A stretch of DNA of 64,000 nt, from assembly GCF_009846885.1 (NCBI RefSeq), contig NZ_WUWM01000007.1, positions 1 through 64,000 on the forward strand, in the 5' to 3' direction. Position 1 is the first letter of the stretch, and every line of letters starts with the position of its first letter. The notes under the pieces are model-generated. The model ran no database searches. It was not told where the DNA came from and saw nothing but the letters and a program-made list of their open reading frames with translations. Of the stretch, positions 1-64,000 are shown piece by piece. Both the position numbers and the translations under genes were made by a program. Source of the DNA: Paenibacillus puerhi (GTDB lineage: Bacteria > Bacillota > Bacilli > Paenibacillales > NBRC-103111).

Positions 1-73
1 AGTCTCCTTCGTCAGTTCTCGCAAACCTTACGATAGGAGTTTAATAGGATGCTGGCAAGTGTCTCTTTTGCAT

Positions 74-523
74 TTAACTTAGCATTTTTACGCTGCAATA
101 TTCGGCACTTTTATTATGCAATAAACACCCGGTCAACACGTATTTCGGATAACCGCTGAAACGGGTCCTGTACGTCTCCGGCGACTTGATCAGATGGACT
201 CCATCGTTGAAGATGTCCCATTTTCGACATTCCTGGAAATCGTAGCCTTCAACATGCTGACAGACAATTGTTCAATGATGCGATGGCCGCATCAAAGTAA
301 AGAGAGCTGCTTGCCCATTCCACGACGCAGAGCCCGGAAATCTAAGCCGATGCTTCTTCGCAAGGAGAAAATACGCACGCCGCTCTTTCTTCCGAATATC
401 TGAGAAGACGTTTTGCCTAGATGGGTGCATGTGACTTATACTTGCTGTCATCCTCTTTGCGCAGTAGTCTTCAAACCAATTCCTGTAATCTCCACATTTT
501 TCTTTTTCGATTTGTTTAATCAC
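74..523 (-). pseudogene. Broken gene remnant, unknown product
   Basis: An 83-codon reading frame begins at a GTG at 523, overlapping the stop of the upstream flippase gene, and ends at a TGA at 272. In the same frame, past that stop, another 65 codons stay open down to a TAA at 74. The second part reads like ordinary protein (for example QHVEGYDFQECRKWDIF). This suggests one gene interrupted by a nonsense mutation. Its base composition is closer to balanced than that of the AT-rich cassette above it. I do not recognise the family. It could be a remnant of a glycan-modifying enzyme or of a mobile element, but no motif decides this. Confidence 0.35.
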
Positions 524-1952
524 TCTTACTTTTAATCATTGTTAGTATACTTTCAAAAGAATTGGTAATATCTTTTCTTTTAATTAATAAATATATCAGG
601 TAAGCTAAAATATAGATTATGACAGTTATCCAAGAGTCAAAACACCATCCCACAATTATAAAAACTGATGTGACTAGGAACTCTAATATAATATCTTTGT
701 AAACAAGTATTCTTAGAACTTTAGATAAATAAATTTCTGCCATGATACTACGTAATACTAAAAGGAAAACAATTGATAAAATAGCTAGATCCAAATTTAC
801 GAATAATTGAGTAACAATTATTGTAATGAGTAAACTAATAGCTAATGATATTAAATTAATTTTTAACATTAACTTTTCTTTTCTAAGTGTTTTAAGATAT
901 GTATTTACTAAAATAGCCATTTTTCCCTCATAAACAAATATCGGAAATACTATTGCCATATACATAAAGCTATCTGTATATTGCGGTAACCAAATTGTTA
1001 AACCAACCTTAAGTGGGTAATATGTAATCAACATCCCAAGTAAAAAAAACAAAATGAAGTCCCGTAGTGTTATGTAGATGTCTGGTAAGTTCTTTTTATC
1101 AGTCCTTCTTAAAATAGGGAACATAATAAGTCCTAATGCGTTAATAAATATCATCATAAAGTTTGATATACTTAGAGCTAATGATACTTTTCCAAAAGTA
1201 GCAACGTCCCATGAATTTTCAATTCCGAACCTGACACTGCCAATGATTAGCATGCTAGCAAGGTTTGCTATCATTAATTTTATTCCAACATTAATGTTTT
1301 CTATAGTTTCACTCAGACTATAATAAAAATCCGATATTTTACGAAAAATAATATCTTTAAGACATATCATAGCGTATATTAAAGATATAAATTTCGCAAT
1401 CAAATCAGAAATAATAACTAACTTATAGTCTTTAAAGCTAAACATCAATATAACTGTAACTACAAGTACGTATAGTACTTTTTCAAGTATTGCAATTTTA
1501 GAAAAATCTTTAATTTTATTAGTAGCTTGTAATATATACAATAACATAAATTTTGTATTAACTAATATTAAAGCAAGTGCAACCATCCTATAAATGAATA
1601 TTTTATCAATATTATTAATTAAAACACTAGTGGTGATAATTACTAGTATTGCAATTACTATTTGTGAAAAAAATAGCATCCAAAATTGAGAATAGAATAA
1701 CCGTTTATCGAGCTGACTATACTCTACTCCCCCATATCTTAAGTATATCCCATCATTCCAACCAAAATGCAAAAATCCAACATAGGTAGAAAGAAATATA
1801 TACAATTGCAAATAACCATACTCCGTTATACCAATTAACTTTGGAACAACAAGTACTATAAGTGTGGAAACAAATAAGGTTACTAAATTTGATGAAAATG
1901 TGTAGGAAAAATTTTTCATAAAACTAATTGCTTTAATATTCAAAATTTTCAA
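516..1952 (-). CDS. Wzx-type polysaccharide flippase
   Basis: A 478-residue, almost wholly hydrophobic protein with about 12 to 14 membrane segments. It has the layout of MATE/MVF-like lipid-linked repeat-unit flippases (Wzx, RfbX): N-terminal helices around VTLFVSTLIVLVVPKLIG, then an aromatic stretch GYLQLYIFLSTY typical of the family. The expected role is to flip undecaprenyl-diphosphate-linked repeat units across the membrane. It is the last intact gene of the AT-rich cassette and lies downstream of a Wzy-like gene. The start is uncertain: TTG at 1952 has no good ribosome site, while TTG at 1943 has GAGG about nine bases upstream. Confidence 0.85.
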   Translation of the reverse strand: MKILNIKAISFMKNFSYTFSSNLVTLFVSTLIVLVVPKLIGITEYGYLQLYIFLSTYVGFLHFGWNDGIYLRYGGVEYSQLDKRLFYSQFWMLFFSQIVIAILVIITTSVLINNIDKIFIYRMVALALILVNTKFMLLYILQATNKIKDFSKIAILEKVLYVLVVTVILMFSFKDYKLVIISDLIAKFISLIYAMICLKDIIFRKISDFYYSLSETIENINVGIKLMIANLASMLIIGSVRFGIENSWDVATFGKVSLALSISNFMMIFINALGLIMFPILRRTDKKNLPDIYITLRDFILFFLLGMLITYYPLKVGLTIWLPQYTDSFMYMAIVFPIFVYEGKMAILVNTYLKTLRKEKLMLKINLISLAISLLITIIVTQLFVNLDLAILSIVFLLVLRSIMAEIYLSKVLRILVYKDIILEFLVTSVFIIVGWCFDSWITVIIYILAYLIYLLIKRKDITNSFESILTMIKSKSD

Positions 1953-1989
1953 CCTCGATATCTATTTTTATACAATATATAACAAGCCA

Positions 1990-2823
1990 TCATGACCTAT
2001 TATTTCCTTTTTTCCAATTTTCATAGTATAAAATGAAGGACTGTCTACTGTAACTAGCCATTTTTTCATTCTCTAGTCCTACGCTACCATCTTCTTTATG
2101 AAGGACCCTAATTTCAGGTGTCATATACGTTTTAATTTTTTTCTCTAAAGCTAGTCTAGCCAGATGATTCTCTTCTGAAAATAGAAACATTTTTTCATTA
2201 TAAACTTCCCCAAGTATATCAAGGGCCTCACAGCCAAATATCACAAAGCTTCCATGACATGCATAAATTTCTCTTCTTTTTATATTTAAAACTCTGTCTA
2301 GACTGAGACCTATTATTCTATAAATTTTATTAATCGCAAAACCAATATAGGCTGGTAACTTTCTTTCTTTTATATATGAAAAATATCTAATCCATTCTAC
2401 AAACTCTATTTTTGAATAGTAATATGGATTTTGGTCTTTTCCACTTAATGTTTTAATTGTAGGAGCAACTATACATTTTTGCATTCCTTCTAAATTTTTT
2501 AGAGAGAAACTTTGTATTTGTACATCTGGATTACTAGTGATTAGATACCTAAATGAATATCTTTCTTTTGCTATTTCAATCCCACGATTATTACCATATC
2601 CGTATCCTTTATTCTCAATATTAATAAAATCACAATCATTATCTAAAGCAATTTTCTGAATCTGCAAATGTGTTGTCTCATCAAAATAACTATTTACAAC
2701 AATTATTTTATATAAACATTCTACCGCTTTCTTCGTATCCATAATAAAGTTTTTCAAATCTTCTATATTTCTGTAAGTTAGAACCACAAAGATTAAGTCA
2801 TAGTTCACTTTATATTGATTCAA
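1990..2823 (-). CDS. Family 2 glycosyltransferase (rhamnosyltransferase-like)
   Basis: A 277-residue GT-A protein. The N-terminus LIFVVLTYRNIEDL is the usual GT2 beta-strand and loop. The segment GYGYGNNRGIE followed by TSNPDV corresponds to the nucleotide-sugar and metal-binding region of WbbL-like enzymes. The later ENHLARLALEKK segment matches the catalytic-base region. It should add one sugar to the lipid-linked repeat unit on the cytoplasmic face. The start is a TTG with AAGGAGG nine bases upstream, inside the end of the preceding polymerase gene, so the two genes are translationally linked. AT-rich like its neighbours. Confidence 0.85.
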   Translation of the reverse strand: MNQYKVNYDLIFVVLTYRNIEDLKNFIMDTKKAVECLYKIIVVNSYFDETTHLQIQKIALDNDCDFINIENKGYGYGNNRGIEIAKERYSFRYLITSNPDVQIQSFSLKNLEGMQKCIVAPTIKTLSGKDQNPYYYSKIEFVEWIRYFSYIKERKLPAYIGFAINKIYRIIGLSLDRVLNIKRREIYACHGSFVIFGCEALDILGEVYNEKMFLFSEENHLARLALEKKIKTYMTPEIRVLHKEDGSVGLENEKMASYSRQSFILYYENWKKGNNRS

Positions 2824-2827
2824 CCTC

Positions 2828-4123
2828 TTAATCCTCCTTTACAACAATCTCGTTTTCATTCTGCTTCTGATAAGAAATAGATACATAAATATAGATAAAA
2901 AATAGAATAAACGCAAGTGTATAACTCATATAGGCCCATACACTTGTAATAAATCCATATAAGACGTAAAAATAAAAACTCGACAGTACAAGTAAACTAG
3001 CGGCTCTAACTTTGCTGATACTAACTATTTTCTTGAAAGTAAAGCTCATGACGACTCCCATAAAAAACATTAAAAATACCCCAAGATATGGTCCAAAATC
3101 TTCAATGAAAGGTCTAAATGCTGTAAAAACATTTGTACTCCAATTCCCCCAACTTACACGATCATCGTATATCCCCTGCATCCTCTCGGAAATACCAATA
3201 AAGTCAGCAATTCCATAAAATGTTCTCGTGCCGAAATAATAATTAATAGAGTCCATACTATTAGTAAACCAAATATCAAAGGCAGGTATATGTCCTAGTG
3301 CGTACAGAACGAACTTCTCATTTATCGTTCTAACTAACTTTATATCAAATACCCCAACTCTCATCATCATAGATAAATAGTTTATTCCCAAAAAAAGCAG
3401 TAATACTGTACAAAGATATAAAACAGGCTTCAATTTAAACTTCGCAAACTTGTGGTTTAACTTAACATAAGAGGTTACATAGCCACTAATAAATAAAAAT
3501 AAACTTCCAATTAGGATTGCTTTTGTATTCTGTGTTAGAATGACGAGAAGTGCAGGGAAAATAGAAGACAAACAGAGTATTCTTAATTTCTTCTCCTTAA
3601 AAAAATTAAAATTATACCCTCCAACGAGAGGAGAAAAGTATACTGACACTAGAAATAATCTACTGATTTGACTCGATCCTTCGCTACTTCCGGAATAACG
3701 TTCAATTGCAGCAGTATTATTTAATTCTAGAAGTGAAGCGGTGTTCAGTAATTGATTTAAAGATATTCCATGCTGAAAAAAGTAATCAAATGAATAACAA
3801 CTTCCTAAGAAAATAGATAAAAAAAGTGTTATTTGAGCTACATTAGGATTAACAGTATAACTACTTTCCTTGACTACTTGAGTCGCTTTTATATACTTTT
3901 TAGTATAGGGTAATAGTCCTCCTAACGAAAATGAAAACATTGCAATTAACATCCAAAAAACCCCATACAAACTAAAATCATAATCTCCAAATATCATCAA
4001 TGCTGCTACAATATGTATTGTGAAGTAAGTTTGTAAAAACATTGTCGGATGGGCTAATGTCTTATGAATACTATAAAAAAATGTTATAATAAATAATTGA
4101 ATTAAAATCATTAAAAATATCAT
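2828..4123 (-). CDS. Wzy-like oligosaccharide repeat-unit polymerase
   Basis: A 431-residue integral membrane protein with roughly 11 hydrophobic segments and one long extracytoplasmic loop (about residues 240 to 330), the usual pattern of Wzy polymerases. Sequence conservation in this family is weak, so the call rests on topology and on its place between glycosyltransferases and a flippase. It would join flipped repeat units outside the membrane. ATG start with GGAG nine bases upstream. It lies in the AT-rich cassette, and no other polymerase candidate is present in this cluster. Confidence 0.75.
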   Translation of the reverse strand: MIFLMILIQLFIITFFYSIHKTLAHPTMFLQTYFTIHIVAALMIFGDYDFSLYGVFWMLIAMFSFSLGGLLPYTKKYIKATQVVKESSYTVNPNVAQITLFLSIFLGSCYSFDYFFQHGISLNQLLNTASLLELNNTAAIERYSGSSEGSSQISRLFLVSVYFSPLVGGYNFNFFKEKKLRILCLSSIFPALLVILTQNTKAILIGSLFLFISGYVTSYVKLNHKFAKFKLKPVLYLCTVLLLFLGINYLSMMMRVGVFDIKLVRTINEKFVLYALGHIPAFDIWFTNSMDSINYYFGTRTFYGIADFIGISERMQGIYDDRVSWGNWSTNVFTAFRPFIEDFGPYLGVFLMFFMGVVMSFTFKKIVSISKVRAASLLVLSSFYFYVLYGFITSVWAYMSYTLAFILFFIYIYVSISYQKQNENEIVVKED

Positions 4124-4165
4124 GACATGCTACTCCTGATCCTCTTTAATCTTATTGCTATAAGA

Positions 4166-5332
4166 CTACCTAGTACTCTCTGCTTTTTCCCAAAAAGGTC
4201 TTGCCTTACCTGTCAAAATATTATAGACTCCGACCCACTGTGCGATAATTGTAACGCTGTAGTAATAAATTAATGTCATATACTTATTTTTTATTTTAAA
4301 TATTGCTCTAACTAATGCCAATAAATAAAACATTAATTGCCCAATAAAAGTAAATAGAAAAAACCAAGAATTGTTCACCAATAATGCATTTGATACAAAT
4401 AAAATAAGATGTGAAATCCACAATAAATATCTACATGTTCTATGGCCAAAATAAAAGTAAGAAAACCACTTATACCTAAATATATTAAGGATCCTCAGAT
4501 CAGGTAGGATATGTTTGAGAATAAGTCTATTCATCCTTACCTTTCGACTAAACTCGTCTTCAATAACTTCTCCAGCCTTTTCAAAAGCTATGGCATCATG
4601 GTTAGCAATTGCTCTTTTTCCTTGCAATGCATACAATTGTGGCATTGCTGTATCATGACTTTGGATCGGGTCAAATTCCCAGTAATCCTTTGTTCTACAA
4701 GCATACAATGCTCCGTTACCTGCTGTAATTGTTTGTATCCTTCCTTCTATTTCTCTAATAGTCAAATCACTATCCCAATAGCTAGCTTCTGCACTACTTA
4801 TTTCACTAGATTCCTGATTAATAATAGATAATCTTCCCGAAACATACGCAATATCTTCTGATGTAAATGCAGCCATAAGTTCTTTTATAGAATCTTTATG
4901 CATTATGGAATTAGCATCAGTCATTACCAAATAGTCAGTCGTAACTGTTTTTTGTGCTTCATTTTGAGCATTTGTTTTTCCTTTTCGATCTTTTGTTTGA
5001 TAAAGTCGAATCTTTCTATTGGGGTACTCTTTTATAAACTTTTTAATAATATCATTTGTATTATCTGTACTATTATCAGAGGTTACTAGATATTGTAATT
5101 TATCTTGAGGATAATTTAACTCTAACACATTATGAAGTTTGTCCAATATTACTTTTTCTTCATTATGTGCAACTATCAAAACTGTTACTTCAGGACAATG
5201 AGAATAGTCTTTTTCTAAAGTTTTACCTTTGTATATGCGTTCAATTAACTTGAGAGATGCTGGATACCCTATCATAGCCCAAATTATAATAAAACCACTT
5301 GTATAAAATAAGATCAGATAAAATAGTTCCAT
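4166..5332 (-). CDS. Membrane-anchored family 2 glycosyltransferase
   Basis: 388 residues. One N-terminal membrane helix is followed by a GT2 catalytic domain: VTVLIVAHNEE near residue 50, the DxD-like MTDAN near 138, AGNGALYACR, and SHDTAMP. An RKVRMNR segment sits where processive enzymes carry QxxRW. Three or four C-terminal membrane helices follow (about 295 to 375). The layout resembles hyaluronan- and cellulose-synthase-like or IcaA-like enzymes, but the RKVRM segment does not match the processive motif exactly, so it may be non-processive. ATG start with GAAGGAG. It probably acts on lipid-linked intermediates at the membrane. Confidence 0.83.
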   Translation of the reverse strand: MELFYLILFYTSGFIIIWAMIGYPASLKLIERIYKGKTLEKDYSHCPEVTVLIVAHNEEKVILDKLHNVLELNYPQDKLQYLVTSDNSTDNTNDIIKKFIKEYPNRKIRLYQTKDRKGKTNAQNEAQKTVTTDYLVMTDANSIMHKDSIKELMAAFTSEDIAYVSGRLSIINQESSEISSAEASYWDSDLTIREIEGRIQTITAGNGALYACRTKDYWEFDPIQSHDTAMPQLYALQGKRAIANHDAIAFEKAGEVIEDEFSRKVRMNRLILKHILPDLRILNIFRYKWFSYFYFGHRTCRYLLWISHLILFVSNALLVNNSWFFLFTFIGQLMFYLLALVRAIFKIKNKYMTLIYYYSVTIIAQWVGVYNILTGKARPFWEKAESTR

Positions 5333-5425
5333 ATAATTCTCCTTCTTAACATTAATCCACAGACTTTTTGTAAAAGTACTCTTTTTTGACCCTCAATTAA
5401 TCTAGTATAAATAGGTTTTAAGGTA

Positions 5426-6511
5426 TTAACTTTTATATATATTAATTATTTCCTCTGCCATTTTCCTAGATGTTAAATTATCTTTATAGAAATGGTAAGC
5501 TTTATTTACCATATCCGTCGCCCTACTATTATCAGTTAAAACATCATATATAGATACACTGAGCGCCTTAATATCACCATAATCTACTCCGATACAATAA
5601 TCCTTCATATCAGAATATCCCCCAGTTTTCGTACGAATAACGGGTACATGCATGGCAAAAGCTTCTATACAAACAATTCCGAATCCCTCGTTCTTACTTG
5701 GCAAAACCATTAAATCGGAAATATTTAGCATGTCCACTGGATTCACGTATCCTGTGAAATCAATATTATCCTTTAAACCATGAAGTTCAGCTCTTTGAAT
5801 AATTTTGCTTTTATACTCGTCTGCACCATTGCCAGTCAATAATACTTTACATTCAAATTTGGGATTAAAATTTTTCAACATTTCTCCCAGAGCGTCCATA
5901 AGATATAGATGGCCTTTTATTTCAGTTAGTCGACCTAATAAGCAAATTACCTTTTCATTTTTCACATTAAACTGTTCTCTTAATTTCTGTTTTTTTTCCT
6001 CTGAGTATTTAATATAACTGTCAGATTCAATACCATTATAAACGACTTTTAATTTATTCTTAGGTATACCTAGCTTTTCATTCAACATAGGTAACATATC
6101 ACTCGAAACAGTCAATGTTTTTTTTCCGCAAAAAGTGAAAGTTTTATAAATCAGGTTGGATGGAATATGATTAGAATGGTTGGTCCATATAAATTCAATC
6201 CCTGTGAGTAATGATAATAATTTAGTATAGATTCCCGTAGAACGCCAATGTGTGTGTATTATATCAATGTTATTCTTGTGAACTAGTCTTATAAGAAAAA
6301 TAAGATTCATTAATTGTATAAAAGGGTTTTTAGACATAAGTGGGATTTCAATATGCTCAATCCCTATCTTTTCTAATTTCCTTTTATGTGGTCCACCAGA
6401 AGACACAACAATGACATAATTCCCCTCTAAAGATAACGTATGAGATAATTGAATAATGTGCGAGTTTACACCTGAATCGTTCATATGTTTTGACAATTGC
6501 AATATATTCAT
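5426..6511 (-). CDS. Family 4 glycosyltransferase (GT-B)
   Basis: 361 residues with the GT-B two-domain fold. The N-terminal acceptor domain opens MNILQLSKHMNDSGV. The C-terminal donor domain carries VICLLGRLTEIKGH near residue 190 and the E-x7-E motif in NEGFGIVCIEAF near 277, the hallmark of GT4 retaining enzymes. It would transfer a sugar from a nucleotide donor to the growing repeat unit. It begins at an ATG placed immediately after the HAD gene's stop, with GGAG upstream, so it is in the same operon. AT-rich. Confidence 0.88.
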   Translation of the reverse strand: MNILQLSKHMNDSGVNSHIIQLSHTLSLEGNYVIVVSSGGPHKRKLEKIGIEHIEIPLMSKNPFIQLMNLIFLIRLVHKNNIDIIHTHWRSTGIYTKLLSLLTGIEFIWTNHSNHIPSNLIYKTFTFCGKKTLTVSSDMLPMLNEKLGIPKNKLKVVYNGIESDSYIKYSEEKKQKLREQFNVKNEKVICLLGRLTEIKGHLYLMDALGEMLKNFNPKFECKVLLTGNGADEYKSKIIQRAELHGLKDNIDFTGYVNPVDMLNISDLMVLPSKNEGFGIVCIEAFAMHVPVIRTKTGGYSDMKDYCIGVDYGDIKALSVSIYDVLTDNSRATDMVNKAYHFYKDNLTSRKMAEEIINIYKS

Positions 6512-6512
6512 T

Positions 6513-7202
6513 TTATTCTCCTACATCATTTTGAATCAATTTATTCAGATCTAGCAAAGAAGTAACCTTTAATGATTCCCTAATATTTTCATAATATAAT
6601 TCATATTTATAAATGGAGTACTCTCTAGCAATTCTCACAGTTCTTATTGGATAGATGCTATTGATATAAAAATCCTTTTTAGGATTATCACCGACATAAA
6701 TCATCTCATCAAATTCAAAATTCATCCGTTCTTTCATTATTTCAAATGCTTTAGGATGTGGCTTCCAATACTCTCTTCCCAATTCATCCGTTACGATAAT
6801 TTCATCAAAATAATCAAATGCTTTTACTGCATCCAATTTTTTATATTGAGAATTAGCATAACCATCGGTTATAATCCCTACCTTTAATCCTCTCTTTTTT
6901 AAGTTAATCAAGCAAGGTACTACATCATCAAAAAAATCAATAGACGGCAAATGATTCCGATAATGTTCTACAAGTTCCAGTATCTCATTTTTCGTATACG
7001 CAATTTGCAAAGTGTCAAATAGCCTGTTAAATACGTTCACAGAGCTTTGGTTAAATAATTCTACTAATAGTCGATAAAGTTCTTTTTCGCTTATTTGAAG
7101 TTTCAAACTTAATAGGTTAGATATATAATGATAACCACTTTCAATGTATTTTCTTTCAGAAATTAGCGTATCATCTAAATCAAATATAACTGCTTTTATC
7201 AT
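6513..7202 (-). CDS. HAD-superfamily hydrolase
   Basis: A 229-residue haloacid-dehalogenase-type phosphatase. Motif I is FDLDDT near residue 9, motif II is GIITDG near 115, motif III is the Lys of WKPHP near 147, and motif IV is GDNPKKD near 170. All catalytic residues are present and a helical cap lies between motifs I and II. Family members dephosphorylate small sugars or nucleotides. The gene overlaps the ATP-grasp gene and precedes the glycosyltransferases. The ATP-grasp and HAD pair may together make or attach an unusual substituent on the glycan, but the substrate cannot be read from the sequence. Confidence 0.85.
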   Translation of the reverse strand: MIKAVIFDLDDTLISERKYIESGYHYISNLLSLKLQISEKELYRLLVELFNQSSVNVFNRLFDTLQIAYTKNEILELVEHYRNHLPSIDFFDDVVPCLINLKKRGLKVGIITDGYANSQYKKLDAVKAFDYFDEIIVTDELGREYWKPHPKAFEIMKERMNFEFDEMIYVGDNPKKDFYINSIYPIRTVRIAREYSIYKYELYYENIRESLKVTSLLDLNKLIQNDVGE

Positions 7203-8179
7203 TTTACTAACTCCACGTTAGGATCTATGCAAATACTACTGTCGAATCTTAAAAATATAAGATTATCTTTAAAATTTTCGTTATATTCTAATTTTTCTCC
7301 CATCAATAATAGAAAAAGATATTCACAAGAGTCTGCACCACTCATAATACTCATTGGTGCTCCCCCTCCAAATCTTGGATTAATTTCTATATACTCAATG
7401 CCCCTGTTAGTTTTCATAAGTTGAACAGTTACATGCCCAATCGGCTTGAGTAAATCAATTAATTTAATAACATCATCAATGATCTCTCTGTCTCTTATGA
7501 TCTTCCCTTTAGATATCTCACCACTACGGGTGGCTATCCTTAATCTAGGAACGATCGAAATGATATTACCATCGAAATCTGAAAATACATCAATGGTAAA
7601 CTCTTCGCCTTCCATAAAATCTTGAATTATAGCGTTATTAACAATTCCTTTATAGATGTTTAACTCATCTTTATTATTAACTTTAAAGGTATTTATACTT
7701 GAACTTCCAGATTTAGGTTTTATAAACAGCGGAAACTTAAGATCACCATTCTCAATCTCTTCGTCTGTGTACATCTTAGGGACTCCAAAATTATTTGCTT
7801 CTAAAAATTTTTGGGTTCTTGTTTTATCTCTACAGATTTCTATAACTTTCTCATCTGATATTAAAATCTTGGCATTAGTTTTTTCTTCAATATTTTTTTT
7901 GTTTTCTGCAAGCAAAAGTAAATCAGTATCGATTGTTGGAACGACTAATGAAATTTTTTCTATGCTACATGCTTCAATGATAGAATCAACATAGTTAGGC
8001 TCATCAATACGCGGCAATATACACGTTTTATCTGCAAAGTATAAAGCTGGTGCTGTGTCAGAACAGTCAGCAGCCACAATATTACTTTTAATTTCCAACC
8101 TTTTTGCCGCTCTTTGAAAACACTGCACTAGTTCTACGCGTCTTCCCGCACTTAGAATTAAAACATTAATCTCTTTCAT
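7199..8179 (-). CDS. ATP-grasp carboxylate-amine ligase (CarB-like)
   Basis: 326 residues. An N-terminal Rossmann-like domain starts VLILSAGRR. The ATP-grasp domain carries FPLFIKPKSGSSS near residue 148, a metal- and ATP-binding loop near MEGEEFTIDVF, and the terminal EINPRFGGG near 265. ATP-grasp enzymes activate a carboxylate as acyl phosphate and join it to an amine. Next to a 4-amino-sugar pathway (dehydratase plus aminotransferase) with no acetyltransferase, it might load an amino acid or other acid onto the sugar amine. That role is inference. It overlaps its upstream neighbour by ATGA, so it is co-translated. Confidence 0.82.
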   Translation of the reverse strand: MKEINVLILSAGRRVELVQCFQRAAKRLEIKSNIVAADCSDTAPALYFADKTCILPRIDEPNYVDSIIEACSIEKISLVVPTIDTDLLLLAENKKNIEEKTNAKILISDEKVIEICRDKTRTQKFLEANNFGVPKMYTDEEIENGDLKFPLFIKPKSGSSSINTFKVNNKDELNIYKGIVNNAIIQDFMEGEEFTIDVFSDFDGNIISIVPRLRIATRSGEISKGKIIRDREIIDDVIKLIDLLKPIGHVTVQLMKTNRGIEYIEINPRFGGGAPMSIMSGADSCEYLFLLLMGEKLEYNENFKDNLIFLRFDSSICIDPNVELVK

Positions 8180-8820
8180 CTATTCCCCTCCGCCTTACTA
8201 CCTTCAAAATACTCCATCGTCACAGCAGTCTCTGAATGGATACCCTCTCTGACAAACACTTTCTTAATCGTCAGAAAAATAATCTTCCAATCTTCAATAA
8301 AACTAACATTGTCTATATACTGTACATCTAGGTTAAACTTATCTTCCCATCCAATAGCATTCCTACCACTAATCTGTGCCAAACCCGACAGCCCAGGTCT
8401 TACTTCGTGACGTCGCTTTTGTTGTTCGTTATAGAGAGGTAAATATTGCACCAACAATGGTCTTGGCCCAACAATGGACATGTCACCCTTTAGAATATTA
8501 AACAACTCGGGAAGCTCATCCAGTGATGTAGAGCGCAAGAATCGGCCGAATCTGGTCAGCCGTACCGCATCCGGCAGCAGTTCTCCGTTGCCGTCCCGCA
8601 CATCCGTCATGGTCCTAAATTTATACATCATAAAAATTTTCTCATTTAAACCTGGTCTTTGTTGCTTAAAAATTACAGGACTACCCAACTTCATTCTTAC
8701 TAATAATCCAACTACCAGAAACACGGGAATAAGTACTAAAATAGCACTCAATGATAAGACAATATCCATTGGTCTTTTTATTACTTTTCTATATAAACAA
8801 CCTTTGGATTGAACCATCAT
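8176..8820 (-). CDS. PglC-like phosphoglycosyl transferase (initiating sugar transferase)
   Basis: About 214 residues, the size of the short monotopic enzymes such as PglC. It has the N-terminal KRPMDIVLSL re-entrant helix, QRPGLNEK, YKFRTM, the catalytic Asp-Glu pair in SLDELPELFN, and GDMSIVGPRP. It moves a phospho-sugar from UDP-sugar to undecaprenyl phosphate, the first membrane step of the glycan. The tail GIHSETAVTMEYFEG resembles enzymes that use di-N-acetylbacillosamine-type sugars. A GTG at 8829 is also possible, but the ATG at 8820 overlaps the aminotransferase stop as ATGA. The gene is AT-rich except for a GC-rich patch at about 8,530 to 8,620. Confidence 0.9.
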   Translation of the reverse strand: MMVQSKGCLYRKVIKRPMDIVLSLSAILVLIPVFLVVGLLVRMKLGSPVIFKQQRPGLNEKIFMMYKFRTMTDVRDGNGELLPDAVRLTRFGRFLRSTSLDELPELFNILKGDMSIVGPRPLLVQYLPLYNEQQKRRHEVRPGLSGLAQISGRNAIGWEDKFNLDVQYIDNVSFIEDWKIIFLTIKKVFVREGIHSETAVTMEYFEGSKAEGNR

Positions 8821-9932
8821 TCCCACCACAATCTTTTAATAATATCTACAACCGTCCCCAAATCCTCATCAGTCATCTTCGTATCGGAAGGTAAACAGAC
8901 GCCATTCTCAAACAATTTTTCCGACACGTCTGTTCCAACAAAATCGTACTTTTCAAAGAATGGCTGCCTATGCATCGGCTTCCAAACCGGTCTAGATTCG
9001 ATATTTTCCTTTTCAAGGGCATCCATAATATCTATCGGTCTGATCTTGCCGCTTAGAGTCACAGAGCTTAACCAATAATTAGGCTCATCCCATGTATTGC
9101 TGGGCATAAATTCAATTCCGTTGAGTGCACTTAGTTGTTTCTTGTAAAACTCAAAGATATATCGCTTCTTTTCAACTCGCCTATCTAAAACTTTCAGTTG
9201 CCCTCTTCCGATTCCCGCAACGACATTGCTCATTCGATAATTAAAGCCTAATTCGCTGTGCTGATAGTGTCTTGCCTGATCTCTGGACTGAGTTGCCCAA
9301 AACCTGGCCTTTGCAATGCCTTCTTCGTTATCCGAAACCAACATCCCGCCGCCTGAAGTGGTAATAATTTTGTTTCCATTAAAGGAGAAAATCCCATAGT
9401 CTCCAAAGGTTCCGGTATGTTTCCCTTTATAATAAGTACCTAGGCTTTCCGCGGCATCTTCTATTAATATAACGTTATGTTTCCTGCAAAGGTCTACGAT
9501 CTGATCGATTTGTGCCGATATGCCGTAAAGATGTACGACAATCACTGCCTTAACATTTGGATACTTGTCAAATGCCCTCTCCAAAGCCTGCGGACACATA
9601 TTCCAAGTTTCATAATCGCTATCAATAAAAACAGGTATCGCATTCTGATAGATTATAGGATTGGCTGTAGCTGAGAAGGTTAAGGTCGGGCAAAACACTA
9701 TGTCGCCTTCCCCCACTCCTGCCGCTTTAAGTGCAAGGTGAATTGCGGCCGTCCCTGAGGATAAGGCTGCAGCAGCTTTAGAACCAACCTTAGCCGCTAA
9801 TTCATGTTCAAATTGATTTACATTCTCGCCAAGAGGTGCAATCCAGTTCGTATCAAATGCTTCCTGTATGTACTGCATCTCATAGCCCTCATCACTCATA
9901 TGTGGCGATGAAAGAAATATTCGCTCTCTCAT
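8817..9932 (-). CDS. PLP-dependent sugar aminotransferase (DegT/DnrJ/EryC1, PglE-like)
   Basis: 371 residues with the full DegT fold: ALSSGTAAIHLAL near residue 58, VVHLYG near 132, VILIEDAAESLG near 155, and the PLP-binding lysine in FSFNGNKIITTSGGG near 187. It should convert the 4-keto-6-deoxy sugar made by the neighbouring dehydratase into a 4-amino sugar (UDP-GlcNAc route to UDP-QuiNAc4N or UDP-Bac). The start ATG has GGAAG upstream. Its GC content is intermediate, so it sits at the border between the AT-rich cassette and the GC-rich core. No acetyltransferase of PglD type is seen next to it. Confidence 0.9.
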   Translation of the reverse strand: MRERIFLSSPHMSDEGYEMQYIQEAFDTNWIAPLGENVNQFEHELAAKVGSKAAAALSSGTAAIHLALKAAGVGEGDIVFCPTLTFSATANPIIYQNAIPVFIDSDYETWNMCPQALERAFDKYPNVKAVIVVHLYGISAQIDQIVDLCRKHNVILIEDAAESLGTYYKGKHTGTFGDYGIFSFNGNKIITTSGGGMLVSDNEEGIAKARFWATQSRDQARHYQHSELGFNYRMSNVVAGIGRGQLKVLDRRVEKKRYIFEFYKKQLSALNGIEFMPSNTWDEPNYWLSSVTLSGKIRPIDIMDALEKENIESRPVWKPMHRQPFFEKYDFVGTDVSEKLFENGVCLPSDTKMTDEDLGTVVDIIKRLWWE

Positions 9933-10116
9933 TACTTGAGGACTTCCTTCCTGTATGAATAATCATATTCTCAAAAAAACAAAGTCCCCGACCCGCCTTT
10001 CCCCAAAGGAACAGACTCTATCTGAGACTTTATCCTACTCTCCCCACGACGACCAACAATTTGCAAGCAGAAAGTATGTATTATTACTATGTACTTTCAA
10101 CAATCACTATCTAGAA

Positions 10117-11940
10117 TCAACTCACATTCAAAAACGTAGGCACCATACTCTTCAAGCTCTCGCGAATCTTAGCCCGGTCCCCACACAAGCTCTTCTCCAG
10201 CATCTTCAGCTCTAGCTCGAACTGCCCTTGGTTCACCAATGTCGGCTTTCCGATAAAAATCCGGTCATGCGTCGTCGAGCCGATCCCCTCTTCATCGGTG
10301 AGCAGTTCCTCATACAACTTCTCCCCCGGTCGAATCCCGCTGAACTTGATCTCGATCTCCTCATACGGTTCAAAGCCGGACAATCGGATCAAATCTTCGG
10401 CCAGTTGTACGATCCGTACAGGTTCCCCCATATCGAGGATGAAGATCTCTCCGCCCTTCGCGAAGGCTCCTGCCTGGATGACCAGCTGCACGGCTTCCGG
10501 GATGGTCATAAAGTAGCGGATCATATCCGGGTGAGTGACAGTGACAGGGCCGCCCAATGCGATCTGCCGCTTGAAGTGCGGGATGACGCTGCCCCGGCTC
10601 CCAAGCACATTACCGAAGCGGACCGCAACGAACTTAGTCTTGCTGGTTTTGCCCAGCGACTGGACGATCATCTCGGCGATACGCTTCGTCGTCCCCATGA
10701 TGCTGGTCGGGTTGACGGCCTTGTCGGTCGAGATGAGTACGAAGCGCTCGCTGCTGTACCGGTCGGCGGCTTCGGCGACGTTCTTCGTACCGAACACGTT
10801 GTTCTTGATCGCCTCAGCCGGGTTGCGCTCCATCAGCGGTACATGCTTGTGGGCAGCCGCGTGAAAGACAACCTCCGGCCGGTACATCTGGAACACTTCA
10901 TCGATTCTCTCTCTATCTTGTATATCTGCGATTATAGTCTCGATCAGGAGATCTGGGTATTTCCTTCGCATCTCCATCTCGATATTGTAGATGCTGTTCT
11001 CCCCATGCCCGAGTAAGACTAGACATTTGGGCCGGAAGGGGGCAATCTGACGGCACAGCTCGGAGCCTATAGAACCTCCGGCACCCGTCACGAGTACGGT
11101 TTTATGTTCAACGTAATTGGCAATACCCTCCAAGTCGACATTGATCGGATCGCGTCCAAGCAGGTCTTCGACTTCCACGTCCCGGATTTGCCTGACGGTT
11201 ACCTTCCCGTTAATAAGATCATTCAGATTGGGAATGATTCTCAGTTTGGCCTTTGTCCCCTTGCACACCTCGATAATCTCGGCTGTCGCTTTCTTGGATA
11301 GGGATGGAATGGCTATAATGATCTCATCAATTTTCATTGAAGCAGTGAGGGAAACAATCTGTTTTCGCGAACCGACGACAGGCAGATCATGAATGCGCTG
11401 CTTATGCTTCAAACGGTCGTCATCGATAAAGGCCACCGGGTAGATATCAGCGTCCAGTTGACTGAGCATTTCCTTAGCGATCAGTGCACCGCAATCCCCT
11501 GCACCGAAGATCAAAGCATTTTTTTGCGTAGCGGGCTTCTTGATGAGGAATTTATCCCGCACAACCCGCCAAGCAAAGCGCGAGCCGCCTACGAAAAGAA
11601 GCAATGTTTCGTAGTGCCTCAGCAGAATGGATAATGGCACTCTCTCCAAAGTAACTACGTAGGTCACCGTATAGGAGAGCAGCACGCCGAGCGTCACTGA
11701 TTTGAAGATCGCTATGATCTCCCCGATACTGGCATACTGCCACACCCGGTTATAAAGCTTGAAGTACCGCATGACGAGGAAACAGATGACACAGGAGACA
11801 GCTCCATAGATCAATGCCTGAACGATAAAAGAGGATGGAATGCTGCCATCAAAACGTAGCGCATATGCGGTTAAAATGCTGAACCATACGATCGCCATGT
11901 CCAGAAACACCAGCAGCGAAAGCCGTTTTTCGTAACTCAT
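10117..11940 (-). CDS. UDP-GlcNAc 4,6-dehydratase, membrane-anchored (PglF/CapD-like)
   Basis: 607 residues. Four membrane helices fill the first 110 residues, then a Rossmann domain (GAGDCGALIAKEM), then an extended SDR domain with TGAGGSIGSELCRQI near 290. The active site reads STDKAVNPTSIMGTTKR, with Met in place of the usual SDR tyrosine, as in PglF and FlaA1. It forms UDP-4-keto-6-deoxy-HexNAc for the adjacent aminotransferase. The second ATG at 11940 is preferred because GGAGG lies six bases upstream; the ATG at 11946 overlaps that site. It is the first GC-rich gene bordering the AT-rich cassette. Confidence 0.92.
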   Translation of the reverse strand: MSYEKRLSLLVFLDMAIVWFSILTAYALRFDGSIPSSFIVQALIYGAVSCVICFLVMRYFKLYNRVWQYASIGEIIAIFKSVTLGVLLSYTVTYVVTLERVPLSILLRHYETLLLFVGGSRFAWRVVRDKFLIKKPATQKNALIFGAGDCGALIAKEMLSQLDADIYPVAFIDDDRLKHKQRIHDLPVVGSRKQIVSLTASMKIDEIIIAIPSLSKKATAEIIEVCKGTKAKLRIIPNLNDLINGKVTVRQIRDVEVEDLLGRDPINVDLEGIANYVEHKTVLVTGAGGSIGSELCRQIAPFRPKCLVLLGHGENSIYNIEMEMRRKYPDLLIETIIADIQDRERIDEVFQMYRPEVVFHAAAHKHVPLMERNPAEAIKNNVFGTKNVAEAADRYSSERFVLISTDKAVNPTSIMGTTKRIAEMIVQSLGKTSKTKFVAVRFGNVLGSRGSVIPHFKRQIALGGPVTVTHPDMIRYFMTIPEAVQLVIQAGAFAKGGEIFILDMGEPVRIVQLAEDLIRLSGFEPYEEIEIKFSGIRPGEKLYEELLTDEEGIGSTTHDRIFIGKPTLVNQGQFELELKMLEKSLCGDRAKIRESLKSMVPTFLNVS

Positions 11941-11964
11941 CTCCATCCTCCAGTACCTATATGC

Positions 11965-12678
11965 TTATTTTTTGGACTCGTCGGCCCCATAGTAGTAATA
12001 ATAGTAGGATTCCGCATTTTTTCGGTCCATATTGTTCAATACGACGCCAAGGATGCGGGCCTTGACATGGTCCAGATTGGCCTTGGCCTTAATCGCCATG
12101 TCGCGCTTGACTTTGCCCGAATCGACTACCAAGAGAACCCCATCGCATTTCGTTGCTACAATCTGGGAGTCCGTTACTGCGAGCGTTGGAGGAGCATCTA
12201 CAAGAATGATATCGAAGACCTTCTTAAGCTCTTCCAGCAAGGCCGTCATCCGCTTGGATGCCAGCATTTCAGATGGATTGGGCGGGATCGGTCCGGAGGT
12301 GATTAGCGACAGGTTGTTCACATACGTATGCTGGACAACTTCGCTTAGCTGCGCCTGTCCCGAAAGTATGGAGGTCAGTCCCCAGCGGTTCGTGACGGCA
12401 AACGTATGATGCATGGTAGGCTTACGCAGATCCGCGTCGATCACGACGACCTTCATATCGGCCTGCGCATAGGCGACAGCAAGGTTTGTCAACGTCGTTG
12501 ATTTTCCTTCACCTGGACCTGCGGAGGTCACCATGATGACCCGCAGCTCATCGTCAATCGCGGAAAATTGAATATTCGTGCGCAGCGTACGATAGGCCTC
12601 GGAGATCGGAGACTTCGGATTTTCGTGTGTGATGATCGGCCTGCGATTATTGGTTGATGGTAGCACGGGTCGTTTCAC
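11965..12678 (-). CDS. CapB/CpsD-type bacterial tyrosine kinase with Tyr tail
   Basis: 237 residues. It has the EAYRTLRTNI segment that contacts the membrane partner, a canonical Walker A GPGEGKS with Lys59, Walker A' VVVIDADLRKP, Walker B IILVDAPP, and a C-terminal run of six tyrosines before GADESKK, the autophosphorylation cluster. It is the cytoplasmic half of a two-protein BY-kinase whose membrane activator is the preceding Wzz-like gene, which it overlaps by 32 bases. It is expected to regulate polymerisation and export of the glycan. The GTG start at 12678 has only a weak ribosome site, consistent with translational coupling. Confidence 0.93.
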   Translation of the reverse strand: MKRPVLPSTNNRRPIITHENPKSPISEAYRTLRTNIQFSAIDDELRVIMVTSAGPGEGKSTTLTNLAVAYAQADMKVVVIDADLRKPTMHHTFAVTNRWGLTSILSGQAQLSEVVQHTYVNNLSLITSGPIPPNPSEMLASKRMTALLEELKKVFDIILVDAPPTLAVTDSQIVATKCDGVLLVVDSGKVKRDMAIKAKANLDHVKARILGVVLNNMDRKNAESYYYYYYGADESKK

Positions 12679-13411
12679 CTACTTGTCCGGGTTTATGGGT
12701 AGAGGGGGCCGCCTTTGTACCGAGCATATCCTCTTCCTTGATTCTCGCAATCATCGCAACCGTAGGAAGATCCAGGAACTGCTTGATGTCGTCCTCCGTC
12801 TTAATGGAGTCGTCAAGATATTCCATCAGGAAGGCCAGTCCGATCGCGATCATCAGGGAAACGACCAGGCTGATGGCTATATTCAGCTTTGGGTTAGGCT
12901 TAACAGGAGACGGATTGTCCAGATAGGTCGCCTCGTTCAGAAGCGAAACATTATCTACTTTCATAATAGATGGAATCTCATCCTGGAATACCTTGGACAC
13001 CGCATTCACGATATCCGCTGCTTTATTGTAAGAGTTGTCTTGTACGATAAGTGTCATGACCTGGGTGTTATTGACAGAACTAACTCGAACTTTCTTAATC
13101 AGTTGATCCGAATTGAGATTAAATTGCGGATAATCCTTGGCTACTTTATCCATAATCCGCGGTGTCTTGATAACTTCCTTGTACGTATCGATCAATCGGA
13201 TATTCAAGTTAACCGAGTTGATATCTACCTGCTGCAGGCCTTGCTGTTCATTGGACTTGTTCACAATCAATTTCGTAGAAGCCTCATAGACCGGCTCCAT
13301 GAAAAAATAACTGACAATACCTGTTGCCAGCGTGCACAACAATACAAAGGCAAGGATTAGCCAGATCCGCTTGCGAATGATCTTGATATAATCCTTCAAA
13401 TCGAGTTCCAT
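12647..13411 (-). CDS. CapA/YveK-type Wzz chain-length regulator
   Basis: 254 residues. Two membrane helices (about 18 to 38 and 172 to 195) flank an extracytoplasmic Wzz domain, starting MELDLKDYIKIIRKRIWLILAF. A proline-rich turn (LDNPSPVKPNPKLN) precedes the second helix, and a cytoplasmic tail follows that activates the partner kinase. Length and layout match YveK, CapA and CpsC. ATG start with GGGGGA. It is paired with the active BY-kinase downstream and has a paralogue at 62899 in the EPS operon. Confidence 0.92.
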   Translation of the reverse strand: MELDLKDYIKIIRKRIWLILAFVLLCTLATGIVSYFFMEPVYEASTKLIVNKSNEQQGLQQVDINSVNLNIRLIDTYKEVIKTPRIMDKVAKDYPQFNLNSDQLIKKVRVSSVNNTQVMTLIVQDNSYNKAADIVNAVSKVFQDEIPSIMKVDNVSLLNEATYLDNPSPVKPNPKLNIAISLVVSLMIAIGLAFLMEYLDDSIKTEDDIKQFLDLPTVAMIARIKEEDMLGTKAAPSTHKPGQVGETTRATINQ

Positions 13412-13509
13412 TATGTTCCCCCATCCCTAGAAAGACAGCGTTTAAAAATCCTCACGTAAACAAAAAAATCGAGTTAATTCCACATTTTTCGCAAATAAGC
13501 ATTGAAATT

Positions 13510-13542
13510 GGATACCTTCTCTCACTATGAGAGAAGGTATCC
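13510..13542 (-). terminator. Perfect 14-bp hairpin after the SLH gene
   Basis: Arms GGATACCTTCTCTC (13510 to 13523) and its exact complement (13529 to 13542) with a 5-base loop, 14 bases beyond the SLH gene stop. The T content after it is modest, so it may be a weak terminator or an mRNA stabiliser separating the highly expressed S-layer-type message from the capsule genes. Confidence 0.6.
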
Positions 13543-13555
13543 AACCTGAGCTTAA

Positions 13556-15964
13556 CTATTTGTTCAACAAACGATAGATCACTACCGCAGCTTGTGCACG
13601 GGTAGAGTTAGCGTTTGGATTGAACTTGTCGCCCTCTTCCCCGATGATGATACCAGCGGAAGCGGACAAGGCAACTCCGGCTTTCAGGGAGGCATGGATA
13701 TCCTCGCTGTCTACGAAGCCTTTCAGAGCAGCATCTGCATCCTTCACGGCAGCAATATCCTTGACGGAAGTCAGGGCTCTTGCAGCGATCGTAGCCATCT
13801 CGGCACGTGTGATCTTGCCATTCGGCTCGAACTGACCTTCAGAACGGCCGTTGACCAGGCCATGCTTCACAGCTGCAGCTACATAAGGCTGGAACCAGTC
13901 GGAGTCATTGACATCGTCAAAGCTTTCCGACGCATTCGGTGCTTGAAGACCGAACGTATTGACGATCATTTTGGCGAACTCGGCGCGGGTAACCGTCTCG
14001 TTCGGCACGAACTGCTTCTCGGCGCGTCCTTCAACGATACCCTTGGCAGCTGCTACTTCAATCTGACGGCCGGCCCATGCCTGAACGGAAGCCGTATCGT
14101 CGAACGTCACATGGTTCTCAACAACGGTGTAAGACGAGAACGAGCTGCGGTTCTGTGACACTTGTCCTGTTGTCGGATCGTACATGCCGCCGTAGTTCTC
14201 CAGCGCGCCGTCAACGATCTTCACCAGCGTAAGCTTCTCCTTGTCGAACTTGCTTGCATCTTCAACCGGCAGGCTCAAGACGATCGGTTGGGAGAAGACC
14301 GTTACGGTTTTACCGTCCACGGTAATATTGAATTCATATACTTTGGAGGCAAGCGGAAGATCCGTTACGTCTTTGGCCGCCGAAGCATCGCGAGTTTGGA
14401 TCGACAAGTTCGTGTCACCGTTGAAAGCAACAGGGTTCAGCGCTACGCCAACGCCGTTCACCAGAATCGCGACTTGATCGATTTTGCCGGTTTTCGCAGC
14501 TTCCAGGACCGACTTCGCCAGTGGGATAGCGATGGAGCCGGCATCGACTTTACCCAGATTCAGCTTAAGCACAAGCTTCTCCGTCAGGTTTGCTTTCACG
14601 CCCAGCTTATCCAGCTTGTCGCTGAGAAGCTTCGCTTGATCCAGCACGTTCTGGATCTGCTTAACCAGGTCAGCAGCGTCAATCTTCAATTCGGCTTTGC
14701 CATCCGTTACGCTTACTTTGCCGGAAAGATCGAGCGTAGCTGCCTTGGCAATCGCTTCGAAAGCTTTATCAACTAGCTTGTCGAGGAACTCCTGCTTAGC
14801 TGCGCCTTCCAGCTTGGCCAGCTCGGCTGCAGCTTGATCAAGCTCCTTGCTCACGGCGTCAACAGCCGGGTCGTTTGTCGTCGCAGATCCGCCACCGCCG
14901 CCACCGCCGCCGTTGCCAGATTTCTGCTCTTCCTCTTTGGATACGGTGATGGTTTTCTTAAACACAAGCTTGTTCAGCTTCTCGTTCTCAATACCAAGCG
15001 CAAGTCGTCCGTACACTTCGCCGGTTACCGAAGCGCCTGCACCGTAAACACTTGCGGTAACTCTGCCAAGTGATTCATCATAGCTGACGGTAACGCCGCG
15101 ATCTGCAGGGGTAAAGCCTACCTCCAGCAGTTTAGCCGGCACCTTGATACCAGCTACATTAAAGTTAAACTTGTATGTACCGTTTACGCTAGAGCTTTCC
15201 ACGTTAGAAATGGACTTGTCTACTTTGTAGCGAAGAGCCGCAAGCCCCAGGCTGTAGACTGCTTGATGTTCCGGATCCACTTCGTCGATAAATTTCAACG
15301 AAGTTTCGGCGATTTCTTCCGCTCCGATGCCCAGCCCAGCTAGCAATTTGTTGAACTTGTTGGACTCACTCAATACCGCTTCTGCAGCTTCCTTGACAAT
15401 CTTCTTCAGCTCGGCTTTATCCTGAGCCGCCAGCTTACCCAGGCTAATAAAATCTGCATCCTGCAGCTTCTCAAGCAGCTTGGATTGGAAAGAGTAGGCA
15501 TAGCTCAGCACATCGTTGGTCGATACCTCGGATTGTTTCAGGTCGACGCCGGCAGCTTCCTGCAGCTTCTGCAAGGTAGCACGAACTTCCGACTTATTCA
15601 GATAAGCAATCAGCGTATCCTTGTTCGTTCCAAAGAACGGGTCTAGCTGGGTAAACAGCTTCAGAACGGCTTCCTTATCTTCCTTTTCGTTTAGCTCGGT
15701 AGTCAGCAAGGAAACCAGGCTTACATCACTCAAGCCTTTCAATTTTGCATCGGCAGCCTCTACAGCGGCCTTCTCGCCCGGCTCCCAATCCAGGTACGAT
15801 TGCAGCTTTTGAAGCTTAGCTGCAACATCATCCAACGTAGCGGCATGCGCCGCGTTGCTGAAGCCCAATTTCTCAAACAGACCCTTTTGGCTTAGCGGCA
15901 ATCCAGCGAAGGATGCAACAGCCAAGCTAGCAGCTACAGTTGTGGCAAGTATTTTTTTCTTCAC
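13556..15964 (-). CDS. Secreted SLH-domain surface protein
   Basis: 802 residues. A signal peptide (KKKILATTVAASLAVASFAG, cleavage near AHA) is followed by alpha-helical and beta-rich regions rich in Ala, Lys and Leu, then a linker of eight glycines near residue 345. Three C-terminal SLH repeats follow (about 625 to 800), each with the TRAEFA or TRAxxA signature (VTRAEFAKMI, ITRAEMATIA, STRAQAAVVI). SLH repeats anchor proteins to pyruvylated secondary cell-wall polymer, so this is an S-layer or S-layer-associated protein. GTG start with AAGGAGAGG 11 bases upstream. Its place beside a glycan cluster suggests it is glycosylated by, or co-displayed with, that glycan. Confidence 0.9.
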   Translation of the reverse strand: MKKKILATTVAASLAVASFAGLPLSQKGLFEKLGFSNAAHAATLDDVAAKLQKLQSYLDWEPGEKAAVEAADAKLKGLSDVSLVSLLTTELNEKEDKEAVLKLFTQLDPFFGTNKDTLIAYLNKSEVRATLQKLQEAAGVDLKQSEVSTNDVLSYAYSFQSKLLEKLQDADFISLGKLAAQDKAELKKIVKEAAEAVLSESNKFNKLLAGLGIGAEEIAETSLKFIDEVDPEHQAVYSLGLAALRYKVDKSISNVESSSVNGTYKFNFNVAGIKVPAKLLEVGFTPADRGVTVSYDESLGRVTASVYGAGASVTGEVYGRLALGIENEKLNKLVFKKTITVSKEEEQKSGNGGGGGGGGSATTNDPAVDAVSKELDQAAAELAKLEGAAKQEFLDKLVDKAFEAIAKAATLDLSGKVSVTDGKAELKIDAADLVKQIQNVLDQAKLLSDKLDKLGVKANLTEKLVLKLNLGKVDAGSIAIPLAKSVLEAAKTGKIDQVAILVNGVGVALNPVAFNGDTNLSIQTRDASAAKDVTDLPLASKVYEFNITVDGKTVTVFSQPIVLSLPVEDASKFDKEKLTLVKIVDGALENYGGMYDPTTGQVSQNRSSFSSYTVVENHVTFDDTASVQAWAGRQIEVAAAKGIVEGRAEKQFVPNETVTRAEFAKMIVNTFGLQAPNASESFDDVNDSDWFQPYVAAAVKHGLVNGRSEGQFEPNGKITRAEMATIAARALTSVKDIAAVKDADAALKGFVDSEDIHASLKAGVALSASAGIIIGEEGDKFNPNANSTRAQAAVVIYRLLNK

Positions 15965-16146
15965 TATTTACATTCCTCTCCTTGTCCTGCAATAATTTAT
16001 AAAGAAAATATGTAGAAGAAACGCCTTCTGCTGCTTGCTGTAAGTTATAGCGAACAGGGGGGCGCTCCCTCCACTTCTTTATCGGCGGAATCTCTCATTA
16101 TGTATAGCAACATCTATAAAACTATACAAAAACTATACAGATAGAA

Positions 16147-16175
16147 ATCTTACATGAAGATCAAGAAATGGTCAA
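16147..16175 (-). promoter_or_regulatory. SigA-type promoter of the SLH gene
   Basis: On the minus strand TTGACC (16170 to 16175), a 17-base spacer, and TAAGAT (16147 to 16152). Transcription would begin near 16140, giving a leader of about 175 bases before the GTG start. Long leaders of this kind are common for abundant S-layer messages. Two repeats of CTATACA on the plus strand lie between the promoter and the leader. Confidence 0.55.
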
Positions 16176-16239
16176 TTCATTTAAATCGTTTTCATTCAAA
16201 ATAAAGAATATTTTATTTTCCCAGATATCCCCAGGCGAC

Positions 16240-17004
16240 CTACCAAATTTTCCACCACTGCTTACGTCGGCCTTGGGGCGCGGCGAGGAACTTGATCTCC
16301 TCCTGATGAAGCAGCCGGTGAGCATTGTCGCTCAAGTAAGCAGCCATCGTCGCCCCGCATTCCTGAGCAATCAGGGAGTAGGACTGCTTGAGTCCGAAGG
16401 CTCGGTTCTCGAGATTATGCGCATCCGAGGAAATGAACTGGGCAAGCCCCTGCGCGCACCAGTCCAGACACAGCTTCTGCAGCTTGCGGCCGAATGCGCC
16501 GTTGACCGAGTGGGAGGTCAGCTGGGACAGCGCACCGACTTCAATCAGGCGAGCGAGCTTGTCCGGATCGGCAGCGAGGACGGCATTGCGTTCAGGATGA
16601 GCGATGATCGGTATGCGATTCAGCAGGCGCAGCTCGTGAATCATCTCTTCCGCATAGGCGGGAACGTCCGAGCTCGGCAGCTCCAGCAGCAGATAAGGCG
16701 TATCGTGAAGCCCGATCGTCCCGCCGGCCTGCAGATCTTCCAGCAGCTCCCGATTGAGACGAACCTCTTGTCCGGCCAGCACCTTCACCCCCACCCCGCG
16801 TGCCTCTAGCAGATGGTTCAAGGTGTCCACATCTTGACGGATATGAGCTCCCGGATTCGAGTATTTGCCGTTGGCATGATGCGGCGTGGCGATCAGCGTG
16901 CTTATGCCTTCCTGTTCAGCGGCCTGAGCCATGCGGACTGCCTGCTCCTCATCAACAGCTCCGTCGTCGATCCCGGGAAGGATATGAGTATGTATGTCTA
17001 TCAA
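16240..17004 (-). CDS. CpsB/YwqE-type PHP protein-tyrosine phosphatase
   Basis: 254 residues from a TTG start at 17004 with AGGAGA eight bases upstream; this gives the expected N-terminus MIDIHTHILPGIDDG. Longer frames read into noncoding DNA. Metal-binding PHP motifs are DIHTH at the start, ATPHH near 45, GQEVR near 85, IAHPER near 135, and SSDAHN near 195. CpsB-type enzymes dephosphorylate the tyrosine tail of CapB kinases, and a kinase with such a tail lies about 4 kb downstream on the same strand. The SLH gene between them is unusual. Confidence 0.9.
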   Translation of the reverse strand: MIDIHTHILPGIDDGAVDEEQAVRMAQAAEQEGISTLIATPHHANGKYSNPGAHIRQDVDTLNHLLEARGVGVKVLAGQEVRLNRELLEDLQAGGTIGLHDTPYLLLELPSSDVPAYAEEMIHELRLLNRIPIIAHPERNAVLAADPDKLARLIEVGALSQLTSHSVNGAFGRKLQKLCLDWCAQGLAQFISSDAHNLENRAFGLKQSYSLIAQECGATMAAYLSDNAHRLLHQEEIKFLAAPQGRRKQWWKIW

Positions 17005-17358
17005 TATTCCGTCTCCTATCTTAGCAAACTTAGCAAACTCTATTGTTCTCTTGTTACTTATAATTATAATGAATAGCATGTGATTTGTCATGACCGGATT
17101 ATGTGAACTTTGCCACTGAAAAAAATAGTTGTCCGTTAATGTCAACGCGCATTTACTTCGGATTTGGCGAGGCGCTATAATGATTTCATCTGACGATTCG
17201 GCGCGGCGCGGGCTTCCGTCCCTGTACTTGGGAAGCCCTCCGAAATCCGTTCATCCCAGCACGGATCAGCTTTCCATATACTTGCAATTTTAGCTAGGAT
17301 ACTGGATATCTTCCGTGATATAATGAATCGAATTGGAACAGGCAGGTGATTTCATTTC
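17005..17358. promoter_or_regulatory. Divergent promoter region, phosphatase and kinase
   Basis: A 354-base gap between oppositely transcribed genes. A TATAAT lies at 17319 to 17324 on the plus strand, 35 bases before the kinase ATG, but no good -35 box precedes it. A second TATAAT at 17175 also lacks a clear partner. AGGTGA about ten bases before 17359 is the kinase ribosome site. Nothing else is recognisable here. Confidence 0.35.
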
Positions 17359-18903
17359 ATGCAAAAAATACCAGTCATCCGAGACAAGAAAAGCTCGGAC
17401 ATCCTCATCATTCCATCGGATGAAGTGGTGAAAATCGAATGTATTCGCGATAAAGAATATATCATTCATACGGTAACCGATAAGTACTACTGGGCGGCGT
17501 CTCTTGAGGCTTTCGAGGAATGGCTGTTCGAGGAGGGCTTCCGACTCATCGATCAGATGAATGTGGTCAATATGAATCACGTGACCGAATACGAAGCGCG
17601 CAAGGGCACGGTCAAGCTGCAAACCGGTTCGGCACCGACTTATAAGACCGCATCGGCAGCGTGGATTCACAGTGAGCATATCATCAATGTGATGAGTCTG
17701 CTGCGTAAGATGAAGGATCTCGATCATGGCATCCCCGAAGAAGAAGACGATATTTTCGAGACGATTCTTGCACAGGAAGAGGACCACCGGTTCGCCCGCT
17801 CCTACGCCATGATTAAGGCGCTCTACGAGAAGCGCAAAGCCGAAATCCTGCTGGAGGAAAGCGAGCTTCGCTATAAGTCGCTGTTCGAGCACAATCCGGA
17901 CCCGATATGCTCCTTCAATCTGAACGGACAGATCACCAGCATGAATCCGGTGATGTACGCGGCTACCGGGTACATGGAGCAGGAACTGCTGAACAAAACG
18001 ATCGACGCCCTGCTGTTTCCCGAGCATTATGCCGTCTGGTCGGCTAATTTTCTGAACACGCTGAACGGCTCGCCGTCTCATTGCGAGATCGCCTTACGTC
18101 ACAAGGACGGCCACCGGATCGAGTTGAGCATGCATGGCTTCCCGATTCTTGTGGGCAAGCAGATCGCCGGGGTGTTTATGATCGGCCAGGACATCAGCGA
18201 ACGCAAGCGCGCCGAGGAAATGCTGCTCCGCTCCGAGAAGCTGTCGATCGTCGGCCAGATGGCTGCCGGGGTCGCTCATGAAATTCGCAATCCGCTGACC
18301 TCGCTCAAAGGTTTCGTCCAGCTCATGCAGTCGCGGGTGGACGGTTTCGATCATTATTTCAACATCATGCTGGAGGAGCTCGAGCGGATCAATTTCATCG
18401 TCAGCGAGTTCCTGGTTATCGCGAAGCCCCAGTCAGTGGTCTTCCAGCCCAAGGACCCCGTTACGATCTTGCAAAATACAATCCTGCTGACAGGCTCGCA
18501 GGCGATTATTCATAACGTTCACATCGATACTCATGCCGAACCCGACCTGCCGTACATCAATTGCGACGAAAATCAAATCAAGCAGGTGTTCATTAACATT
18601 TTGAACAACTCGGTCGATTCGATGAAGGACGGCGGTACGATCACGACGGAATTCAAGCTGCATGAGGACGGCCGGGTACTGATGCGGTTTACGGATCAGG
18701 GCTGCGGCATCCCGCAGGACCGGCTTCCCCGCCTCGGCGAACCGTTCTATACAACGAAGGAAAAAGGAACGGGGCTTGGCCTGATGGTGACGTTCAAGAT
18801 TATCGAGAATCATGGCGGAGAGATGAAAATACGGAGCGAGCTAGGGAAGGGCACGACGGTAGAAATCTATATGCCGGCCGTCAAGCCTCCCGCCGCCGAC
18901 TGA
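17359..18903 (+). CDS. LytTR-PAS soluble sensor histidine kinase
   Basis: 514 residues with no membrane segment. Residues about 5 to 90 look like a LytTR domain (VVKIECIRDKEYIIHT, then SLEAFEEWLFEEGFRLIDQMNVVNM). A PAS domain follows at about 168 to 280, a HisKA domain with phospho-acceptor His307 in VAHEIRNPL, and an HATPase domain with NILNNSVDSM, DQGCGI and GTGLGLMV. LytTR is normally a DNA-binding output of response regulators, so its place at the N-terminus of a kinase is unusual; it may bind DNA or act as a sensory module. No regulator gene is adjacent. It could feed a Spo0-type phosphorelay, as other soluble PAS kinases do, but that is inference. Confidence 0.88.
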   Translation: MQKIPVIRDKKSSDILIIPSDEVVKIECIRDKEYIIHTVTDKYYWAASLEAFEEWLFEEGFRLIDQMNVVNMNHVTEYEARKGTVKLQTGSAPTYKTASAAWIHSEHIINVMSLLRKMKDLDHGIPEEEDDIFETILAQEEDHRFARSYAMIKALYEKRKAEILLEESELRYKSLFEHNPDPICSFNLNGQITSMNPVMYAATGYMEQELLNKTIDALLFPEHYAVWSANFLNTLNGSPSHCEIALRHKDGHRIELSMHGFPILVGKQIAGVFMIGQDISERKRAEEMLLRSEKLSIVGQMAAGVAHEIRNPLTSLKGFVQLMQSRVDGFDHYFNIMLEELERINFIVSEFLVIAKPQSVVFQPKDPVTILQNTILLTGSQAIIHNVHIDTHAEPDLPYINCDENQIKQVFINILNNSVDSMKDGGTITTEFKLHEDGRVLMRFTDQGCGIPQDRLPRLGEPFYTTKEKGTGLGLMVTFKIIENHGGEMKIRSELGKGTTVEIYMPAVKPPAAD

Positions 18904-18926
18904 GGAATATAGCTGCAAGCGCGCAA

Positions 18927-18964
18927 AAAGCCTGCCGAGCCGCATGAACGGTTCCGCAGGCTTT
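18927..18964 (+). terminator. Hairpin after the kinase gene
   Basis: Arms AAAGCCTGC (18927 to 18935) and GCAGGCTTT (18956 to 18964) enclose a 20-base loop with further pairing (CCGAGCCG with CGGTTCC), 23 bases after the kinase stop. Flanking GCGC and GCGCG could extend the stem. It separates convergent genes and could work on both strands. Confidence 0.6.
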
Positions 18965-19059
18965 CGCTTTGCGCGTTGGCGGGTGCTCTCCCGCCTCCTA
19001 ACCTCCTAGGATAGCTAGAGGATGCAGGACATAAGCTAAGGCTGCCTGCCCGACAGGCC

Positions 19060-20955
19060 TTACCTGTTCAGCAGACTGCCCACGTACCGCAGAAGCTCAT
19101 TGGCGGATGCGGTCGTATACCCGTGCTCCTCCACAAGCCGCTTGATCACCTCATTGATCCGCTTCAGCTGATTCTCATCAGGCGTCTTCGTGGACGTCGT
19201 AATTTTAACGATATCCTTCAGATCGGTAAACAGCTTCTTTTCGATCGCTTCCCGCAGCCGCTCATGACTGCTATAGTCGAATCGTCGGCCTTTGCGGGAA
19301 TAGGACGACATGCGGATCAGAATTTCTTCGCGGAAGGCCTTCTTCGCATTTTCGGATATGCCGATCTGCTCTTCGATGGAGCGCATCAGCCTCTCGTCCG
19401 GGTCCATCTCCTCGCCGGTCAGCGGGTCTTTGATTTTCGTCCAGTTGCAGTAAGCCTCGATATTGTCCAGATAGTTGTTGAACAGCGTCTTGGCCGATTC
19501 ATCGAATGAATACACGAATGCCTTCTGCACCTCCTTCTTGGCCAGCTCGTCATATTCCTTGCGCGCGATTGATATAAAATTGAGATAACGCTCCCTCTCA
19601 TCCTTCGTAATCGACGGATGCTGGTCCAGACCGTCCTTCAACGCCCGTAGCACATCAAGCGCATTGATGAACTCCAGGTCGTGGCGAATCAGCGCGCTCG
19701 ATATGCGGTTGATGACATAACGCGGGTCGATGCCGGTCATGCCTTCCTCCAGAAACTCGCTCTGCATTTCCTTCAGATCCGCTTCCTTGTAGCCCTCCAC
19801 TTCCTGACCGTCATACATGCGCATCTTCTTCACCAGATCCATCCCTTGCTTCTTCGACTCCTTCAACCGGGTGAGTATGGAGAAGATGGCCGCCGCCCGG
19901 AGCGAATGGGGAGCGATATGTACATGCTTCATGTCACTTTGACCGATGAGCTTGGTATAGATCCGTTCTTCCTCCGATACCTTGAGGTTATATGGAATCG
20001 GCATCACAATCATACGCGACTGCAGCGCTTCATTTTTCTTGTTGGCAATAAAGGACTTATACTCGGATTCGTTCGTATGGGCGATAATCAGCTCATCCGC
20101 GCTGATCAAGGCAAACCGCCCGGCCTTAAAATTGCCCTCCTGGGTCAGCGACAGCAGATTCCACAGGAATTTCTCGTCGCATTTAAGCATTTCCTGAAAC
20201 TCCATAAGTCCCCGGTTGGCCTTGTTCAGCTCTCCGTCGAAGCGGTAAGCGCGCGGATCGGACTCCGAACCGTATTCCGTAATGGTCGAAAAGTCGATGC
20301 TGCCGGTCAAATCGGCGATATCCTGCGACTTCGGATCCGATGGGCTGAAGGTCCCGATGCCCGTCCGGCTATCCTCGGAAATAAATACGCGCTCGATCAG
20401 GACATCCTCGATCCGTCCGGCGTATTCCTCGCGAAGCCGGATCTGGCAGGAAGGGCATAGATTTCCTTCGATCTTCACGCTGAACTCCTTTTCCACCTCC
20501 GGACGCAGCTCGTGGGGGATCAGATGCAGCGGCTCTTCATGCATAGGGCATCCCTTGATCGCATACACGGCGCCTGCATCCGTACGAGAGAATTGCTCCA
20601 GCCCCCGCTTGAGCATCGTGACGAGCGTCGACTTGCCGCCGCTTACCGGCCCCATCAGCAGCAGGATACGCTTGCGCACGTCAAGCCGCCTTGCCGCCGA
20701 ATGAAAATATTCCTCGACCAGCTTCTCCACGGCAGAGTTCAGACCGAAGATCTCCTTCTCGAAAAACTGATACTTCCGATGCCCGCCCTCTTCGATGATG
20801 CCGTGAGAGGCGATCATTTCGTATACGCGCGCATGCGCCGTCATGGCAAGGCGAGGCTGGTCGCGAAGCTTCTGCATATAGTCGGCAAAGGTTCCGGCCC
20901 AGGCCAGCCTTTCCGTCTCCGTGCGATAATCGGCGATTTTCTTGAATATATTCAT
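19060..20955 (-). CDS. prkA: PrkA family serine protein kinase/AAA protein
   Basis: 631 residues, matching the length of Bacillus PrkA. Start ATG at 20955 (MNIFKKIADYRTE) because GGAGGAGG lies eight bases upstream; an upstream in-frame ATG lacks a site. The N-terminal AAA-like domain has Walker A GPVSGGKST near residue 104, a zinc-ribbon-like pair of cysteine sites (GCP...CPSC), and the long helical C-terminal domain typical of PrkA. Family members are sporulation- or stationary-phase-associated kinases, usually near yhbH and spoVR; neither partner is adjacent here. Cytoplasmic. Confidence 0.95.
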   Translation of the reverse strand: MNIFKKIADYRTETERLAWAGTFADYMQKLRDQPRLAMTAHARVYEMIASHGIIEEGGHRKYQFFEKEIFGLNSAVEKLVEEYFHSAARRLDVRKRILLLMGPVSGGKSTLVTMLKRGLEQFSRTDAGAVYAIKGCPMHEEPLHLIPHELRPEVEKEFSVKIEGNLCPSCQIRLREEYAGRIEDVLIERVFISEDSRTGIGTFSPSDPKSQDIADLTGSIDFSTITEYGSESDPRAYRFDGELNKANRGLMEFQEMLKCDEKFLWNLLSLTQEGNFKAGRFALISADELIIAHTNESEYKSFIANKKNEALQSRMIVMPIPYNLKVSEEERIYTKLIGQSDMKHVHIAPHSLRAAAIFSILTRLKESKKQGMDLVKKMRMYDGQEVEGYKEADLKEMQSEFLEEGMTGIDPRYVINRISSALIRHDLEFINALDVLRALKDGLDQHPSITKDERERYLNFISIARKEYDELAKKEVQKAFVYSFDESAKTLFNNYLDNIEAYCNWTKIKDPLTGEEMDPDERLMRSIEEQIGISENAKKAFREEILIRMSSYSRKGRRFDYSSHERLREAIEKKLFTDLKDIVKITTSTKTPDENQLKRINEVIKRLVEEHGYTTASANELLRYVGSLLNR

Positions 20956-21153
20956 GTTTCTTACCTCCTCCGGGCTTTGCGCAGCAGGCAAAACCAGCTT
21001 TCAAGAATGTCGGCACTAGCTAAGGGCGGTCTTGGCGTTATCCCTGGCTTATTCGTTCGCTCATCTGAAATCTGAAGTGTATTAAATACCTATGCTGGAA
21101 CTCGTACGAAGTTGCCCGATATTTTAAGGCCGGTTCAAAAAGGTCAGCGCGCC

Positions 21154-21182
21154 ATGACAAATGGATGAAAATCACCTATAAT
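21154..21182 (+). promoter_or_regulatory. SigA-type promoter of the DUF2161 gene
   Basis: ATGACA (21154 to 21159), a 17-base spacer, then TATAAT (21177 to 21182), 40 bases before the GTG start at 21223. A purine-rich AAGGGGGGGAAACGAAG ribosome region follows. Confidence 0.6.
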
Positions 21183-21222
21183 GTTGGTACTTAACAGGAT
21201 CGTGTAAGGGGGGGAAACGAAG

Positions 21223-22020
21223 GTGCCGATCAAAAGCGAGACGGAGCTCTACGCCCCGGTCAAGGCCTATCTGGAGCAGCAGGGGTATGAAGTACGGGGG
21301 GAAGTCAGACACTGCGATCTGGTCGCCATACGGGGGGAAGAGCCGCCGCTGATCGTAGAGCTGAAGCGCGGCTTCTCGATCCCGCTCCTCCTGCAGGGGA
21401 TTGACCGACTGCGCCTGTCGCGGACCGTCTACGTCGCCTTCGAGCGCCCCAATAAAGGACGCGCCCCGCACGGCGCGAGCTGGCCTGAGCTTCGGCGGCT
21501 GTGCGGCATGCTCGGGATCGGCATGATGACCGTGCAGTTCTACCGCACGCGCAAGCCCCGCGTAGAGGTCGAGTGCCATCCGCCCGACCTCTCTGTGGCG
21601 GCAGGCGTATCGCCGGCGCGGACGCCGCGGCGAAGCAAGTATGCGGCCGGCAAGCTGGAGCAGGAGTTCCGCGAGCGGCTGGGCGATTATAATGTAGGGG
21701 GAAGCTCCAGACGCAAGCTTGTGACGGCTTACCGGGAGAAGTCGCTTCAGCTTGCCGCTATGCTTGCGCAGCATGGCCCGTTATCGCCGCGCAGGCTGCG
21801 TGAGCTGTGCGGCAACAGCCGGGCCGCGGGGATGCTGCAGAGAAATGTATACCTCTGGTTCCAGCGGGTGGAGCGCGGTATATACCGCTTGACGCCCCAA
21901 GGCGAGGAGGCGCTGATTACCTATGCCCATGTAGTGGAGGCACAGCGCTCCCGGCTCCCGGGAGACTCTTCGGAGGACGCAACAGATCTCGATGATCATC
22001 GCGCGGCACCCGGGACCTAA
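21223..22020 (+). CDS. DUF2161 nuclease-fold (PD-(D/E)XK-like) protein
   Basis: 265 residues. The N-terminus LYAPVKAYLEQQGYEVRGEV, then HCDLVAIR and LIVELKRG, forms a PD-(D/E)XK-like core (Asp, then Glu-x-Lys). The block GDYNVGGSSRRKLVTAYRE and the winged-helix-like C-terminal WFQRVERGIYRLTPQGEEAL are characteristic of the DUF2161 family, which is annotated as putative phosphodiesterase. Its true substrate is unknown. GTG start with a G-rich ribosome site. It has its own promoter and stands alone between prkA and a convergent flavoprotein gene. Confidence 0.85.
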   Translation: MPIKSETELYAPVKAYLEQQGYEVRGEVRHCDLVAIRGEEPPLIVELKRGFSIPLLLQGIDRLRLSRTVYVAFERPNKGRAPHGASWPELRRLCGMLGIGMMTVQFYRTRKPRVEVECHPPDLSVAAGVSPARTPRRSKYAAGKLEQEFRERLGDYNVGGSSRRKLVTAYREKSLQLAAMLAQHGPLSPRRLRELCGNSRAAGMLQRNVYLWFQRVERGIYRLTPQGEEALITYAHVVEAQRSRLPGDSSEDATDLDDHRAAPGT

Positions 22021-22085
22021 GAGCCCGCCCCGCTTCCTTCCGGACATCAGGGGCAAGGTGACTCCTTATCAGTAAATCGCGCAGC

Positions 22086-23057
22086 TCATCTGCTTTGTTT
22101 CGATAGCTCCTTATGCATCCAGATCGCAGCCTGCGCGCCCTCTCCCATCGCGATGACCGATTGCTCGGCATGAACCCCGATATCCCCCGCTGCCCAGACG
22201 CCGGGCACATGCGTCATCTTCGTCCGGGGATCGGTCACGATATGCCGGTTCTCCATCCGCTCAATACCGAGCTTCCGTGCCCATTCGGAGTGAACCTCAT
22301 TGCCTCCGAATGCGATAAAGCCTCTATCCGCCTGAATCCTTCTTCCGTCCTTCAGCAGCACGCCTCCAAACGGTGCAGGTGCCGGCCTCTCTTCGTCCCC
22401 CTGCGGCGCGCCCTTTTCTTCCTTGTTCGGACCTTGGTCCGTGCCCTCGAGAATCTGAACAATTTCCATTTCGATATAGTCGATTCCCTCTCTGTGCAGC
22501 CTCTCCAGCTCGTCGCTTCCGACAGCATGCCGTTCATGGTTGATGTAGACGAGATCATCGCACCAATGCCGAAGAGTAAGCGCCATCCTCGCGCCCGGGA
22601 CCCCGGAGCCGAGCACGGCCGTCCGTTTGCCAACCGTTTCATATCCGTCGCAATCCGGGCAAACAAACACGCTGTACCCGAGCTTATCCTCCAGTCCGGG
22701 AAGCGACGGATAACGGTCCGAGATCCCGGTGGCGATCAACAGCGTCCTCCCCCGGAGGCTGCCTCCACTCGATCGCAAGGCCAGCTCAAAGCCCTCCTCG
22801 TGCCGCGCAGCGGCCACCACCTCGTCCTGTCGAAAATGTACCCCGTAGCTCTCCGCCTGCATGCGCCCCAGTCTCCTGAGCTCCTGACCGGACACCCCCT
22901 GCGGCCACCCAATGATATTACGATAGCTGCCGCAGAGCGTCGAACGGCCATAGCCCTTATCCACGACCAGCACCGAGTACCGGTAACGCCCTAGCTGAAT
23001 CGCTGCCTGCAAACCGGCAAAGCCGCCCCCGACGATCAGACAATCATACATGTACAC
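22086..23057 (-). CDS. Thioredoxin-reductase-like NAD(P)/FAD flavoprotein
   Basis: 323 residues. The FAD-binding GGGFAGLQAAIQLGR lies at the N-terminus, with a redox CPDC motif near residue 140, the NAD(P) site VLGSGVPGARMAL near 155, and the C-terminal FAD motif GVWAAGDIGVHAEQ near 293. The order matches low-molecular-weight thioredoxin reductases and related disulfide reductases. An acidic, proline-containing insertion near 215 to 245 (GPNKEEKGAPQGDEERPAP) is longer than in typical TrxB and differs from it. ATG at 23057 with AAAGGAGG about seven bases upstream. No thioredoxin gene is adjacent, so the partner is unknown. Confidence 0.88.
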   Translation of the reverse strand: MYMYDCLIVGGGFAGLQAAIQLGRYRYSVLVVDKGYGRSTLCGSYRNIIGWPQGVSGQELRRLGRMQAESYGVHFRQDEVVAAARHEEGFELALRSSGGSLRGRTLLIATGISDRYPSLPGLEDKLGYSVFVCPDCDGYETVGKRTAVLGSGVPGARMALTLRHWCDDLVYINHERHAVGSDELERLHREGIDYIEMEIVQILEGTDQGPNKEEKGAPQGDEERPAPAPFGGVLLKDGRRIQADRGFIAFGGNEVHSEWARKLGIERMENRHIVTDPRTKMTHVPGVWAAGDIGVHAEQSVIAMGEGAQAAIWMHKELSKQSR

Positions 23058-23196
23058 GCCTCCTTTTGAAGCAGTTAGAGCTAAGCGAAAACGATTATTA
23101 CCAGTGTCCCCCTTCTTTAGAAGGAAAGATACCTGTCCAGCAAAAATAAAAACCCAGGAATATATGCCTACTATTTTCGAAAGATATGTAGGAAAT

Positions 23197-23225
23197 TTGA
23201 CCTATATCCAAATATTAGTTATACT
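23197..23225 (+). promoter_or_regulatory. SigA-type promoter upstream of a small ORF
   Basis: TTGACC (23197 to 23202), a 17-base spacer, TATACT (23220 to 23225). It lies 32 bases before a small ORF with a good ribosome site and has no other gene to serve on this strand, which supports the ORF being real. Confidence 0.6.
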
Positions 23226-23257
23226 TTACTTATACGATTTCAATCCGAGGTGCTGTC

Positions 23258-23392
23258 ATGCTCCGATGTATTCTGATTTTGTATCATCGTATGATGAAGA
23301 GCTTCTATAAGAAAGATGGCGCTTGGCAAAACCAAAGCTATGTGCGCCATCACCGCAAAGAGCGTATGTATATAGAAAAAAAGAGAAGGTGA
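23258..23392 (+). CDS. Small basic protein, 44 residues, unknown
   Basis: ATG at 23258 with GAGGTG six bases upstream and a promoter (TTGACC-17-TATACT) just ahead. The product starts MLRCILILYHRMMKSFYKK, is hydrophobic at the N-terminus and strongly basic after it (ending EKKRR), with several tyrosines and histidines. No family recognised. The stop codon falls inside the terminator hairpin of the convergent MFS gene. It could be a small membrane-associated or nucleic-acid-binding protein, or a leader peptide, but nothing decides between these. Confidence 0.45.
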   Translation: MLRCILILYHRMMKSFYKKDGAWQNQSYVRHHRKERMYIEKKRR

Positions 23393-23407
23393 GCTCTCTC
23401 ACCTTCT
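23376..23407 (-). terminator. Intrinsic terminator of the MFS gene
   Basis: On the minus strand AGAAGGTGAG (plus 23398 to 23407), a 4-base loop, CTCACCTTCT (plus 23384 to 23393), then a run of seven T (plus 23376 to 23382). Strong 10-bp stem, 41 bases after the MFS stop. Confidence 0.85.
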
Positions 23408-23447
23408 CCCGCATGCTTCTTTATTCCCCACGTATACCTCGTTGTCC

Positions 23448-24734
23448 CTATCCTTCCGCGCTGGCGCTAGCCCTCGCTCCCGCTTCTACGCTCGCGTCCC
23501 GCTCGATCAACCGCACCATCAGAAACTGCAGCAGCGCTCCAACCAGTACGATCCAAGGCAGGATCTCGAAGCCAAACCGTTCCGATATGAGCACAAAGGA
23601 AAATATCGACACCACGCGCCCTGCGTTCATGAAAATTTCCCTTAACACGACCGATTCGACCCGAAGCTCTCCTCGCAGCGGGAGATCCCCGATCAGCCGG
23701 TAGAAATACGAGCTGACGGTATTGCCCTGCACCGGCGCGCACAGCGAGTAAATAACCATAAAGATAAGCACGGTTGTCAAAGAGATGTCCGCTTGCAAGC
23801 ATAGGGCCCCGATGACAAACCCGACGGCTGTGTACGCGATAAAAGACTTGGAGCGCTCCTCTGTGCCAAAGCGGGAAATAAAGAAGCCTGCCACGATGCT
23901 GAGTCCCGCAAACAGCACGCCCAAATAACCGACAACATCCTCGCGGCCGACGATCCGATAAAGCAGGATGTTCGGCAGAAACAGCATGATTCCCTGCTGC
24001 AGCCCCATGGTAAAAAAGGATAGCAGCGACTTGGTCCACCTCGGGTGCTTGCGCAGCAGCAGACTCGTAAACTTTAAATAATAGGTTTTGTGATGGGAGT
24101 TCTTCGTCCTAATCCGCAGACTTCCGATACTTGCAATCAAAAACATGAAGCAAGCGGTCCCAAATACAAGCGTGTAGCCTTGAAGTCCATCGTTGGAGCG
24201 GATCAGAAAGCCGGCCAGCGCCGGTCCGATCAGCCCTCCGAGCGTAAAAGTAATCGTATTTACTGCCAGATAACGGATGCGGTTGCGGTCCGTGGAAACA
24301 TCATACATCAGGGTCAAATAACCGACCCAATAGAAGGCGCTTGCAATTCCGTTGCATACCGCGAATAGCAAATAATACGTGACGACTCGTTCGCCAGCGA
24401 AGACGACAGCCAGATAAAAGATGGCGTTCATCGCGATCCCGATCCGGTAGACGACCATCCGGTCCTTGCGCTTGATCAGCCATCCGCCCAACACAAAGGC
24501 GCCTGCCACCGCCACGTAGTTCACAGCATAGTAGATGCCATTGATAGCCATACTTTGCGTCAATCTCCACAAATACAGCGTAAGGAACACACCGGACATC
24601 GAAGCTCCGAATTGAAAGCAAAAATGAATAAACAGCGACACGCTCGCCTCCCTGGACAATCGCTTGTCCGGAGGGATCACCGTCCTTCTTGAATCCAGCC
24701 AATCCGCGAGCCCTGCCCCGAATTTCGAACCCAT
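23448..24734 (-). CDS. MFS transporter
   Basis: 428 residues with about 12 hydrophobic segments. The loop between helices 2 and 3 contains GGWLIKRKDRMVVYRIG, a loose version of the MFS loop motif. The cytoplasmic N-terminus (about 25 residues) is polar. A long central loop near TKNSHHKTYYLKFTSLLLRKHPRW separates the two halves. Substrate cannot be predicted; the layout resembles YqgE/YkuC-type or multidrug-like MFS members in Bacillales. The ribosome site before ATG 24734 is poor (GGTGGCGG), so the start is moderately certain. Monocistronic, with its own terminator. Confidence 0.8.
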   Translation of the reverse strand: MGSKFGAGLADWLDSRRTVIPPDKRLSREASVSLFIHFCFQFGASMSGVFLTLYLWRLTQSMAINGIYYAVNYVAVAGAFVLGGWLIKRKDRMVVYRIGIAMNAIFYLAVVFAGERVVTYYLLFAVCNGIASAFYWVGYLTLMYDVSTDRNRIRYLAVNTITFTLGGLIGPALAGFLIRSNDGLQGYTLVFGTACFMFLIASIGSLRIRTKNSHHKTYYLKFTSLLLRKHPRWTKSLLSFFTMGLQQGIMLFLPNILLYRIVGREDVVGYLGVLFAGLSIVAGFFISRFGTEERSKSFIAYTAVGFVIGALCLQADISLTTVLIFMVIYSLCAPVQGNTVSSYFYRLIGDLPLRGELRVESVVLREIFMNAGRVVSIFSFVLISERFGFEILPWIVLVGALLQFLMVRLIERDASVEAGARASASAEG

Positions 24735-24927
24735 CCGCCACCATTCCGCCTCTCTCGTCGCTCAAGCTGCTTGTATACTTGTAGTTAGGTTCATTGTATC
24801 AACGCCCCTCATGCTTGGGAAACGGTAAAAACCCGCTTTTGACACGTATCCGACCAAATTCGGGCATTCAGCACGATCTCCGCCGGAGAATGTGATTATC
24901 TCCTTGATTTTCTAACGGAAGGCAAGC

Positions 24928-24959
24928 AAAAACGCCGCCCTCTTCAACCGGGCGGCGTT
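24928..24959 (-). terminator. Intrinsic terminator of the sugar ABC operon
   Basis: AACGCCGCCC (24950 to 24959 read on the minus strand) pairs perfectly with GGGCGGCGTT (plus 24931 to 24940), with a 9-base loop and a T run on the transcript side (plus A run 24928 to 24932). It lies 13 bases after the solute-binding gene stop. Confidence 0.85.
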
Positions 24960-24972
24960 CCTTATGCCGTTC

Positions 24973-26286
24973 TTATTTTTTCTTCAAGCTATCCCAGGTT
25001 TCCTGGAACTCGGCGAACATTTGATCCTTCGTTTTTTGCTTCGCTACATAAGCTTGCATCGTAGCGGCAAACTTCTTGCTGGAAGCTTCGCCTCCAGGGA
25101 ATTTGAACCAGTTCCAGCTGAGCGTCTTGTTCTCTTTGCTATATTTCATCAGATCGGCAGCCAGCGTACCGAGGATTTTTTCATCGGCCGTGATCGTAGT
25201 GAACGCCGGGATGAATTTGAACTCTTCCACCATGTACTTTTTGCCGATATCAGAAGTGACGAGCCAGTTAAGGAACTTTTTAGCCTCTTCCTTGTTGGCC
25301 GAGTTTTTGTTGATCGCCCAGTTATTCGGTACGCCTACTGGCAGCTTGTCGTTCGCTGCAGGATCATCGCTGATCGGCATTGGCAGGAACCCGACTTTCA
25401 GATCCGGATTCGTCTGCGTCAGCTGCAGCTGCGTCCAGTTCCCTTGCTGGGTCATAGCGGCCTTGCCTGTTGCGAAGTCCGTGACTTGCGTCTTGTAGTC
25501 CGTCTGCAGCGGGTTCTTGTTGCCGTATTGCAGCTGAAGATCGAACAGCTTCACCCAGTTGTCGAATGTAGCGTTTCCGGGAATCTTGGCAGAGCCGTCG
25601 TTCAGTCCCGCGATGAATTTGTTCGGATCAGGCTGATAGGCGAACGGCAGATTCACAAAGTGATTGCCCAGCACCCACCACTCGCCGTAGCCGTTGACGA
25701 AAGGAGTAACGCCCTTGGCTTGAAGCTTCTTCGCAGCATCCTCGAGCTGCGAGAGCGTCTTCGGCAATTCGGTAATACCGGCTTGCGCGAACAAATCCTT
25801 ATTGTACAGGAAGCCGTAGCCTTCCAGGTTAAGCGGCTGGCCATACAGCTTGCCATCCTTCGTCATAGGCTCCTTGGCCACCTCGACCAAGTCTTTGACC
25901 CATGGCTCTGCAGATAAGTCTTCCAGATGCTCGATCCATTTGTCGAGGTCGGAGAAGCCGCCATTGTTGAAGATATCCGGCTTGTCCCCGGAGTTGAACT
26001 TAGCCATCAGCGCCGCGCCGTAGTCGGCACCGCCTCCGACCGTATCGATCTGGATCTTAACGCCAGGATTCGCCTTCTCATATTCGGCCGCCAGCTTGGC
26101 AAGCGGCTCGGCGATTTCTACTTTGAACTGAAACATTTTCAAGGTAACGTTTTTGGCTCCGCCGGCAGCCCCGCCAGTAGCGCCTCCGCCTTCAGCAGGC
26201 TTTTCCGTTTTCTGCGCACATCCTGCAGCAGCTGTCATAGCGAGTGCGGCAACCAGTCCCAAGCTTACGATTTTCTTTGCTTTCAT
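24973..26286 (-). CDS. Sugar ABC transporter solute-binding lipoprotein (CUT1)
   Basis: 437 residues. Lipoprotein signal MKAKKIVSLG...AAAGC puts the lipidated cysteine at position 23, followed by a Gly/Ala-rich linker. The mature part is a family-1 solute-binding domain (LAAEYEKANPGVKIQID, GGGADYGAALMAKFNSGDKPDIF, PYAFQPD, and MTQQGNWTQLQL). It binds an oligosaccharide outside the membrane and delivers it to the two permeases encoded upstream. ATG start with AAGGGAGG. A cre-like site sits just upstream, hinting at carbon catabolite control. No ATPase is encoded here, so a shared MsmX-type ATPase is likely used. Confidence 0.93.
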   Translation of the reverse strand: MKAKKIVSLGLVAALAMTAAAGCAQKTEKPAEGGGATGGAAGGAKNVTLKMFQFKVEIAEPLAKLAAEYEKANPGVKIQIDTVGGGADYGAALMAKFNSGDKPDIFNNGGFSDLDKWIEHLEDLSAEPWVKDLVEVAKEPMTKDGKLYGQPLNLEGYGFLYNKDLFAQAGITELPKTLSQLEDAAKKLQAKGVTPFVNGYGEWWVLGNHFVNLPFAYQPDPNKFIAGLNDGSAKIPGNATFDNWVKLFDLQLQYGNKNPLQTDYKTQVTDFATGKAAMTQQGNWTQLQLTQTNPDLKVGFLPMPISDDPAANDKLPVGVPNNWAINKNSANKEEAKKFLNWLVTSDIGKKYMVEEFKFIPAFTTITADEKILGTLAADLMKYSKENKTLSWNWFKFPGGEASSKKFAATMQAYVAKQKTKDQMFAEFQETWDSLKKK

Positions 26287-26309
26287 GTTCAGATAACCTC
26301 CCTTATTCT

Positions 26310-26324
26310 ATGAAAACGTTTTTT
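26310..26324. promoter_or_regulatory. cre-like catabolite control site
   Basis: ATGAAAACGTTTTTT fits the CcpA consensus WTGNAANCGNWNNCW at all but one base. It lies 24 bases upstream of the solute-binding gene start. A 12-bp perfect palindrome ATTGTATACAAT at 26339 to 26350 follows and could be a second operator. Confidence 0.45.
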
Positions 26325-26410
26325 TCTTATACAACTTTATTGTATACAATGCCCAGTCTTCCCTACACCGATTAAATTGATCGAAATAGTGGAAGATCTT
26401 GACATTGGGT

Positions 26411-27247
26411 TTACCCTTTTACCGAGCCTGCCGTGATGCCTTCGATAATATATTTCTGCATCGACAGGAAGAAGATAATGATCGGAATAACGCCCAGGAC
26501 CAGGGCGGCTAGTGCCAGATCCCATTGCTTCGTATATTGACCGAAGAAGGAATACGTCGCCAGCGGAATGGTCCGCAGATCCGGGCTGTTCAAGACAAGC
26601 AGCGGCAGCAGGAAGTCATTCCAGATCCACAGGCTGTTAAGCAGTACGATCGTAACCGACATCGGCTTCAGCAGCGGGAACACGATCCGCCAGAACACCC
26701 CGTACGGCGAGCAGCCGTCTACCCGGGCCGACTCCTCGATTTCTTTGGGAATCGACTTGATGAAGCCGTGATACAGAAATACGTTAAGCGACACCCCGAA
26801 GCCGAAGTAACAGATGATCAGACCGAGGCGGCTGTCCATTAGTCCGACCTGGCTGGCTACCTTAACCAGCGGAATCATGATCGACTGAAACGGAATGACC
26901 ATCGCCGCGACAAAGGCCAGAAACAGCAGGTTATTGAAACGCGACGGATAGCGAACCAGGCGGTAGGCTGCCATCGAGCTGATGACGACCAATCCGATGT
27001 TGCTGATCAGGGTGATGAGCAGGGAGTTGCTGAACACCCTTGGAAATTTCATGATCGTCCACACCTTGCTATAGTTCGCCAGGTTAAAGGATTGTGGCAG
27101 GTTAGACGAGTTGACAAGCAGCTCCCCGAACGTTTTCATCGAGTTCACGATAACGAAGTAGAAAGGAACCAGGAACAGCAGACCGAGGATGATGGCCAGC
27201 ACTTCCAGCGAGAACAAGCGGAAATTGTAGCTCTTGGTCGTCTCCAT
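26411..27247 (-). CDS. Sugar ABC transporter permease (MalG-like)
   Basis: 278 residues, six membrane helices. The EAA loop reads EEIESARVDGCSPYGVFWRIVFPLLKP without gaps (near residue 180), the contact site for the ATPase. The N-terminus has the usual long first helix before a periplasmic loop. Pairs with the MalF-like permease that overlaps its start (TGATG). Imports a sugar of unknown identity together with the lipoprotein encoded after it. Confidence 0.93.
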   Translation of the reverse strand: METTKSYNFRLFSLEVLAIILGLLFLVPFYFVIVNSMKTFGELLVNSSNLPQSFNLANYSKVWTIMKFPRVFSNSLLITLISNIGLVVISSMAAYRLVRYPSRFNNLLFLAFVAAMVIPFQSIMIPLVKVASQVGLMDSRLGLIICYFGFGVSLNVFLYHGFIKSIPKEIEESARVDGCSPYGVFWRIVFPLLKPMSVTIVLLNSLWIWNDFLLPLLVLNSPDLRTIPLATYSFFGQYTKQWDLALAALVLGVIPIIIFFLSMQKYIIEGITAGSVKG

Positions 27248-28131
27248 CAGGCTTCCACCTCCTTGCTCTTCGTAACTCTCACCTGAATCATAGTAATGAT
27301 TGCGACCACGATGAAGAAGAGAAATGCTTTGGCCGTTCCAAGACCGTATCTGTTGTTACGGAACGCTTCTTCATAAATATTCAGCGCGACCGACTGGGTC
27401 GAGTTGAACGGTCCGCCTTGCGTCAGCGAGACGTTCAGGTCATACATCTTGAACGCCCACGAAATCGTGAGGAACAAGCAGACGGTGACCGATGGCATGA
27501 TCAGAGGCAGTGTGATGTTCCGCAGGGACTGCCAGCGAGTGGCACCGTCGATGTAGGCCGCTTCCTGCAGCTCCTTCGGAACGTTGGCCAAGCCCGCGAT
27601 ATAGATGACCATCAGGTAGCCCGCGTGCTGCCAGACGCTGACGATAATAAGCGCCCAGAAAGCCGTCGGCGCATCTCCGAGCCAGGGAAGCTGGAAAAAT
27701 CCAAGTCCGGTCAGCTCTCCGATGTTCGCGAAGCCTTTGACAAAAATAAATTGCCAGATAAACCCGAGCAGCAGACCCCCGATCACGTTCGGCATAAAAA
27801 ATACCGTGCGGAGCGCGTTTCTGGTTTTCAGCGCCTGCGTCAGCAGCAGGGCCAGCCCGAAGCCGACCACATTGGAGATCACCACTTCGGTCACGGTAAA
27901 TCTAGTCGTGAACCAGAACGATTTATGAAAATCCTTATCGTTCACCATAATCTGCTTAAAGTTATCGAAACCGACCCATTTCACATGAGAGGTTACCCCA
28001 TTCCATTCGGTGAACGAGTAGTACATGCTCATGAGGAAGGGCACTAGCACAATGATGCTAAAAAAAACGAAAGCCGGCCCGACGAACACGAGCTGCTGCA
28101 GCGCTGTAGAAAACCGCTGGTTTGCCTTCAT
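27247..28131 (-). CDS. Sugar ABC transporter permease (MalF-like)
   Basis: 294 residues with six membrane helices. The EAA loop is KELQEAAYIDGATRWQSLRNITLPLIMP near residue 195. First gene of the permease-permease-binding protein operon. ATG start with AAAGGAGGAGG. It is divergent from the YesM-type kinase gene, which probably controls it in response to the transported sugar. Confidence 0.93.
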   Translation of the reverse strand: MKANQRFSTALQQLVFVGPAFVFFSIIVLVPFLMSMYYSFTEWNGVTSHVKWVGFDNFKQIMVNDKDFHKSFWFTTRFTVTEVVISNVVGFGLALLLTQALKTRNALRTVFFMPNVIGGLLLGFIWQFIFVKGFANIGELTGLGFFQLPWLGDAPTAFWALIIVSVWQHAGYLMVIYIAGLANVPKELQEAAYIDGATRWQSLRNITLPLIMPSVTVCLFLTISWAFKMYDLNVSLTQGGPFNSTQSVALNIYEEAFRNNRYGLGTAKAFLFFIVVAIITMIQVRVTKSKEVEA

Positions 28132-28374
28132 GGGAACCTCCTCCTTTTCTTCTGTATTAAACTCTGCATTCCATTAATAAACTATACCTTAAGTATAAAA
28201 AACCTAGAGTGCCTTGAACACGCAATCTCGTGACGTAACAGGTGGAATTTATTGATTATTGTTGATACAATTAATGCTTGAATGTTGATGCCTGGGACGA
28301 GCCTTCCTTCGGAAATGCACCGGCCCTGCGCTTACGACGCCGCTTTCCTTCGGAAAGCATGGAGGAGGTTTCCC

Positions 28375-30180
28375 TTGATCCGCAACAGTATCCGCAACAA
28401 GCTGATCTTGTTCCTGCTGGCCGCTACGCTGCTGCCGCTCTCCACTTCTATCATCGTGACCTATCTCGTAACCGAGCGTCAGGTGATCAAGGAAACCATT
28501 CAGACGAACTCCAACCTGATCTATCAGGGCAAGACCAATCTGGTCAATTACCTGGAAGGGATCAAGCAGGCCTCCCTGCTCATCTATAACGACACCTCTC
28601 TTTACGGGGTAGTGGAGGAAGGTGCGGTCTCCTATATCAGCCGGAGCGAGATTGTGCGGGGTCTTCAAAGCATCACCAACACGATCAAGGAAATTCATCA
28701 AGCCTATCTATATATCAAGAAGACCGACAAATCCTATTTATATACGAAAGGCAATCTGAACGCCCGCGTGGAAGGGGAGACCAAGTACATCCCCGACATC
28801 GGGAAGGGCGATCTTAGTATCGAGCCGACGCATCCGAGCCATACTTACGGCATTCAGCCCGTCAATGTGCTGCCAAGCTCCGTCGTCTTCACTTTGCATC
28901 GCTCCATCCTGAACTCTCTGACGATGGAGGAGCTGGGCACGATTTCGCTCGATGTCAGTATCGGCTTTATCAATTCGATCGGCGATCAGCTCTATTCCCA
29001 AGGCGAGGAGCTGTACGTGCTGGACGGCCAAGGGACGGTCGTCTATGGGTCTAGGCCCGTCTTCCGCGGGAAAAAGCTGGACGAGCCCTGGGTAAGGGAG
29101 CTGCTTGCCCGAGAAGACACGAGCGGCAGCTATGAATGGAGCGACTCGGCCTTCAAGGGCATTCAGATCTACGAACGCATCGAAGACCCCTCTGTGACTT
29201 GGACGATCGTCAAACGAATCCCCTATGAACTGCTCTATCAGCATGCCCGGCAGCTCACCTTCGCCAACGCCTTGATATTGGTGCTGTTCATGGTCATCGT
29301 CATAGCGGGCACCGTGTTTATTTCGTTCAAGTTCACCGCTCCGATCAAGAAGCTGCTCGGCTACATCGGCAAGATCCAGACCGGCAACATGGAGGTCGAT
29401 ATCGACGTCAAAGGCAATGACGAGTTCGCCATCCTCGCGCATCGGTTCCGGATCATGATGCAGACGATTAACCAATTGATCACCAAGGAGTACAAGCTGG
29501 AGATCGCCAATAAGACCAATCAACTGAAAGCTCTTCAGGCCCAGATCAACCCGCACTTTCTGTATAATGCCCTGCAATCCATCGGAACGCTGGCTCTTCA
29601 GCACGAGGCGCCGAAGGTCTATTCGCTGTTGTCCTCGCTCGCCAAAATGATGCGGTACGGGATGAATACGAACGAATCGATCGTTCCGTTAAAAAAAGAA
29701 CTGGATTATGTCCGCTCTTACTTGCAGCTGCAGCAGCAGCGGTTCGCAAGCGAGCTGGACGTGGACTATAGCATCCAGGAGGAGGCCGCCCATATCCTGG
29801 TGCCCAAGATGATCGTGCAGCCGCTCGTTGAAAATTATTTCAAGCATGGCTTTGACCCCCGCACTCAGACGGGGCGCATCGCCATCCGGGCCAGCTGCGA
29901 CGACTCCGGACAGCTTATCCTGGATGTGTCGGACAATGGGAGAAGCATCGATGAAGAGCAATTGGCTGCGCTGCGGCTCAATCTCAAGCAGCCGACCGAC
30001 TCCGTCGGAGAGATGGACGGCATCGGACTGCAAAATGTGCTGGCCAGGTTAAAGCTTTATTACGACAACGAGGCTCATATGCGTCTAGAACGGAAAGGCC
30101 CGCTCGGCGGATTTCAGGTTACGCTCGTAATCCCCGGCAAGCGAAAGGAAGAGGATATGCATGATCGCGATGATCGTTGA
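28375..30180 (+). CDS. YesM-type sensor histidine kinase
   Basis: 601 residues from a TTG at 28375, chosen because GGAGGAGG precedes it and because it gives the usual MIRNSIRNKLILFLLAATLLPL first helix; upstream frames read noncoding DNA. Two membrane helices (about 10 to 32 and 300 to 320) flank an extracytoplasmic sensor region, then HAMP, then a YesM-class kinase domain with ALQAQINPHFLYNALQ, where the His is the phospho-acceptor, and DNGRSIDE plus DGIGLQNVLARL in the ATPase domain. It forms a pair with the AraC-type regulator overlapping it and is divergent from the sugar ABC operon. Confidence 0.93.
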   Translation: MIRNSIRNKLILFLLAATLLPLSTSIIVTYLVTERQVIKETIQTNSNLIYQGKTNLVNYLEGIKQASLLIYNDTSLYGVVEEGAVSYISRSEIVRGLQSITNTIKEIHQAYLYIKKTDKSYLYTKGNLNARVEGETKYIPDIGKGDLSIEPTHPSHTYGIQPVNVLPSSVVFTLHRSILNSLTMEELGTISLDVSIGFINSIGDQLYSQGEELYVLDGQGTVVYGSRPVFRGKKLDEPWVRELLAREDTSGSYEWSDSAFKGIQIYERIEDPSVTWTIVKRIPYELLYQHARQLTFANALILVLFMVIVIAGTVFISFKFTAPIKKLLGYIGKIQTGNMEVDIDVKGNDEFAILAHRFRIMMQTINQLITKEYKLEIANKTNQLKALQAQINPHFLYNALQSIGTLALQHEAPKVYSLLSSLAKMMRYGMNTNESIVPLKKELDYVRSYLQLQQQRFASELDVDYSIQEEAAHILVPKMIVQPLVENYFKHGFDPRTQTGRIAIRASCDDSGQLILDVSDNGRSIDEEQLAALRLNLKQPTDSVGEMDGIGLQNVLARLKLYYDNEAHMRLERKGPLGGFQVTLVIPGKRKEEDMHDRDDR

Positions 30181-31783
30181 CGATGAGAAGCATGTGCGGG
30201 ATGCCATCAAGCTGCTCGTGCCATGGTCCAAATTCAATATTAACAAGGTGTACGAAGCCCAGGACGGCGAGGAAGCCGTCAGGCTGATGCAGGTTCATCG
30301 CCCGAACCTGGTGTTTACCGATATGATGATGCCGCTGATGGACGGCAAGGAGCTGATGGTTTGGCTTCATGAACATCTACCCGCGGCCAAAACCATCGTG
30401 ATCAGCGGACATGAAGAATTCGATCTGCTGCGTCATGCGATCAAGTACGGCGGCGTGGACTACATCTTGAAGCCGATAGACGCCGAGCAGCTGACGGAGA
30501 CGGTATCCCGAGCCGTCGAGCTGCTGCGCAAAGAGGAAGCCCAACGGCAGCAGCAGCAGGATCAAACGATCGAAATGAACCAGATCAAGCCCGTTTACTG
30601 GGACACCATCTGGTCCAACCTGGTGACGGAGCCCAAAGCCTTTGACAAATATGCCAAGGAAATCGCTGAAGAATACGGACTCGGGCCTCAGACGAGGCCG
30701 TGCCGTCTGGCCGTGCTCAGTCTCGATACCATTAGCGGCAAGCTGAAGAACAGCTTCTGGTCCCAGTGGGATCTTGTTTTCTTCTCTCTGATGAACGTAT
30801 GCAACGAAGTGCTTACGGAGAGCCGTGACGAGCGGATCGGCGTCGCTTTCCGATACTGGAACAATGACCAGGAAATCGTGCTGCTGCTGTGGGACGGGCT
30901 GGAGCAATCGAACGCCCTGCTGCAGCATATTCAGACCTGCATCCGTACCACGTTCCAAAGCTCGCTGGATATGGGGGTGAGCGGTCAGCTGGCCTTCCCC
31001 GATGCGCTTCGCGAAGCTTATACGGAGGCCAAGCTTGCCCTTCGGCGGCGTAATCTGCTTGTTAAGGATAAGCGGATACATGAATACAAGGACAGCGTCG
31101 CGCATGCTCCCGCCTTGCTGTCGATGAACGAGCATGCCGAGGGCATCCGCCTCGCCGTTCGAAGCGGGAGTGAGAAGCAGGTCCGCAAGGCGGTCGGGGA
31201 ATGGATGCAGACCGTCCGCGGACTGCAGACCATTGACAGCGAGCAGCTTGAACAGTGGTGGCATGAATACAACGGCTACAAAAAGCGTTGGTTGAACGAA
31301 TGGTTTGGAGATAACCTGCCCGCCGGGCGTCCTGAGGACGAGCCCCGCTTCCATGTGCCAACCGATGACGAAGGTAGGCTCGCGCTAGAGCTGTGGGAGC
31401 AGCAGCTTGTACGAAGCCTGACCGAGCTGTCCAAGCAGCTGCTCCAATCCCAGCGGCAGGAAAGCAATGTCATTTTTGAAATAGCTGCCTATATCCGCAA
31501 TCATTATCACCAGGATATAACCCTGCAGGAGATCGCTAACCACTTTTACTTGAGCCGTGAATATATTTCCCGCAAATTCAAACAGGAATTCGGTGAAAAC
31601 TTATCTGACTATTTGAGCGGCATTCGCATGGAGAAAGCTAAATTGCTACTGCTTAACCCCCATCTGCGCATTTCTCAGATTGCTGCTATGGTGGGGTACG
31701 ACGATGAGAAATATTTCAGCAAAGTGTTCAAGAAAATGGAAGGCGTCTCTCCGAACGAATACAGGAAGGGGAGAGAGTCTTGA
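30161..31783 (+). CDS. YesN-type AraC-family response regulator
   Basis: 540 residues. The receiver domain starts MIVDDEKHVRDAI, with phospho-acceptor Asp in NLVFTDMMMPLMDG and a Lys in YILKPID. A long middle region (about 130 to 430) precedes two C-terminal AraC helix-turn-helix motifs (ITLQEIANHFYLSREYISRKFKQ and RISQIAAMVGYDDEKYFSKVFKK). It overlaps the kinase by 20 bases. It probably activates the divergent sugar transporter and perhaps the downstream glycosidase genes. Confidence 0.94.
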   Translation: MIAMIVDDEKHVRDAIKLLVPWSKFNINKVYEAQDGEEAVRLMQVHRPNLVFTDMMMPLMDGKELMVWLHEHLPAAKTIVISGHEEFDLLRHAIKYGGVDYILKPIDAEQLTETVSRAVELLRKEEAQRQQQQDQTIEMNQIKPVYWDTIWSNLVTEPKAFDKYAKEIAEEYGLGPQTRPCRLAVLSLDTISGKLKNSFWSQWDLVFFSLMNVCNEVLTESRDERIGVAFRYWNNDQEIVLLLWDGLEQSNALLQHIQTCIRTTFQSSLDMGVSGQLAFPDALREAYTEAKLALRRRNLLVKDKRIHEYKDSVAHAPALLSMNEHAEGIRLAVRSGSEKQVRKAVGEWMQTVRGLQTIDSEQLEQWWHEYNGYKKRWLNEWFGDNLPAGRPEDEPRFHVPTDDEGRLALELWEQQLVRSLTELSKQLLQSQRQESNVIFEIAAYIRNHYHQDITLQEIANHFYLSREYISRKFKQEFGENLSDYLSGIRMEKAKLLLLNPHLRISQIAAMVGYDDEKYFSKVFKKMEGVSPNEYRKGRES

Positions 31784-32220
31784 ATACTCCGATTGAACCA
31801 TCGATGGACCGAGGGCGGGAGCTTCCCGTCCGCAAGGGAAAGCCGCGAGCCTCGCGCGCGCGGACCTATATCTTGCTGCTAGTGATCTGGGGAGCTCTCG
31901 TCGTTCTGGGCGGCTGGGGGGCCAAGGTGTATACCGACCGCTTGCAGCAGCAGATGAAGGCGGACATCTCGGCGCAAACCGAGGCTCAGCTTGCCCAAAT
32001 CTCCCAGCAATATCAGAATCAGATCGGCGATCTGCAAACTCAGGTAAGCTCGGAGATGAAGCAGCTCCAAACGAAGATTGATGCGGTCAATGAGCTGCTT
32101 TCCTTCACGAAGGACAGCGCCAGCAGCAAGACGGATAACAGCAACCAGCTGTATACCCAGCTCGCCGAGGTGACCAAAAAATTGGACGAGCTGAAAAAGC
32201 AGCTCGATGCGCTTCAGTAG
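31780..32220 (+). CDS. Single-pass membrane coiled-coil protein, unknown
   Basis: 146 residues from a TTG whose last two bases form part of the regulator's stop (TTGA overlap), with GGGGAGAG upstream. A basic cytoplasmic N-terminus (KGKPRASRARTY) is followed by one membrane helix (about 29 to 48, ILLLVIWGALVVLGGW) and then a long glutamine- and lysine-rich coiled coil running to the C-terminus, probably outside the cell. No family recognised. Translational coupling to the regulator and the secreted glycosidase after it suggest a role in sensing or holding the glycosidase at the cell surface. Confidence 0.7.
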   Translation: MNTPIEPSMDRGRELPVRKGKPRASRARTYILLLVIWGALVVLGGWGAKVYTDRLQQQMKADISAQTEAQLAQISQQYQNQIGDLQTQVSSEMKQLQTKIDAVNELLSFTKDSASSKTDNSNQLYTQLAEVTKKLDELKKQLDALQ

Positions 32221-32231
32221 GGGGGATAAGG

Positions 32232-33314
32232 ATGACTCTCAATCCTATTCAGCGTATTAACCGGCTTATGCTGCTTGCCCTCGCTCCCTTTCTGGGGGCT
32301 CTGGGGCTTCTGCTCTGGAGTCAGCCCTCCGTACAGCTCGATAAGCCGCAGGATCGCCCGGCCGTTAGCCTGCAGCAGCAAGAACTCGTAAGGGAGGCGC
32401 TATCCAAGCTGGACCTCGCGGCCAGCGATGCCACCCTGACGCGCTCCACGATTCAGAAGTACTACGAGCTGTACGCCAAGAGCGCGGAGGAAGCCGCCCG
32501 CATGTCGAAGCTGGCAGATAGCGCGGCTGCGCGGCCTGCCGCGGTCTTCGACTCCCGCATAGCAGCCAAGCTTGGGGGCAAGGTGACCCGTTCCGCCAGC
32601 TCCGGCAACATTGACCTGAAGCTGTATACCTTCTCCGAGGAACGCTATCGGGGCTATGCGTTGAAAGTCAACCTGAAGTCAGACAAAGGCATGAAGATGG
32701 TGCTTGGGGAAGATAAGGTCGGAGGCAGTGAAACCACGATGCAAGCCGTTAGCCGCTACGGCGCCATTGCCGGCGTCAATGCAGGTGGCTTCGCCGATGA
32801 CAATCGTACAGGCAAACGGTATCCGCTGAGCACGACCGTACTCGGCGGCAAATACGTATATGGATTTGAACCGACCTTCGATAACCTGACCTTTATTGGG
32901 CTAAGCACCGACCGCAAGCTGATCGGCGGAAAATTTGACAAGCAGGAGGATTTGGACAAGTTAAAGCCGGCCTTCGGAGCTACGTTCGTACCTATCCTGC
33001 TGCAAGGCGGCAAGAAACAAATTATTCCCTCCCAGTGGGTGAACTCTCCTGCACGTGCGCCCCGTACGGTCGTAGGCAGCTTTAAGAACGATCAGCTGTT
33101 GTTTGTTGTTACGGATGGATATGACGAAAACGGCAACTCGGGGGCAACCCTTGCCGAGCTGCAGGACAAGCTGGCCGCTCTCGGGATCAAGGATGCGTAC
33201 AATCTGGATGGCGGAGGGTCCTCCAGTCTGATCTTCGACGGACAGGTCATCAACCGGCCGTCAGACAAAGGCAAGCTGCGGAAACTTTCTACTCATTTTT
33301 TATTTTTTAAATAA
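32232..33314 (+). CDS. Secreted phosphodiester glycosidase (NAGPA-like)
   Basis: 360 residues. A membrane anchor or signal helix lies at about 12 to 30 (LMLLALAPFLGALGLLLW). The C-terminal two thirds is a DUF2233/NAGPA domain: YGAIAGVNAGGFAD near 180, RAPRTVVG, LLFVVTDGYDENGNSGATLAELQ, and YNLDGGGSSSLIFDG near 325, all family signatures. Family members cleave the phosphodiester that masks sugars (GlcNAc-phosphodiester) or act on wall teichoic and exopolysaccharide phosphodiesters. It lies eleven bases after the coiled-coil gene, in the YesM/YesN operon. Confidence 0.88.
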   Translation: MTLNPIQRINRLMLLALAPFLGALGLLLWSQPSVQLDKPQDRPAVSLQQQELVREALSKLDLAASDATLTRSTIQKYYELYAKSAEEAARMSKLADSAAARPAAVFDSRIAAKLGGKVTRSASSGNIDLKLYTFSEERYRGYALKVNLKSDKGMKMVLGEDKVGGSETTMQAVSRYGAIAGVNAGGFADDNRTGKRYPLSTTVLGGKYVYGFEPTFDNLTFIGLSTDRKLIGGKFDKQEDLDKLKPAFGATFVPILLQGGKKQIIPSQWVNSPARAPRTVVGSFKNDQLLFVVTDGYDENGNSGATLAELQDKLAALGIKDAYNLDGGGSSSLIFDGQVINRPSDKGKLRKLSTHFLFFK

Positions 33315-33338
33315 CGGTTCCGTGTTCACAGATTTATT

Positions 33339-33388
33339 CGTTTTCTTTTGAATTATACGTTTTCTTTTGAGGGCGGGTTGGTTATAAT
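33339..33388 (+). promoter_or_regulatory. Direct repeats plus TATAAT upstream of a small gene
   Basis: Two exact copies of CGTTTTCTTTTGA (33339 to 33351 and 33358 to 33370) lie 19 bases apart start to start, followed by TATAAT at 33383 to 33388. No -35 hexamer stands at the right distance, so the repeats may be an activator site that replaces it. The promoter would serve the 32-codon gene at 33410. Confidence 0.5.
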
Positions 33389-33409
33389 ACGGGGTGGGAG
33401 GTGCTGAAC

Positions 33410-33508
33410 ATGTCCGCTACATTTTGGTTAGTCTTGACTGTATTCGTGTTGTTCATCACTGCGATGCTTACAGCTTCCTACAATGAAGACAAAACAAAGG
33501 GCCTGTAA
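33410..33508 (+). CDS. Tiny single-pass membrane protein, 32 residues
   Basis: ATG at 33410 with GGGAGGTG eight bases upstream and TATAAT at 33383. The product starts MSATFWLVLTVFVLFITAM, one hydrophobic helix with a short polar tail ending EDKTKGL. This is the size and shape of bacterial small membrane regulators such as MgtS-like or sporulation-linked peptides. It has its own promoter-like region and is followed by a strong hairpin, so it looks like an independent gene. No homologue recognised. Confidence 0.6.
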   Translation: MSATFWLVLTVFVLFITAMLTASYNEDKTKGL

Positions 33509-33523
33509 GCCGATGCATCAAAC

Positions 33524-33577
33524 GACGGGTTGGACGGAACGATCTTCAGCGTAACTGATCGTTTCGTCCAACCCGTC
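33524..33577 (+). terminator. Long hairpin after the 32-residue gene
   Basis: Two 21-base arms (33524 to 33544 and 33557 to 33577) are complementary except at one base, with a 12-base loop; the stem core is GACGGGTTGGACG. No long T run follows on either strand, so it may act by stalling or as a bidirectional barrier. Confidence 0.65.
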
Positions 33578-33657
33578 TCTGATCTTCATGGCCAGATCTA
33601 ACTCACTCCTAATGGATACATTTCGTATCACACTCCGGCGCTTTTAAAGGATTTCCT

Positions 33658-33819
33658 CTACGTTGCATCTCCACAACTATCGACCTTAATCTCATCCTCA
33701 GGCTTGTCTCTGACAATGTCATTCGAACTCAAGCTTCTCCATCGTTCAGCGTCCAAGCCCAATTGCTCGATCAACACATAGATATCCAGCTCAACAAGTT
33801 TCCGATTTCCCGTTGTCAT
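33658..33819 (-). CDS. Small acidic protein, 53 residues, unknown
   Basis: ATG at 33819 (TTGNRKLVELDIYVLIEQLG after the Met) with AAGGATGGG about eleven bases upstream; a second ATG at 33834 is in frame but too close to that site. The product is acidic and helix-prone (LDIYVLIEQLGLDAERW; ends DSCGDAT). No family recognised. It occupies an otherwise empty stretch between the 32-residue gene and the hydrolase-BTAD gene. A 6-bp inverted repeat GAATAT-TACC-ATATTC at 33877 to 33892 lies upstream. Confidence 0.45.
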   Translation of the reverse strand: MTTGNRKLVELDIYVLIEQLGLDAERWRSLSSNDIVRDKPEDEIKVDSCGDAT

Positions 33820-34047
33820 TGACGTTAGTCCCATCCTTTTTTAAAGCGGTTGATTTACTCCATTTCCCTTTATTGTGAATATTACCATATTCTCCGTTAC
33901 AAAAAGGTTACAGTTTACTCTTATTTACGCTCAAAAAGTTAGCTTTATTATTAGTTGGACAAATTTTCTGATATACTTGCTTAACATATAAGCCTTTTAT
34001 CCTATTTTATTCTTTGCACTGGCTGGCTATAGGAGGACTTTGGGCTT

Positions 34048-35613
34048 ATGTTTTTTTCATCACATGGCTATCCTATGTACTATGAATGGAGCGTTAACGA
34101 AAATCCCGAGGCCAAGACGATTGTACTCCTGCACGGAGCAGGGTTATCCTCTGCCATCTGGCAGCCGGTCACTCGGTACTTAACCAGCCTCTATTCCATC
34201 CTGGCTTATGATTTGGCCGGTCACGGACAAAGCGGCGATGATACCCGTCCGCTGTCTTTTGAAGCAATGGCAAAGGACCTGCACTTGCTGGTGAGATCGC
34301 TGGGGCAACAGCGTGTTGTCCTCGTCGCGCACGATACCGGTGCCTGCATAGCGGAAAGATATGCAGCTTTGTATCCGGCGGAGCTTGAATGCGTCGTTAT
34401 GCTCGCGCCTGTATGGCCGATACCGCTTGCGTCTATTCAGCAGCAGCTCCTAGCGAAACTTAATCAGTTGGAGCGTGCCGCCTCCATGAAAGAATATGCG
34501 ACTCTGCTGATTCCCTCGCTCAGCGCTGTACTCCCGGAGGCGGGAGGCGATGTCTACCGCGGCGTACAAGCGGCCATTGCCCGGGTTGCCAAGGACCTGT
34601 ACCGCCGTCTGGTCGAACTGTCCGCCTCGGATACTGGCATGCCGATGCCGGCATCTTTCCAGCGGCCGCTGCTGCTGATAGCGGGAGAACTGGACCCCTT
34701 CTTTCCTCCGGTTCTCGCCCATTTGATCGCTCAACTGGTCGGGGCCGCCTCGGTTCTTATCCTGCCCGATGCTTCCAATCTTGTTTTTGCCGATCAACCC
34801 CTCTACACGGCGGATTTCATTCACCGCTTTATTCAGAGGCAGACATCTGAGACTATCCGGAAAGCGAACCCGATAGAGCTGGAGCTCAGATCAACGTTCC
34901 GCTCATACTGGGAGGACAGACAGCCCCATGAGGTAACCAAGCGCCAGCATCTCCGTATTCGCTGCGTTGGCACCTTCGAGGTAAGCGTCGGCAATCGGAT
35001 GATCCAACAAGGCTGGAACACCAGACATGCGAAGAGTCTGTTGATCTACCTTGCCTTCCACCGTAGCGCCACCCGCGAGCAGCTGTGCGACGCGCTGTTC
35101 TCGGAGAAGGATTCCCCTAAAGCGATGAGCAACCTCCGCGTCTACTTGAGCCACTTTGCCAAGCTGCTCGAATCCGCAGAATCGGATATCCCTTGTGTGA
35201 CGATCGAACGAGATACCGTCAAGCTGAACTATGAGGTTGATTGCGATCTGATCGGTTTGTTGAAACAGCTCCATTTTGCTATGGATATGGGAGATAACGC
35301 TTACAGGCATTCTATGTGCCAGCTGCTGCTGGAAAAGCTCCAGGGCAATATATTGCCGGGATGCTATGATCCCTTCTCGCTGCAGCAAAAAGAAACAATC
35401 GAACATTTATGGGAGATCTTGTCTCTCTGGGCTGCAGACTACACCTGCAGACAGGGCTTGTATGCGGAAGCCGTATCGTTCTTGCACAGCGGGCTTCAGT
35501 ACTGTACAGGGGACGAACTCCAGTTCTACGACCGGCTGATCGAGATTTACAGACGCACGGGAAACGGAAAGGAATTGCGGAAGTGGAAGCGGATGAGGGA
35601 TAAATCCGTATAA
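34048..35613 (+). CDS. Degenerate alpha/beta-hydrolase fused to a BTAD-type regulator
   Basis: 521 residues. Residues 1 to 260 form an alpha/beta hydrolase: LLHGAGLSSAIW, YDLAGHGQSG, and the nucleophile elbow VAHDTG with Asp96 instead of Ser. The acid position is LDPFF (Asp216). The usual catalytic His is Asn244 in DASNLVFADQ. Residues about 305 to 400 form a winged helix typical of SARP/BTAD regulators (IRCVGTFEVSVG, WNTRHAKSLLIYLAFH, REQLCDALF), followed by a BTAD repeat region. The hydrolase part is probably a small-molecule sensor. ATG with AGGAGG. Soluble and monocistronic, with a terminator after it. Confidence 0.85.
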   Translation: MFFSSHGYPMYYEWSVNENPEAKTIVLLHGAGLSSAIWQPVTRYLTSLYSILAYDLAGHGQSGDDTRPLSFEAMAKDLHLLVRSLGQQRVVLVAHDTGACIAERYAALYPAELECVVMLAPVWPIPLASIQQQLLAKLNQLERAASMKEYATLLIPSLSAVLPEAGGDVYRGVQAAIARVAKDLYRRLVELSASDTGMPMPASFQRPLLLIAGELDPFFPPVLAHLIAQLVGAASVLILPDASNLVFADQPLYTADFIHRFIQRQTSETIRKANPIELELRSTFRSYWEDRQPHEVTKRQHLRIRCVGTFEVSVGNRMIQQGWNTRHAKSLLIYLAFHRSATREQLCDALFSEKDSPKAMSNLRVYLSHFAKLLESAESDIPCVTIERDTVKLNYEVDCDLIGLLKQLHFAMDMGDNAYRHSMCQLLLEKLQGNILPGCYDPFSLQQKETIEHLWEILSLWAADYTCRQGLYAEAVSFLHSGLQYCTGDELQFYDRLIEIYRRTGNGKELRKWKRMRDKSV

Positions 35614-35616
35614 GGG

Positions 35617-35653
35617 AAACGGGCTTGCCAATATGAGTACTGCAAGCCCGTTT
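35617..35653. terminator. Bidirectional terminator between convergent genes
   Basis: Arms AAACGGGCTTGC (35617 to 35628) and GCAAGCCCGTTT (35642 to 35653), a perfect 12-bp stem with a 13-base loop. It sits just after the hydrolase-BTAD stop and just after the convergent AbrB stop, so it can serve both. Confidence 0.75.
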
Positions 35654-35669
35654 GTTAGGATCGAAATAC

Positions 35670-35936
35670 TTAAGCTTGCGAATTGCTTGGTCTCATGTGA
35701 TACATTTCACCCAGGCATTCGGAGCAAATATGTCTCTCCTTAAAATCGCTAACTTGTTCCATTGAACCGCAAAAAACACATCGCGGGCGGAATCGTTCCA
35801 GAATGATATGGTCGCCGCTTACGAGAATTTCGACCGGATCTCCTTCATTCATCTGATATCGCTTGCGCAGCGATTTTGGAAGCACAATACGGCCAAGCTG
35901 GTCGACCTTTCGTACGACACCTGCAGGTTTCATCAT
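35670..35936 (-). CDS. abrB: AbrB-family transition-state regulator with zinc-ribbon-like tail
   Basis: 88 residues. The N-terminal swapped-hairpin DNA-binding domain reads GVVRKVDQLGRIVLPKSLRKRY then VEILVSGDHIILERF. The C-terminal part carries two CxxC pairs, Cys53 and 56 and Cys71 and 74, which could bind a metal; Bacillus subtilis AbrB has only one cysteine there. AbrB represses biofilm and stationary-phase genes during growth. ATG with GAGGTGA. Confidence 0.92.
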   Translation of the reverse strand: MMKPAGVVRKVDQLGRIVLPKSLRKRYQMNEGDPVEILVSGDHIILERFRPRCVFCGSMEQVSDFKERHICSECLGEMYHMRPSNSQA

Positions 35937-36116
35937 TAATTCACCTCACTTTTTACACACTGTGAAACAGAATCCACTTCGTAAGGATTCGACATCCGTG
36001 TAAAAATTCCTTCCGCCCGTTGTTCCTTTCTTTCTGCATGCAACCGATCTTCCTCATTTTGTATACCCGGTTCCTAGCCATCCGAAACAGCGGACGAAAA
36101 TTCTTCTGGATATTGG

Positions 36117-36581
36117 CTACTTTAAGCCTGGAAATCCGGTTTGCCTGAGTCCTTCGTAGAGAATAACAGCCGCCGCGTTGGATAGATTCAAGGAACGGAC
36201 AGCGTCCGTCATCGGCATTCTCATCCAAGCGTCAGGATGCGCGGCAAGCAGCTCGGGGTCAAGCCCCTTCGTCTCTTTTCCGAAGACCAGAAAGTCCCCG
36301 TCACGAAATTCCCATTCGGTGTAAAGCTTCTCCGCCTTCGTCGTAGCGAAAATAAATCGGCCTTCGGGATAGAGCTCCTTCACCTCTTGGAACGAATCGT
36401 GATACTCCAGCTTGACCGAATCCCAGTAATCAAGACCTGCCCGTTTGAGGGTTCGATCATCCGTCTGGAAGCCTAGCGGCCGCACCAGATGCAGCCACGT
36501 ACCGGTTGCTGCGCATGTACGGGATATATTTCCGGTATTAGCCGGGATTTCCGGCTCGACGAGCACGATATGAAACGCCAT
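36117..36581 (-). CDS. trmL: tRNA (cytidine/uridine-34 2'-O)-methyltransferase TrmL
   Basis: 154 residues, the usual TrmL length, a SPOUT-fold enzyme. N-terminus MAFHIVLVEPEIPANTGNISRTC; the knot region contains DFLVFGKETKGL near 98, MPMTDAVRSLNLSNAAAVILYE near 125. It methylates the wobble nucleotide of tRNA-Leu isoacceptors. ATG start, monocistronic between AbrB and the OmpR-type regulator. The last codons run into a 180-base gap without recognisable features. Confidence 0.95.
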   Translation of the reverse strand: MAFHIVLVEPEIPANTGNISRTCAATGTWLHLVRPLGFQTDDRTLKRAGLDYWDSVKLEYHDSFQEVKELYPEGRFIFATTKAEKLYTEWEFRDGDFLVFGKETKGLDPELLAAHPDAWMRMPMTDAVRSLNLSNAAAVILYEGLRQTGFPGLK

Positions 36582-36783
36582 ACGGTAACATTCCTTTCAA
36601 TTTTTACACTCGTTTTACTTCATCTTAATATAAGGTTGATAGTCGCTTGAGATAATAACAGAGTAGAACGCGACATAGACCAGACTATAAAATCATAATT
36701 ACATTCAAGAGGATTATCAAGCTTTCATCAGCCAAAATCGGCAAGGACCTCTGCACAGTAACCCGTAAAGGAGAGCTTTGGAA

Positions 36784-37500
36784 ATGATGAAGAAGAAAAT
36801 TCTTGTCGTAGACGATGAACCCTCGATTTCGATGCTCATAGAATTCAATTTGAAACTAGTCGGCTTCGAAGTCCACTGCGTCTATGATGGAGAAGAAGTG
36901 TTCAACGCGATTCGCCACTTCAGACCCGATGTCATCGTATTGGATCTCATGCTTCCGAAGATGGACGGTATTCAAGTATGCCGCAAGCTTCGCAGTCAGA
37001 ATAACATGGTACCGATCGTCATGCTTACGGCCATGCAGGACTTATCCGACAAAATCGCCGGGCTCGATAACGGAGCGGACGATTATATGACCAAGCCTTT
37101 CAGTCCGCAAGAGCTAATCTCCCGTATTCAAGCTATTTTGCGGCGGATCCAAATCTTGCCCTCCGTTACCGAAAACACCCCGGTCGAGATCGGGCCCATC
37201 GTCATTCAACCGGATCAGAGAGAAGTTAAGGTCAAAGGGGAGCCTATAGAGCTTACTCCAAAGGAGTTTGACCTCCTCCTCTTCCTCTGTAAGCATCGCG
37301 GGAAGGTACTCAGCCGTCAGCAGCTGCTTCATGGCGTTTGGGACTACCACTTCCTGGGCGATACCCGGATTGTAGACGTGCATATCAGTCATCTTCGCGA
37401 TAAGATTGAAACGAATGCCCGCACTCCCGAATTTATTGTCACCATCCGCAACGTCGGCTATAAGCTGGCAGAGCCGAGCGTGAAGGAATCGCTTGCCTAG
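36784..37500 (+). CDS. OmpR-family response regulator, orphan
   Basis: 238 residues starting MMKKKILVVDDEP. The receiver domain has Asp in VIVLDLMLPKMDG and Lys in YMTKPFSP; the C-terminal winged helix has ELTPKEFDLLLFLCKHRGKVLSRQQLL and RIVDVHISHLRDKIE. ATG at 36784 with AAAGGAG about ten bases upstream; a TTG at 36778 is in frame but too near the site. No kinase gene follows; a hairpin does. The partner is unknown, and the LytTR-PAS kinase at 17359 is one candidate only by virtue of also being an orphan. Confidence 0.92.
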   Translation: MMKKKILVVDDEPSISMLIEFNLKLVGFEVHCVYDGEEVFNAIRHFRPDVIVLDLMLPKMDGIQVCRKLRSQNNMVPIVMLTAMQDLSDKIAGLDNGADDYMTKPFSPQELISRIQAILRRIQILPSVTENTPVEIGPIVIQPDQREVKVKGEPIELTPKEFDLLLFLCKHRGKVLSRQQLLHGVWDYHFLGDTRIVDVHISHLRDKIETNARTPEFIVTIRNVGYKLAEPSVKESLA

Positions 37501-37529
37501 TTGATTGATAATAAGGATAACAACCTTAA

Positions 37530-37577
37530 AAAGCAGCTCCGCCAGGAACGCGTACGCGTTCCTGGCGGAGCTGCTTT
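37530..37577. terminator. 48-bp perfect palindrome between convergent genes
   Basis: Two 24-base arms are exact reverse complements with no spacer (centre between 37553 and 37554, ACGCGT on each side). It separates the OmpR-type regulator from serC, whose stop is at 37594. Bases 5' on the plus strand are A-rich. It would fold into a hairpin with a very small loop and could stop transcription from both sides. Confidence 0.75.
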
Positions 37578-37593
37578 CGGCTGAGGCCGTATC

Positions 37594-38682
37594 TTAACCG
37601 TTACGCTGCTGGAAGTCGTTCATGAAGGCTGCCAGCGCCTGACAAGCCTCCAGCGGAACCGCATTGTAAGTCGAAGCGCGCAGTCCCCCTACATCGCGGT
37701 GACCCTTCAGTCCGACGAATCCGTTCTGTTCCGATTCTTTGACGAACTTCTTCTCCAGCTCTTCGCTCTCCATACGGAAAGTAATGTTCATAAGCGAACG
37801 ATAGTCCGGCTGGACGACGCCGCGGTAGAAGCCGCCGCTGCGGTCAATGGTTTCATAGATCAGGCTTGTTTTCTCCTTGTTGCGCTTCTCCATAACGGCA
37901 ACCCCGCCATTGTCCCGGATCCACTTCAGAACCAGATTGACCATATAAACGGAATATACCGGCGGTGTATTGTACAGAGAGTTCCCTTTGGCATGGGTAT
38001 CATAGCGAAGCATCGTTGCGATGTTCTTCGGCGATTCCTGCACGAGCTCGTCGCGTACGATAACTACGGTTACGCCCGATGGTCCCAGGTTCTTCTGTGC
38101 ACCGGCATAAATCATCCCAAACTTCGACACATCGACCGGCCGACACAAAATATCGCTGGACATATCTCCGATCAGCGGTACGTTTCCGGTATCCGGGTAT
38201 TGTGCATACTGTGTGCCTTCGATCGTCTCATTGGAGGTGATGTGCAAATAAGCCGCATTATCACCGAGACGAAGCTGGCTAACATCCGGAATTTTTGAGA
38301 ATTTGTCGCCTTCGGAGCTAGCCGCGATCGCAGTCTCTCCATAAAGCTTCGCTTCCTTGATCGCCTTGTTGGCCCAAGCTCCGGTCTGTACGTAGTACGC
38401 GGTTTGGCCGGCACTCAAAAAATTCATCGGAATCATAGCGAACTGGGTGCTGGCGCCGCCTTGAAGGAACATGACTTTATAGCCATCAGGAATGGCGTAC
38501 AGTTCCTTCAAGAGGCTTTGTGTTTCTTCATTCAGCTGTTCGTACTGGGAGCTGCGGTGCGAAATTTCCATGATGGACATGCCGATGCCCTGATATTCTA
38601 CAAATTGTTCCTGCGCCTTCTGGAGAACTTCCAGGGGCAGCGCTGCCGGGCCTGCGTTGAAATTATAAGCGCGCTTTGTCAC
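37594..38682 (-). CDS. serC: Phosphoserine aminotransferase SerC
   Basis: 362 residues from GTG at 38682, chosen because AAAGGTG lies about eight bases upstream and it gives the family start MTKRAYNFNAGPAALP; an ATG 24 bases earlier lacks a site. PLP Lys is in IYAGAQKNLGPSGVT near residue 195; other signatures are FLQGGASTQFAMIP, THITSNETIEGTQY-like, and NMTFRM-like region. It converts phosphohydroxypyruvate to phosphoserine in serine synthesis; also used for vitamin B6. No T-box or riboswitch is evident upstream. Confidence 0.95.
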   Translation of the reverse strand: MTKRAYNFNAGPAALPLEVLQKAQEQFVEYQGIGMSIMEISHRSSQYEQLNEETQSLLKELYAIPDGYKVMFLQGGASTQFAMIPMNFLSAGQTAYYVQTGAWANKAIKEAKLYGETAIAASSEGDKFSKIPDVSQLRLGDNAAYLHITSNETIEGTQYAQYPDTGNVPLIGDMSSDILCRPVDVSKFGMIYAGAQKNLGPSGVTVVIVRDELVQESPKNIATMLRYDTHAKGNSLYNTPPVYSVYMVNLVLKWIRDNGGVAVMEKRNKEKTSLIYETIDRSGGFYRGVVQPDYRSLMNITFRMESEELEKKFVKESEQNGFVGLKGHRDVGGLRASTYNAVPLEACQALAAFMNDFQQRNG

Positions 38683-38843
38683 TAGCTTCACACCTTTGCT
38701 TTTCATAGGATATCGCTATGATAGCAAAGGTTGAGGCGTCGATTCAAGTATTAGTTTCTTTAATAGACTGAACTTGCTTCCACTTGTCTTGGGGGACCGG
38801 TCGCTAGAGAATAAAAACGTAGAGGGAATGGTGAGGTAGCGGA

Positions 38844-39029
38844 CTAGCGCTCCATCTCGCTTGCGTGATACGCATGGTTACTTTCAGGGAGAGCGGTCTT
38901 AGGGGGGGACTCCATTCCGGCAGTCGCATGGACCGCTGTTTCAAAGGCTAATAATTCCATGGCTTTGATCGGATTTATTCCCATTTGCCGCAATGCGTGC
39001 TTAATGTCCAAAGATATGGCTGTTTCCAT
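38844..39029 (-). CDS. Small protein, 61 residues, unknown
   Basis: ATG at 39029 with GAGAGAGG six bases upstream. The product begins METAISLDIKHALRQMGINP, helix-prone, and ends with a less ordered Pro/His-rich tail. No family recognised. It lies downstream of sinR, beyond sinR's terminator, so it is probably transcribed from its own promoter. An inverted repeat ATATTCA-CAAAAC-TGAATAT (39050 to 39069) lies just upstream, and a 14-bp palindrome AAAATAGCTATTTT at 39125 to 39138. It does not resemble SinI. Confidence 0.5.
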   Translation of the reverse strand: METAISLDIKHALRQMGINPIKAMELLAFETAVHATAGMESPPKTALPESNHAYHASEMER

Positions 39030-39049
39030 ATATACCTCTCTCTCTGTTC

Positions 39050-39138
39050 ATATTCACAAAACTGAATATACTCCTTATCCCTGTTACGTATTTTATCGGG
39101 TAATCCGCATTTTTTTGATAGTCTAAAATAGCTATTTT
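39050..39138 (-). promoter_or_regulatory. Two dyads upstream of the 61-residue ORF
   Basis: ATATTCA-N6-TGAATAT (39050 to 39069) and AAAATAGCTATTTT (39125 to 39138) are both perfect palindromes in AT-rich noncoding DNA. They could be operators or a leader hairpin. No clear -10 or -35 pair was found. Confidence 0.35.
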
Positions 39139-39211
39139 CTTGGTTATAAAGATTTTTTTAGAATATCAAAATTCCCTGGATAGCCTCAGCATTTGTCACG
39201 TATTGTCACAC

Positions 39212-39242
39212 AAAAAAGCAGCAAGCCATTACTGGGCTTGCT
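39212..39242 (-). terminator. Intrinsic terminator of sinR
   Basis: On the minus strand AGCAAGCC, a 7-base loop, GGCTTGCT, then GCTTTTTT. The stem overlaps the last codons and the stop of sinR. Confidence 0.8.
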
Positions 39243-39573
39243 CGTAAGTGAGAGCTTCCCGGGATTTGAGCTGTCTGACCATCCGGCGAAGGGTATCCTT
39301 GCTCAGGCCTAGCTCGTTCAGCTCCTGTATAATCTGAACCCATTCCTGATCGATAGGCTCCGTTTTATTATCCGAAGTTTCATGCAGTATGAGGGATTGC
39401 ACCGTAACGCCCAGCACCGGCGCCAGCTTGCGCAAAAATTGGATGGATGGATTGGATTGAAGATCCCGCTCGATGGAGCTAAGGTACGATTTGGCGACGC
39501 CTGCCCGCGCAGCAAGTTCCGTTATGGACATACGCTTCTGATGACGAAGATTTTGAATACGTGTACCGATCAT
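39229..39573 (-). CDS. sinR: SinR-type biofilm master repressor
   Basis: 114 residues. The XRE helix-turn-helix (MSITELAARAGVAKSYLSSIERDLQ) matches SinR closely, including the SNPSIQFLRKLAPVLGV stretch. The C-terminal PIDQEWVQIIQELNELGLSKDTLRRMV resembles the SinI-binding helical hairpin of SinR. SinR represses matrix operons and is relieved by SinI; no sinI gene is seen here. ATG with AGGAGGAAT. It is divergent from the first XRE gene, and two GATAC-N5-GTATC dyads lie in the shared region. Confidence 0.92.
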   Translation of the reverse strand: MIGTRIQNLRHQKRMSITELAARAGVAKSYLSSIERDLQSNPSIQFLRKLAPVLGVTVQSLILHETSDNKTEPIDQEWVQIIQELNELGLSKDTLRRMVRQLKSREALTYEQAQ

Positions 39574-39627
39574 TCGAGGATTCCTCCTAAATAGATATGG
39601 AATGGCAAGACGTCTTCCTCACAATCA

Positions 39628-39665
39628 TATACTCATTGTATCATAAAAAAGATACTATTTGTATC
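39628..39665. promoter_or_regulatory. Paired GATAC-N5-GTATC operators between sinR and xre1
   Basis: TATACTCATTGTATC (39628 to 39642) and GATACTATTTGTATC (39651 to 39665). The first has one mismatch to the dyad and the second is perfect. Their centres are 23 bases apart, as in the matching pair near 40250. They lie 55 to 92 bases upstream of sinR. Confidence 0.65.
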
Positions 39666-39725
39666 ATTCATAAAAATTTTAACAAAAATAATACCAAAGT
39701 CCCTATTGATTTCCATTTCTAGTTC

Positions 39726-39754
39726 TTCACAAACCTTGCTACGTAATGTATAAT
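39726..39754 (+). promoter_or_regulatory. xre1 promoter with overlapping operator
   Basis: TTCACA (39726 to 39731), 17-base spacer, TATAAT (39749 to 39754). A degenerate operator GCTACGTAATGTATA (39739 to 39753) covers the spacer and the -10 box. The sequence around it, TACGTAATGTATAAT, is repeated at the xre2 promoter. Confidence 0.65.
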
Positions 39755-39830
39755 CAAAACGTAAATGACTCCAACACAATTCGACAATTTCAATATTTAG
39801 GTACAATAGCAGTTTGGAGGGACAGACAAA

Positions 39831-40202
39831 ATGAATATGATCGGGGAAAGGATCGCTCTTCTTCGGGAGAAAATGGGTATGACGCAAGAGGAACTTTCCA
39901 AGAAGATCGATATTTCCCGTGCTTCACTATGCCATTACGAGAAAAGCCGCAGGGAACCGGACTATGAGACCCTCATGAAGATTGCGGATCTCTTTAGAGT
40001 TTCAGCCGACTATCTCATGGGCAGGACGAATGACCCCCACCAAACTTTAGACCCAAATATTCGGTCGTTTGTCGATCAGCTCGAATTGTCGGATGAACTC
40101 TTGGTGGATAAATTTGCTTTGATGGTGGACGGCACCAAGTTATCCTTCGAAGAAGCCAAACGCTTTATTGCCTTTGTAAGAGCAGAACGGGCCATCAGGT
40201 AA
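39831..40202 (+). CDS. XRE-family repressor, first of a tandem pair
   Basis: 123 residues. An N-terminal helix-turn-helix (MTQEELSKKIDISRASLCHYEKSRREPDYETLMKIADLF, seen in parts) resembles the phage PBSX Xre repressor class. A C-terminal domain (LELSDELLVDKFAL, LSFEEAKRFIAFVRAER) is shared with its neighbour at 40625, to which it is strongly similar along its full length. ATG with GGAGGG about ten bases upstream. Its promoter carries a GATAC-type dyad, suggesting autoregulation. Confidence 0.9.
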   Translation: MNMIGERIALLREKMGMTQEELSKKIDISRASLCHYEKSRREPDYETLMKIADLFRVSADYLMGRTNDPHQTLDPNIRSFVDQLELSDELLVDKFALMVDGTKLSFEEAKRFIAFVRAERAIR

Positions 40203-40624
40203 AGATAGCTGGAAAAGATGTATAGAAAGAAGAAGGCCCGCATACAATACTTATTGTAACATAGATAAGATACATATTGTATCACTTAATGGAAATTTTA
40301 TACTCTAAAATTTCCTTTGTAGGAATGTGGATCTATTCTTCACAAACGCCGATACGTAATGTATAATTTACTTATTCGCAAGCAATAATGATCTGTAGAT
40401 CCCCCCCTGTTCTTAATGGCTAACGTTTTGACGTCATTATTTCAGAAAGCATTTACATCACGCCAGCGGTTCGGCGTTCGGGGTGTTTGTCGAGGTATAT
40501 TCCCCCCCGGCGCCTCACTTGAATCATGACGTATGATCCGAAAGGCATAGGAAAGGTGCTACGGAACTCATAACCTCTATCTTACGATCAGGTATATTTT
40601 AACAACCGATTGGGGTGATCACTG
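40203..40624 (+). promoter_or_regulatory. xre2 upstream region: paired dyads and leader
   Basis: A 422-base gap. It holds AATACTTATTGTAAC (40246 to 40260, weak) and GATACATATTGTATC (40269 to 40283, perfect), centres 23 apart. About 56 bases later come TTCACA (40339 to 40344), 17 bases, and TATAAT (40362 to 40367), overlapped by GATACGTAATGTATA (40351 to 40365). A leader of about 250 bases follows with two C-runs and no convincing ORF. The layout repeats that at 39628 to 39754, so the regulatory region and gene were duplicated together. Confidence 0.65.
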
Positions 40625-40993
40625 TTGGGGCAAATAGGAAATAGAATCGCTGCTCTGCGCGAGAAACAAGCCATGACCCAAGAAGAACTATCGATTAAGC
40701 TTGATATTTCCAGAGCATCCTTGTCGCATTACGAGAAGAATCGAAGAGAACCAGACTATGACACGCTGGTAAAGATTGCGAATTTCTTCAAAGTTTCCAT
40801 TGATTTTTTACTTGGCCGCACGGAAGATCCGGATATGGTGCTGGATTCAGAGGTCCGCTTGTTCGTGGACAGCCTGGAGCTTTCCGATGAACGTATAATG
40901 CAGAACTTTGCGCTAACGATTGACGGCAAGGAATTAACGCCCGAGGAAGCCAAACGTTTTATCGCCTTTGTACGGGCAGAACGCTCCTTCTAA
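40625..40993 (+). CDS. XRE-family repressor, second of a tandem pair
   Basis: 122 residues from a TTG with GGGGTGATC about eight bases upstream. The helix-turn-helix begins MTQEELSIKLDISRASLSHY and the C-terminal part (LELSDERIMQNFALTIDGKELTPEEAKRF, in pieces) parallels its neighbour. The pair differs mainly at a few positions in the first helices and in the middle region, so they may have split specificity. It lies just before the convergent end of the EPS operon. Its promoter holds a GATAC dyad. Confidence 0.9.
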   Translation: MGQIGNRIAALREKQAMTQEELSIKLDISRASLSHYEKNRREPDYDTLVKIANFFKVSIDFLLGRTEDPDMVLDSEVRLFVDSLELSDERIMQNFALTIDGKELTPEEAKRFIAFVRAERSF

Positions 40994-41002
40994 CGGCAAA
41001 AC

Positions 41003-41025
41003 GCCCCCGACCCAAGGTCGGGGGC
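41003..41025. terminator. Terminator at the end of the EPS operon and xre2
   Basis: Perfect arms GCCCCCGACC and GGTCGGGGGC with a 3-base loop. On the minus strand it is followed by GTTTTG, closing the long EPS operon; on the plus strand by TTCATT, after xre2. Confidence 0.85.
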
Positions 41026-41051
41026 TTCATTGTGTCTGCTGACCGAGAGCA

Positions 41052-42422
41052 TTAGCCTACGACAGCGCAATAACCGCATATTTCTTCCCAGGACATGCAA
41101 AGCCGGATAATATCCTCTTCTACCAGTTCGCTTCCCCGTTGTACTTCGATGATCTCCAGATCGGTTGTCGCACGGATGCTGTGCTTCGTTTCCGCCGGTA
41201 TTTTTAGCACGTCTCCAGCCTGGACCGGAACAAACGCGCCATTCACGACCACTTCGCCTTCTCCTGCTATAATCGTCCATACCTCACTGCGCTTGTAATG
41301 GATCTGATAGCTCAGATTTTTACCGGCGGCTACAAAAATCCGCTTGGTCAGCACTTCGCTGCCGTCGGATTGCTTCTTATAGTCCAGCACCCGGTAGGAT
41401 CCCCAGCGGCGCTCTTCGTACATCGGCCGCTGCTCGAATGCCTGGATCAGATCCTTGACTCGCGGACTCGCTTCTTTCTCCGCTACCAATATCCCGTCCG
41501 GACTTGTGGATACGATAATATTCGACAAGCCGAGCACGGCTACCGGTATATCCAGCTCATTGATCAGATGCGTGTTTTTCGAATCCGGGCATACGCTGCC
41601 GCGACCGATAATAGTCGTCTCGATTTCCTCGGTCAGCGTATTCCAGGTCCCCAGGTCCTTCCAGTACCCGTCGTAAGGGACTACCGCGATATGCTCGGCC
41701 TTCTCTACGACCTCGTAATCGAAGCTGATCTTCTTCATCTTCCCGTACTGCTTCAGCATCTCCTCATACTGGATGGGGAGCCCTTGGGCGATCAGAAGCT
41801 GAATGATGTAATTCAGTCGGAATGCAAAAACCCCGCAGTTCCAAAGCGCCTGCTGCTCGATCAGCTCTTTCGCTTTGTCCTCACGGGGTTTTTCGGTGAA
41901 GTGGCTGACGGTTGCATAGGACCCGCCCTCCCCTTCCTTAGGTACGATATATCCGTATTTCTCCGAAGGATAGGTCGGCTTGACCCCCATCAAGGCCAGA
42001 TCTGCCCCGGATTCGGCGATGACCTGCTCCAGCTCCTTCACCTTGGCGAAGAAACGGTCCTCCACAAAGGGATCGACAGGCAGTACAGCCACGACCTCAT
42101 TCAGACTGACGCCAACCATGGAGTAAAGATAGGTCGCCGCCAAGGCGATGGCCGGGAAAGTATCACGGCGTTCCGGCTCGATAATGACTGGAGCTTCGAT
42201 GCCGACCTGGCTCTGGATCATGTCGATCTGGGACTTGCCGGAAGCGATATAGGAATCCCCGGCCAGCCCTTCGCGATCCAGCTGTCTCCACACCCGCTGC
42301 ACCATCGATTCAAGCTGCTGCTCGTCGTTTTTCAGCACCTTGAGAAATTGCTTCGAACGGGAATCGTTGGACAAGGGCCATAGTCTTTTTCCTGAACCGC
42401 CAGACAAAAGGATCAATTTCAT
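41052..42422 (-). CDS. manC: Mannose-1-phosphate guanylyltransferase (ManC-like) with cupin tail
   Basis: 456 residues. The N-terminal nucleotidyltransferase starts LILLSGGSGKRLWPLSND with the pyrophosphorylase signature, then FVEDRFF and FTEKPRED. A type II phosphomannose-isomerase-like cupin fills the C-terminus (TKRIFVAAGKNLSYQIHYKRSE, LKIPAETKHSIRA). It makes GDP-mannose from GTP and mannose-1-phosphate for the EPS. It is the last gene of the operon; no separate ManB or PMI is in the window. Confidence 0.93.
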   Translation of the reverse strand: MKLILLSGGSGKRLWPLSNDSRSKQFLKVLKNDEQQLESMVQRVWRQLDREGLAGDSYIASGKSQIDMIQSQVGIEAPVIIEPERRDTFPAIALAATYLYSMVGVSLNEVVAVLPVDPFVEDRFFAKVKELEQVIAESGADLALMGVKPTYPSEKYGYIVPKEGEGGSYATVSHFTEKPREDKAKELIEQQALWNCGVFAFRLNYIIQLLIAQGLPIQYEEMLKQYGKMKKISFDYEVVEKAEHIAVVPYDGYWKDLGTWNTLTEEIETTIIGRGSVCPDSKNTHLINELDIPVAVLGLSNIIVSTSPDGILVAEKEASPRVKDLIQAFEQRPMYEERRWGSYRVLDYKKQSDGSEVLTKRIFVAAGKNLSYQIHYKRSEVWTIIAGEGEVVVNGAFVPVQAGDVLKIPAETKHSIRATTDLEIIEVQRGSELVEEDIIRLCMSWEEICGYCAVVG

Positions 42423-42459
42423 ACCAAGCTCACACTCCGCTCTCTATAGGATTTAAGAA

Positions 42460-43596
42460 TTAGGTTTTAGTTACAGCGACGTAAGGATACGCATCGGAGT
42501 CTCTTTGCATATGTCGTTCAACCAGCGCCAGCAGTTCTTCCTTGAAGCGCTGCTCGCTGAACTTCTCGGCGTGCTGCCGAATTCGCAGCGGATTCCAGCT
42601 CATCAGCTCGAACTCTTCTAAAGCGGCTGCCAGCGAATCGACGGTCTGCTCTGCAAAATAGCAGCCATTGACGCCTGGTATAACGGTATCCAGCGCGCCG
42701 CCTCCGCGGTAAGCGATAACCGGACGGCCGCAGGCATTGGCTTCAAGCGGCGTAATGCCGAAATCCTCCAGCCCCGGGAACAGAAAGGCCCGGCAGTTTC
42801 TCATATACCGGACGACCTCTTCGTCGGGAAGACGTCCGGTGAATTGAACGCTGTCGCCGGCCAGCGACCGAAGCCGTTCCAGATCGGGTCCGCCTCCGAT
42901 CACTACCAGCTTCTTGCCGAGTCGGCTGCAGGCTTGAACCGCGAGATCGATTTTTTTATAGGAAACGAGCCGGGATACGACCAGGAAGTAATCGCCCGCC
43001 GGCTCAGGGTTCATCTCATACCGCTCTATATCGACCGGCGGATAAATTTTGACCGCCTGTCTGTCGTAGCAGGATTCGATCCGCTGCTGCACGACCGAGG
43101 AATTGGCAATCAGGTGATGGACGCGGCGGGTCGAGCGAATGTCCCATTGCTTCAGCAGCTTGACGGTATGGCTTGCCAGCCATTTGACCGGAGCGGGCAC
43201 CTTCATGCCTTCCATGTAAGTGGCGAAATCCCACGCAAAGCGCATCGGCGTATGGCAGTAGCAGATATGTACGGTTTTTCCCGAGATGGGGACGCCTTTG
43301 GCATACGCGCTGCTTGAGCTGAGCACCAGATCATACTCCCTCAGATCCATCGATTGGACAGCGAAGGGGTATAGCCAGAAAAACTGTTTAAACCTCTGCA
43401 GCACACCAGGGATGCGCTGCATCCAGGTGGTCCGGATATCCGCGTCCTGCAGCTCTTTGAGCAGGATGCCCCGGTCCGCAATGGTCGTATAGATAGGGGC
43501 ATCGGGGAACATCTTGTGGAAGACCGCCACAACCCGCTCCGCTCCCCCCATCTGATTCAAGTAATCATGTACGATCGCTACCTTCAAAGGCTTCAT
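42460..43596 (-). CDS. Family 4 glycosyltransferase (mannosyltransferase-like)
   Basis: 378 residues. The opening KVAIVHDYLNQMGGAERV and the region HICYCHTPMRFAWDF are shared with WbaZ-type enzymes. The donor domain has VSRLVSYKKIDLAV near 210 and E-x7-E in LEDFGITPLEANACG near 278. The GDP-Man enzyme gene follows directly, so GDP-mannose is a likely donor, by inference. The start overlaps the upstream gene by four bases. Confidence 0.88.
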   Translation of the reverse strand: MKPLKVAIVHDYLNQMGGAERVVAVFHKMFPDAPIYTTIADRGILLKELQDADIRTTWMQRIPGVLQRFKQFFWLYPFAVQSMDLREYDLVLSSSSAYAKGVPISGKTVHICYCHTPMRFAWDFATYMEGMKVPAPVKWLASHTVKLLKQWDIRSTRRVHHLIANSSVVQQRIESCYDRQAVKIYPPVDIERYEMNPEPAGDYFLVVSRLVSYKKIDLAVQACSRLGKKLVVIGGGPDLERLRSLAGDSVQFTGRLPDEEVVRYMRNCRAFLFPGLEDFGITPLEANACGRPVIAYRGGGALDTVIPGVNGCYFAEQTVDSLAAALEEFELMSWNPLRIRQHAEKFSEQRFKEELLALVERHMQRDSDAYPYVAVTKT

Positions 43597-44819
43597 CGAG
43601 AAAACTCCTTCCCCCCGCCTGTCTCGAGAACGTAGGCGGCTTCGGCGCTGCCGGCGGTTTGACCTTGGCGGCCGGGAACGATTTTCTCGTACAGCGCCTC
43701 TACCTTCCGCGCCGTATCCTGTATCGTGAAATTCTCCCTCACCCTTGCCGCAGCGCGACGCCCCATCGAAATCCGCAAAGCAGGCGACTGCAGCAGCTTA
43801 TTCACATGCAGCGTCAAGGCGTTGACGTCACCGACCGGATAGAGCAGGCCGCAGGAATCATGCACCACGATCTCGGGCACGCCTCCCGCATTCGTTCCGA
43901 CCACGGGGATCGACTGGGACATCGCTTCGATCAGCACGCGGCCGAAGGGCTCTTGATCCGAGCACAGCAGCAGCAGATCGGCCGCACTGCAGATCTCCAT
44001 GACATCCTCGCGGAAGCCTGTGAACTTGATATAGGGCGCCAGCTCGAATTCGTCTGCCAGCTTGTGCAGGTAGTCCCAGTAATCCTTGTTCTCCTGGCGG
44101 AATTTCGCTTCGCCAACAATCCAGAGCTGGGCCTGATGTCCGCTTTTACGCAAATGCTTCAGCGCATGGATCGCGTCCTCCTGACGCTTCCATGGAGCAA
44201 TTTGCCCGATAATGGCCAGTACCGGAGCTTCCTGCGGCGTGTTCAGCTCTTCGCGGATACGCCGGCGGTGCTCTTTCTTGGCAGCTTCATCGAACTCCTT
44301 CAACGCTACGCCGTTATGAATGAGATGCAGACGGTCCGCCAGCCGGCTCCCCTGGAAGCCCTGCTTCACCGCCTCGGAGATGCAGATCAAGGCTGCGGTC
44401 GTTCGCCTTGCCACAAGCCCGATAGCCCGGCCGAACATCCCTTGGGGCGGATTGTCCCGGACATGCCAGACGAGAGGCTTCCGGTGCAGCCAGACGAACA
44501 GTGCCGCCATAAGGCCCGCACGCAGCGAATTAGCGTGGACGAGATCGATCCGATGAGCCTTCAGCGCCCTTGCAAAGGCATGACCGGCCCACAGCATGCC
44601 GATCATATCCTTAAACAGCCTCAGCGGGTTCTTGGACAAGCGTGCCCGATAGCCGGGAATCCGGACAACCTGAATCCCCATCGTCTCGGCACGCTCGGTC
44701 AGCTCTCCCTCGGGCGCGAACAGAATCGCATGGGAGTCCTTCAGATGCGCAGCCGTCAACAGCAAGCTGATCTCTGCTCCGCTGACCACGCTCGTATGGT
44801 TATAGAACGCTATATTCAT
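43593..44819 (-). CDS. Family 4 glycosyltransferase
   Basis: 408 residues, GT-B. N-terminus MNIAFYNHTSVVSGAEISLL; an ICISEAVKQGF block near 145; donor domain LAIIGQIAPWKRQ near 205; and E-x7-E in DQEPFGRVLIEAMSQS near 300. It overlaps both neighbours by four bases, so translation is coupled. Adds a sugar of unknown identity to the EPS repeat. Confidence 0.9.
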   Translation of the reverse strand: MNIAFYNHTSVVSGAEISLLLTAAHLKDSHAILFAPEGELTERAETMGIQVVRIPGYRARLSKNPLRLFKDMIGMLWAGHAFARALKAHRIDLVHANSLRAGLMAALFVWLHRKPLVWHVRDNPPQGMFGRAIGLVARRTTAALICISEAVKQGFQGSRLADRLHLIHNGVALKEFDEAAKKEHRRRIREELNTPQEAPVLAIIGQIAPWKRQEDAIHALKHLRKSGHQAQLWIVGEAKFRQENKDYWDYLHKLADEFELAPYIKFTGFREDVMEICSAADLLLLCSDQEPFGRVLIEAMSQSIPVVGTNAGGVPEIVVHDSCGLLYPVGDVNALTLHVNKLLQSPALRISMGRRAAARVRENFTIQDTARKVEALYEKIVPGRQGQTAGSAEAAYVLETGGGKEFSR

Positions 44820-46000
44820 CGAATCGCTTGCCCCTTCCCTAATTCGCTTGCCTGCTCAAACACTTGCGTTACGGCACTGGCCACACGGTCCCATGTATAA
44901 TGACGCTGAACATAATCCAGGCATTCCAGCCGGGAAGGAATGGCGGTGCGTCCTTGCAGGACGGAGCAGAGCTTCTCGGCCATAGCCTCCGGCGTACTGT
45001 CGGCGAACAGCAGCTCCTTAGACAGTCCGTCCAGGATCTCCTTCGTCCCGCCATACGGGGTGCCGATGACCGGCGTCCCGCAGGCCATGGCCTCCACGGT
45101 TACGAGACCGAATCCTTCCAGCGTAAGAGTGGGCACGATACTGAGATCGGCCGCTTGATACCAGCGTACGAGGTCTTCATTGGAGACGCGCCCAAGAAAG
45201 TGAACCGTCCCTTCCAGTTGAAGCTCGGAAGCGAGCTGCTCCAGCTGCTTGCCCATCGCGCCGCTGCCTGCAATATAGAGCACGGCATCGGGCACTTCCC
45301 GCTTCACTCGTACCATCGCCCGGATCAAATGGTCGATCCCCATCCTCGGGACCAGGCGCCGGGCGCAGAACAGCACCGGCTGGTCCTCTCTCAGACCGAG
45401 CTCCTCGCGGATCAGACGACGATCGGCTGCAGGTTTAAACCGTCCTGTGTCCACGGCTCCGGGTATGACGTGGATACGCCTGGCATCCATGCCGTAATCA
45501 TGAGCCAGAATATCGCGGAAATAGCGGCTCAGCACGATGAAATGATCAGAGCGCCGGTAAGAGAGCAGCTCGACATTTTTCTTGAGCTGGTACCGGATCT
45601 TCTGAGCCAGCTTCTGGCCCCGATCCTCGACCATGCCCTCCTGCGCCCAGGGACCGTGAAAATGCGTCACGATCGGGACCCCGTCCGGCACCAGATTGCG
45701 GGTGATCAGCGAGGCGTACAGAGCAAAATGCGGATTATAAACATCGGGGCGCTTGCGCCTCATCTCTGCGGCAAACGCCTGTCTGAAGGCACGTGATCTG
45801 GTGAGTGTGCCGACCGGAGCTTGCTCGCGGATCACATCCTCCATATAACCCGGAGCCGTCGTGCTCTCTCCGCTGGCGGTCATCAAGCCCTTCACCTCAT
45901 GACCGTAATCACTCATCGCTTTCAAGTAATCGGCAAAGTAGCGGTTCAACCCGCCCGGCGTATGCTCGATCCAACCCATTCCCGTTGCTAAGATATTCAT
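44816..46000 (-). CDS. Family 4 glycosyltransferase
   Basis: 394 residues, GT-B. Glycine-rich N-terminal loop MGWIEHTPGGLNRYFADYL; VTHFHGPWAQEG near 112; donor domain VLFCARRLVPRMGIDHLI near 210; E-x7-E in LEGFGLVTVEAMACG near 305. ATG with GAGGAGCC. Part of the EPS glycosyltransferase block. Confidence 0.9.
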   Translation of the reverse strand: MNILATGMGWIEHTPGGLNRYFADYLKAMSDYGHEVKGLMTASGESTTAPGYMEDVIREQAPVGTLTRSRAFRQAFAAEMRRKRPDVYNPHFALYASLITRNLVPDGVPIVTHFHGPWAQEGMVEDRGQKLAQKIRYQLKKNVELLSYRRSDHFIVLSRYFRDILAHDYGMDARRIHVIPGAVDTGRFKPAADRRLIREELGLREDQPVLFCARRLVPRMGIDHLIRAMVRVKREVPDAVLYIAGSGAMGKQLEQLASELQLEGTVHFLGRVSNEDLVRWYQAADLSIVPTLTLEGFGLVTVEAMACGTPVIGTPYGGTKEILDGLSKELLFADSTPEAMAEKLCSVLQGRTAIPSRLECLDYVQRHYTWDRVASAVTQVFEQASELGKGQAIR

Positions 46001-46054
46001 GGCTCCTCAACTTCCTTATATATGATGGCTTATCGCGACTAATCGTCCCGCCCG

Positions 46055-47260
46055 CTAAGCGCCTTTATCACGACTTACTCTCATGCCAGTCCGGCGGGCG
46101 GCATGCTCTTGATAAAACTCCAGCAATTGTTGGACATGCTGCTCCAGACTATGGCGGGTCTTCACCAAGCGATATCCCGTCATCCCCATCGACTCTGCCA
46201 AAGCCGCATCCGCCGCGAGGGCTTGTATCGCTTCGGCCAGCGCAGCCGTGTCATTGACTTCAACGAGCAGCCCGTTGCTTCCATGCTGGACGGACTCCTG
46301 CAGCCCGCCGATGCGGCTCGCGATCACCGCTCGGCTTTGAGCCATCGCCTCAAACGGCGTAAAGCCGGCCGGCTCTGGCCAGAGGGAAGGGGCGATCACC
46401 GCCCGGCTTCCACGGATCAGGCGGCTCGACTCTTCGCTGGTGAGCCAGCCGTGAAAAACGACCCGGCCTGATAAACCCAGGCTCTCGCTCAGCGTCTTAA
46501 GTCGGGGAAGGTCATAGCCTTCGCCTGCCACATCGAGGCAAATCTCCGTGTCCGTCAGCGCCATAGCGCGTATCAGCCATTCCAATCCCTTTAAGCGAGT
46601 AATCCGTCCCAGAAATACGAACCGCGGCGGACCTTCCTGCTGTAAGGGCAGCGGAGGCGCATCGCTCTTGCCCTGCATCGGCAGATGCAGCGTCCGGACC
46701 GCCTCCGGGGCAAAGCCGGCGTCGATCACTTGGCTCCGCAAATAATCGCTAACCGCCAGGATCGGAATATCCGCCATTACTTTTTTCTCCGTGAACAAGC
46801 TCTGGAAGTTTTCCAGTATTTTATTGGGCCGTCTGCTGCCGCATTGATTTACCATATGGCCCCAAAGGCAGCCCATATAGCTGAAGCCGCGCTCGCAAAC
46901 CTTCTCCCCGTTTTTGAAAAACTTGCTGCCGCTTGGGCAATGCAGGCCGTGATTATGAATCGTTCGGACCACCAGGGTGCCGAGTGCCTGCACGTCGGAC
47001 AGCGAGACGGGAAAATAATCATGCAGGTGCAGCACATCGATACCCAGCCGTTCGCATAAGGAGATGATGTCGCGCGGAGCCGAAAAGCCATGATAGGCGC
47101 CAAAGGGCTCCTCATAGGGTTTGCGCGGCATCTCCGGCGTCAAATAATCGAATAAAAAGATTTCATGTCCCTGCTCGGCCTGTGCTCGGGAGATCGTGCG
47201 GACATAAGTCTGAATGCCGCCCTCCCGGAAATAACCGTAGCAATAATGAGCAATACGCAT
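46055..47260 (-). CDS. Family 4 glycosyltransferase
   Basis: 401 residues. N-terminus AHYCYGYFREGGIQTYV; a cysteine-rich stretch (HCPSGSKFF, CERGFSYMGCLWGHMVNQCG near 125 to 155) unusual for GT4, which could bind metal or form a lid; donor domain FVFLGRITRLKGLE near 210; E-x7-E in PEPAGFTPFEAMAQS near 295. It overlaps the stop of the GT2 gene by a base. Donor unknown. Confidence 0.88.
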   Translation of the reverse strand: MRIAHYCYGYFREGGIQTYVRTISRAQAEQGHEIFLFDYLTPEMPRKPYEEPFGAYHGFSAPRDIISLCERLGIDVLHLHDYFPVSLSDVQALGTLVVRTIHNHGLHCPSGSKFFKNGEKVCERGFSYMGCLWGHMVNQCGSRRPNKILENFQSLFTEKKVMADIPILAVSDYLRSQVIDAGFAPEAVRTLHLPMQGKSDAPPLPLQQEGPPRFVFLGRITRLKGLEWLIRAMALTDTEICLDVAGEGYDLPRLKTLSESLGLSGRVVFHGWLTSEESSRLIRGSRAVIAPSLWPEPAGFTPFEAMAQSRAVIASRIGGLQESVQHGSNGLLVEVNDTAALAEAIQALAADAALAESMGMTGYRLVKTRHSLEQHVQQLLEFYQEHAARRTGMRVSRDKGA

Positions 47261-48225
47261 TAGGAAACCCCCATCCGGCTTTGCTTCAATCGCCGGGCTA
47301 TATAATAAAAGGATTCCGGAAAATAAGTAAGCAGCAAGCCGCCGATTGCCTTCTTATTGGTCCGCTCAAGCGAGCAGGCCTGAGCGAATGCCCTCCTGGA
47401 TTCCTTGTACCGCTTCGCTTCCAGCAGTGCCGAGCCGTAGCTGACATAGCTGCCGGCCAGCTTCCGGTGCAAAAACGGACGATGCGAGGCATATGCCGGA
47501 TCCTGCAGCAGCTGTCGGTACATCCAGATGTAGCCCGGGCAGGTACGAAGACGCCCAGTCGACGTTTCCGAGCCAGGGTGTATCCGGTAGCGGCTTAATC
47601 GCTCAGGCACGTAATAAGCTCCCCGCCCCCCCAGAGCAAGCTGAACCACCATCCAATAATCGATGACGCTGCCGCTCTCCAGGCCTCCCTGCAGCGAGGA
47701 CAGAACGCTTTTCCGAAACATCATCGCTACAATATGTATCGGTCTGACCACAAGAGCCAAGTCACCGAACGGTTGATGCAAACCGGGCTTCAGTTTTTCC
47801 CTGCCCCAAACCCTGCTGTTGACGTGGCTTTCCTCGACAAGCACGTTCCCGTCCTTATCCATCAGCCAGTGGTCGGTAAAGGCTACGGAAGCTTCCGGTT
47901 CGCAGTCAAGCGCCTGTACCATTGCGTTCAAAAACCCGGGCTCCCATTCATCGTCATCATGAAGAAAGGCGATATATCTCCCCCGACTGTGCTCAACTCC
48001 GAAATTCCAGTTCGATGCCATGCCTAGCCGCACCCGGTGGCGAAAATACCGGATCCGCGGATCCTCATACCTTTCAACCAGCTTCTGGGTGCGGTCTGTA
48101 CTTCCGTCATCCAGCACCAGCAGCTCAAAATCACCATACGTCTGAGCAAGCACGCTCTCGATCGCAAGACGCAAGTAGCGCGCCCGATTATAGGTTGGCA
48201 TAACGACAGTAACTGCCGCCATATA
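47260..48225 (-). CDS. Family 2 glycosyltransferase
   Basis: 321 residues from ATG 48225 (MAAVTVVMPTYNRARYLRLA), where GGGAGAG precedes by about eight bases; an upstream ATG at 48261 lacks a site. GT-A signature LLVLDDGSTDRTQ near 37 and a DxD region FLHDDDEW near 95. Soluble apart from possible membrane-contact helices at the C-terminus. The only GT2 among the nine transferases of this operon. Confidence 0.9.
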   Translation of the reverse strand, partial: YMAAVTVVMPTYNRARYLRLAIESVLAQTYGDFELLVLDDGSTDRTQKLVERYEDPRIRYFRHRVRLGMASNWNFGVEHSRGRYIAFLHDDDEWEPGFLNAMVQALDCEPEASVAFTDHWLMDKDGNVLVEESHVNSRVWGREKLKPGLHQPFGDLALVVRPIHIVAMMFRKSVLSSLQGGLESGSVIDYWMVVQLALGGRGAYYVPERLSRYRIHPGSETSTGRLRTCPGYIWMYRQLLQDPAYASHRPFLHRKLAGSYVSYGSALLEAKRYKESRRAFAQACSLERTNKKAIGGLLLTYFPESFYYIARRLKQSRMGVS

Positions 48226-48236
48226 CGACACTCTCC

Positions 48237-49412
48237 CTATGATGATTTCGACTGTCCCCATACAGGCGACAGAAGGCTGGCGTACTCGGCCACTTTATTC
48301 GTTACTTCATAGCCCAGGGCGGTTTCGCGAGCTGCCTGCCCCATAGCGATACGCAAGGACTGATCCGCCTTCAGCTCGGCCAGCCTCCCGGCCAGCTGCA
48401 CGGCATCCCTTCTAGGCACGACAAATCCGTTTCTCCCGTTATCAATGACATCCTTCATGCCCGTGCCCTCGGTCACGATGACGGGAAGTCCGGTCGCCAT
48501 CGCCTCAAGCGGAGCCAGCCCGAAGCCGTCGGAGACGGAAGCATGGACGCACAAATGGGACTCACGAAGCGCAGGCAGGGGGTCTCCGACCCCGATCCTA
48601 ATGTTCAGCCCCCGCTGCCTGTACTCGTCCACAAGCTTGCGGATTCCTCTCCAGCCCACGCCTCCGAACAAGGTAATCTCCAGCTCCGGATCGTTCAGGG
48701 ACTTCACCGCTTCCAGCAAATAGGGAAAGCCCTTGAGCAGCGATACTTGCCCGACCGCAATGATGCGGAAAGGCTCGCCCTCCTTCCGGATTCGCCTGCT
48801 CGGTTGATGCTCTACCGGCGAGAAGCGGGTCGTATCGACGCCTAGGGGCGCGAAAAGCAGCTTTTTCTCCGAAACGCCGTGCCGGACAAAGGTTTCCCAC
48901 TGCAGCCTAGAGGCTACCGTGATATAGTCGGCCAGCTCGTATTCGCGCAATACCCGGTTCACCCAGGGCTTGGAGAATGGCTCCCCGCTCATCCGGAATT
49001 TCCGATGCTCCTGCATCGTCGACTCATACAACTCACTGACATGCGTCGTAGCCGCCTCCAGCACATTCACTCCGCCGTTGAGTCGAACGCGCTGGAAGCT
49101 TTCCTCGGCAAACGCCGGAAACGAATGGTAGACTGCCTGAGTACCCGGCATGGCAGCCGCGACCGCCTTATCAAATTGTACGGCTCCCATATACACATGG
49201 GCCGACGGCTTCCATCTCAGCGGCGTATACTTGATGTAACGCTGCCACCCGGGAGAGGAAATGCTTGTAAATCCTGCACGGGCGGGCGCCTCCCGGCAAT
49301 ACACGTGAGGGTTAACCCCGCCTTCCAGTGCGGCCCGGTACACAAAGTCGAGATGACCTCCGAGCCCGCCGCTGCCAAGTCCGGCGCTGCAGCCTAGCCA
49401 TACGTTGCTCAC
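48237..49412 (-). CDS. Family 4 glycosyltransferase
   Basis: 391 residues from GTG 49412 (MSNVWLGCSAGLGSGGLGGHL), where AAGGAGA lies about nine bases upstream; the ATG 51 bases earlier has none. A very glycine-rich donor-type loop begins the protein. Donor domain IIAVGQVSLLKGFPY near 205 and E-x7-E in VSDGFGLAPLEAMATG near 290. Part of the EPS block. Confidence 0.88.
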   Translation of the reverse strand: MSNVWLGCSAGLGSGGLGGHLDFVYRAALEGGVNPHVYCREAPARAGFTSISSPGWQRYIKYTPLRWKPSAHVYMGAVQFDKAVAAAMPGTQAVYHSFPAFAEESFQRVRLNGGVNVLEAATTHVSELYESTMQEHRKFRMSGEPFSKPWVNRVLREYELADYITVASRLQWETFVRHGVSEKKLLFAPLGVDTTRFSPVEHQPSRRIRKEGEPFRIIAVGQVSLLKGFPYLLEAVKSLNDPELEITLFGGVGWRGIRKLVDEYRQRGLNIRIGVGDPLPALRESHLCVHASVSDGFGLAPLEAMATGLPVIVTEGTGMKDVIDNGRNGFVVPRRDAVQLAGRLAELKADQSLRIAMGQAARETALGYEVTNKVAEYASLLSPVWGQSKSS

Positions 49413-49519
49413 GATCCACCGTTCTCCTTCCTTTTTCCGAGATTCGAAGTCCGATGAATACATCGCGGAGGGACCATTTTCAGCAAATGGTCGCCGCAGC
49501 GCCCGTACTCACCGGATTT

Positions 49520-50665
49520 CTACACGCCTTCTATCACCTGTGTAAGCTTATGTAAAATAGCCTTGTCGGAATACGACTCCATGTAAAGCTGTTTAGCGCC
49601 TTGCTCCAGACTTCGGCGCAATCCGTTGTCCGCGCATACGCGGGACATGGCCTCCGATAAGGCAGACACATCCTGGTCGGGGACCAGATAAGCATTCTCC
49701 CGATGCCGGAAGTCCGCATCCGTCTCGGAGCCGTTAATCGCGATAATCGGCCGGCCGCTTCGCAGATAGGCCGCTACGATCCCCCGCCTTCCGGACGGGC
49801 CGCTTGCTTCCACATACACGTTGGCCAAGCTTCCGTGCAGCGTATCGCTCAATTCGTCATCGTCTACAAAGCCGCGGATTACAAGCCGATCCTCGATCCC
49901 GTGAGCTGCTGCGAGCTTGCGCAGTGCCTCCATCCGAGGGGAAGCCGTATCGAAGCCTCCGATCAGCACGAGCCGGATCTCCGGCTGTTCCGCCGCGAGC
50001 CTCGCGAAGGCCAGTACGAGCTGATCCAGCCGCTGCAGCTCCGAAATGGTGCCGAACCATGTGATATACGGGTAAGTATAGTGAGGCTTGCGCAGATGGT
50101 CTTCCTTCCGGCCGCTGACATTGCCTGCCGGGATCCGGTGCACCTTATGCGTCCAGGGCCCCCGCTTCAGAAGCCGCTCCCGCTTGTTATTCGTAATGAT
50201 GAGGGAACGGCTGGATGCGCCGATCATGGCGAGCTGCAAGCGGTGGCATAAGGCAAGCACGAATCCTTTGGGCTTTCGGCTCCAATCCACGAAAAGCTCA
50301 TGCAGGTAGGCGATAACGGGAACCCGGTAGCGCAGCCCTATCCATAACGGAAGCAGCGAAGCGACGGGAGCGACTCCCCCTTGTCCCCACATATGCGGGA
50401 CATACTGGAACAAGACGACATCCGGCCTCTCCGCCCGGCATACCCGGTTGAATACCCGGAACAGCTCCGGATATCCCCGGTACACATGCACCGAAGCGCG
50501 GTCTGCGCCGCCCTCTTCCTCCAGGCGGCCGCTTCCCGCTTCCTCGCAGATAACGGACACCTTGTAGCTGCCTTCTCGGAGCAGCTGCTCCATAAAAACC
50601 GTATGATCCGATAGTCCGTTGCGGATTGGATGATAATATTTGGTCAAAACCAGTACTTTTTTCAT
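49520..50665 (-). CDS. GT-B glycosyltransferase, atypical motif
   Basis: 381 residues. N-terminus MKKVLVLTKYYHPIRNGLSDHT, middle NNKRERLLKRGP and FGTISELQRLDQLVLA as in GT4. The usual E-x7-E region reads YVEASGPSGRRGIVAAYLRSGRPI, so only the first Glu is kept, which is unusual and may alter activity. Donor unknown. A 107-base gap separates it from the next gene of the operon. Confidence 0.78.
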   Translation of the reverse strand: MKKVLVLTKYYHPIRNGLSDHTVFMEQLLREGSYKVSVICEEAGSGRLEEEGGADRASVHVYRGYPELFRVFNRVCRAERPDVVLFQYVPHMWGQGGVAPVASLLPLWIGLRYRVPVIAYLHELFVDWSRKPKGFVLALCHRLQLAMIGASSRSLIITNNKRERLLKRGPWTHKVHRIPAGNVSGRKEDHLRKPHYTYPYITWFGTISELQRLDQLVLAFARLAAEQPEIRLVLIGGFDTASPRMEALRKLAAAHGIEDRLVIRGFVDDDELSDTLHGSLANVYVEASGPSGRRGIVAAYLRSGRPIIAINGSETDADFRHRENAYLVPDQDVSALSEAMSRVCADNGLRRSLEQGAKQLYMESYSDKAILHKLTQVIEGV

Positions 50666-50669
50666 ACCC

Positions 50670-52016
50670 CTACACCTTTCCTTCCGTCTCTCCCGCCACG
50701 CGGACCGGCTTGGAAGCTCTTCGGCCGATACGCTGGCCAGCCTGGAGCAGCGTACGGAACAACGCCCGGAACGAATCGGGATACACGTACAAGAGACTGC
50801 GGAAGGAGAGCCCCATCCGGGTGCATCTATGAACCATGAAGCTCCATTTCACAAGAGCCATGGTCACGACCCCCAGCGCCGCTCCTACGCCCTGAAGCGG
50901 CTGAACCAGCAGCAGTGTCATCCCCACCCCCGAAGCAAGGCCCAGGATTTCCGACAATGACACATAATGGAACTTGCCCTCCGTAGAGACATAGTTGGTC
51001 AGTACCGAGTAAGCAATATTAATCGGCGTGCAGATCAGAAGCACTTGCCCCATAAGCACGGACTCCTTAAACTCCGCCCCATAGACAAGCGGAATGGCGA
51101 ACGGAATGACGCAGGCAGCTGCTCCAGCCATCAGCAGCGTGGCGTAGAACAAAGTGCCATGCATGCGTTCCACCTGCTTCTGACGGTTGTTCAGCGCCAG
51201 GTCCATCAGCTTGGGAAATAAAAAGGTGCCCAAAGCACCGGTGATGATGGAAGGCAGCATGGAGGCTATACTCGATGAAACCGTGTATAACCCGAGCATA
51301 TAGGTCGTTAGGAACAGGGAGATGATCAGCTGGTCCAGGTTACCCCCGAAGGCCGAGACTAGCCCGACCGAATAAATCTGAATGCCTTTGTTAAAGAGCT
51401 CCTTGCCCGTTTGCCAAACCCGGGTCACCTTAGGCCGCACACTGGTGTATACCCATGTGAAGGTCATCAGGAATAACAGAAAAGACCAGGTCAGACTGCC
51501 TATGATGAAATTCCGCACCGTATAAAGGTCAAAGATCAGGAGCCCGGTAATCACGAGCAGCACCCCGACCGGATTCAAAATGCGGAGCGCCAGTACCCTC
51601 TTGAACATATTGAGCGTCTGTAAAGTCCCGATCAGCCCGTCGGCCAGAAGGCCGAACGGGACAGCCAGCATCGAGATTTGGGCGAATCGGACTACATGCT
51701 CGGCATGCCCCGAAAGCAGCACCGGCAGCATCGTTTCACCGACGACCAGGGCGATCAGCCCCATACTGACGCCCAGCACGAGATAGACTCCAAAAAACTC
51801 GCGCTGCCGGTCCGGATTCTTTTTGCCCAGAAAGATGACGGCTCCGGGCAAACCGAGCGTAAAGAGCATCGTCAGCAGCATACTCCAGCGGGTGGCGGTG
51901 GCCAATTCTCCGCGTCCTTCCGGACCGAGATAACGGGCGCTGATGATGCCCGTTACCAGATTGATCACGATGACCAGTACATTAATGGAAAGACTTGAGA
52001 GAAATAAGCGCTTCAT
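50670..52016 (-). CDS. Polysaccharide flippase (Wzx/MVF-like)
   Basis: 448 residues with 12 to 14 membrane helices. It starts MKRLFLSSLSINVLVIVINLVTGI and keeps the family pattern SARYLGPEGRGELA in the first loop. It should translocate the lipid-linked EPS repeat. ATG with AAAGGTAGG. This is the second flippase of the window, for the second glycan. Confidence 0.9.
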   Translation of the reverse strand: MKRLFLSSLSINVLVIVINLVTGIISARYLGPEGRGELATATRWSMLLTMLFTLGLPGAVIFLGKKNPDRQREFFGVYLVLGVSMGLIALVVGETMLPVLLSGHAEHVVRFAQISMLAVPFGLLADGLIGTLQTLNMFKRVLALRILNPVGVLLVITGLLIFDLYTVRNFIIGSLTWSFLLFLMTFTWVYTSVRPKVTRVWQTGKELFNKGIQIYSVGLVSAFGGNLDQLIISLFLTTYMLGLYTVSSSIASMLPSIITGALGTFLFPKLMDLALNNRQKQVERMHGTLFYATLLMAGAAACVIPFAIPLVYGAEFKESVLMGQVLLICTPINIAYSVLTNYVSTEGKFHYVSLSEILGLASGVGMTLLLVQPLQGVGAALGVVTMALVKWSFMVHRCTRMGLSFRSLLYVYPDSFRALFRTLLQAGQRIGRRASKPVRVAGETEGKV

Positions 52017-52022
52017 GCGTGC

Positions 52023-53762
52023 CTACCTTTGATTTAGTGTTTTCACAAGCCGTTTGGCTTCGCCCAGCGGCGTGTCGATCGATTCGTAAATTTTGACTAC
52101 GAGCGGGGTCTCAATCTGATCGGTATACAGGTCGTTGAACGTAAAGCTTTGCTGCGCGCTGACCAGACGCTTCGTTCCGGTGAAGGACAACGTCTCCGAC
52201 CCGAGCGTACGGCCGAGCTGATCCTCCAGCTCCACCTTCATCTTGGAGAAGTTCTGGTTGACTACGATATTATCCTCGCGGCTAATATCCAGCGTCATGT
52301 TCATTTTGTAGCTGTACGTACCCGCATTGTAAAGCGGAGCGACTCTCCAGTCCGCCAGCTTCACGTTGAACGGATAGAAGCGCATGACATCATCGTCCGT
52401 CTGCTCCTGAGTCTTCGTCTGGAAGGAAGCGATCGGCACATAGTAAGGCGCGGCCGTCTTGCTGTCCAGGATATTCATGACCAGGTCATCGCCCTGCTCC
52501 TTGCTCGGTACGTTGAAGGAATAGCTGACCACATATCCAAGGTTGGAGATCAGATTCTGATCGACCGTCGCCTGGCGTGTTCCCAGATAGCTGTAGCCGT
52601 CCTTCGTGCGCAGCTCCGCCTGGAATTCCGGAAGCGCGACAGGACCCTCCAGCTTATTGCGCAGCTTGAACTTGGCGACAACAGTCTGATAGCCGTCGCC
52701 TTCCGCTCCGTGCATGTGCAGCTCGACCAGCGAAATATCGATCCCTTGGCGGATCAGTTTATTGAGCGGATCGAACGTAATCGCAGCGCCAGGCTGGTAC
52801 GCCTGTACCTTCTGGATATCGTGCTTCTTGCCGCTGACGTCCTGCAGGTCGATGACCATTCTGCCGATGGTGTAGTCGATGCTTGTTTTATCCGCATGGA
52901 CGAAGCTTTCCGGCGTCAATACGACGAGCCGATTCAGCTCAACCTCATTGTCCACCGGGATGGCGAAATACACATATTGCTTAGCGCCCGGCTCCAGCGT
53001 GCCGGCCGAGGCCTCCTGCTTCTGACCCTTGAACCAGCCGCTCTCCGCTTGACCATCCAGCTGGAGCAGCGGAATCGCTTCTTTTTTCTTGCCTTTGTTT
53101 TCAGCAAGCAGCGTGACGAACGCTACCGGACCCTCCGGCTGATTCTGGTAGAACAGGCTTACCGGCGTATATTCGATCGAAGACGAGAATACGGGCAGCG
53201 TGAAGGCTTCGGTCCACGGCTTGATCAGCGCGCTTTCGGGGATAACCGAGCCCTCTCCCTTCCACTGCAAGCCTTCAAGCGGAATGCTCAGCACCGTCTT
53301 TTCCTTTTGCGGATACTCGAATTCATCGATCTCGATCCAGTTGAGCGACGACAATACCACATTGTCGCTGCGCTCGATCGTGATCAAGTAGCTGAGCTCT
53401 ACTTTCTCCTGCGACTGAATAGAGGTTGTATTCGCCGCACTCGGACGAAGCGTATAGTGCGTGCCATCGGCCGTCTGCATGCGCAGTTCGTAATCAGGCA
53501 CCCGCCGCATCCGGTCCGACGTATTATGGAGCCTTACCACCACGCCGATTCTCGTCTCGCTTCCCGCGTTTTCGTTAAGCACGCTCTTGATCTCGGCCTT
53601 GATCGCATCGGTCAGGTTATAAGAGACAGCAACAGGCGCAGCGACCGGTGCGGCAGGCGCAGCGGGTTCAGCCTCGGCTGCGGATACCATAGTCGCAGTC
53701 GGAACACATAGGGCGGCAGACAACATCCATACAGTCATGCTTCTCTTCCAAGTCTTGTTCAC
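52023..53762 (-). CDS. Large secreted protein of the EPS operon, unknown
   Basis: 579 residues from GTG 53762, preferred because GTGAGGT lies eight bases upstream; it gives the signal peptide MNKTWKRSMTVWMLSAALCV with cleavage near VSAAEA. A Pro/Ala-rich linker follows, then four or five beta-rich repeats without obvious catalytic motif (recurring RVGVVVRLHNTSDR and FKLRNKLEGP-like strands). No family recognised. It is co-transcribed with the HlyD-like lipoprotein and may form a cell-surface export or matrix complex. Confidence 0.7.
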   Translation of the reverse strand: MNKTWKRSMTVWMLSAALCVPTATMVSAAEAEPAAPAAPVAAPVAVSYNLTDAIKAEIKSVLNENAGSETRIGVVVRLHNTSDRMRRVPDYELRMQTADGTHYTLRPSAANTTSIQSQEKVELSYLITIERSDNVVLSSLNWIEIDEFEYPQKEKTVLSIPLEGLQWKGEGSVIPESALIKPWTEAFTLPVFSSSIEYTPVSLFYQNQPEGPVAFVTLLAENKGKKKEAIPLLQLDGQAESGWFKGQKQEASAGTLEPGAKQYVYFAIPVDNEVELNRLVVLTPESFVHADKTSIDYTIGRMVIDLQDVSGKKHDIQKVQAYQPGAAITFDPLNKLIRQGIDISLVELHMHGAEGDGYQTVVAKFKLRNKLEGPVALPEFQAELRTKDGYSYLGTRQATVDQNLISNLGYVVSYSFNVPSKEQGDDLVMNILDSKTAAPYYVPIASFQTKTQEQTDDDVMRFYPFNVKLADWRVAPLYNAGTYSYKMNMTLDISREDNIVVNQNFSKMKVELEDQLGRTLGSETLSFTGTKRLVSAQQSFTFNDLYTDQIETPLVVKIYESIDTPLGEAKRLVKTLNQR

Positions 53763-53795
53763 AGATAGATACCTCACTTTGTAGTTTGTCTGGGC

Positions 53796-55064
53796 TTAGG
53801 GGGTCAGTTGTACCTTATCCTTGTCGTTGAGATGATTTTGACCGGAGATGACGAGCTGTTCGCCTTCCTTCACTCCGACGAGCACTTCCTGGTTCAGCTC
53901 ATCCTGGCTCATGCGGCCCAGCTCAACCCGGCGGCGCTCCACCGTATCTCCATTCAGCACGAATACGAAGGTATCCTCCGCCTTCCGGACAATGCTGGAT
54001 ACCGGGATCGCAAGAGCGATTTGCTGCTGTTCATCCAGCAGCTGTACCCGGGTTTTCGTGCCCGGCATCAGCTTCAAGGCTTCGTTCGACGCCTCCAGAT
54101 TCAATTCATACCCCTTGGATTGGGCGTCGATAACGGGAGATAGATACGTGACTTGTCCCTTCACTTTATCCGTTGTTCCCGGAACGTTGAAGGTCATCTC
54201 CGTCTTCTCTCTTACCGCTTTGACGTAGGCTTCCGGAATAAAGGCTTTGATTTTGACCGGATCCATCTTTTGAATGACGCCAATTCGTTTGCTGCCATCC
54301 GCAAGCATGCCCTTCTCCAGTGTTTGTTCGGTTAAGATGCCCGAAGTGGGGGCCTTGATTTCCATGTTGCCCATGGCCGCATCCAGCTTTTCCACAGCCA
54401 TCTGGGCGTCCTGCAGCTGGAGATTCAACGCAGACAAGTTGTCTTGACTGTTCAAGGACTTTAACTGCTGTCTCAGCAGGTCCAGATCCAGCTGGGCGTT
54501 TTTCAGCTTCACTTCGGCTTCCTGCACAGGAGTTTTATTGATGCGTCCGGCATCGTAGTCATTTTTCAATTTATTGGTATTGCGCGTCAGATCAACCAAG
54601 GCTTGCTCCGCTTTCAATATCGAGTTCTGCAGGCCCGTCTTGGTAATCTCGCGTTCCTTCTTGGCCGAGTTAATCGCTTCGATCGCATTCTGGACGTTCA
54701 TGGCCGCCTTGCTGCGCTCGTAGCTTGCGTCCTGGGAGAATAGCTTGGCAATCACCTCGCCCTCCTGAACCGAGTCGCCGCGCTTTTTGAATACTTCCGT
54801 CACTTCCCCCTTTGCTTTAGCGAATAGCTCGATTTGTACTGAGGAGATAATTTCCGCTGTCAGCTCAGGAGGCTCGCCCAGTTTGATTTTCTGCAGCTTG
54901 GCAACCTTCACGGCCTTCGTTTGTTGTTCATTGACAGCCGTGGCTGCAGTGGACCCCAGCATATTCGTGCAGCCCGTAATCAGGCTGAAGCTGACTCCGA
55001 CTGCGACCACTGCCGTCATACCATGACGGGTAAGATGCGTCTGTTTCTGCCGTTTTTTTCTCAT
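53796..55064 (-). CDS. HlyD-like membrane fusion lipoprotein
   Basis: 422 residues. Lipobox LITGC puts the lipidated Cys at 32. After it come a biotinyl-lipoyl-like hairpin (VFKKRGDSVQEGEVIAKL), a long alpha-helical coiled-coil hairpin (about 125 to 225), the second lipoyl half (GNMEIKAPTSGILTEQTL), and a beta-barrel region. This is the periplasmic adaptor fold of RND and ABC exporters. No transporter is encoded next to it, so it may be tied to EPS export together with the secreted protein. It overlaps the polymerase stop by ATGA. Confidence 0.87.
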   Translation of the reverse strand: MRKKRQKQTHLTRHGMTAVVAVGVSFSLITGCTNMLGSTAATAVNEQQTKAVKVAKLQKIKLGEPPELTAEIISSVQIELFAKAKGEVTEVFKKRGDSVQEGEVIAKLFSQDASYERSKAAMNVQNAIEAINSAKKEREITKTGLQNSILKAEQALVDLTRNTNKLKNDYDAGRINKTPVQEAEVKLKNAQLDLDLLRQQLKSLNSQDNLSALNLQLQDAQMAVEKLDAAMGNMEIKAPTSGILTEQTLEKGMLADGSKRIGVIQKMDPVKIKAFIPEAYVKAVREKTEMTFNVPGTTDKVKGQVTYLSPVIDAQSKGYELNLEASNEALKLMPGTKTRVQLLDEQQQIALAIPVSSIVRKAEDTFVFVLNGDTVERRRVELGRMSQDELNQEVLVGVKEGEQLVISGQNHLNDKDKVQLTP

Positions 55065-56497
55065 GTCTGCCGATTTCCTCCCTGAGTAAGCGTCAATTTA
55101 TCCAAAAACCCGATACTGAGCCAAATAAGAGCGCACACCGAATAGTTCCCTCCATTCGACCAAGCACCGATCGTTGCTATCAAAATACCTAATATGATGA
55201 GGACCGTCGTCTGGCTGTGTGCCATCTTGAAGGCTCTGCGCAGTGTCTCCAGCAAAATCAACCCATACACCAAACCGCCCAGAATGCCGGTTGAGATCAT
55301 CATATTGCTTAAATCTACCTCGGAGCTGTCTCCCGAGTCGGAGAGCTTGGCCCCTGCCAGCGTTGTGGAGCCAAGACCGTGGCCGATGGGGTTCATGACC
55401 CCCTTAATCATGCCATTGACAAACATGGCCGCGTGAATCCCGGCTGTGGAATGCTCCTCATCCAGCGGATTCGCTAGACCGTTCACCTGATGGGCAATCA
55501 GCTCGTTGCTGCTTTCGATGCGGCTGATCCCCATAAAAGCAGCCATCAGCACGCCAGCCATAATAAGCAGGGACAGCAGCCGGCCTGCCGTTGTCTTGGC
55601 ATGCACAACGGTGACGACCGCGAGCGCCAGAGCTGTCAGAAACACCGGCGTACGACTGGATTGCATAAAGATGCTATAGAGGAGCAAGGGCAGGATCAGC
55701 ACCGCGCAGAGCCTCTGGACCACATGGCCCCGCAGCAGATAAACCCATAGGATGACCACGGAAACGACCAGAAACGACGTATACTCGGCCGCATTGGTGA
55801 AAAACGAGAACGCCCTTGATCCATCGCCGATAATTAGCGCTGCGTATCCCGCAATTTCGATCCATATCCGCTCGAATTGAGCGAACCCGTATGTAATCTG
55901 CTTCAAGCCGTATAAGCTTGCGATGACGGCAATCCCGCATATGGTTCCATAGATGCGCTTCAGCCAAACCTCTGTCATATACAGCCGGCTGAGCACCATC
56001 CAGAAGAGAGGCACCACATAGAACATAATGCCGCCGAACCCGGTAAGAATGCTGCCTTGCAGCGGGTTGACCACCTGAATCAAGTCGATGATGATCATCC
56101 AGCGTACGAGCTTGAACAGGTACGTATCGTCTTCCTTTGGAATGCCTTGCCGACCGATATAAGTACGGTACATCCAGAAGAAGCCCATCATCAAGATCAC
56201 GACCGGAGCGAAAATAACCAGCGGATCATAAGAACTCCATCCCGATACGGGAATCAGCATCCGGCGGAAAAATCCGAGAAACGGCAAGTAGACCAGTAAG
56301 CTAAACATCAGCACTCTTGGATTTCGAACCGCAAGCGGAAGGGCAAGCAGCAGCAGCCCGAGAAAAATCAGCAAGCGGATTTTGCCGGGCTCCAGAGACC
56401 ACTTCCCGAGTAAATATCCGCCGAAGATGACTGACAACAGCACCAGCGTCCATTTGAGCACGCGGTGATCTTGGATTCTATGGATGAGTACGCTCAA
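55061..56497 (-). CDS. WzyC/O-antigen-ligase-type polymerase
   Basis: 478 residues, about 11 to 12 membrane helices. A large extracytoplasmic loop (about 320 to 400) and the SSRTPVFLTALALAVV segment (near 270) match the WaaL/WzyC family. It would polymerise EPS repeats outside the membrane. It overlaps its upstream neighbour by 20 bases. This is the second polymerase of the window. Confidence 0.87.
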   Translation of the reverse strand: MSVLIHRIQDHRVLKWTLVLLSVIFGGYLLGKWSLEPGKIRLLIFLGLLLLALPLAVRNPRVLMFSLLVYLPFLGFFRRMLIPVSGWSSYDPLVIFAPVVILMMGFFWMYRTYIGRQGIPKEDDTYLFKLVRWMIIIDLIQVVNPLQGSILTGFGGIMFYVVPLFWMVLSRLYMTEVWLKRIYGTICGIAVIASLYGLKQITYGFAQFERIWIEIAGYAALIIGDGSRAFSFFTNAAEYTSFLVVSVVILWVYLLRGHVVQRLCAVLILPLLLYSIFMQSSRTPVFLTALALAVVTVVHAKTTAGRLLSLLIMAGVLMAAFMGISRIESSNELIAHQVNGLANPLDEEHSTAGIHAAMFVNGMIKGVMNPIGHGLGSTTLAGAKLSDSGDSSEVDLSNMMISTGILGGLVYGLILLETLRRAFKMAHSQTTVLIILGILIATIGAWSNGGNYSVCALIWLSIGFLDKLTLTQGGNRQT

Positions 56498-57671
56498 TTT
56501 CGAAGCCCCTACTTCCGTGTCGATGTTCGTGCATATTGCGATAAATCTCGTTCATCAGGCTGTACGTATGATCCCAGGTTAAGGAGGATACCCTCTGCCT
56601 CGCCTGTTCCCTTATAGCGAGCTGCTTGGCCGGATCGGCCAATATGCTGCGGATTCGCTCTGCGATGAGCCCGCCATCGCGTTCGATCCAATACCCGTTT
56701 ACCCCATCCTCGATCAGATCCTCAACGCCGCCTACGCGAGTCGACAGCACGACCAGCCCGGCCGCCGCCGCTTCATGCACGACAAGCGAGAAGGTTTCGT
56801 AGCTGGAAGGGAAAATAAAAAGATCGCTGAGGCCAAACCATTCCTCGGGGTTCGGCCGTTTACCGGCGAAGACGACACGCTTCCGGGCCGACTCTGCGAT
56901 CTTGGGCAAGTACGCCTCCTTATCTCCCTTTCCGACAACGATCAGATGCAGATTGGGAAACTCAGCCGCTGTCCGGTTAAAAGCATCGATGACAAAATCC
57001 AATCCCTTCAGCGGCCAATCGCCGCCCATAAACAATGCGAAGTCGCCTTGCTCCGGCAAGCCGTGCTTCCTTCGAAGCGCACGCTTCTCTTCTTCGGCGA
57101 ACGGCCTGAAGCAATTCGTATCGACGCCATTGGGCACTACATCAACCTCATCCCCGTCATAAGGAAACGAAGTTAACAGCTCTTGGCGCACGCGGCTTGA
57201 TACCGCGATCAGCCGCCGGGTGCGCTTCGGCTTGTAAATCAGTCTTTCCATGCTCAGGGCAAGGAATGAAGCAAACGAGCTATTCCACCTGCGAAGCAAG
57301 GAGCGGTTCAGCTTGGAGCGGGTATTCCCCGTAGCCGCCACATAGCCGGCGTGGCAAAAGTGCACCGTCGAGACATCCGCCCGATTCGCCACAATCGCTC
57401 CTGTCGTATGCAGAATATCGCGTTTGATGAACAACAAACGCAGAGTAGCCATTATAGCGAACACGATCATCTTGAGCGGTACAGGCTTTGCCATGACCGG
57501 AATCCGGATAAACCGGACGCCCGAAGGATCGGCCAGCTTCATAGAAGCGGCAACCACCGTCACGTCCGCATCCCGCTTCAAGCGCATGATCACTTCCTCA
57601 AGGTGACGCTCCATACCGCCGCCGCCGCCCACATCATGAGCGACGACTACGATTTTTTTTCTTGTCGTCAT
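56478..57671 (-). CDS. Family 4 glycosyltransferase
   Basis: 397 residues. Loop HDVGGGGGMERHLEEV at the N-terminus; FCHAGYVAATGNTR near 110; donor domain FALFMGGDWPLKGLDF near 212; E-x7-E in SSYETFSLVVHEAAAAG near 293. Its C-terminal end overlaps the polymerase gene. Donor unknown. Confidence 0.88.
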   Translation of the reverse strand: MTTRKKIVVVAHDVGGGGGMERHLEEVIMRLKRDADVTVVAASMKLADPSGVRFIRIPVMAKPVPLKMIVFAIMATLRLLFIKRDILHTTGAIVANRADVSTVHFCHAGYVAATGNTRSKLNRSLLRRWNSSFASFLALSMERLIYKPKRTRRLIAVSSRVRQELLTSFPYDGDEVDVVPNGVDTNCFRPFAEEEKRALRRKHGLPEQGDFALFMGGDWPLKGLDFVIDAFNRTAAEFPNLHLIVVGKGDKEAYLPKIAESARKRVVFAGKRPNPEEWFGLSDLFIFPSSYETFSLVVHEAAAAGLVVLSTRVGGVEDLIEDGVNGYWIERDGGLIAERIRSILADPAKQLAIREQARQRVSSLTWDHTYSLMNEIYRNMHEHRHGSRGFEIERTHP

Positions 57672-58825
57672 CGTGCCGCCTTCCCGGACAGCTCACCCGG
57701 CCGTCCTTCCACTAATGCCTGCTCGAACGCCTTGGCAAGGCCCTTCTTGCTGTAGCTGCTGCTGACCGCAGCCAGCCCGATCTCCGCCCGGCGATCCCGC
57801 TCTTCCGGATGCTCCATCAGGGACCGGATCATGCCGGCCAGCTCTTCCGCGTTGCGCTCCGGCACGACCCAGCCGCCGCCGGTCTCCCGGATCAGCACGG
57901 GAATTTCGCCGCTATCGCTCCCCAGGACGGGAACGCCGCAAGCCATAGCCTCCACAATGACCCGGCCGAACTGTTCTTTCCAATTGGGCATGGTTAGCGA
58001 CGGCAGCGCCAGGATATCCATCGTGTTCATCCACCGGTGAACATCGTTATGCTTGACCGAATCGAGAATCCGGATATGTTCCGGATAACGGGTCTGGGCG
58101 CTTCGGATTTCCTCCTGCAGCTCGCCTTTGCCCACGAAGAGGAAGCACACCGGCTGCCCGGCCAGCTTCTCCACGGCCTCAAGCAAATATCGAATGCCCT
58201 TCTCCTCGACAAATCGGCCGACATAGCCTACGACAAACCGGTTCTCTATATTCAGCTCCTGCCGCAGCTGCCGGCCCTCTTCGCGCATCGGCTTGAATTG
58301 CCCCGTATCGACCCCGAGCGGGAAGGGCAGCAGACCGCCTGAATAGTTCTTCTTGCGCAGCACCGCCCCTACATCCCGGCTGACGACGGCAGCAAGGTCC
58401 GTACGGGCCAGGACATATTGTTCCATCCAGCGGAACGGCAAAGGATATTGTTTGAGTATATTCTGCGCGGAATAGACGACTCGCTTCATCGGAATGTCTC
58501 TGGAAGCGTAGAAAGCCTGCCAGGCGCTGGCGGAGTAAGGCTCCTCTTCCACGAACAGCACATCGGGACGGAACCCTGCGATCGAGGGACGGAGGTTGGA
58601 TTGATAGTAATGGAGCGGAATGCTGCGGGAAAGTCCGACCTTGCGCTGCTCGATCGTTCCGGCAAAGTCAGGCCATCTGGATACTTCAACAGCATCCGCT
58701 GAATAGGTCGTACGGAAATTGGAAGGCACGATCAATTGAACCGTATGACCGAGTGCCTCCAGCTCCGCATAAAATTGCTGATTCACATCAGTAACGCAAG
58801 GATGGCTGATCGCCATGATTTTCAT
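57668..58825 (-). CDS. Family 4 glycosyltransferase
   Basis: 385 residues from ATG 58825 (MKIMAISHPCVTDVNQ), eight bases after GGTGGAG; an ATG six bases earlier is too near. Donor domain VGYVGRFVEEKGIRYLL near 205; E-x7-E in WKEQFGRVIVEAMACG near 290. It overlaps its downstream neighbour by four bases. Part of the EPS block. Confidence 0.9.
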   Translation of the reverse strand: MKIMAISHPCVTDVNQQFYAELEALGHTVQLIVPSNFRTTYSADAVEVSRWPDFAGTIEQRKVGLSRSIPLHYYQSNLRPSIAGFRPDVLFVEEEPYSASAWQAFYASRDIPMKRVVYSAQNILKQYPLPFRWMEQYVLARTDLAAVVSRDVGAVLRKKNYSGGLLPFPLGVDTGQFKPMREEGRQLRQELNIENRFVVGYVGRFVEEKGIRYLLEAVEKLAGQPVCFLFVGKGELQEEIRSAQTRYPEHIRILDSVKHNDVHRWMNTMDILALPSLTMPNWKEQFGRVIVEAMACGVPVLGSDSGEIPVLIRETGGGWVVPERNAEELAGMIRSLMEHPEERDRRAEIGLAAVSSSYSKKGLAKAFEQALVEGRPGELSGKAAR

Positions 58826-58840
58826 CGTCATCTCTCCACC

Positions 58841-60220
58841 TTACGGATGAACGTGAACCGGCTCGCGGCTTGCACCGCCCCTGATCCCCACGCCCGTATA
58901 TTCCATCTCTTGCCCGTAACGGTCCACAAAGGCATTGCGCCCGTCGATCCAGATCGGCCGGGCCATCCAAGCCTTCAGATTGTCCGCACCGATCTCCGCA
59001 TACTCGGGCCATTCCGTTACCAGCAGCGCGGCATCCGCGCCCAGCAGCGCTTCTTGCACGCTTTCGCAAGGCAGAACCTCGGATGGCAGAAGCTGCCGGG
59101 TTTTATCCAGGGCGATCGGATCATGAACCCGCACCTCGGCACCCTCACGAATGAGAGCCTCGATAATCGGCAGGCTTGGCGCCTCGCGAATATCGTCTGT
59201 TCCCGGCTTGAACGTCAAGCCGAGCACCGTGATTTTTTTTCCATAGAGCGTTCCGAGACTTGCTCTCGCTTTCTCGATCAGCTTGAACTTCTGGGCCCCG
59301 TTTACTTCGATAACGGCTGCCAGCAGCTTGAAGTCATATCCATTGGTGTCCGCAATATGGTGGAGAGCGCGCGTATCCTTCGGAAAGCAGCTCCCTCCGT
59401 ACCCGATGCCCGCATGCAGGAAGGCTTTGCCGATTCGCGCATCGGTCCCGATAATATCGGCTACCCGCCTGACGTCCGCACCCACCGCATCGCACACATT
59501 GGCAATTTCGTTAATGAAGCTGATCTTCATCGCCAGAAACGCATTGGCTGCATACTTGGCCAGCTCCGCGCTGCGCAGGTCCACAGCCAGGAAGGGTACG
59601 GCCTTCAGGCCATCCGGCCTTGGCGCGAACGTCGGCGCCTGGAAGCTTTGATTCGTCAAGCCCTCGTACATCTCACGCAGAGTCGTTATCGCTTCCTCTT
59701 CTCCCCCCACGACGATACGCTCCGGATACAGCGTATCCGGAACGGCGCGTCCCTGGCGCAGGAACTCAGGATTCGAAGCGATGCTAACCCGCTCCTGCAG
59801 GCCGAAAGCCTTGATCTTGTCGGCGATGAAGTCGGCCGTACCGACAGGAACCGTGCTTTTATTGACCAGAACGGTCGGCGTCTCCTTACCGATCAGATGA
59901 GAGATGACGTCATCGGCCGCTCCGTACAAATAAGCTAGATTAGGCGATCCGTCTTCGTTCGCCGGCGTGCCGACGGCAAAAATGAGCACCTCGGCTTCGG
60001 ATACTGCCAATTCGATAGAGGTCGTGAAGCTGATCCGCTCCTCCGACTCCTTCAGCAGCTCCTCAAGACCCGGCTCATAGATCGGCATCAGTCCGGCCTT
60101 CAGCCCGTCGATCTTTCGCTCGTCGATATCAACGCAGGTAACCCGGTGGCCGAGGAAGGCCAGCGAAATGCCTGTCGTCAGTCCAACGTACCCCGTTCCA
60201 ATGACACTTACGTTCATCAT
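58841..60220 (-). CDS. ugd: UDP-glucose 6-dehydrogenase
   Basis: 459 residues. Start MMNVSVIGTGYVGLTTGISL with the NAD-binding GxGxxG; ATG at 60220 has AAGGAG six bases upstream. Catalytic Cys lies in the signature GIGYGGSCFPKDTRAL near 260; NGFDMRLLN-like region SYDFKLLAAV follows. It oxidises UDP-glucose to UDP-glucuronate, so the EPS probably contains glucuronic acid. It sits three genes after the kinase, next to the sugar transferase. Confidence 0.95.
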   Translation of the reverse strand: MMNVSVIGTGYVGLTTGISLAFLGHRVTCVDIDERKIDGLKAGLMPIYEPGLEELLKESEERISFTTSIELAVSEAEVLIFAVGTPANEDGSPNLAYLYGAADDVISHLIGKETPTVLVNKSTVPVGTADFIADKIKAFGLQERVSIASNPEFLRQGRAVPDTLYPERIVVGGEEEAITTLREMYEGLTNQSFQAPTFAPRPDGLKAVPFLAVDLRSAELAKYAANAFLAMKISFINEIANVCDAVGADVRRVADIIGTDARIGKAFLHAGIGYGGSCFPKDTRALHHIADTNGYDFKLLAAVIEVNGAQKFKLIEKARASLGTLYGKKITVLGLTFKPGTDDIREAPSLPIIEALIREGAEVRVHDPIALDKTRQLLPSEVLPCESVQEALLGADAALLVTEWPEYAEIGADNLKAWMARPIWIDGRNAFVDRYGQEMEYTGVGIRGGASREPVHVHP

Positions 60221-60253
60221 CAATATCTCCTTACCAGGCTTATAATTGTATAT

Positions 60254-60943
60254 TTAGTACGAGTTTTTCGGGAAGAACATGATCCACACCGTTCTGAAAA
60301 TCAGCTTCACGTCAAACCACAGGCTTTGGTTGCGGATATAATACAAATCCAGCTCGACCATCTGCTCGAAAGAAAGACCGTTGCGGCCGCTGACCTGCCA
60401 CAGCCCTGTGCACCCCGGTACGACCAGCAGACGCTGCTTGTCATAGCCGGTATATTGATCGACCTCGCGCTGCAGAGGCGGACGAGGCCCGACCAAGCTC
60501 ATCTCGCCCTTCAATACATTCCACAGCTGTGGAAGCTCATCCAGGCTTGTGATACGCAGGATACGCCCGACCTTCGTGATCCGGGGATCGTTTTTCATTT
60601 TGAACATGGCGCCCTGTACTTCGTTTTTGTCAAGCAGGTCTTTGAGCAGCGACTCGGCATTCCATACCATCGATCTGAACTTGTACATGGCGAACGGCTT
60701 GCCGTTTTTTCCAACCCGCATTTGCCTAAAGAAAATGGACCCTTTCGGGTCCTCGAGCTTGATCAATACCGAGATGACAGCAAACACCGGCAGCAGCAGG
60801 AGCAGTCCCGCGAGCGATCCGACAACGTCCATCGTGCGTTTGGCCCACAAATATAATTTGCGCTGTTCAGTGTTCGCATGAATACTGCTTTCCTTATAGT
60901 AGTGCCGCGGGCTCAATGCTTCCGCTTTATTGGTGTCCGACAT
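60254..60943 (-). CDS. WcaJ/EpsL-type undecaprenyl-phosphate sugar transferase
   Basis: 229 residues. A polar N-terminus is followed by the re-entrant helix KRTMDVVGSLAGLLLLLPVF, then RQMRVGKNGK, YKFRSMV, catalytic Asp-Glu in SLDELPQLWNVLKGEMSLVGPRP, and GLWQVSGRN. This short monotopic phosphoglycosyl transferase puts the first sugar phosphate (glucose or galactose probably) on undecaprenyl phosphate. It is the second initiating enzyme in the window, for the EPS. ATG with GGAGGCG. Confidence 0.93.
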   Translation of the reverse strand: MSDTNKAEALSPRHYYKESSIHANTEQRKLYLWAKRTMDVVGSLAGLLLLLPVFAVISVLIKLEDPKGSIFFRQMRVGKNGKPFAMYKFRSMVWNAESLLKDLLDKNEVQGAMFKMKNDPRITKVGRILRITSLDELPQLWNVLKGEMSLVGPRPPLQREVDQYTGYDKQRLLVVPGCTGLWQVSGRNGLSFEQMVELDLYYIRNQSLWFDVKLIFRTVWIMFFPKNSY

Positions 60944-60960
60944 CGTAGGTTGCGCCTCCT

Positions 60961-61854
60961 CTAGCCGATAGCCTGCGGCAGGGTGCTTTCTTCGACAATT
61001 TGTCCCATTGCATGGAGCAGCGGGGTGCGAAGCTCAGGATTGCGCATCGCAAACTCCAGCGTTGTCAGAATAAAGCCCAATTTCTCGCCGACATCATATC
61101 GCTTGCCCGCAAAGTGGTAGGCGAATACGCGTTGCGCCTCGTTCAGCTTTTGAATCGCATCCGTCAGCTGAATTTCTCCTCCGGCTCCCTCCAGCTGCAG
61201 ATCCAGGAAAGGGAAAATTTCCGGCGTCAGCACGTAGCGGCCCATAATAGCCAGATTCGACGGCGCCGTCCCCAGCGCCGGCTTCTCCACAAACGACTTG
61301 ACCTCGTACAGGTCGCCGGCCTTGCTGACCGGATCGATAATTCCGTAACGCTGCGTCTCTTGATCGGATACCGGCTGTACGCCGATGACCGACGAGCCCG
61401 TCTTATCGTACTGATCGATCAACTGCTTCAGGCAAGGCTCCTTGTCGCTCATTACAATATCGTCGCCAAGCAGTACGGCGAACGGCTCATCGCCGATAAA
61501 GCGCCTTGCGCACCATACGGCATGCCCGAGACCCTTCGGTTCCTTCTGCCGAATGTAATGAATATCCACCCGGGATGAACGCTGCACTTCTTCGAGCAGC
61601 TTCAGCTTGCCCTTCTCTGCCAAATTGCTTTCAAGCTCAAAGGCGTGATCGAAGTGATCCTCAATCGCGCGTTTCCCTTTACCGGTTACGATGATAATAT
61701 CCTCGATTCCCGATGCTACCGCCTCTTCGACGATATATTGGATGGTAGGCTTGTCGATGATAGGAAGCATTTCCTTGGGCATCGCCTTAGTGGCAGGAAG
61801 GAATCTGGTTCCGAGTCCCGCTGCCGGGATGATTGCTTTTCTTACTTTCTTCAT
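60961..61854 (-). CDS. galU: UTP-glucose-1-phosphate uridylyltransferase
   Basis: 297 residues from ATG 61854 ([20 protein letters not shown]), preceded at eight bases by GGAGGAA; longer frames are not supported. Pyrophosphorylase signature [21 protein letters not shown], then FVEKP and DVGEKLGF. It makes UDP-glucose for the EPS and the substrate of the dehydrogenase encoded downstream. First gene after the structured leader at 61971 to 62240. Confidence 0.95.
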
Positions 61855-61970
61855 CACTAATTCCTCCATGTCATATAGGATAGGTATGATATATACAAAA
61901 ACGAAAACCGTTACTCTTAGATGAAGGAACGCGCAACAGTCGGCCGGGTTTTCGCAGTACAACATCTTCG

Positions 61971-62240
61971 CTAAAAAAACTAACTATGCCGTCTTTGTCC
62001 GCCTGCCATTTTATTTAACATGCGGCAAACATGGCCGCAGCAAAACGGCATAAGTAGAATTTCTATAAATCTTATATGAAAATATCGGGGCATCGAACCC
62101 CTCCTCACGCCACACCCTTGACAATTGATGTCTAAGGCGTTTCCACCCACAGCATGGCCGAGTGCCTACAGTGATAAAGGTACAGTAGGCATTACCTGTT
62201 CCCGCGACAGCAGGAATGCGTTTTTTCGTCAATCTGTTCG
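61971..62240 (-). ncRNA. EAR-like structured leader with terminator-like end
   Basis: Between the kinase stop (62283) and galU the minus strand can form several stems: GCATT and AATGC with an inner CTGT-ACAG loop (62189 to 62219), GCCTAC-N15-GTAGGC (62164 to 62190), then TGCGGC-N7-GCCGCA (62021 to 62039) inside an 8-bp stem TATGCCGT (62045 to 62052) and ACGGCATA (61985 to 61992), followed by GTTAGTTTTTTTAG. The last part looks like an intrinsic terminator. In Bacillus eps operons the EAR antitermination RNA sits at this place, after the second gene. Homology to EAR is inferred from position and structure only. Confidence 0.45.
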
Positions 62241-62282
62241 ATTTCCGGGACACAAGGGACTTGCGGCCCGGGCCTCTTCTAT

Positions 62283-62918
62283 TTAGACCGATACCGTCTT
62301 ATCCTTATTCATGAGCACACCCAATAAATTGGCCTTGACACGCTCCAACTCTTCTTTGGATCGCTTGGCCAACGCACGCTTCACCTTGCCTTGCTGCACG
62401 ACGAAGACAACCCCGTCGCATTTGGCGCTAATAATTTTCGAATCGATATGTCCGATAACCGGAGGCGCATCAACCACGACCATATCGAATTCCTGCTTCA
62501 GCCTTGCAAGCAGCTCATCCATCTCCTGCGAGGAGAGCAGATCTGAGATTTGAGAGGCGCCCGTTCCCGCAAAGAGCAGGGACAAATTCCTCATGTCGGA
62601 AGCTGATAAAACCTCGGACAGCTCGCTCGACTTGTTCAGTACATTCGTCAAACCGCGCGCATTGGGCTCCCCATAAAACGTATGAACGCCGGGATTTCGA
62701 ACATCGGCATCGACAAGGATCGTCCTTTTGCCCGACTGGGCATAGGCGCTCGCCAAGTTGACAGCCGTTGTCGTCCTTCCTTCCCCTCGTCCCGCCGATG
62801 TGACGGCTACGGTCCGGATGGCCGGATCCGACGAAGATTTGAAATCGATATTCACCCTTAGCTCGACATAGGCCTCCGGAAGACCCTGCTGTTCTTCTCT
62901 AGTTTTCGACTGTCGCAT
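62283..62918 (-). CDS. CapB-like BY-kinase homologue, probable pseudokinase
   Basis: 211 residues. It keeps EAYVELRVNI (partner contact), Walker A' (TILVDADVRNP) and Walker B (MVVVDAPPVIG). The Walker A motif reads GRGEGRTT, so the essential Lys is Arg48 and the usual Pro is Arg44. The C-terminus ends KDKTVSV and has no tyrosine cluster, unlike the kinase at 11965. ATP binding or phosphotransfer may therefore be reduced or absent. It may act as a regulator of Wzz or work with the other kinase. ATG with AGGAGGGGA; it overlaps the Wzz gene by 20 bases. Confidence 0.88.
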   Translation of the reverse strand: MRQSKTREEQQGLPEAYVELRVNIDFKSSSDPAIRTVAVTSAGRGEGRTTTAVNLASAYAQSGKRTILVDADVRNPGVHTFYGEPNARGLTNVLNKSSELSEVLSASDMRNLSLLFAGTGASQISDLLSSQEMDELLARLKQEFDMVVVDAPPVIGHIDSKIISAKCDGVVFVVQQGKVKRALAKRSKEELERVKANLLGVLMNKDKTVSV

Positions 62919-63654
62919 AGGCGATTTCCCCTCCTTGGCTGCGCGGTCTGGCCTGCTTCAACGACTTCATCTGATTTTTCTTCATGACCGGCACCGCTGC
63001 CAGCATCTCCAGCCCCATCACCTGGGCTACGTCTTGCTCTGACTTCAGCGTATCATCCAAGAACTCCAGAAGGAGCACGACTCCGAGCGCAAACACCAAA
63101 GCAACAAACGCGCTGATAAACACGTACATATTGGATTTCTGATTGATCGGCACCGGACGCTCTTTCATTTCGGCCGTGTGCAAGATCTCAATATTGTTCA
63201 CCTTCATAATTTCCGGAATCTCGGTCTGGAAGACCGCCGTGACCGCATTCACCACGTTCATCGCTCGTTCGTATGAGAAATCCCTGACGCTGATCGTCAT
63301 GACCTGCGTGTTGTTAATGGATTGAACATTGATAATCTGGCTTAACTCCGCTGTCGTTAGATTCAAGTCCGGATATCGTTGAACCACCTTTCCCATAACG
63401 GCAGGAGTCCTGATTATTTCCTTATAGGTGTCTATTAATCGGATACTATAGGCCATCGAACCCAGATCCATTTGCTTATTGCCCAACTCCTCCAATTCGA
63501 CGGTTTTATTGACGATAACTTTTGTCGAGGCTTGGTAAATAGGGTGATAATTGTACTGGTTGTACACGGCCGTCGTGATCGTCGCGATAATAACTACTAG
63601 AAGAACAATCCATGAACGTTTTTTAAGCACTCGCACGAGTTCTTTGGGTTCCAT
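62899..63654 (-). CDS. CapA/YveK-type Wzz chain-length regulator of the EPS operon
   Basis: 251 residues, two membrane helices (about 17 to 37 and 174 to 196) flanking the Wzz domain; starts MEPKELVRVLKKRSWIVLLVVI. A VPINQKSNMYVFIS stretch precedes the second helix. It is paralogous to the protein at 12647. ATG with GGAGG six bases upstream. It is the first gene of the EPS operon and is transcribed from a promoter holding two GATAC-type dyads. Confidence 0.92.
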   Translation of the reverse strand: MEPKELVRVLKKRSWIVLLVVIIATITTAVYNQYNYHPIYQASTKVIVNKTVELEELGNKQMDLGSMAYSIRLIDTYKEIIRTPAVMGKVVQRYPDLNLTTAELSQIINVQSINNTQVMTISVRDFSYERAMNVVNAVTAVFQTEIPEIMKVNNIEILHTAEMKERPVPINQKSNMYVFISAFVALVFALGVVLLLEFLDDTLKSEQDVAQVMGLEMLAAVPVMKKNQMKSLKQARPRSQGGEIAYATVEN

Positions 63655-63707
63655 ACTAACCTCCGCACTTGAGATAATGACTAAATCCTAAGGAAAGAAC
63701 ATGAAAA

Positions 63708-63765
63708 GATACACAATGTATCGGGTTTATATCCTTACTCTATGATACAATATGTATCTTGTCAA
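63708..63765 (-). promoter_or_regulatory. EPS operon promoter with two operators
   Basis: Minus-strand TTGACA (plus 63760 to 63765), 17-base spacer, TAGAGT (plus 63737 to 63742). GATACAATATGTATC (63744 to 63758) fills the spacer and GATACACAATGTATC (63708 to 63722) lies about 15 to 30 bases into the transcript. Both dyads are perfect in the outer five bases. A bound repressor at the spacer would block RNA polymerase. Confidence 0.65.
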
Positions 63766-63879
63766 CCACTTTTTTTGTTAAGGTTGTCATGAAAAAGCGC
63801 AGTTTTTTGTAAATTCCTCTAAAGACGGGCGTTGGTATCGCTACCAAATAACGATTAGAAAAATTTTAAAATGTAGGTC

Positions 63880-63932
63880 TAGACAACGAGGATACGAAGC
63901 GTATATAATCCACCTAGGATACACAGCGTATC
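63880..63932 (+). promoter_or_regulatory. Promoter of the truncated peptide gene, with two operators
   Basis: TAGACA (63880 to 63885), 18-base spacer, TATAAT (63904 to 63909). GATACGAAGCGTATA (63891 to 63905) overlaps the -10 box; GATACACAGCGTATC (63918 to 63932) lies downstream near the start site. This is the same arrangement as at both xre promoters and the EPS promoter. Confidence 0.65.
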
Positions 63933-63964
63933 TGAAATAGAGAGAATCATAGGAGGTGAGTATT

Positions 63965-64000
63965 TTGGAGAAGAAACGTTACGCAAAACCTGAAGTAACC
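63965..64000 (+). CDS. Start of a lasso-peptide-like precursor, truncated by window end
   Basis: TTG at 63965 with AGGAGGTGAG four bases upstream. The first twelve codons give MEKKRYAKPEVT. The YxxP part (Tyr-Ala-Lys-Pro) matches the leader motif YxxPxL/V of lasso peptide precursors, including the paeninodin type of Paenibacillus, where short leaders begin with a Lys-rich segment. The rest lies beyond the window, so the core cannot be judged, and other RiPP or non-RiPP short proteins are possible. Its promoter is good and carries two operators. Confidence 0.5.
   Translation, partial: MEKKRYAKPEVT

Follow-up and report, generated by a model that had tools for sequence, protein, structure and literature searches.

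Linear polyphosphorylated peptides (LPPs) are the closest described relatives of the product discussed here. Their precursors carry the motif YxxPxVLxHQxIxFETxxS, and the gene set encodes the RRE LppB, the kinase LppK, the SipW-like peptidase LppS, the transporter LppD and the NTP transferase LppN, within capsule/EPS loci of Bacilli (Popov et al., Nat Commun 2026, PMC13381572). In that system the leader is cleaved after FET, and several phosphates are placed on Ser3 of the core. In P. alginolyticus lppB and an EPS gene rise synchronously, and no regulator was named (Popov et al., PMC13381572). A second related group is formed by the paeninodin-type lasso clusters (pdn/pba), which contain an RRE, an HprK-like kinase, an NTP transferase, an ABC exporter and a [Y/W]xxPx[L/V] leader. 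In Bacilli, for example in B. subtilis, EPS operons are repressed by XRE/SinR-type regulators of the HTH_3 type, acting at inverted-repeat operators that overlap the promoter.

The window analysed covers bases 1–64,000 of contig C67 (238,626 bases) of a 6.7 Mb genome. At its right edge, on the forward strand, lies a gene that we call lppA, identified from its open reading frame, its homologues and the published motif. Twelve codons (63965–64000) fall within the window, where the frame encodes MEKKRYAKPEVT, and the stop codon is at C67:64123. The complete product has 52 residues, MEKKRYAKPEVTNHEMISFETGLSSCIKVATIDGTNPVQRVCLKSDNTWHNL. The strong ribosome site of the original prediction is AGGAGGT at 63951–63957, 7 bases ahead of the TTG start, and the same AGGAGGT is found in all six species compared. 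An alternative GTG at 63956, nine bases 5′ of the TTG, falls within the Shine-Dalgarno sequence; it is an improbable start. Downstream of the gene, a hairpin of 13 pairs with a T-rich tail (64137–64167) forms a terminator, and lppA is therefore probably transcribed alone. The edge frame is thus a real RiPP precursor gene, with its own promoter, two operators and a terminator.

The YxxPxV motif noticed earlier is also genuine (Y6-x-x-P9-x-V11), an RRE-binding type of leader in a RiPP precursor from Paenibacillaceae. The leader reads Y6-AK-P9-E-V11-TN-H14-EM-I17-S-F19-E-T21-GL-S24, and deviates from the LPP motif only at L (T here) and Q (E here). If the cleavage and phosphorylation seen in P. 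alginolyticus are applied to lppA, the precursor would be cut after T21 and phosphorylated on Ser24, giving a predicted leader M1–T21, a predicted core G22–L52 and a predicted phosphorylation site at core S3. The window ends within this predicted leader, as had been proposed. The predicted 31-residue core is GLSSCIKVATIDGTNPVQRVCLKSDNTWHNL. The precursor on its own gave no usable match in Pfam or NCBIfam; a match to DUF5956 at E=0.18 was taken as chance.

Homologues of lppA were found in 10 genomes in a search of 100 relatives, among them one in Paenibacillus sp. cl123 (G018) with 88% identity over the full length. The genome itself holds three copies, at C67:63965, C67:73461 and C25:44053. 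In an alignment of 25 sequences Y6, P9, F19, E20, T21 and S24 (the serine at core +3) are invariant, and Cys26 and Cys42 are nearly so. These precursors form a two-cysteine subfamily, with GLSSC or LLSC ahead of ends that resemble VCLxPDGTW. A profile search of 104 family members extended the related leaders to 24 genomes, with seven copies in each of G011 and G045. Copies distant from the cluster occur in G000 (the present genome), G018, G009, G011, G045 and G007, each of which has one cluster. From this distribution of copies, one lpp enzyme set probably serves several scattered precursors, which in the present genome would mean three in trans.

The enzyme genes are found 3.2–8.7 kb downstream of lppA, beside its second copy and on the opposite strand. 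LppN (C67:71731–72720) was recognised by its NTP_transf_5 domain, and LppK (C67:70906–71718) is an HprK-like kinase. LppB (C67:70625–70909) is a PqqD-type RRE (E=1e-16), so that the RRE protein expected downstream is indeed there. LppS (C67:70165–70650) resembles a signal peptidase of the SipW type (TIGR02228, 3.4e-12; SipW, 1.1e-7; both below the curated cut-off), and LppD (C67:68357–70168) is an MsbA-like ABC transporter (MsbA, 494 bits, below the equivalog cut-off). A glycosyltransferase gene follows on the same strand (C67:67205–68329), beyond the window. Counting lppA, all six core lpp functions are found. Identities to the proteins of P. alginolyticus DSM 5050 (L089) are 48% for LppD, 44% for LppK, 43% for LppB, 39% for LppN and 34% for LppS.

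The best match of the RRE in the PDB is the solved LppB (9x8z, 71.8 bits); PbaB1 (9x90), a lasso RRE from the same organism as that LppB, reaches 26 bits. The equivalents of LppB N33 and D70, the two residues defining LPP recognition, are kept in all nine clusters compared, whereas the lasso RRE of L089 carries G and Q at these positions. The catalytic Ser/His/Asp of LppS (equivalents of Ser29, His68 and Asp93) is likewise kept in 9/9. The same gene cluster, with a nearby lppA, occurs at eight other Paenibacillaceae loci. Among the 100 relatives, the ten precursor-positive genomes also give the ten strongest LppK matches, a ranking that is partly built in because the kinases of nine of them formed the kinase profile. 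All 18 precursor-positive genomes of the wider profile search that were covered by the kinase search are also kinase-positive, in a count that ignores kinship.

Two NCBI systems considered for the kinase proved to be distant relatives: HPr-rel-A (27 bits against a cut-off of 200) and SynChlorMet (34 against 125). No paper in the library searched names HPr-rel-A. A second HprK homologue in the genome (C16, L105:8717–9559) is solitary: its surroundings contain neither an RRE nor a peptidase nor an NTP transferase, and it was rejected as a second RiPP cluster.

The lppA frame stops at 52 residues and does not run on as a long protein. The refuting condition of the original prediction nevertheless applies in part: the enzymes begin only 3.2 kb past the lppA stop, and the adjoining gene (C67:64326–67136; L003:1326–4136) encodes a PA14-domain protein. 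This protein has 936 residues and looks secreted, and its only family match is the PA14 domain at the C-terminus. Nearly every lpp cluster of the two-cysteine subfamily has a conserved copy next to it, and the protein may act on the exopolysaccharide.

The locus shares with the P. alginolyticus lppAKBSDN system (PMC13381572) the six gene functions, the leader motif through FET-xx-S, N33/D70 of LppB, the LppS catalytic residues and the location at an EPS/capsule locus. It differs in gene order, which is lppN-K-B-S-D here and K-B-S-D-N there, and in having scattered, monocistronic lppA copies, GATAC-N5-GTATC operators and no lasso cluster in the genome. The core also differs, being Gly/Asn-rich (AQSWNKGHGN...) in P. 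alginolyticus and its neighbours, whereas here it has two cysteines and a Thr-Trp end. This difference in the core counts against assignment to the LPPs, as do the monocistronic edge copy, 3.2 kb from the enzymes, and the second copy lying nearer to them. Gene, motif, cluster and key residues nevertheless lead us to place LppA in the LPP family with high confidence.

From the characterised P. alginolyticus system we infer the following chemistry, for which the downstream cluster would supply the enzymes. The discrete RRE LppB would bind the leader at Y6-x-x-P9-x-V11, and LppK would place one or more phosphates on Ser24. LppB would then hand the precursor to LppS, and a cut after F-E-T21 would free the core. 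LppN, perhaps with the local glycosyltransferase, would attach a further group, and LppD would export the peptide. The most probable product is a linear peptide that is RRE-guided and Ser-phosphorylated, and that is made alongside exopolysaccharide.

Conservation of the two cysteines in nearly all 25 aligned members suggests an alternative, in which they carry the main modification, as a disulfide or a thioether, and phosphorylation is secondary. We consider this very unlikely: neither the cluster itself nor the gene set recurring in the eight related clusters showed a radical SAM enzyme, a lanthionine enzyme or an enzyme that modifies thiols, and a plain disulfide is compatible with an LPP. 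In another alternative the edge gene would be a paralogue that is decayed or regulatory, which LppB binds but which is never matured, with the copy at 73461 as the real substrate. Its distance from the enzymes, its separate promoter and terminator, and its C-terminus, which lacks the PLPK found at the end of the second copy, would fit such a paralogue. However, a close relative retains it at 88% identity with every leader and serine position intact, its promoter and ribosome-binding site are conserved in six species, and several genomes maintain 4–7 precursor copies, which makes this alternative very improbable.

The remaining alternative, that of the original prediction, is a paeninodin-like lasso precursor whose leader is cut by B1/B2 and whose core is closed to a lariat by an Asn-synthetase-like cyclase; we give it next to no credence, and it is already refuted in practice. 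The YxxPxV leader, PqqD-type RRE, HprK-like kinase, NTP transferase and ABC exporter do recall paeninodin clusters. The macrolactam cyclase, the B2 peptidase and the ring acid are missing here, a SipW-like peptidase stands in place of B2, the motif has Tyr for Trp, the leader ends in FET where a lasso leader would have its T-2 pattern, and the RRE resembles LppB, with N33/D70. Gly or Ala was expected at core position 1, and the predicted core has glycine there (G22), but the Glu or Asp expected at positions 7 to 9 is absent. The predicted core begins GLSSCIKVATIDGTNP, and the first acidic residue of GLSSCIKVATIDG comes at position 12, or at 11 should the core begin with L23. No Asn-synthetase-like cyclase was found in the 20 kb read. 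The transglutaminase-like protease of lasso systems, the B2 leader peptidase domain Transglut_core3 (PF13471), has no match in the genome, which is 99.95% complete, and the two full-length Asn_synthase genes (C1, C11) have no RRE or kinase homologue nearby. The genome therefore appears to have no lasso machinery.

The assignment of lppA to the LPPs leaves its link with the EPS operon to be considered. The lppA promoter has TAGACA (63880–63885) and TATAAT (63904–63909) separated by 18 bp, matching 11 of 12 consensus positions. Divergent from it, on the reverse strand, the EPS promoter has TTGACA (63765–63760) and TAGAGT (63742–63737), and is followed by the first gene of the EPS operon, encoding a Wzz-like chain-length protein (62899–63654). 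The claim that the two promoters share operators is borne out: GATAC-N5-GTATC occurs on both sides, with one lppA site perfect and the other carrying a mismatch. The imperfect lppA operator, GATACGAAGCGTATA (63891–63905), lies in the promoter spacer and overlaps the -10, and the perfect one, GATACACAGCGTATC (63918–63932), is just 3′ of the expected transcription start. Both EPS operators are perfect: GATACAATATGTATC (63744–63758) lies between -35 and -10, and GATACACAATGTATC (63708–63722) is downstream of the -10. On both sides one site falls within the interval from -35 to -10 and a second follows closely behind the -10, a layout suited to repression.

The arrangement is conserved. The Wzz-like gene is divergent from lppA in this and five other species, in a syntenic locus of Wzz/CpsD/GalU. 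All six keep both EPS operators as well as the second lppA operator, and among them TAGACA is invariant and TATAAT nearly so; the imperfect first lppA operator is found only in this genome and its closest relative. Chance is a poor explanation for these sites, since their counts are far over expectation. The 346 bp intergenic stretch holds four, against a mean of 0.012 and a maximum of 1 in 2000 Markov shuffles. There are six perfect sites in the window (0.03 expected) and 21 in the genome (3 for a reversed control pattern), 11 of these 21 lying on C67 between 33615 and 90816.

Elsewhere in the window, a stretch at 12957–13202 is 66% identical to the Wzz-like gene, pointing to a possible second polysaccharide cluster.

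The operator is also found upstream of lppN, of the second and third lppA copies, of acyltransferase genes and of genes for XRE-type regulators. The two acyltransferase genes, far apart in the genome (L003:12153–13295, with an Acyl_transf_3 match, and C45:250319), each have an operator just upstream, and acylation of the EPS or of the peptide may be part of the regulon. Two XRE-type regulator genes on the forward strand, at 39831–40202 and 40625–40993, have operators upstream at 39651 and 40269 respectively, suggesting autoregulation and membership of a shared regulon; both products are candidate repressors. Divergent from the first is a SinR-like gene (39229–39573), and all three genes lie in the EPS region of the window. 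A perfect site lies no more than 500 bp away from 17 of the 44 LPP-type leaders inspected. Almost all of these 17 are of the two-cysteine type, typically with one site 31–60 bp 5′ of the start. No operator was found at P. alginolyticus lppA, and co-regulation through GATAC-N5-GTATC is therefore specific to the subfamily.

On the basis of the operator positions we propose that a repressor binding GATAC-N5-GTATC, most likely an XRE protein encoded within the regulon, would jointly repress the promoters of lppA, the lpp cluster and EPS; the peptide would therefore be made along with the exopolysaccharide. We regard this model of XRE repression of EPS and lpp as probable. It resembles the XRE/SinR-type repression of EPS in Bacilli in its EPS operon, its HTH_3 regulators and its inverted repeats overlapping the promoter. 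It differs in that the operator is GATAC-N5-GTATC and is common to RiPP precursor and enzyme genes, and in that the repressor is a candidate. Some Bacillus XRE repressors may bind similar sites. In a literature search, none of the titles listed was a direct match for XRE binding to a GATAC operator in Bacillus or Paenibacillus.

The locus is ordinary in kind, being an added member of the LPP family published in 2026; the original prediction recognised the precursor but assigned it to the wrong class of RiPP. What is new here is an operator common to the EPS operon, lppA, the lpp cluster and SinR/XRE-type regulator genes, together with the multi-copy two-cysteine subfamily itself. LPPs having been first described in 2026, the locus adds to them a compact subfamily with many natural core variants. 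The operator provides the sort of mechanism that the reported co-induction of lppB and an EPS gene in P. alginolyticus calls for, though lppA of that species is without it. The shared operator suggests a route to joint expression of EPS and lpp, and we infer, with low confidence, a matrix-related role for the peptide. A fuller version, which is speculative and which we hold with more doubt than conviction, is that one lpp set matures dispersed two-cysteine precursors, up to about seven per genome, which are derepressed from XRE control simultaneously with the exopolysaccharide; the secreted phosphopeptides would then be components or primers of the polysaccharide matrix, and not antibiotics. 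Since the operator joins lppA, the lpp enzymes, EPS and the XRE regulators in one predicted regulon, the suggested link to biofilm is directly testable.
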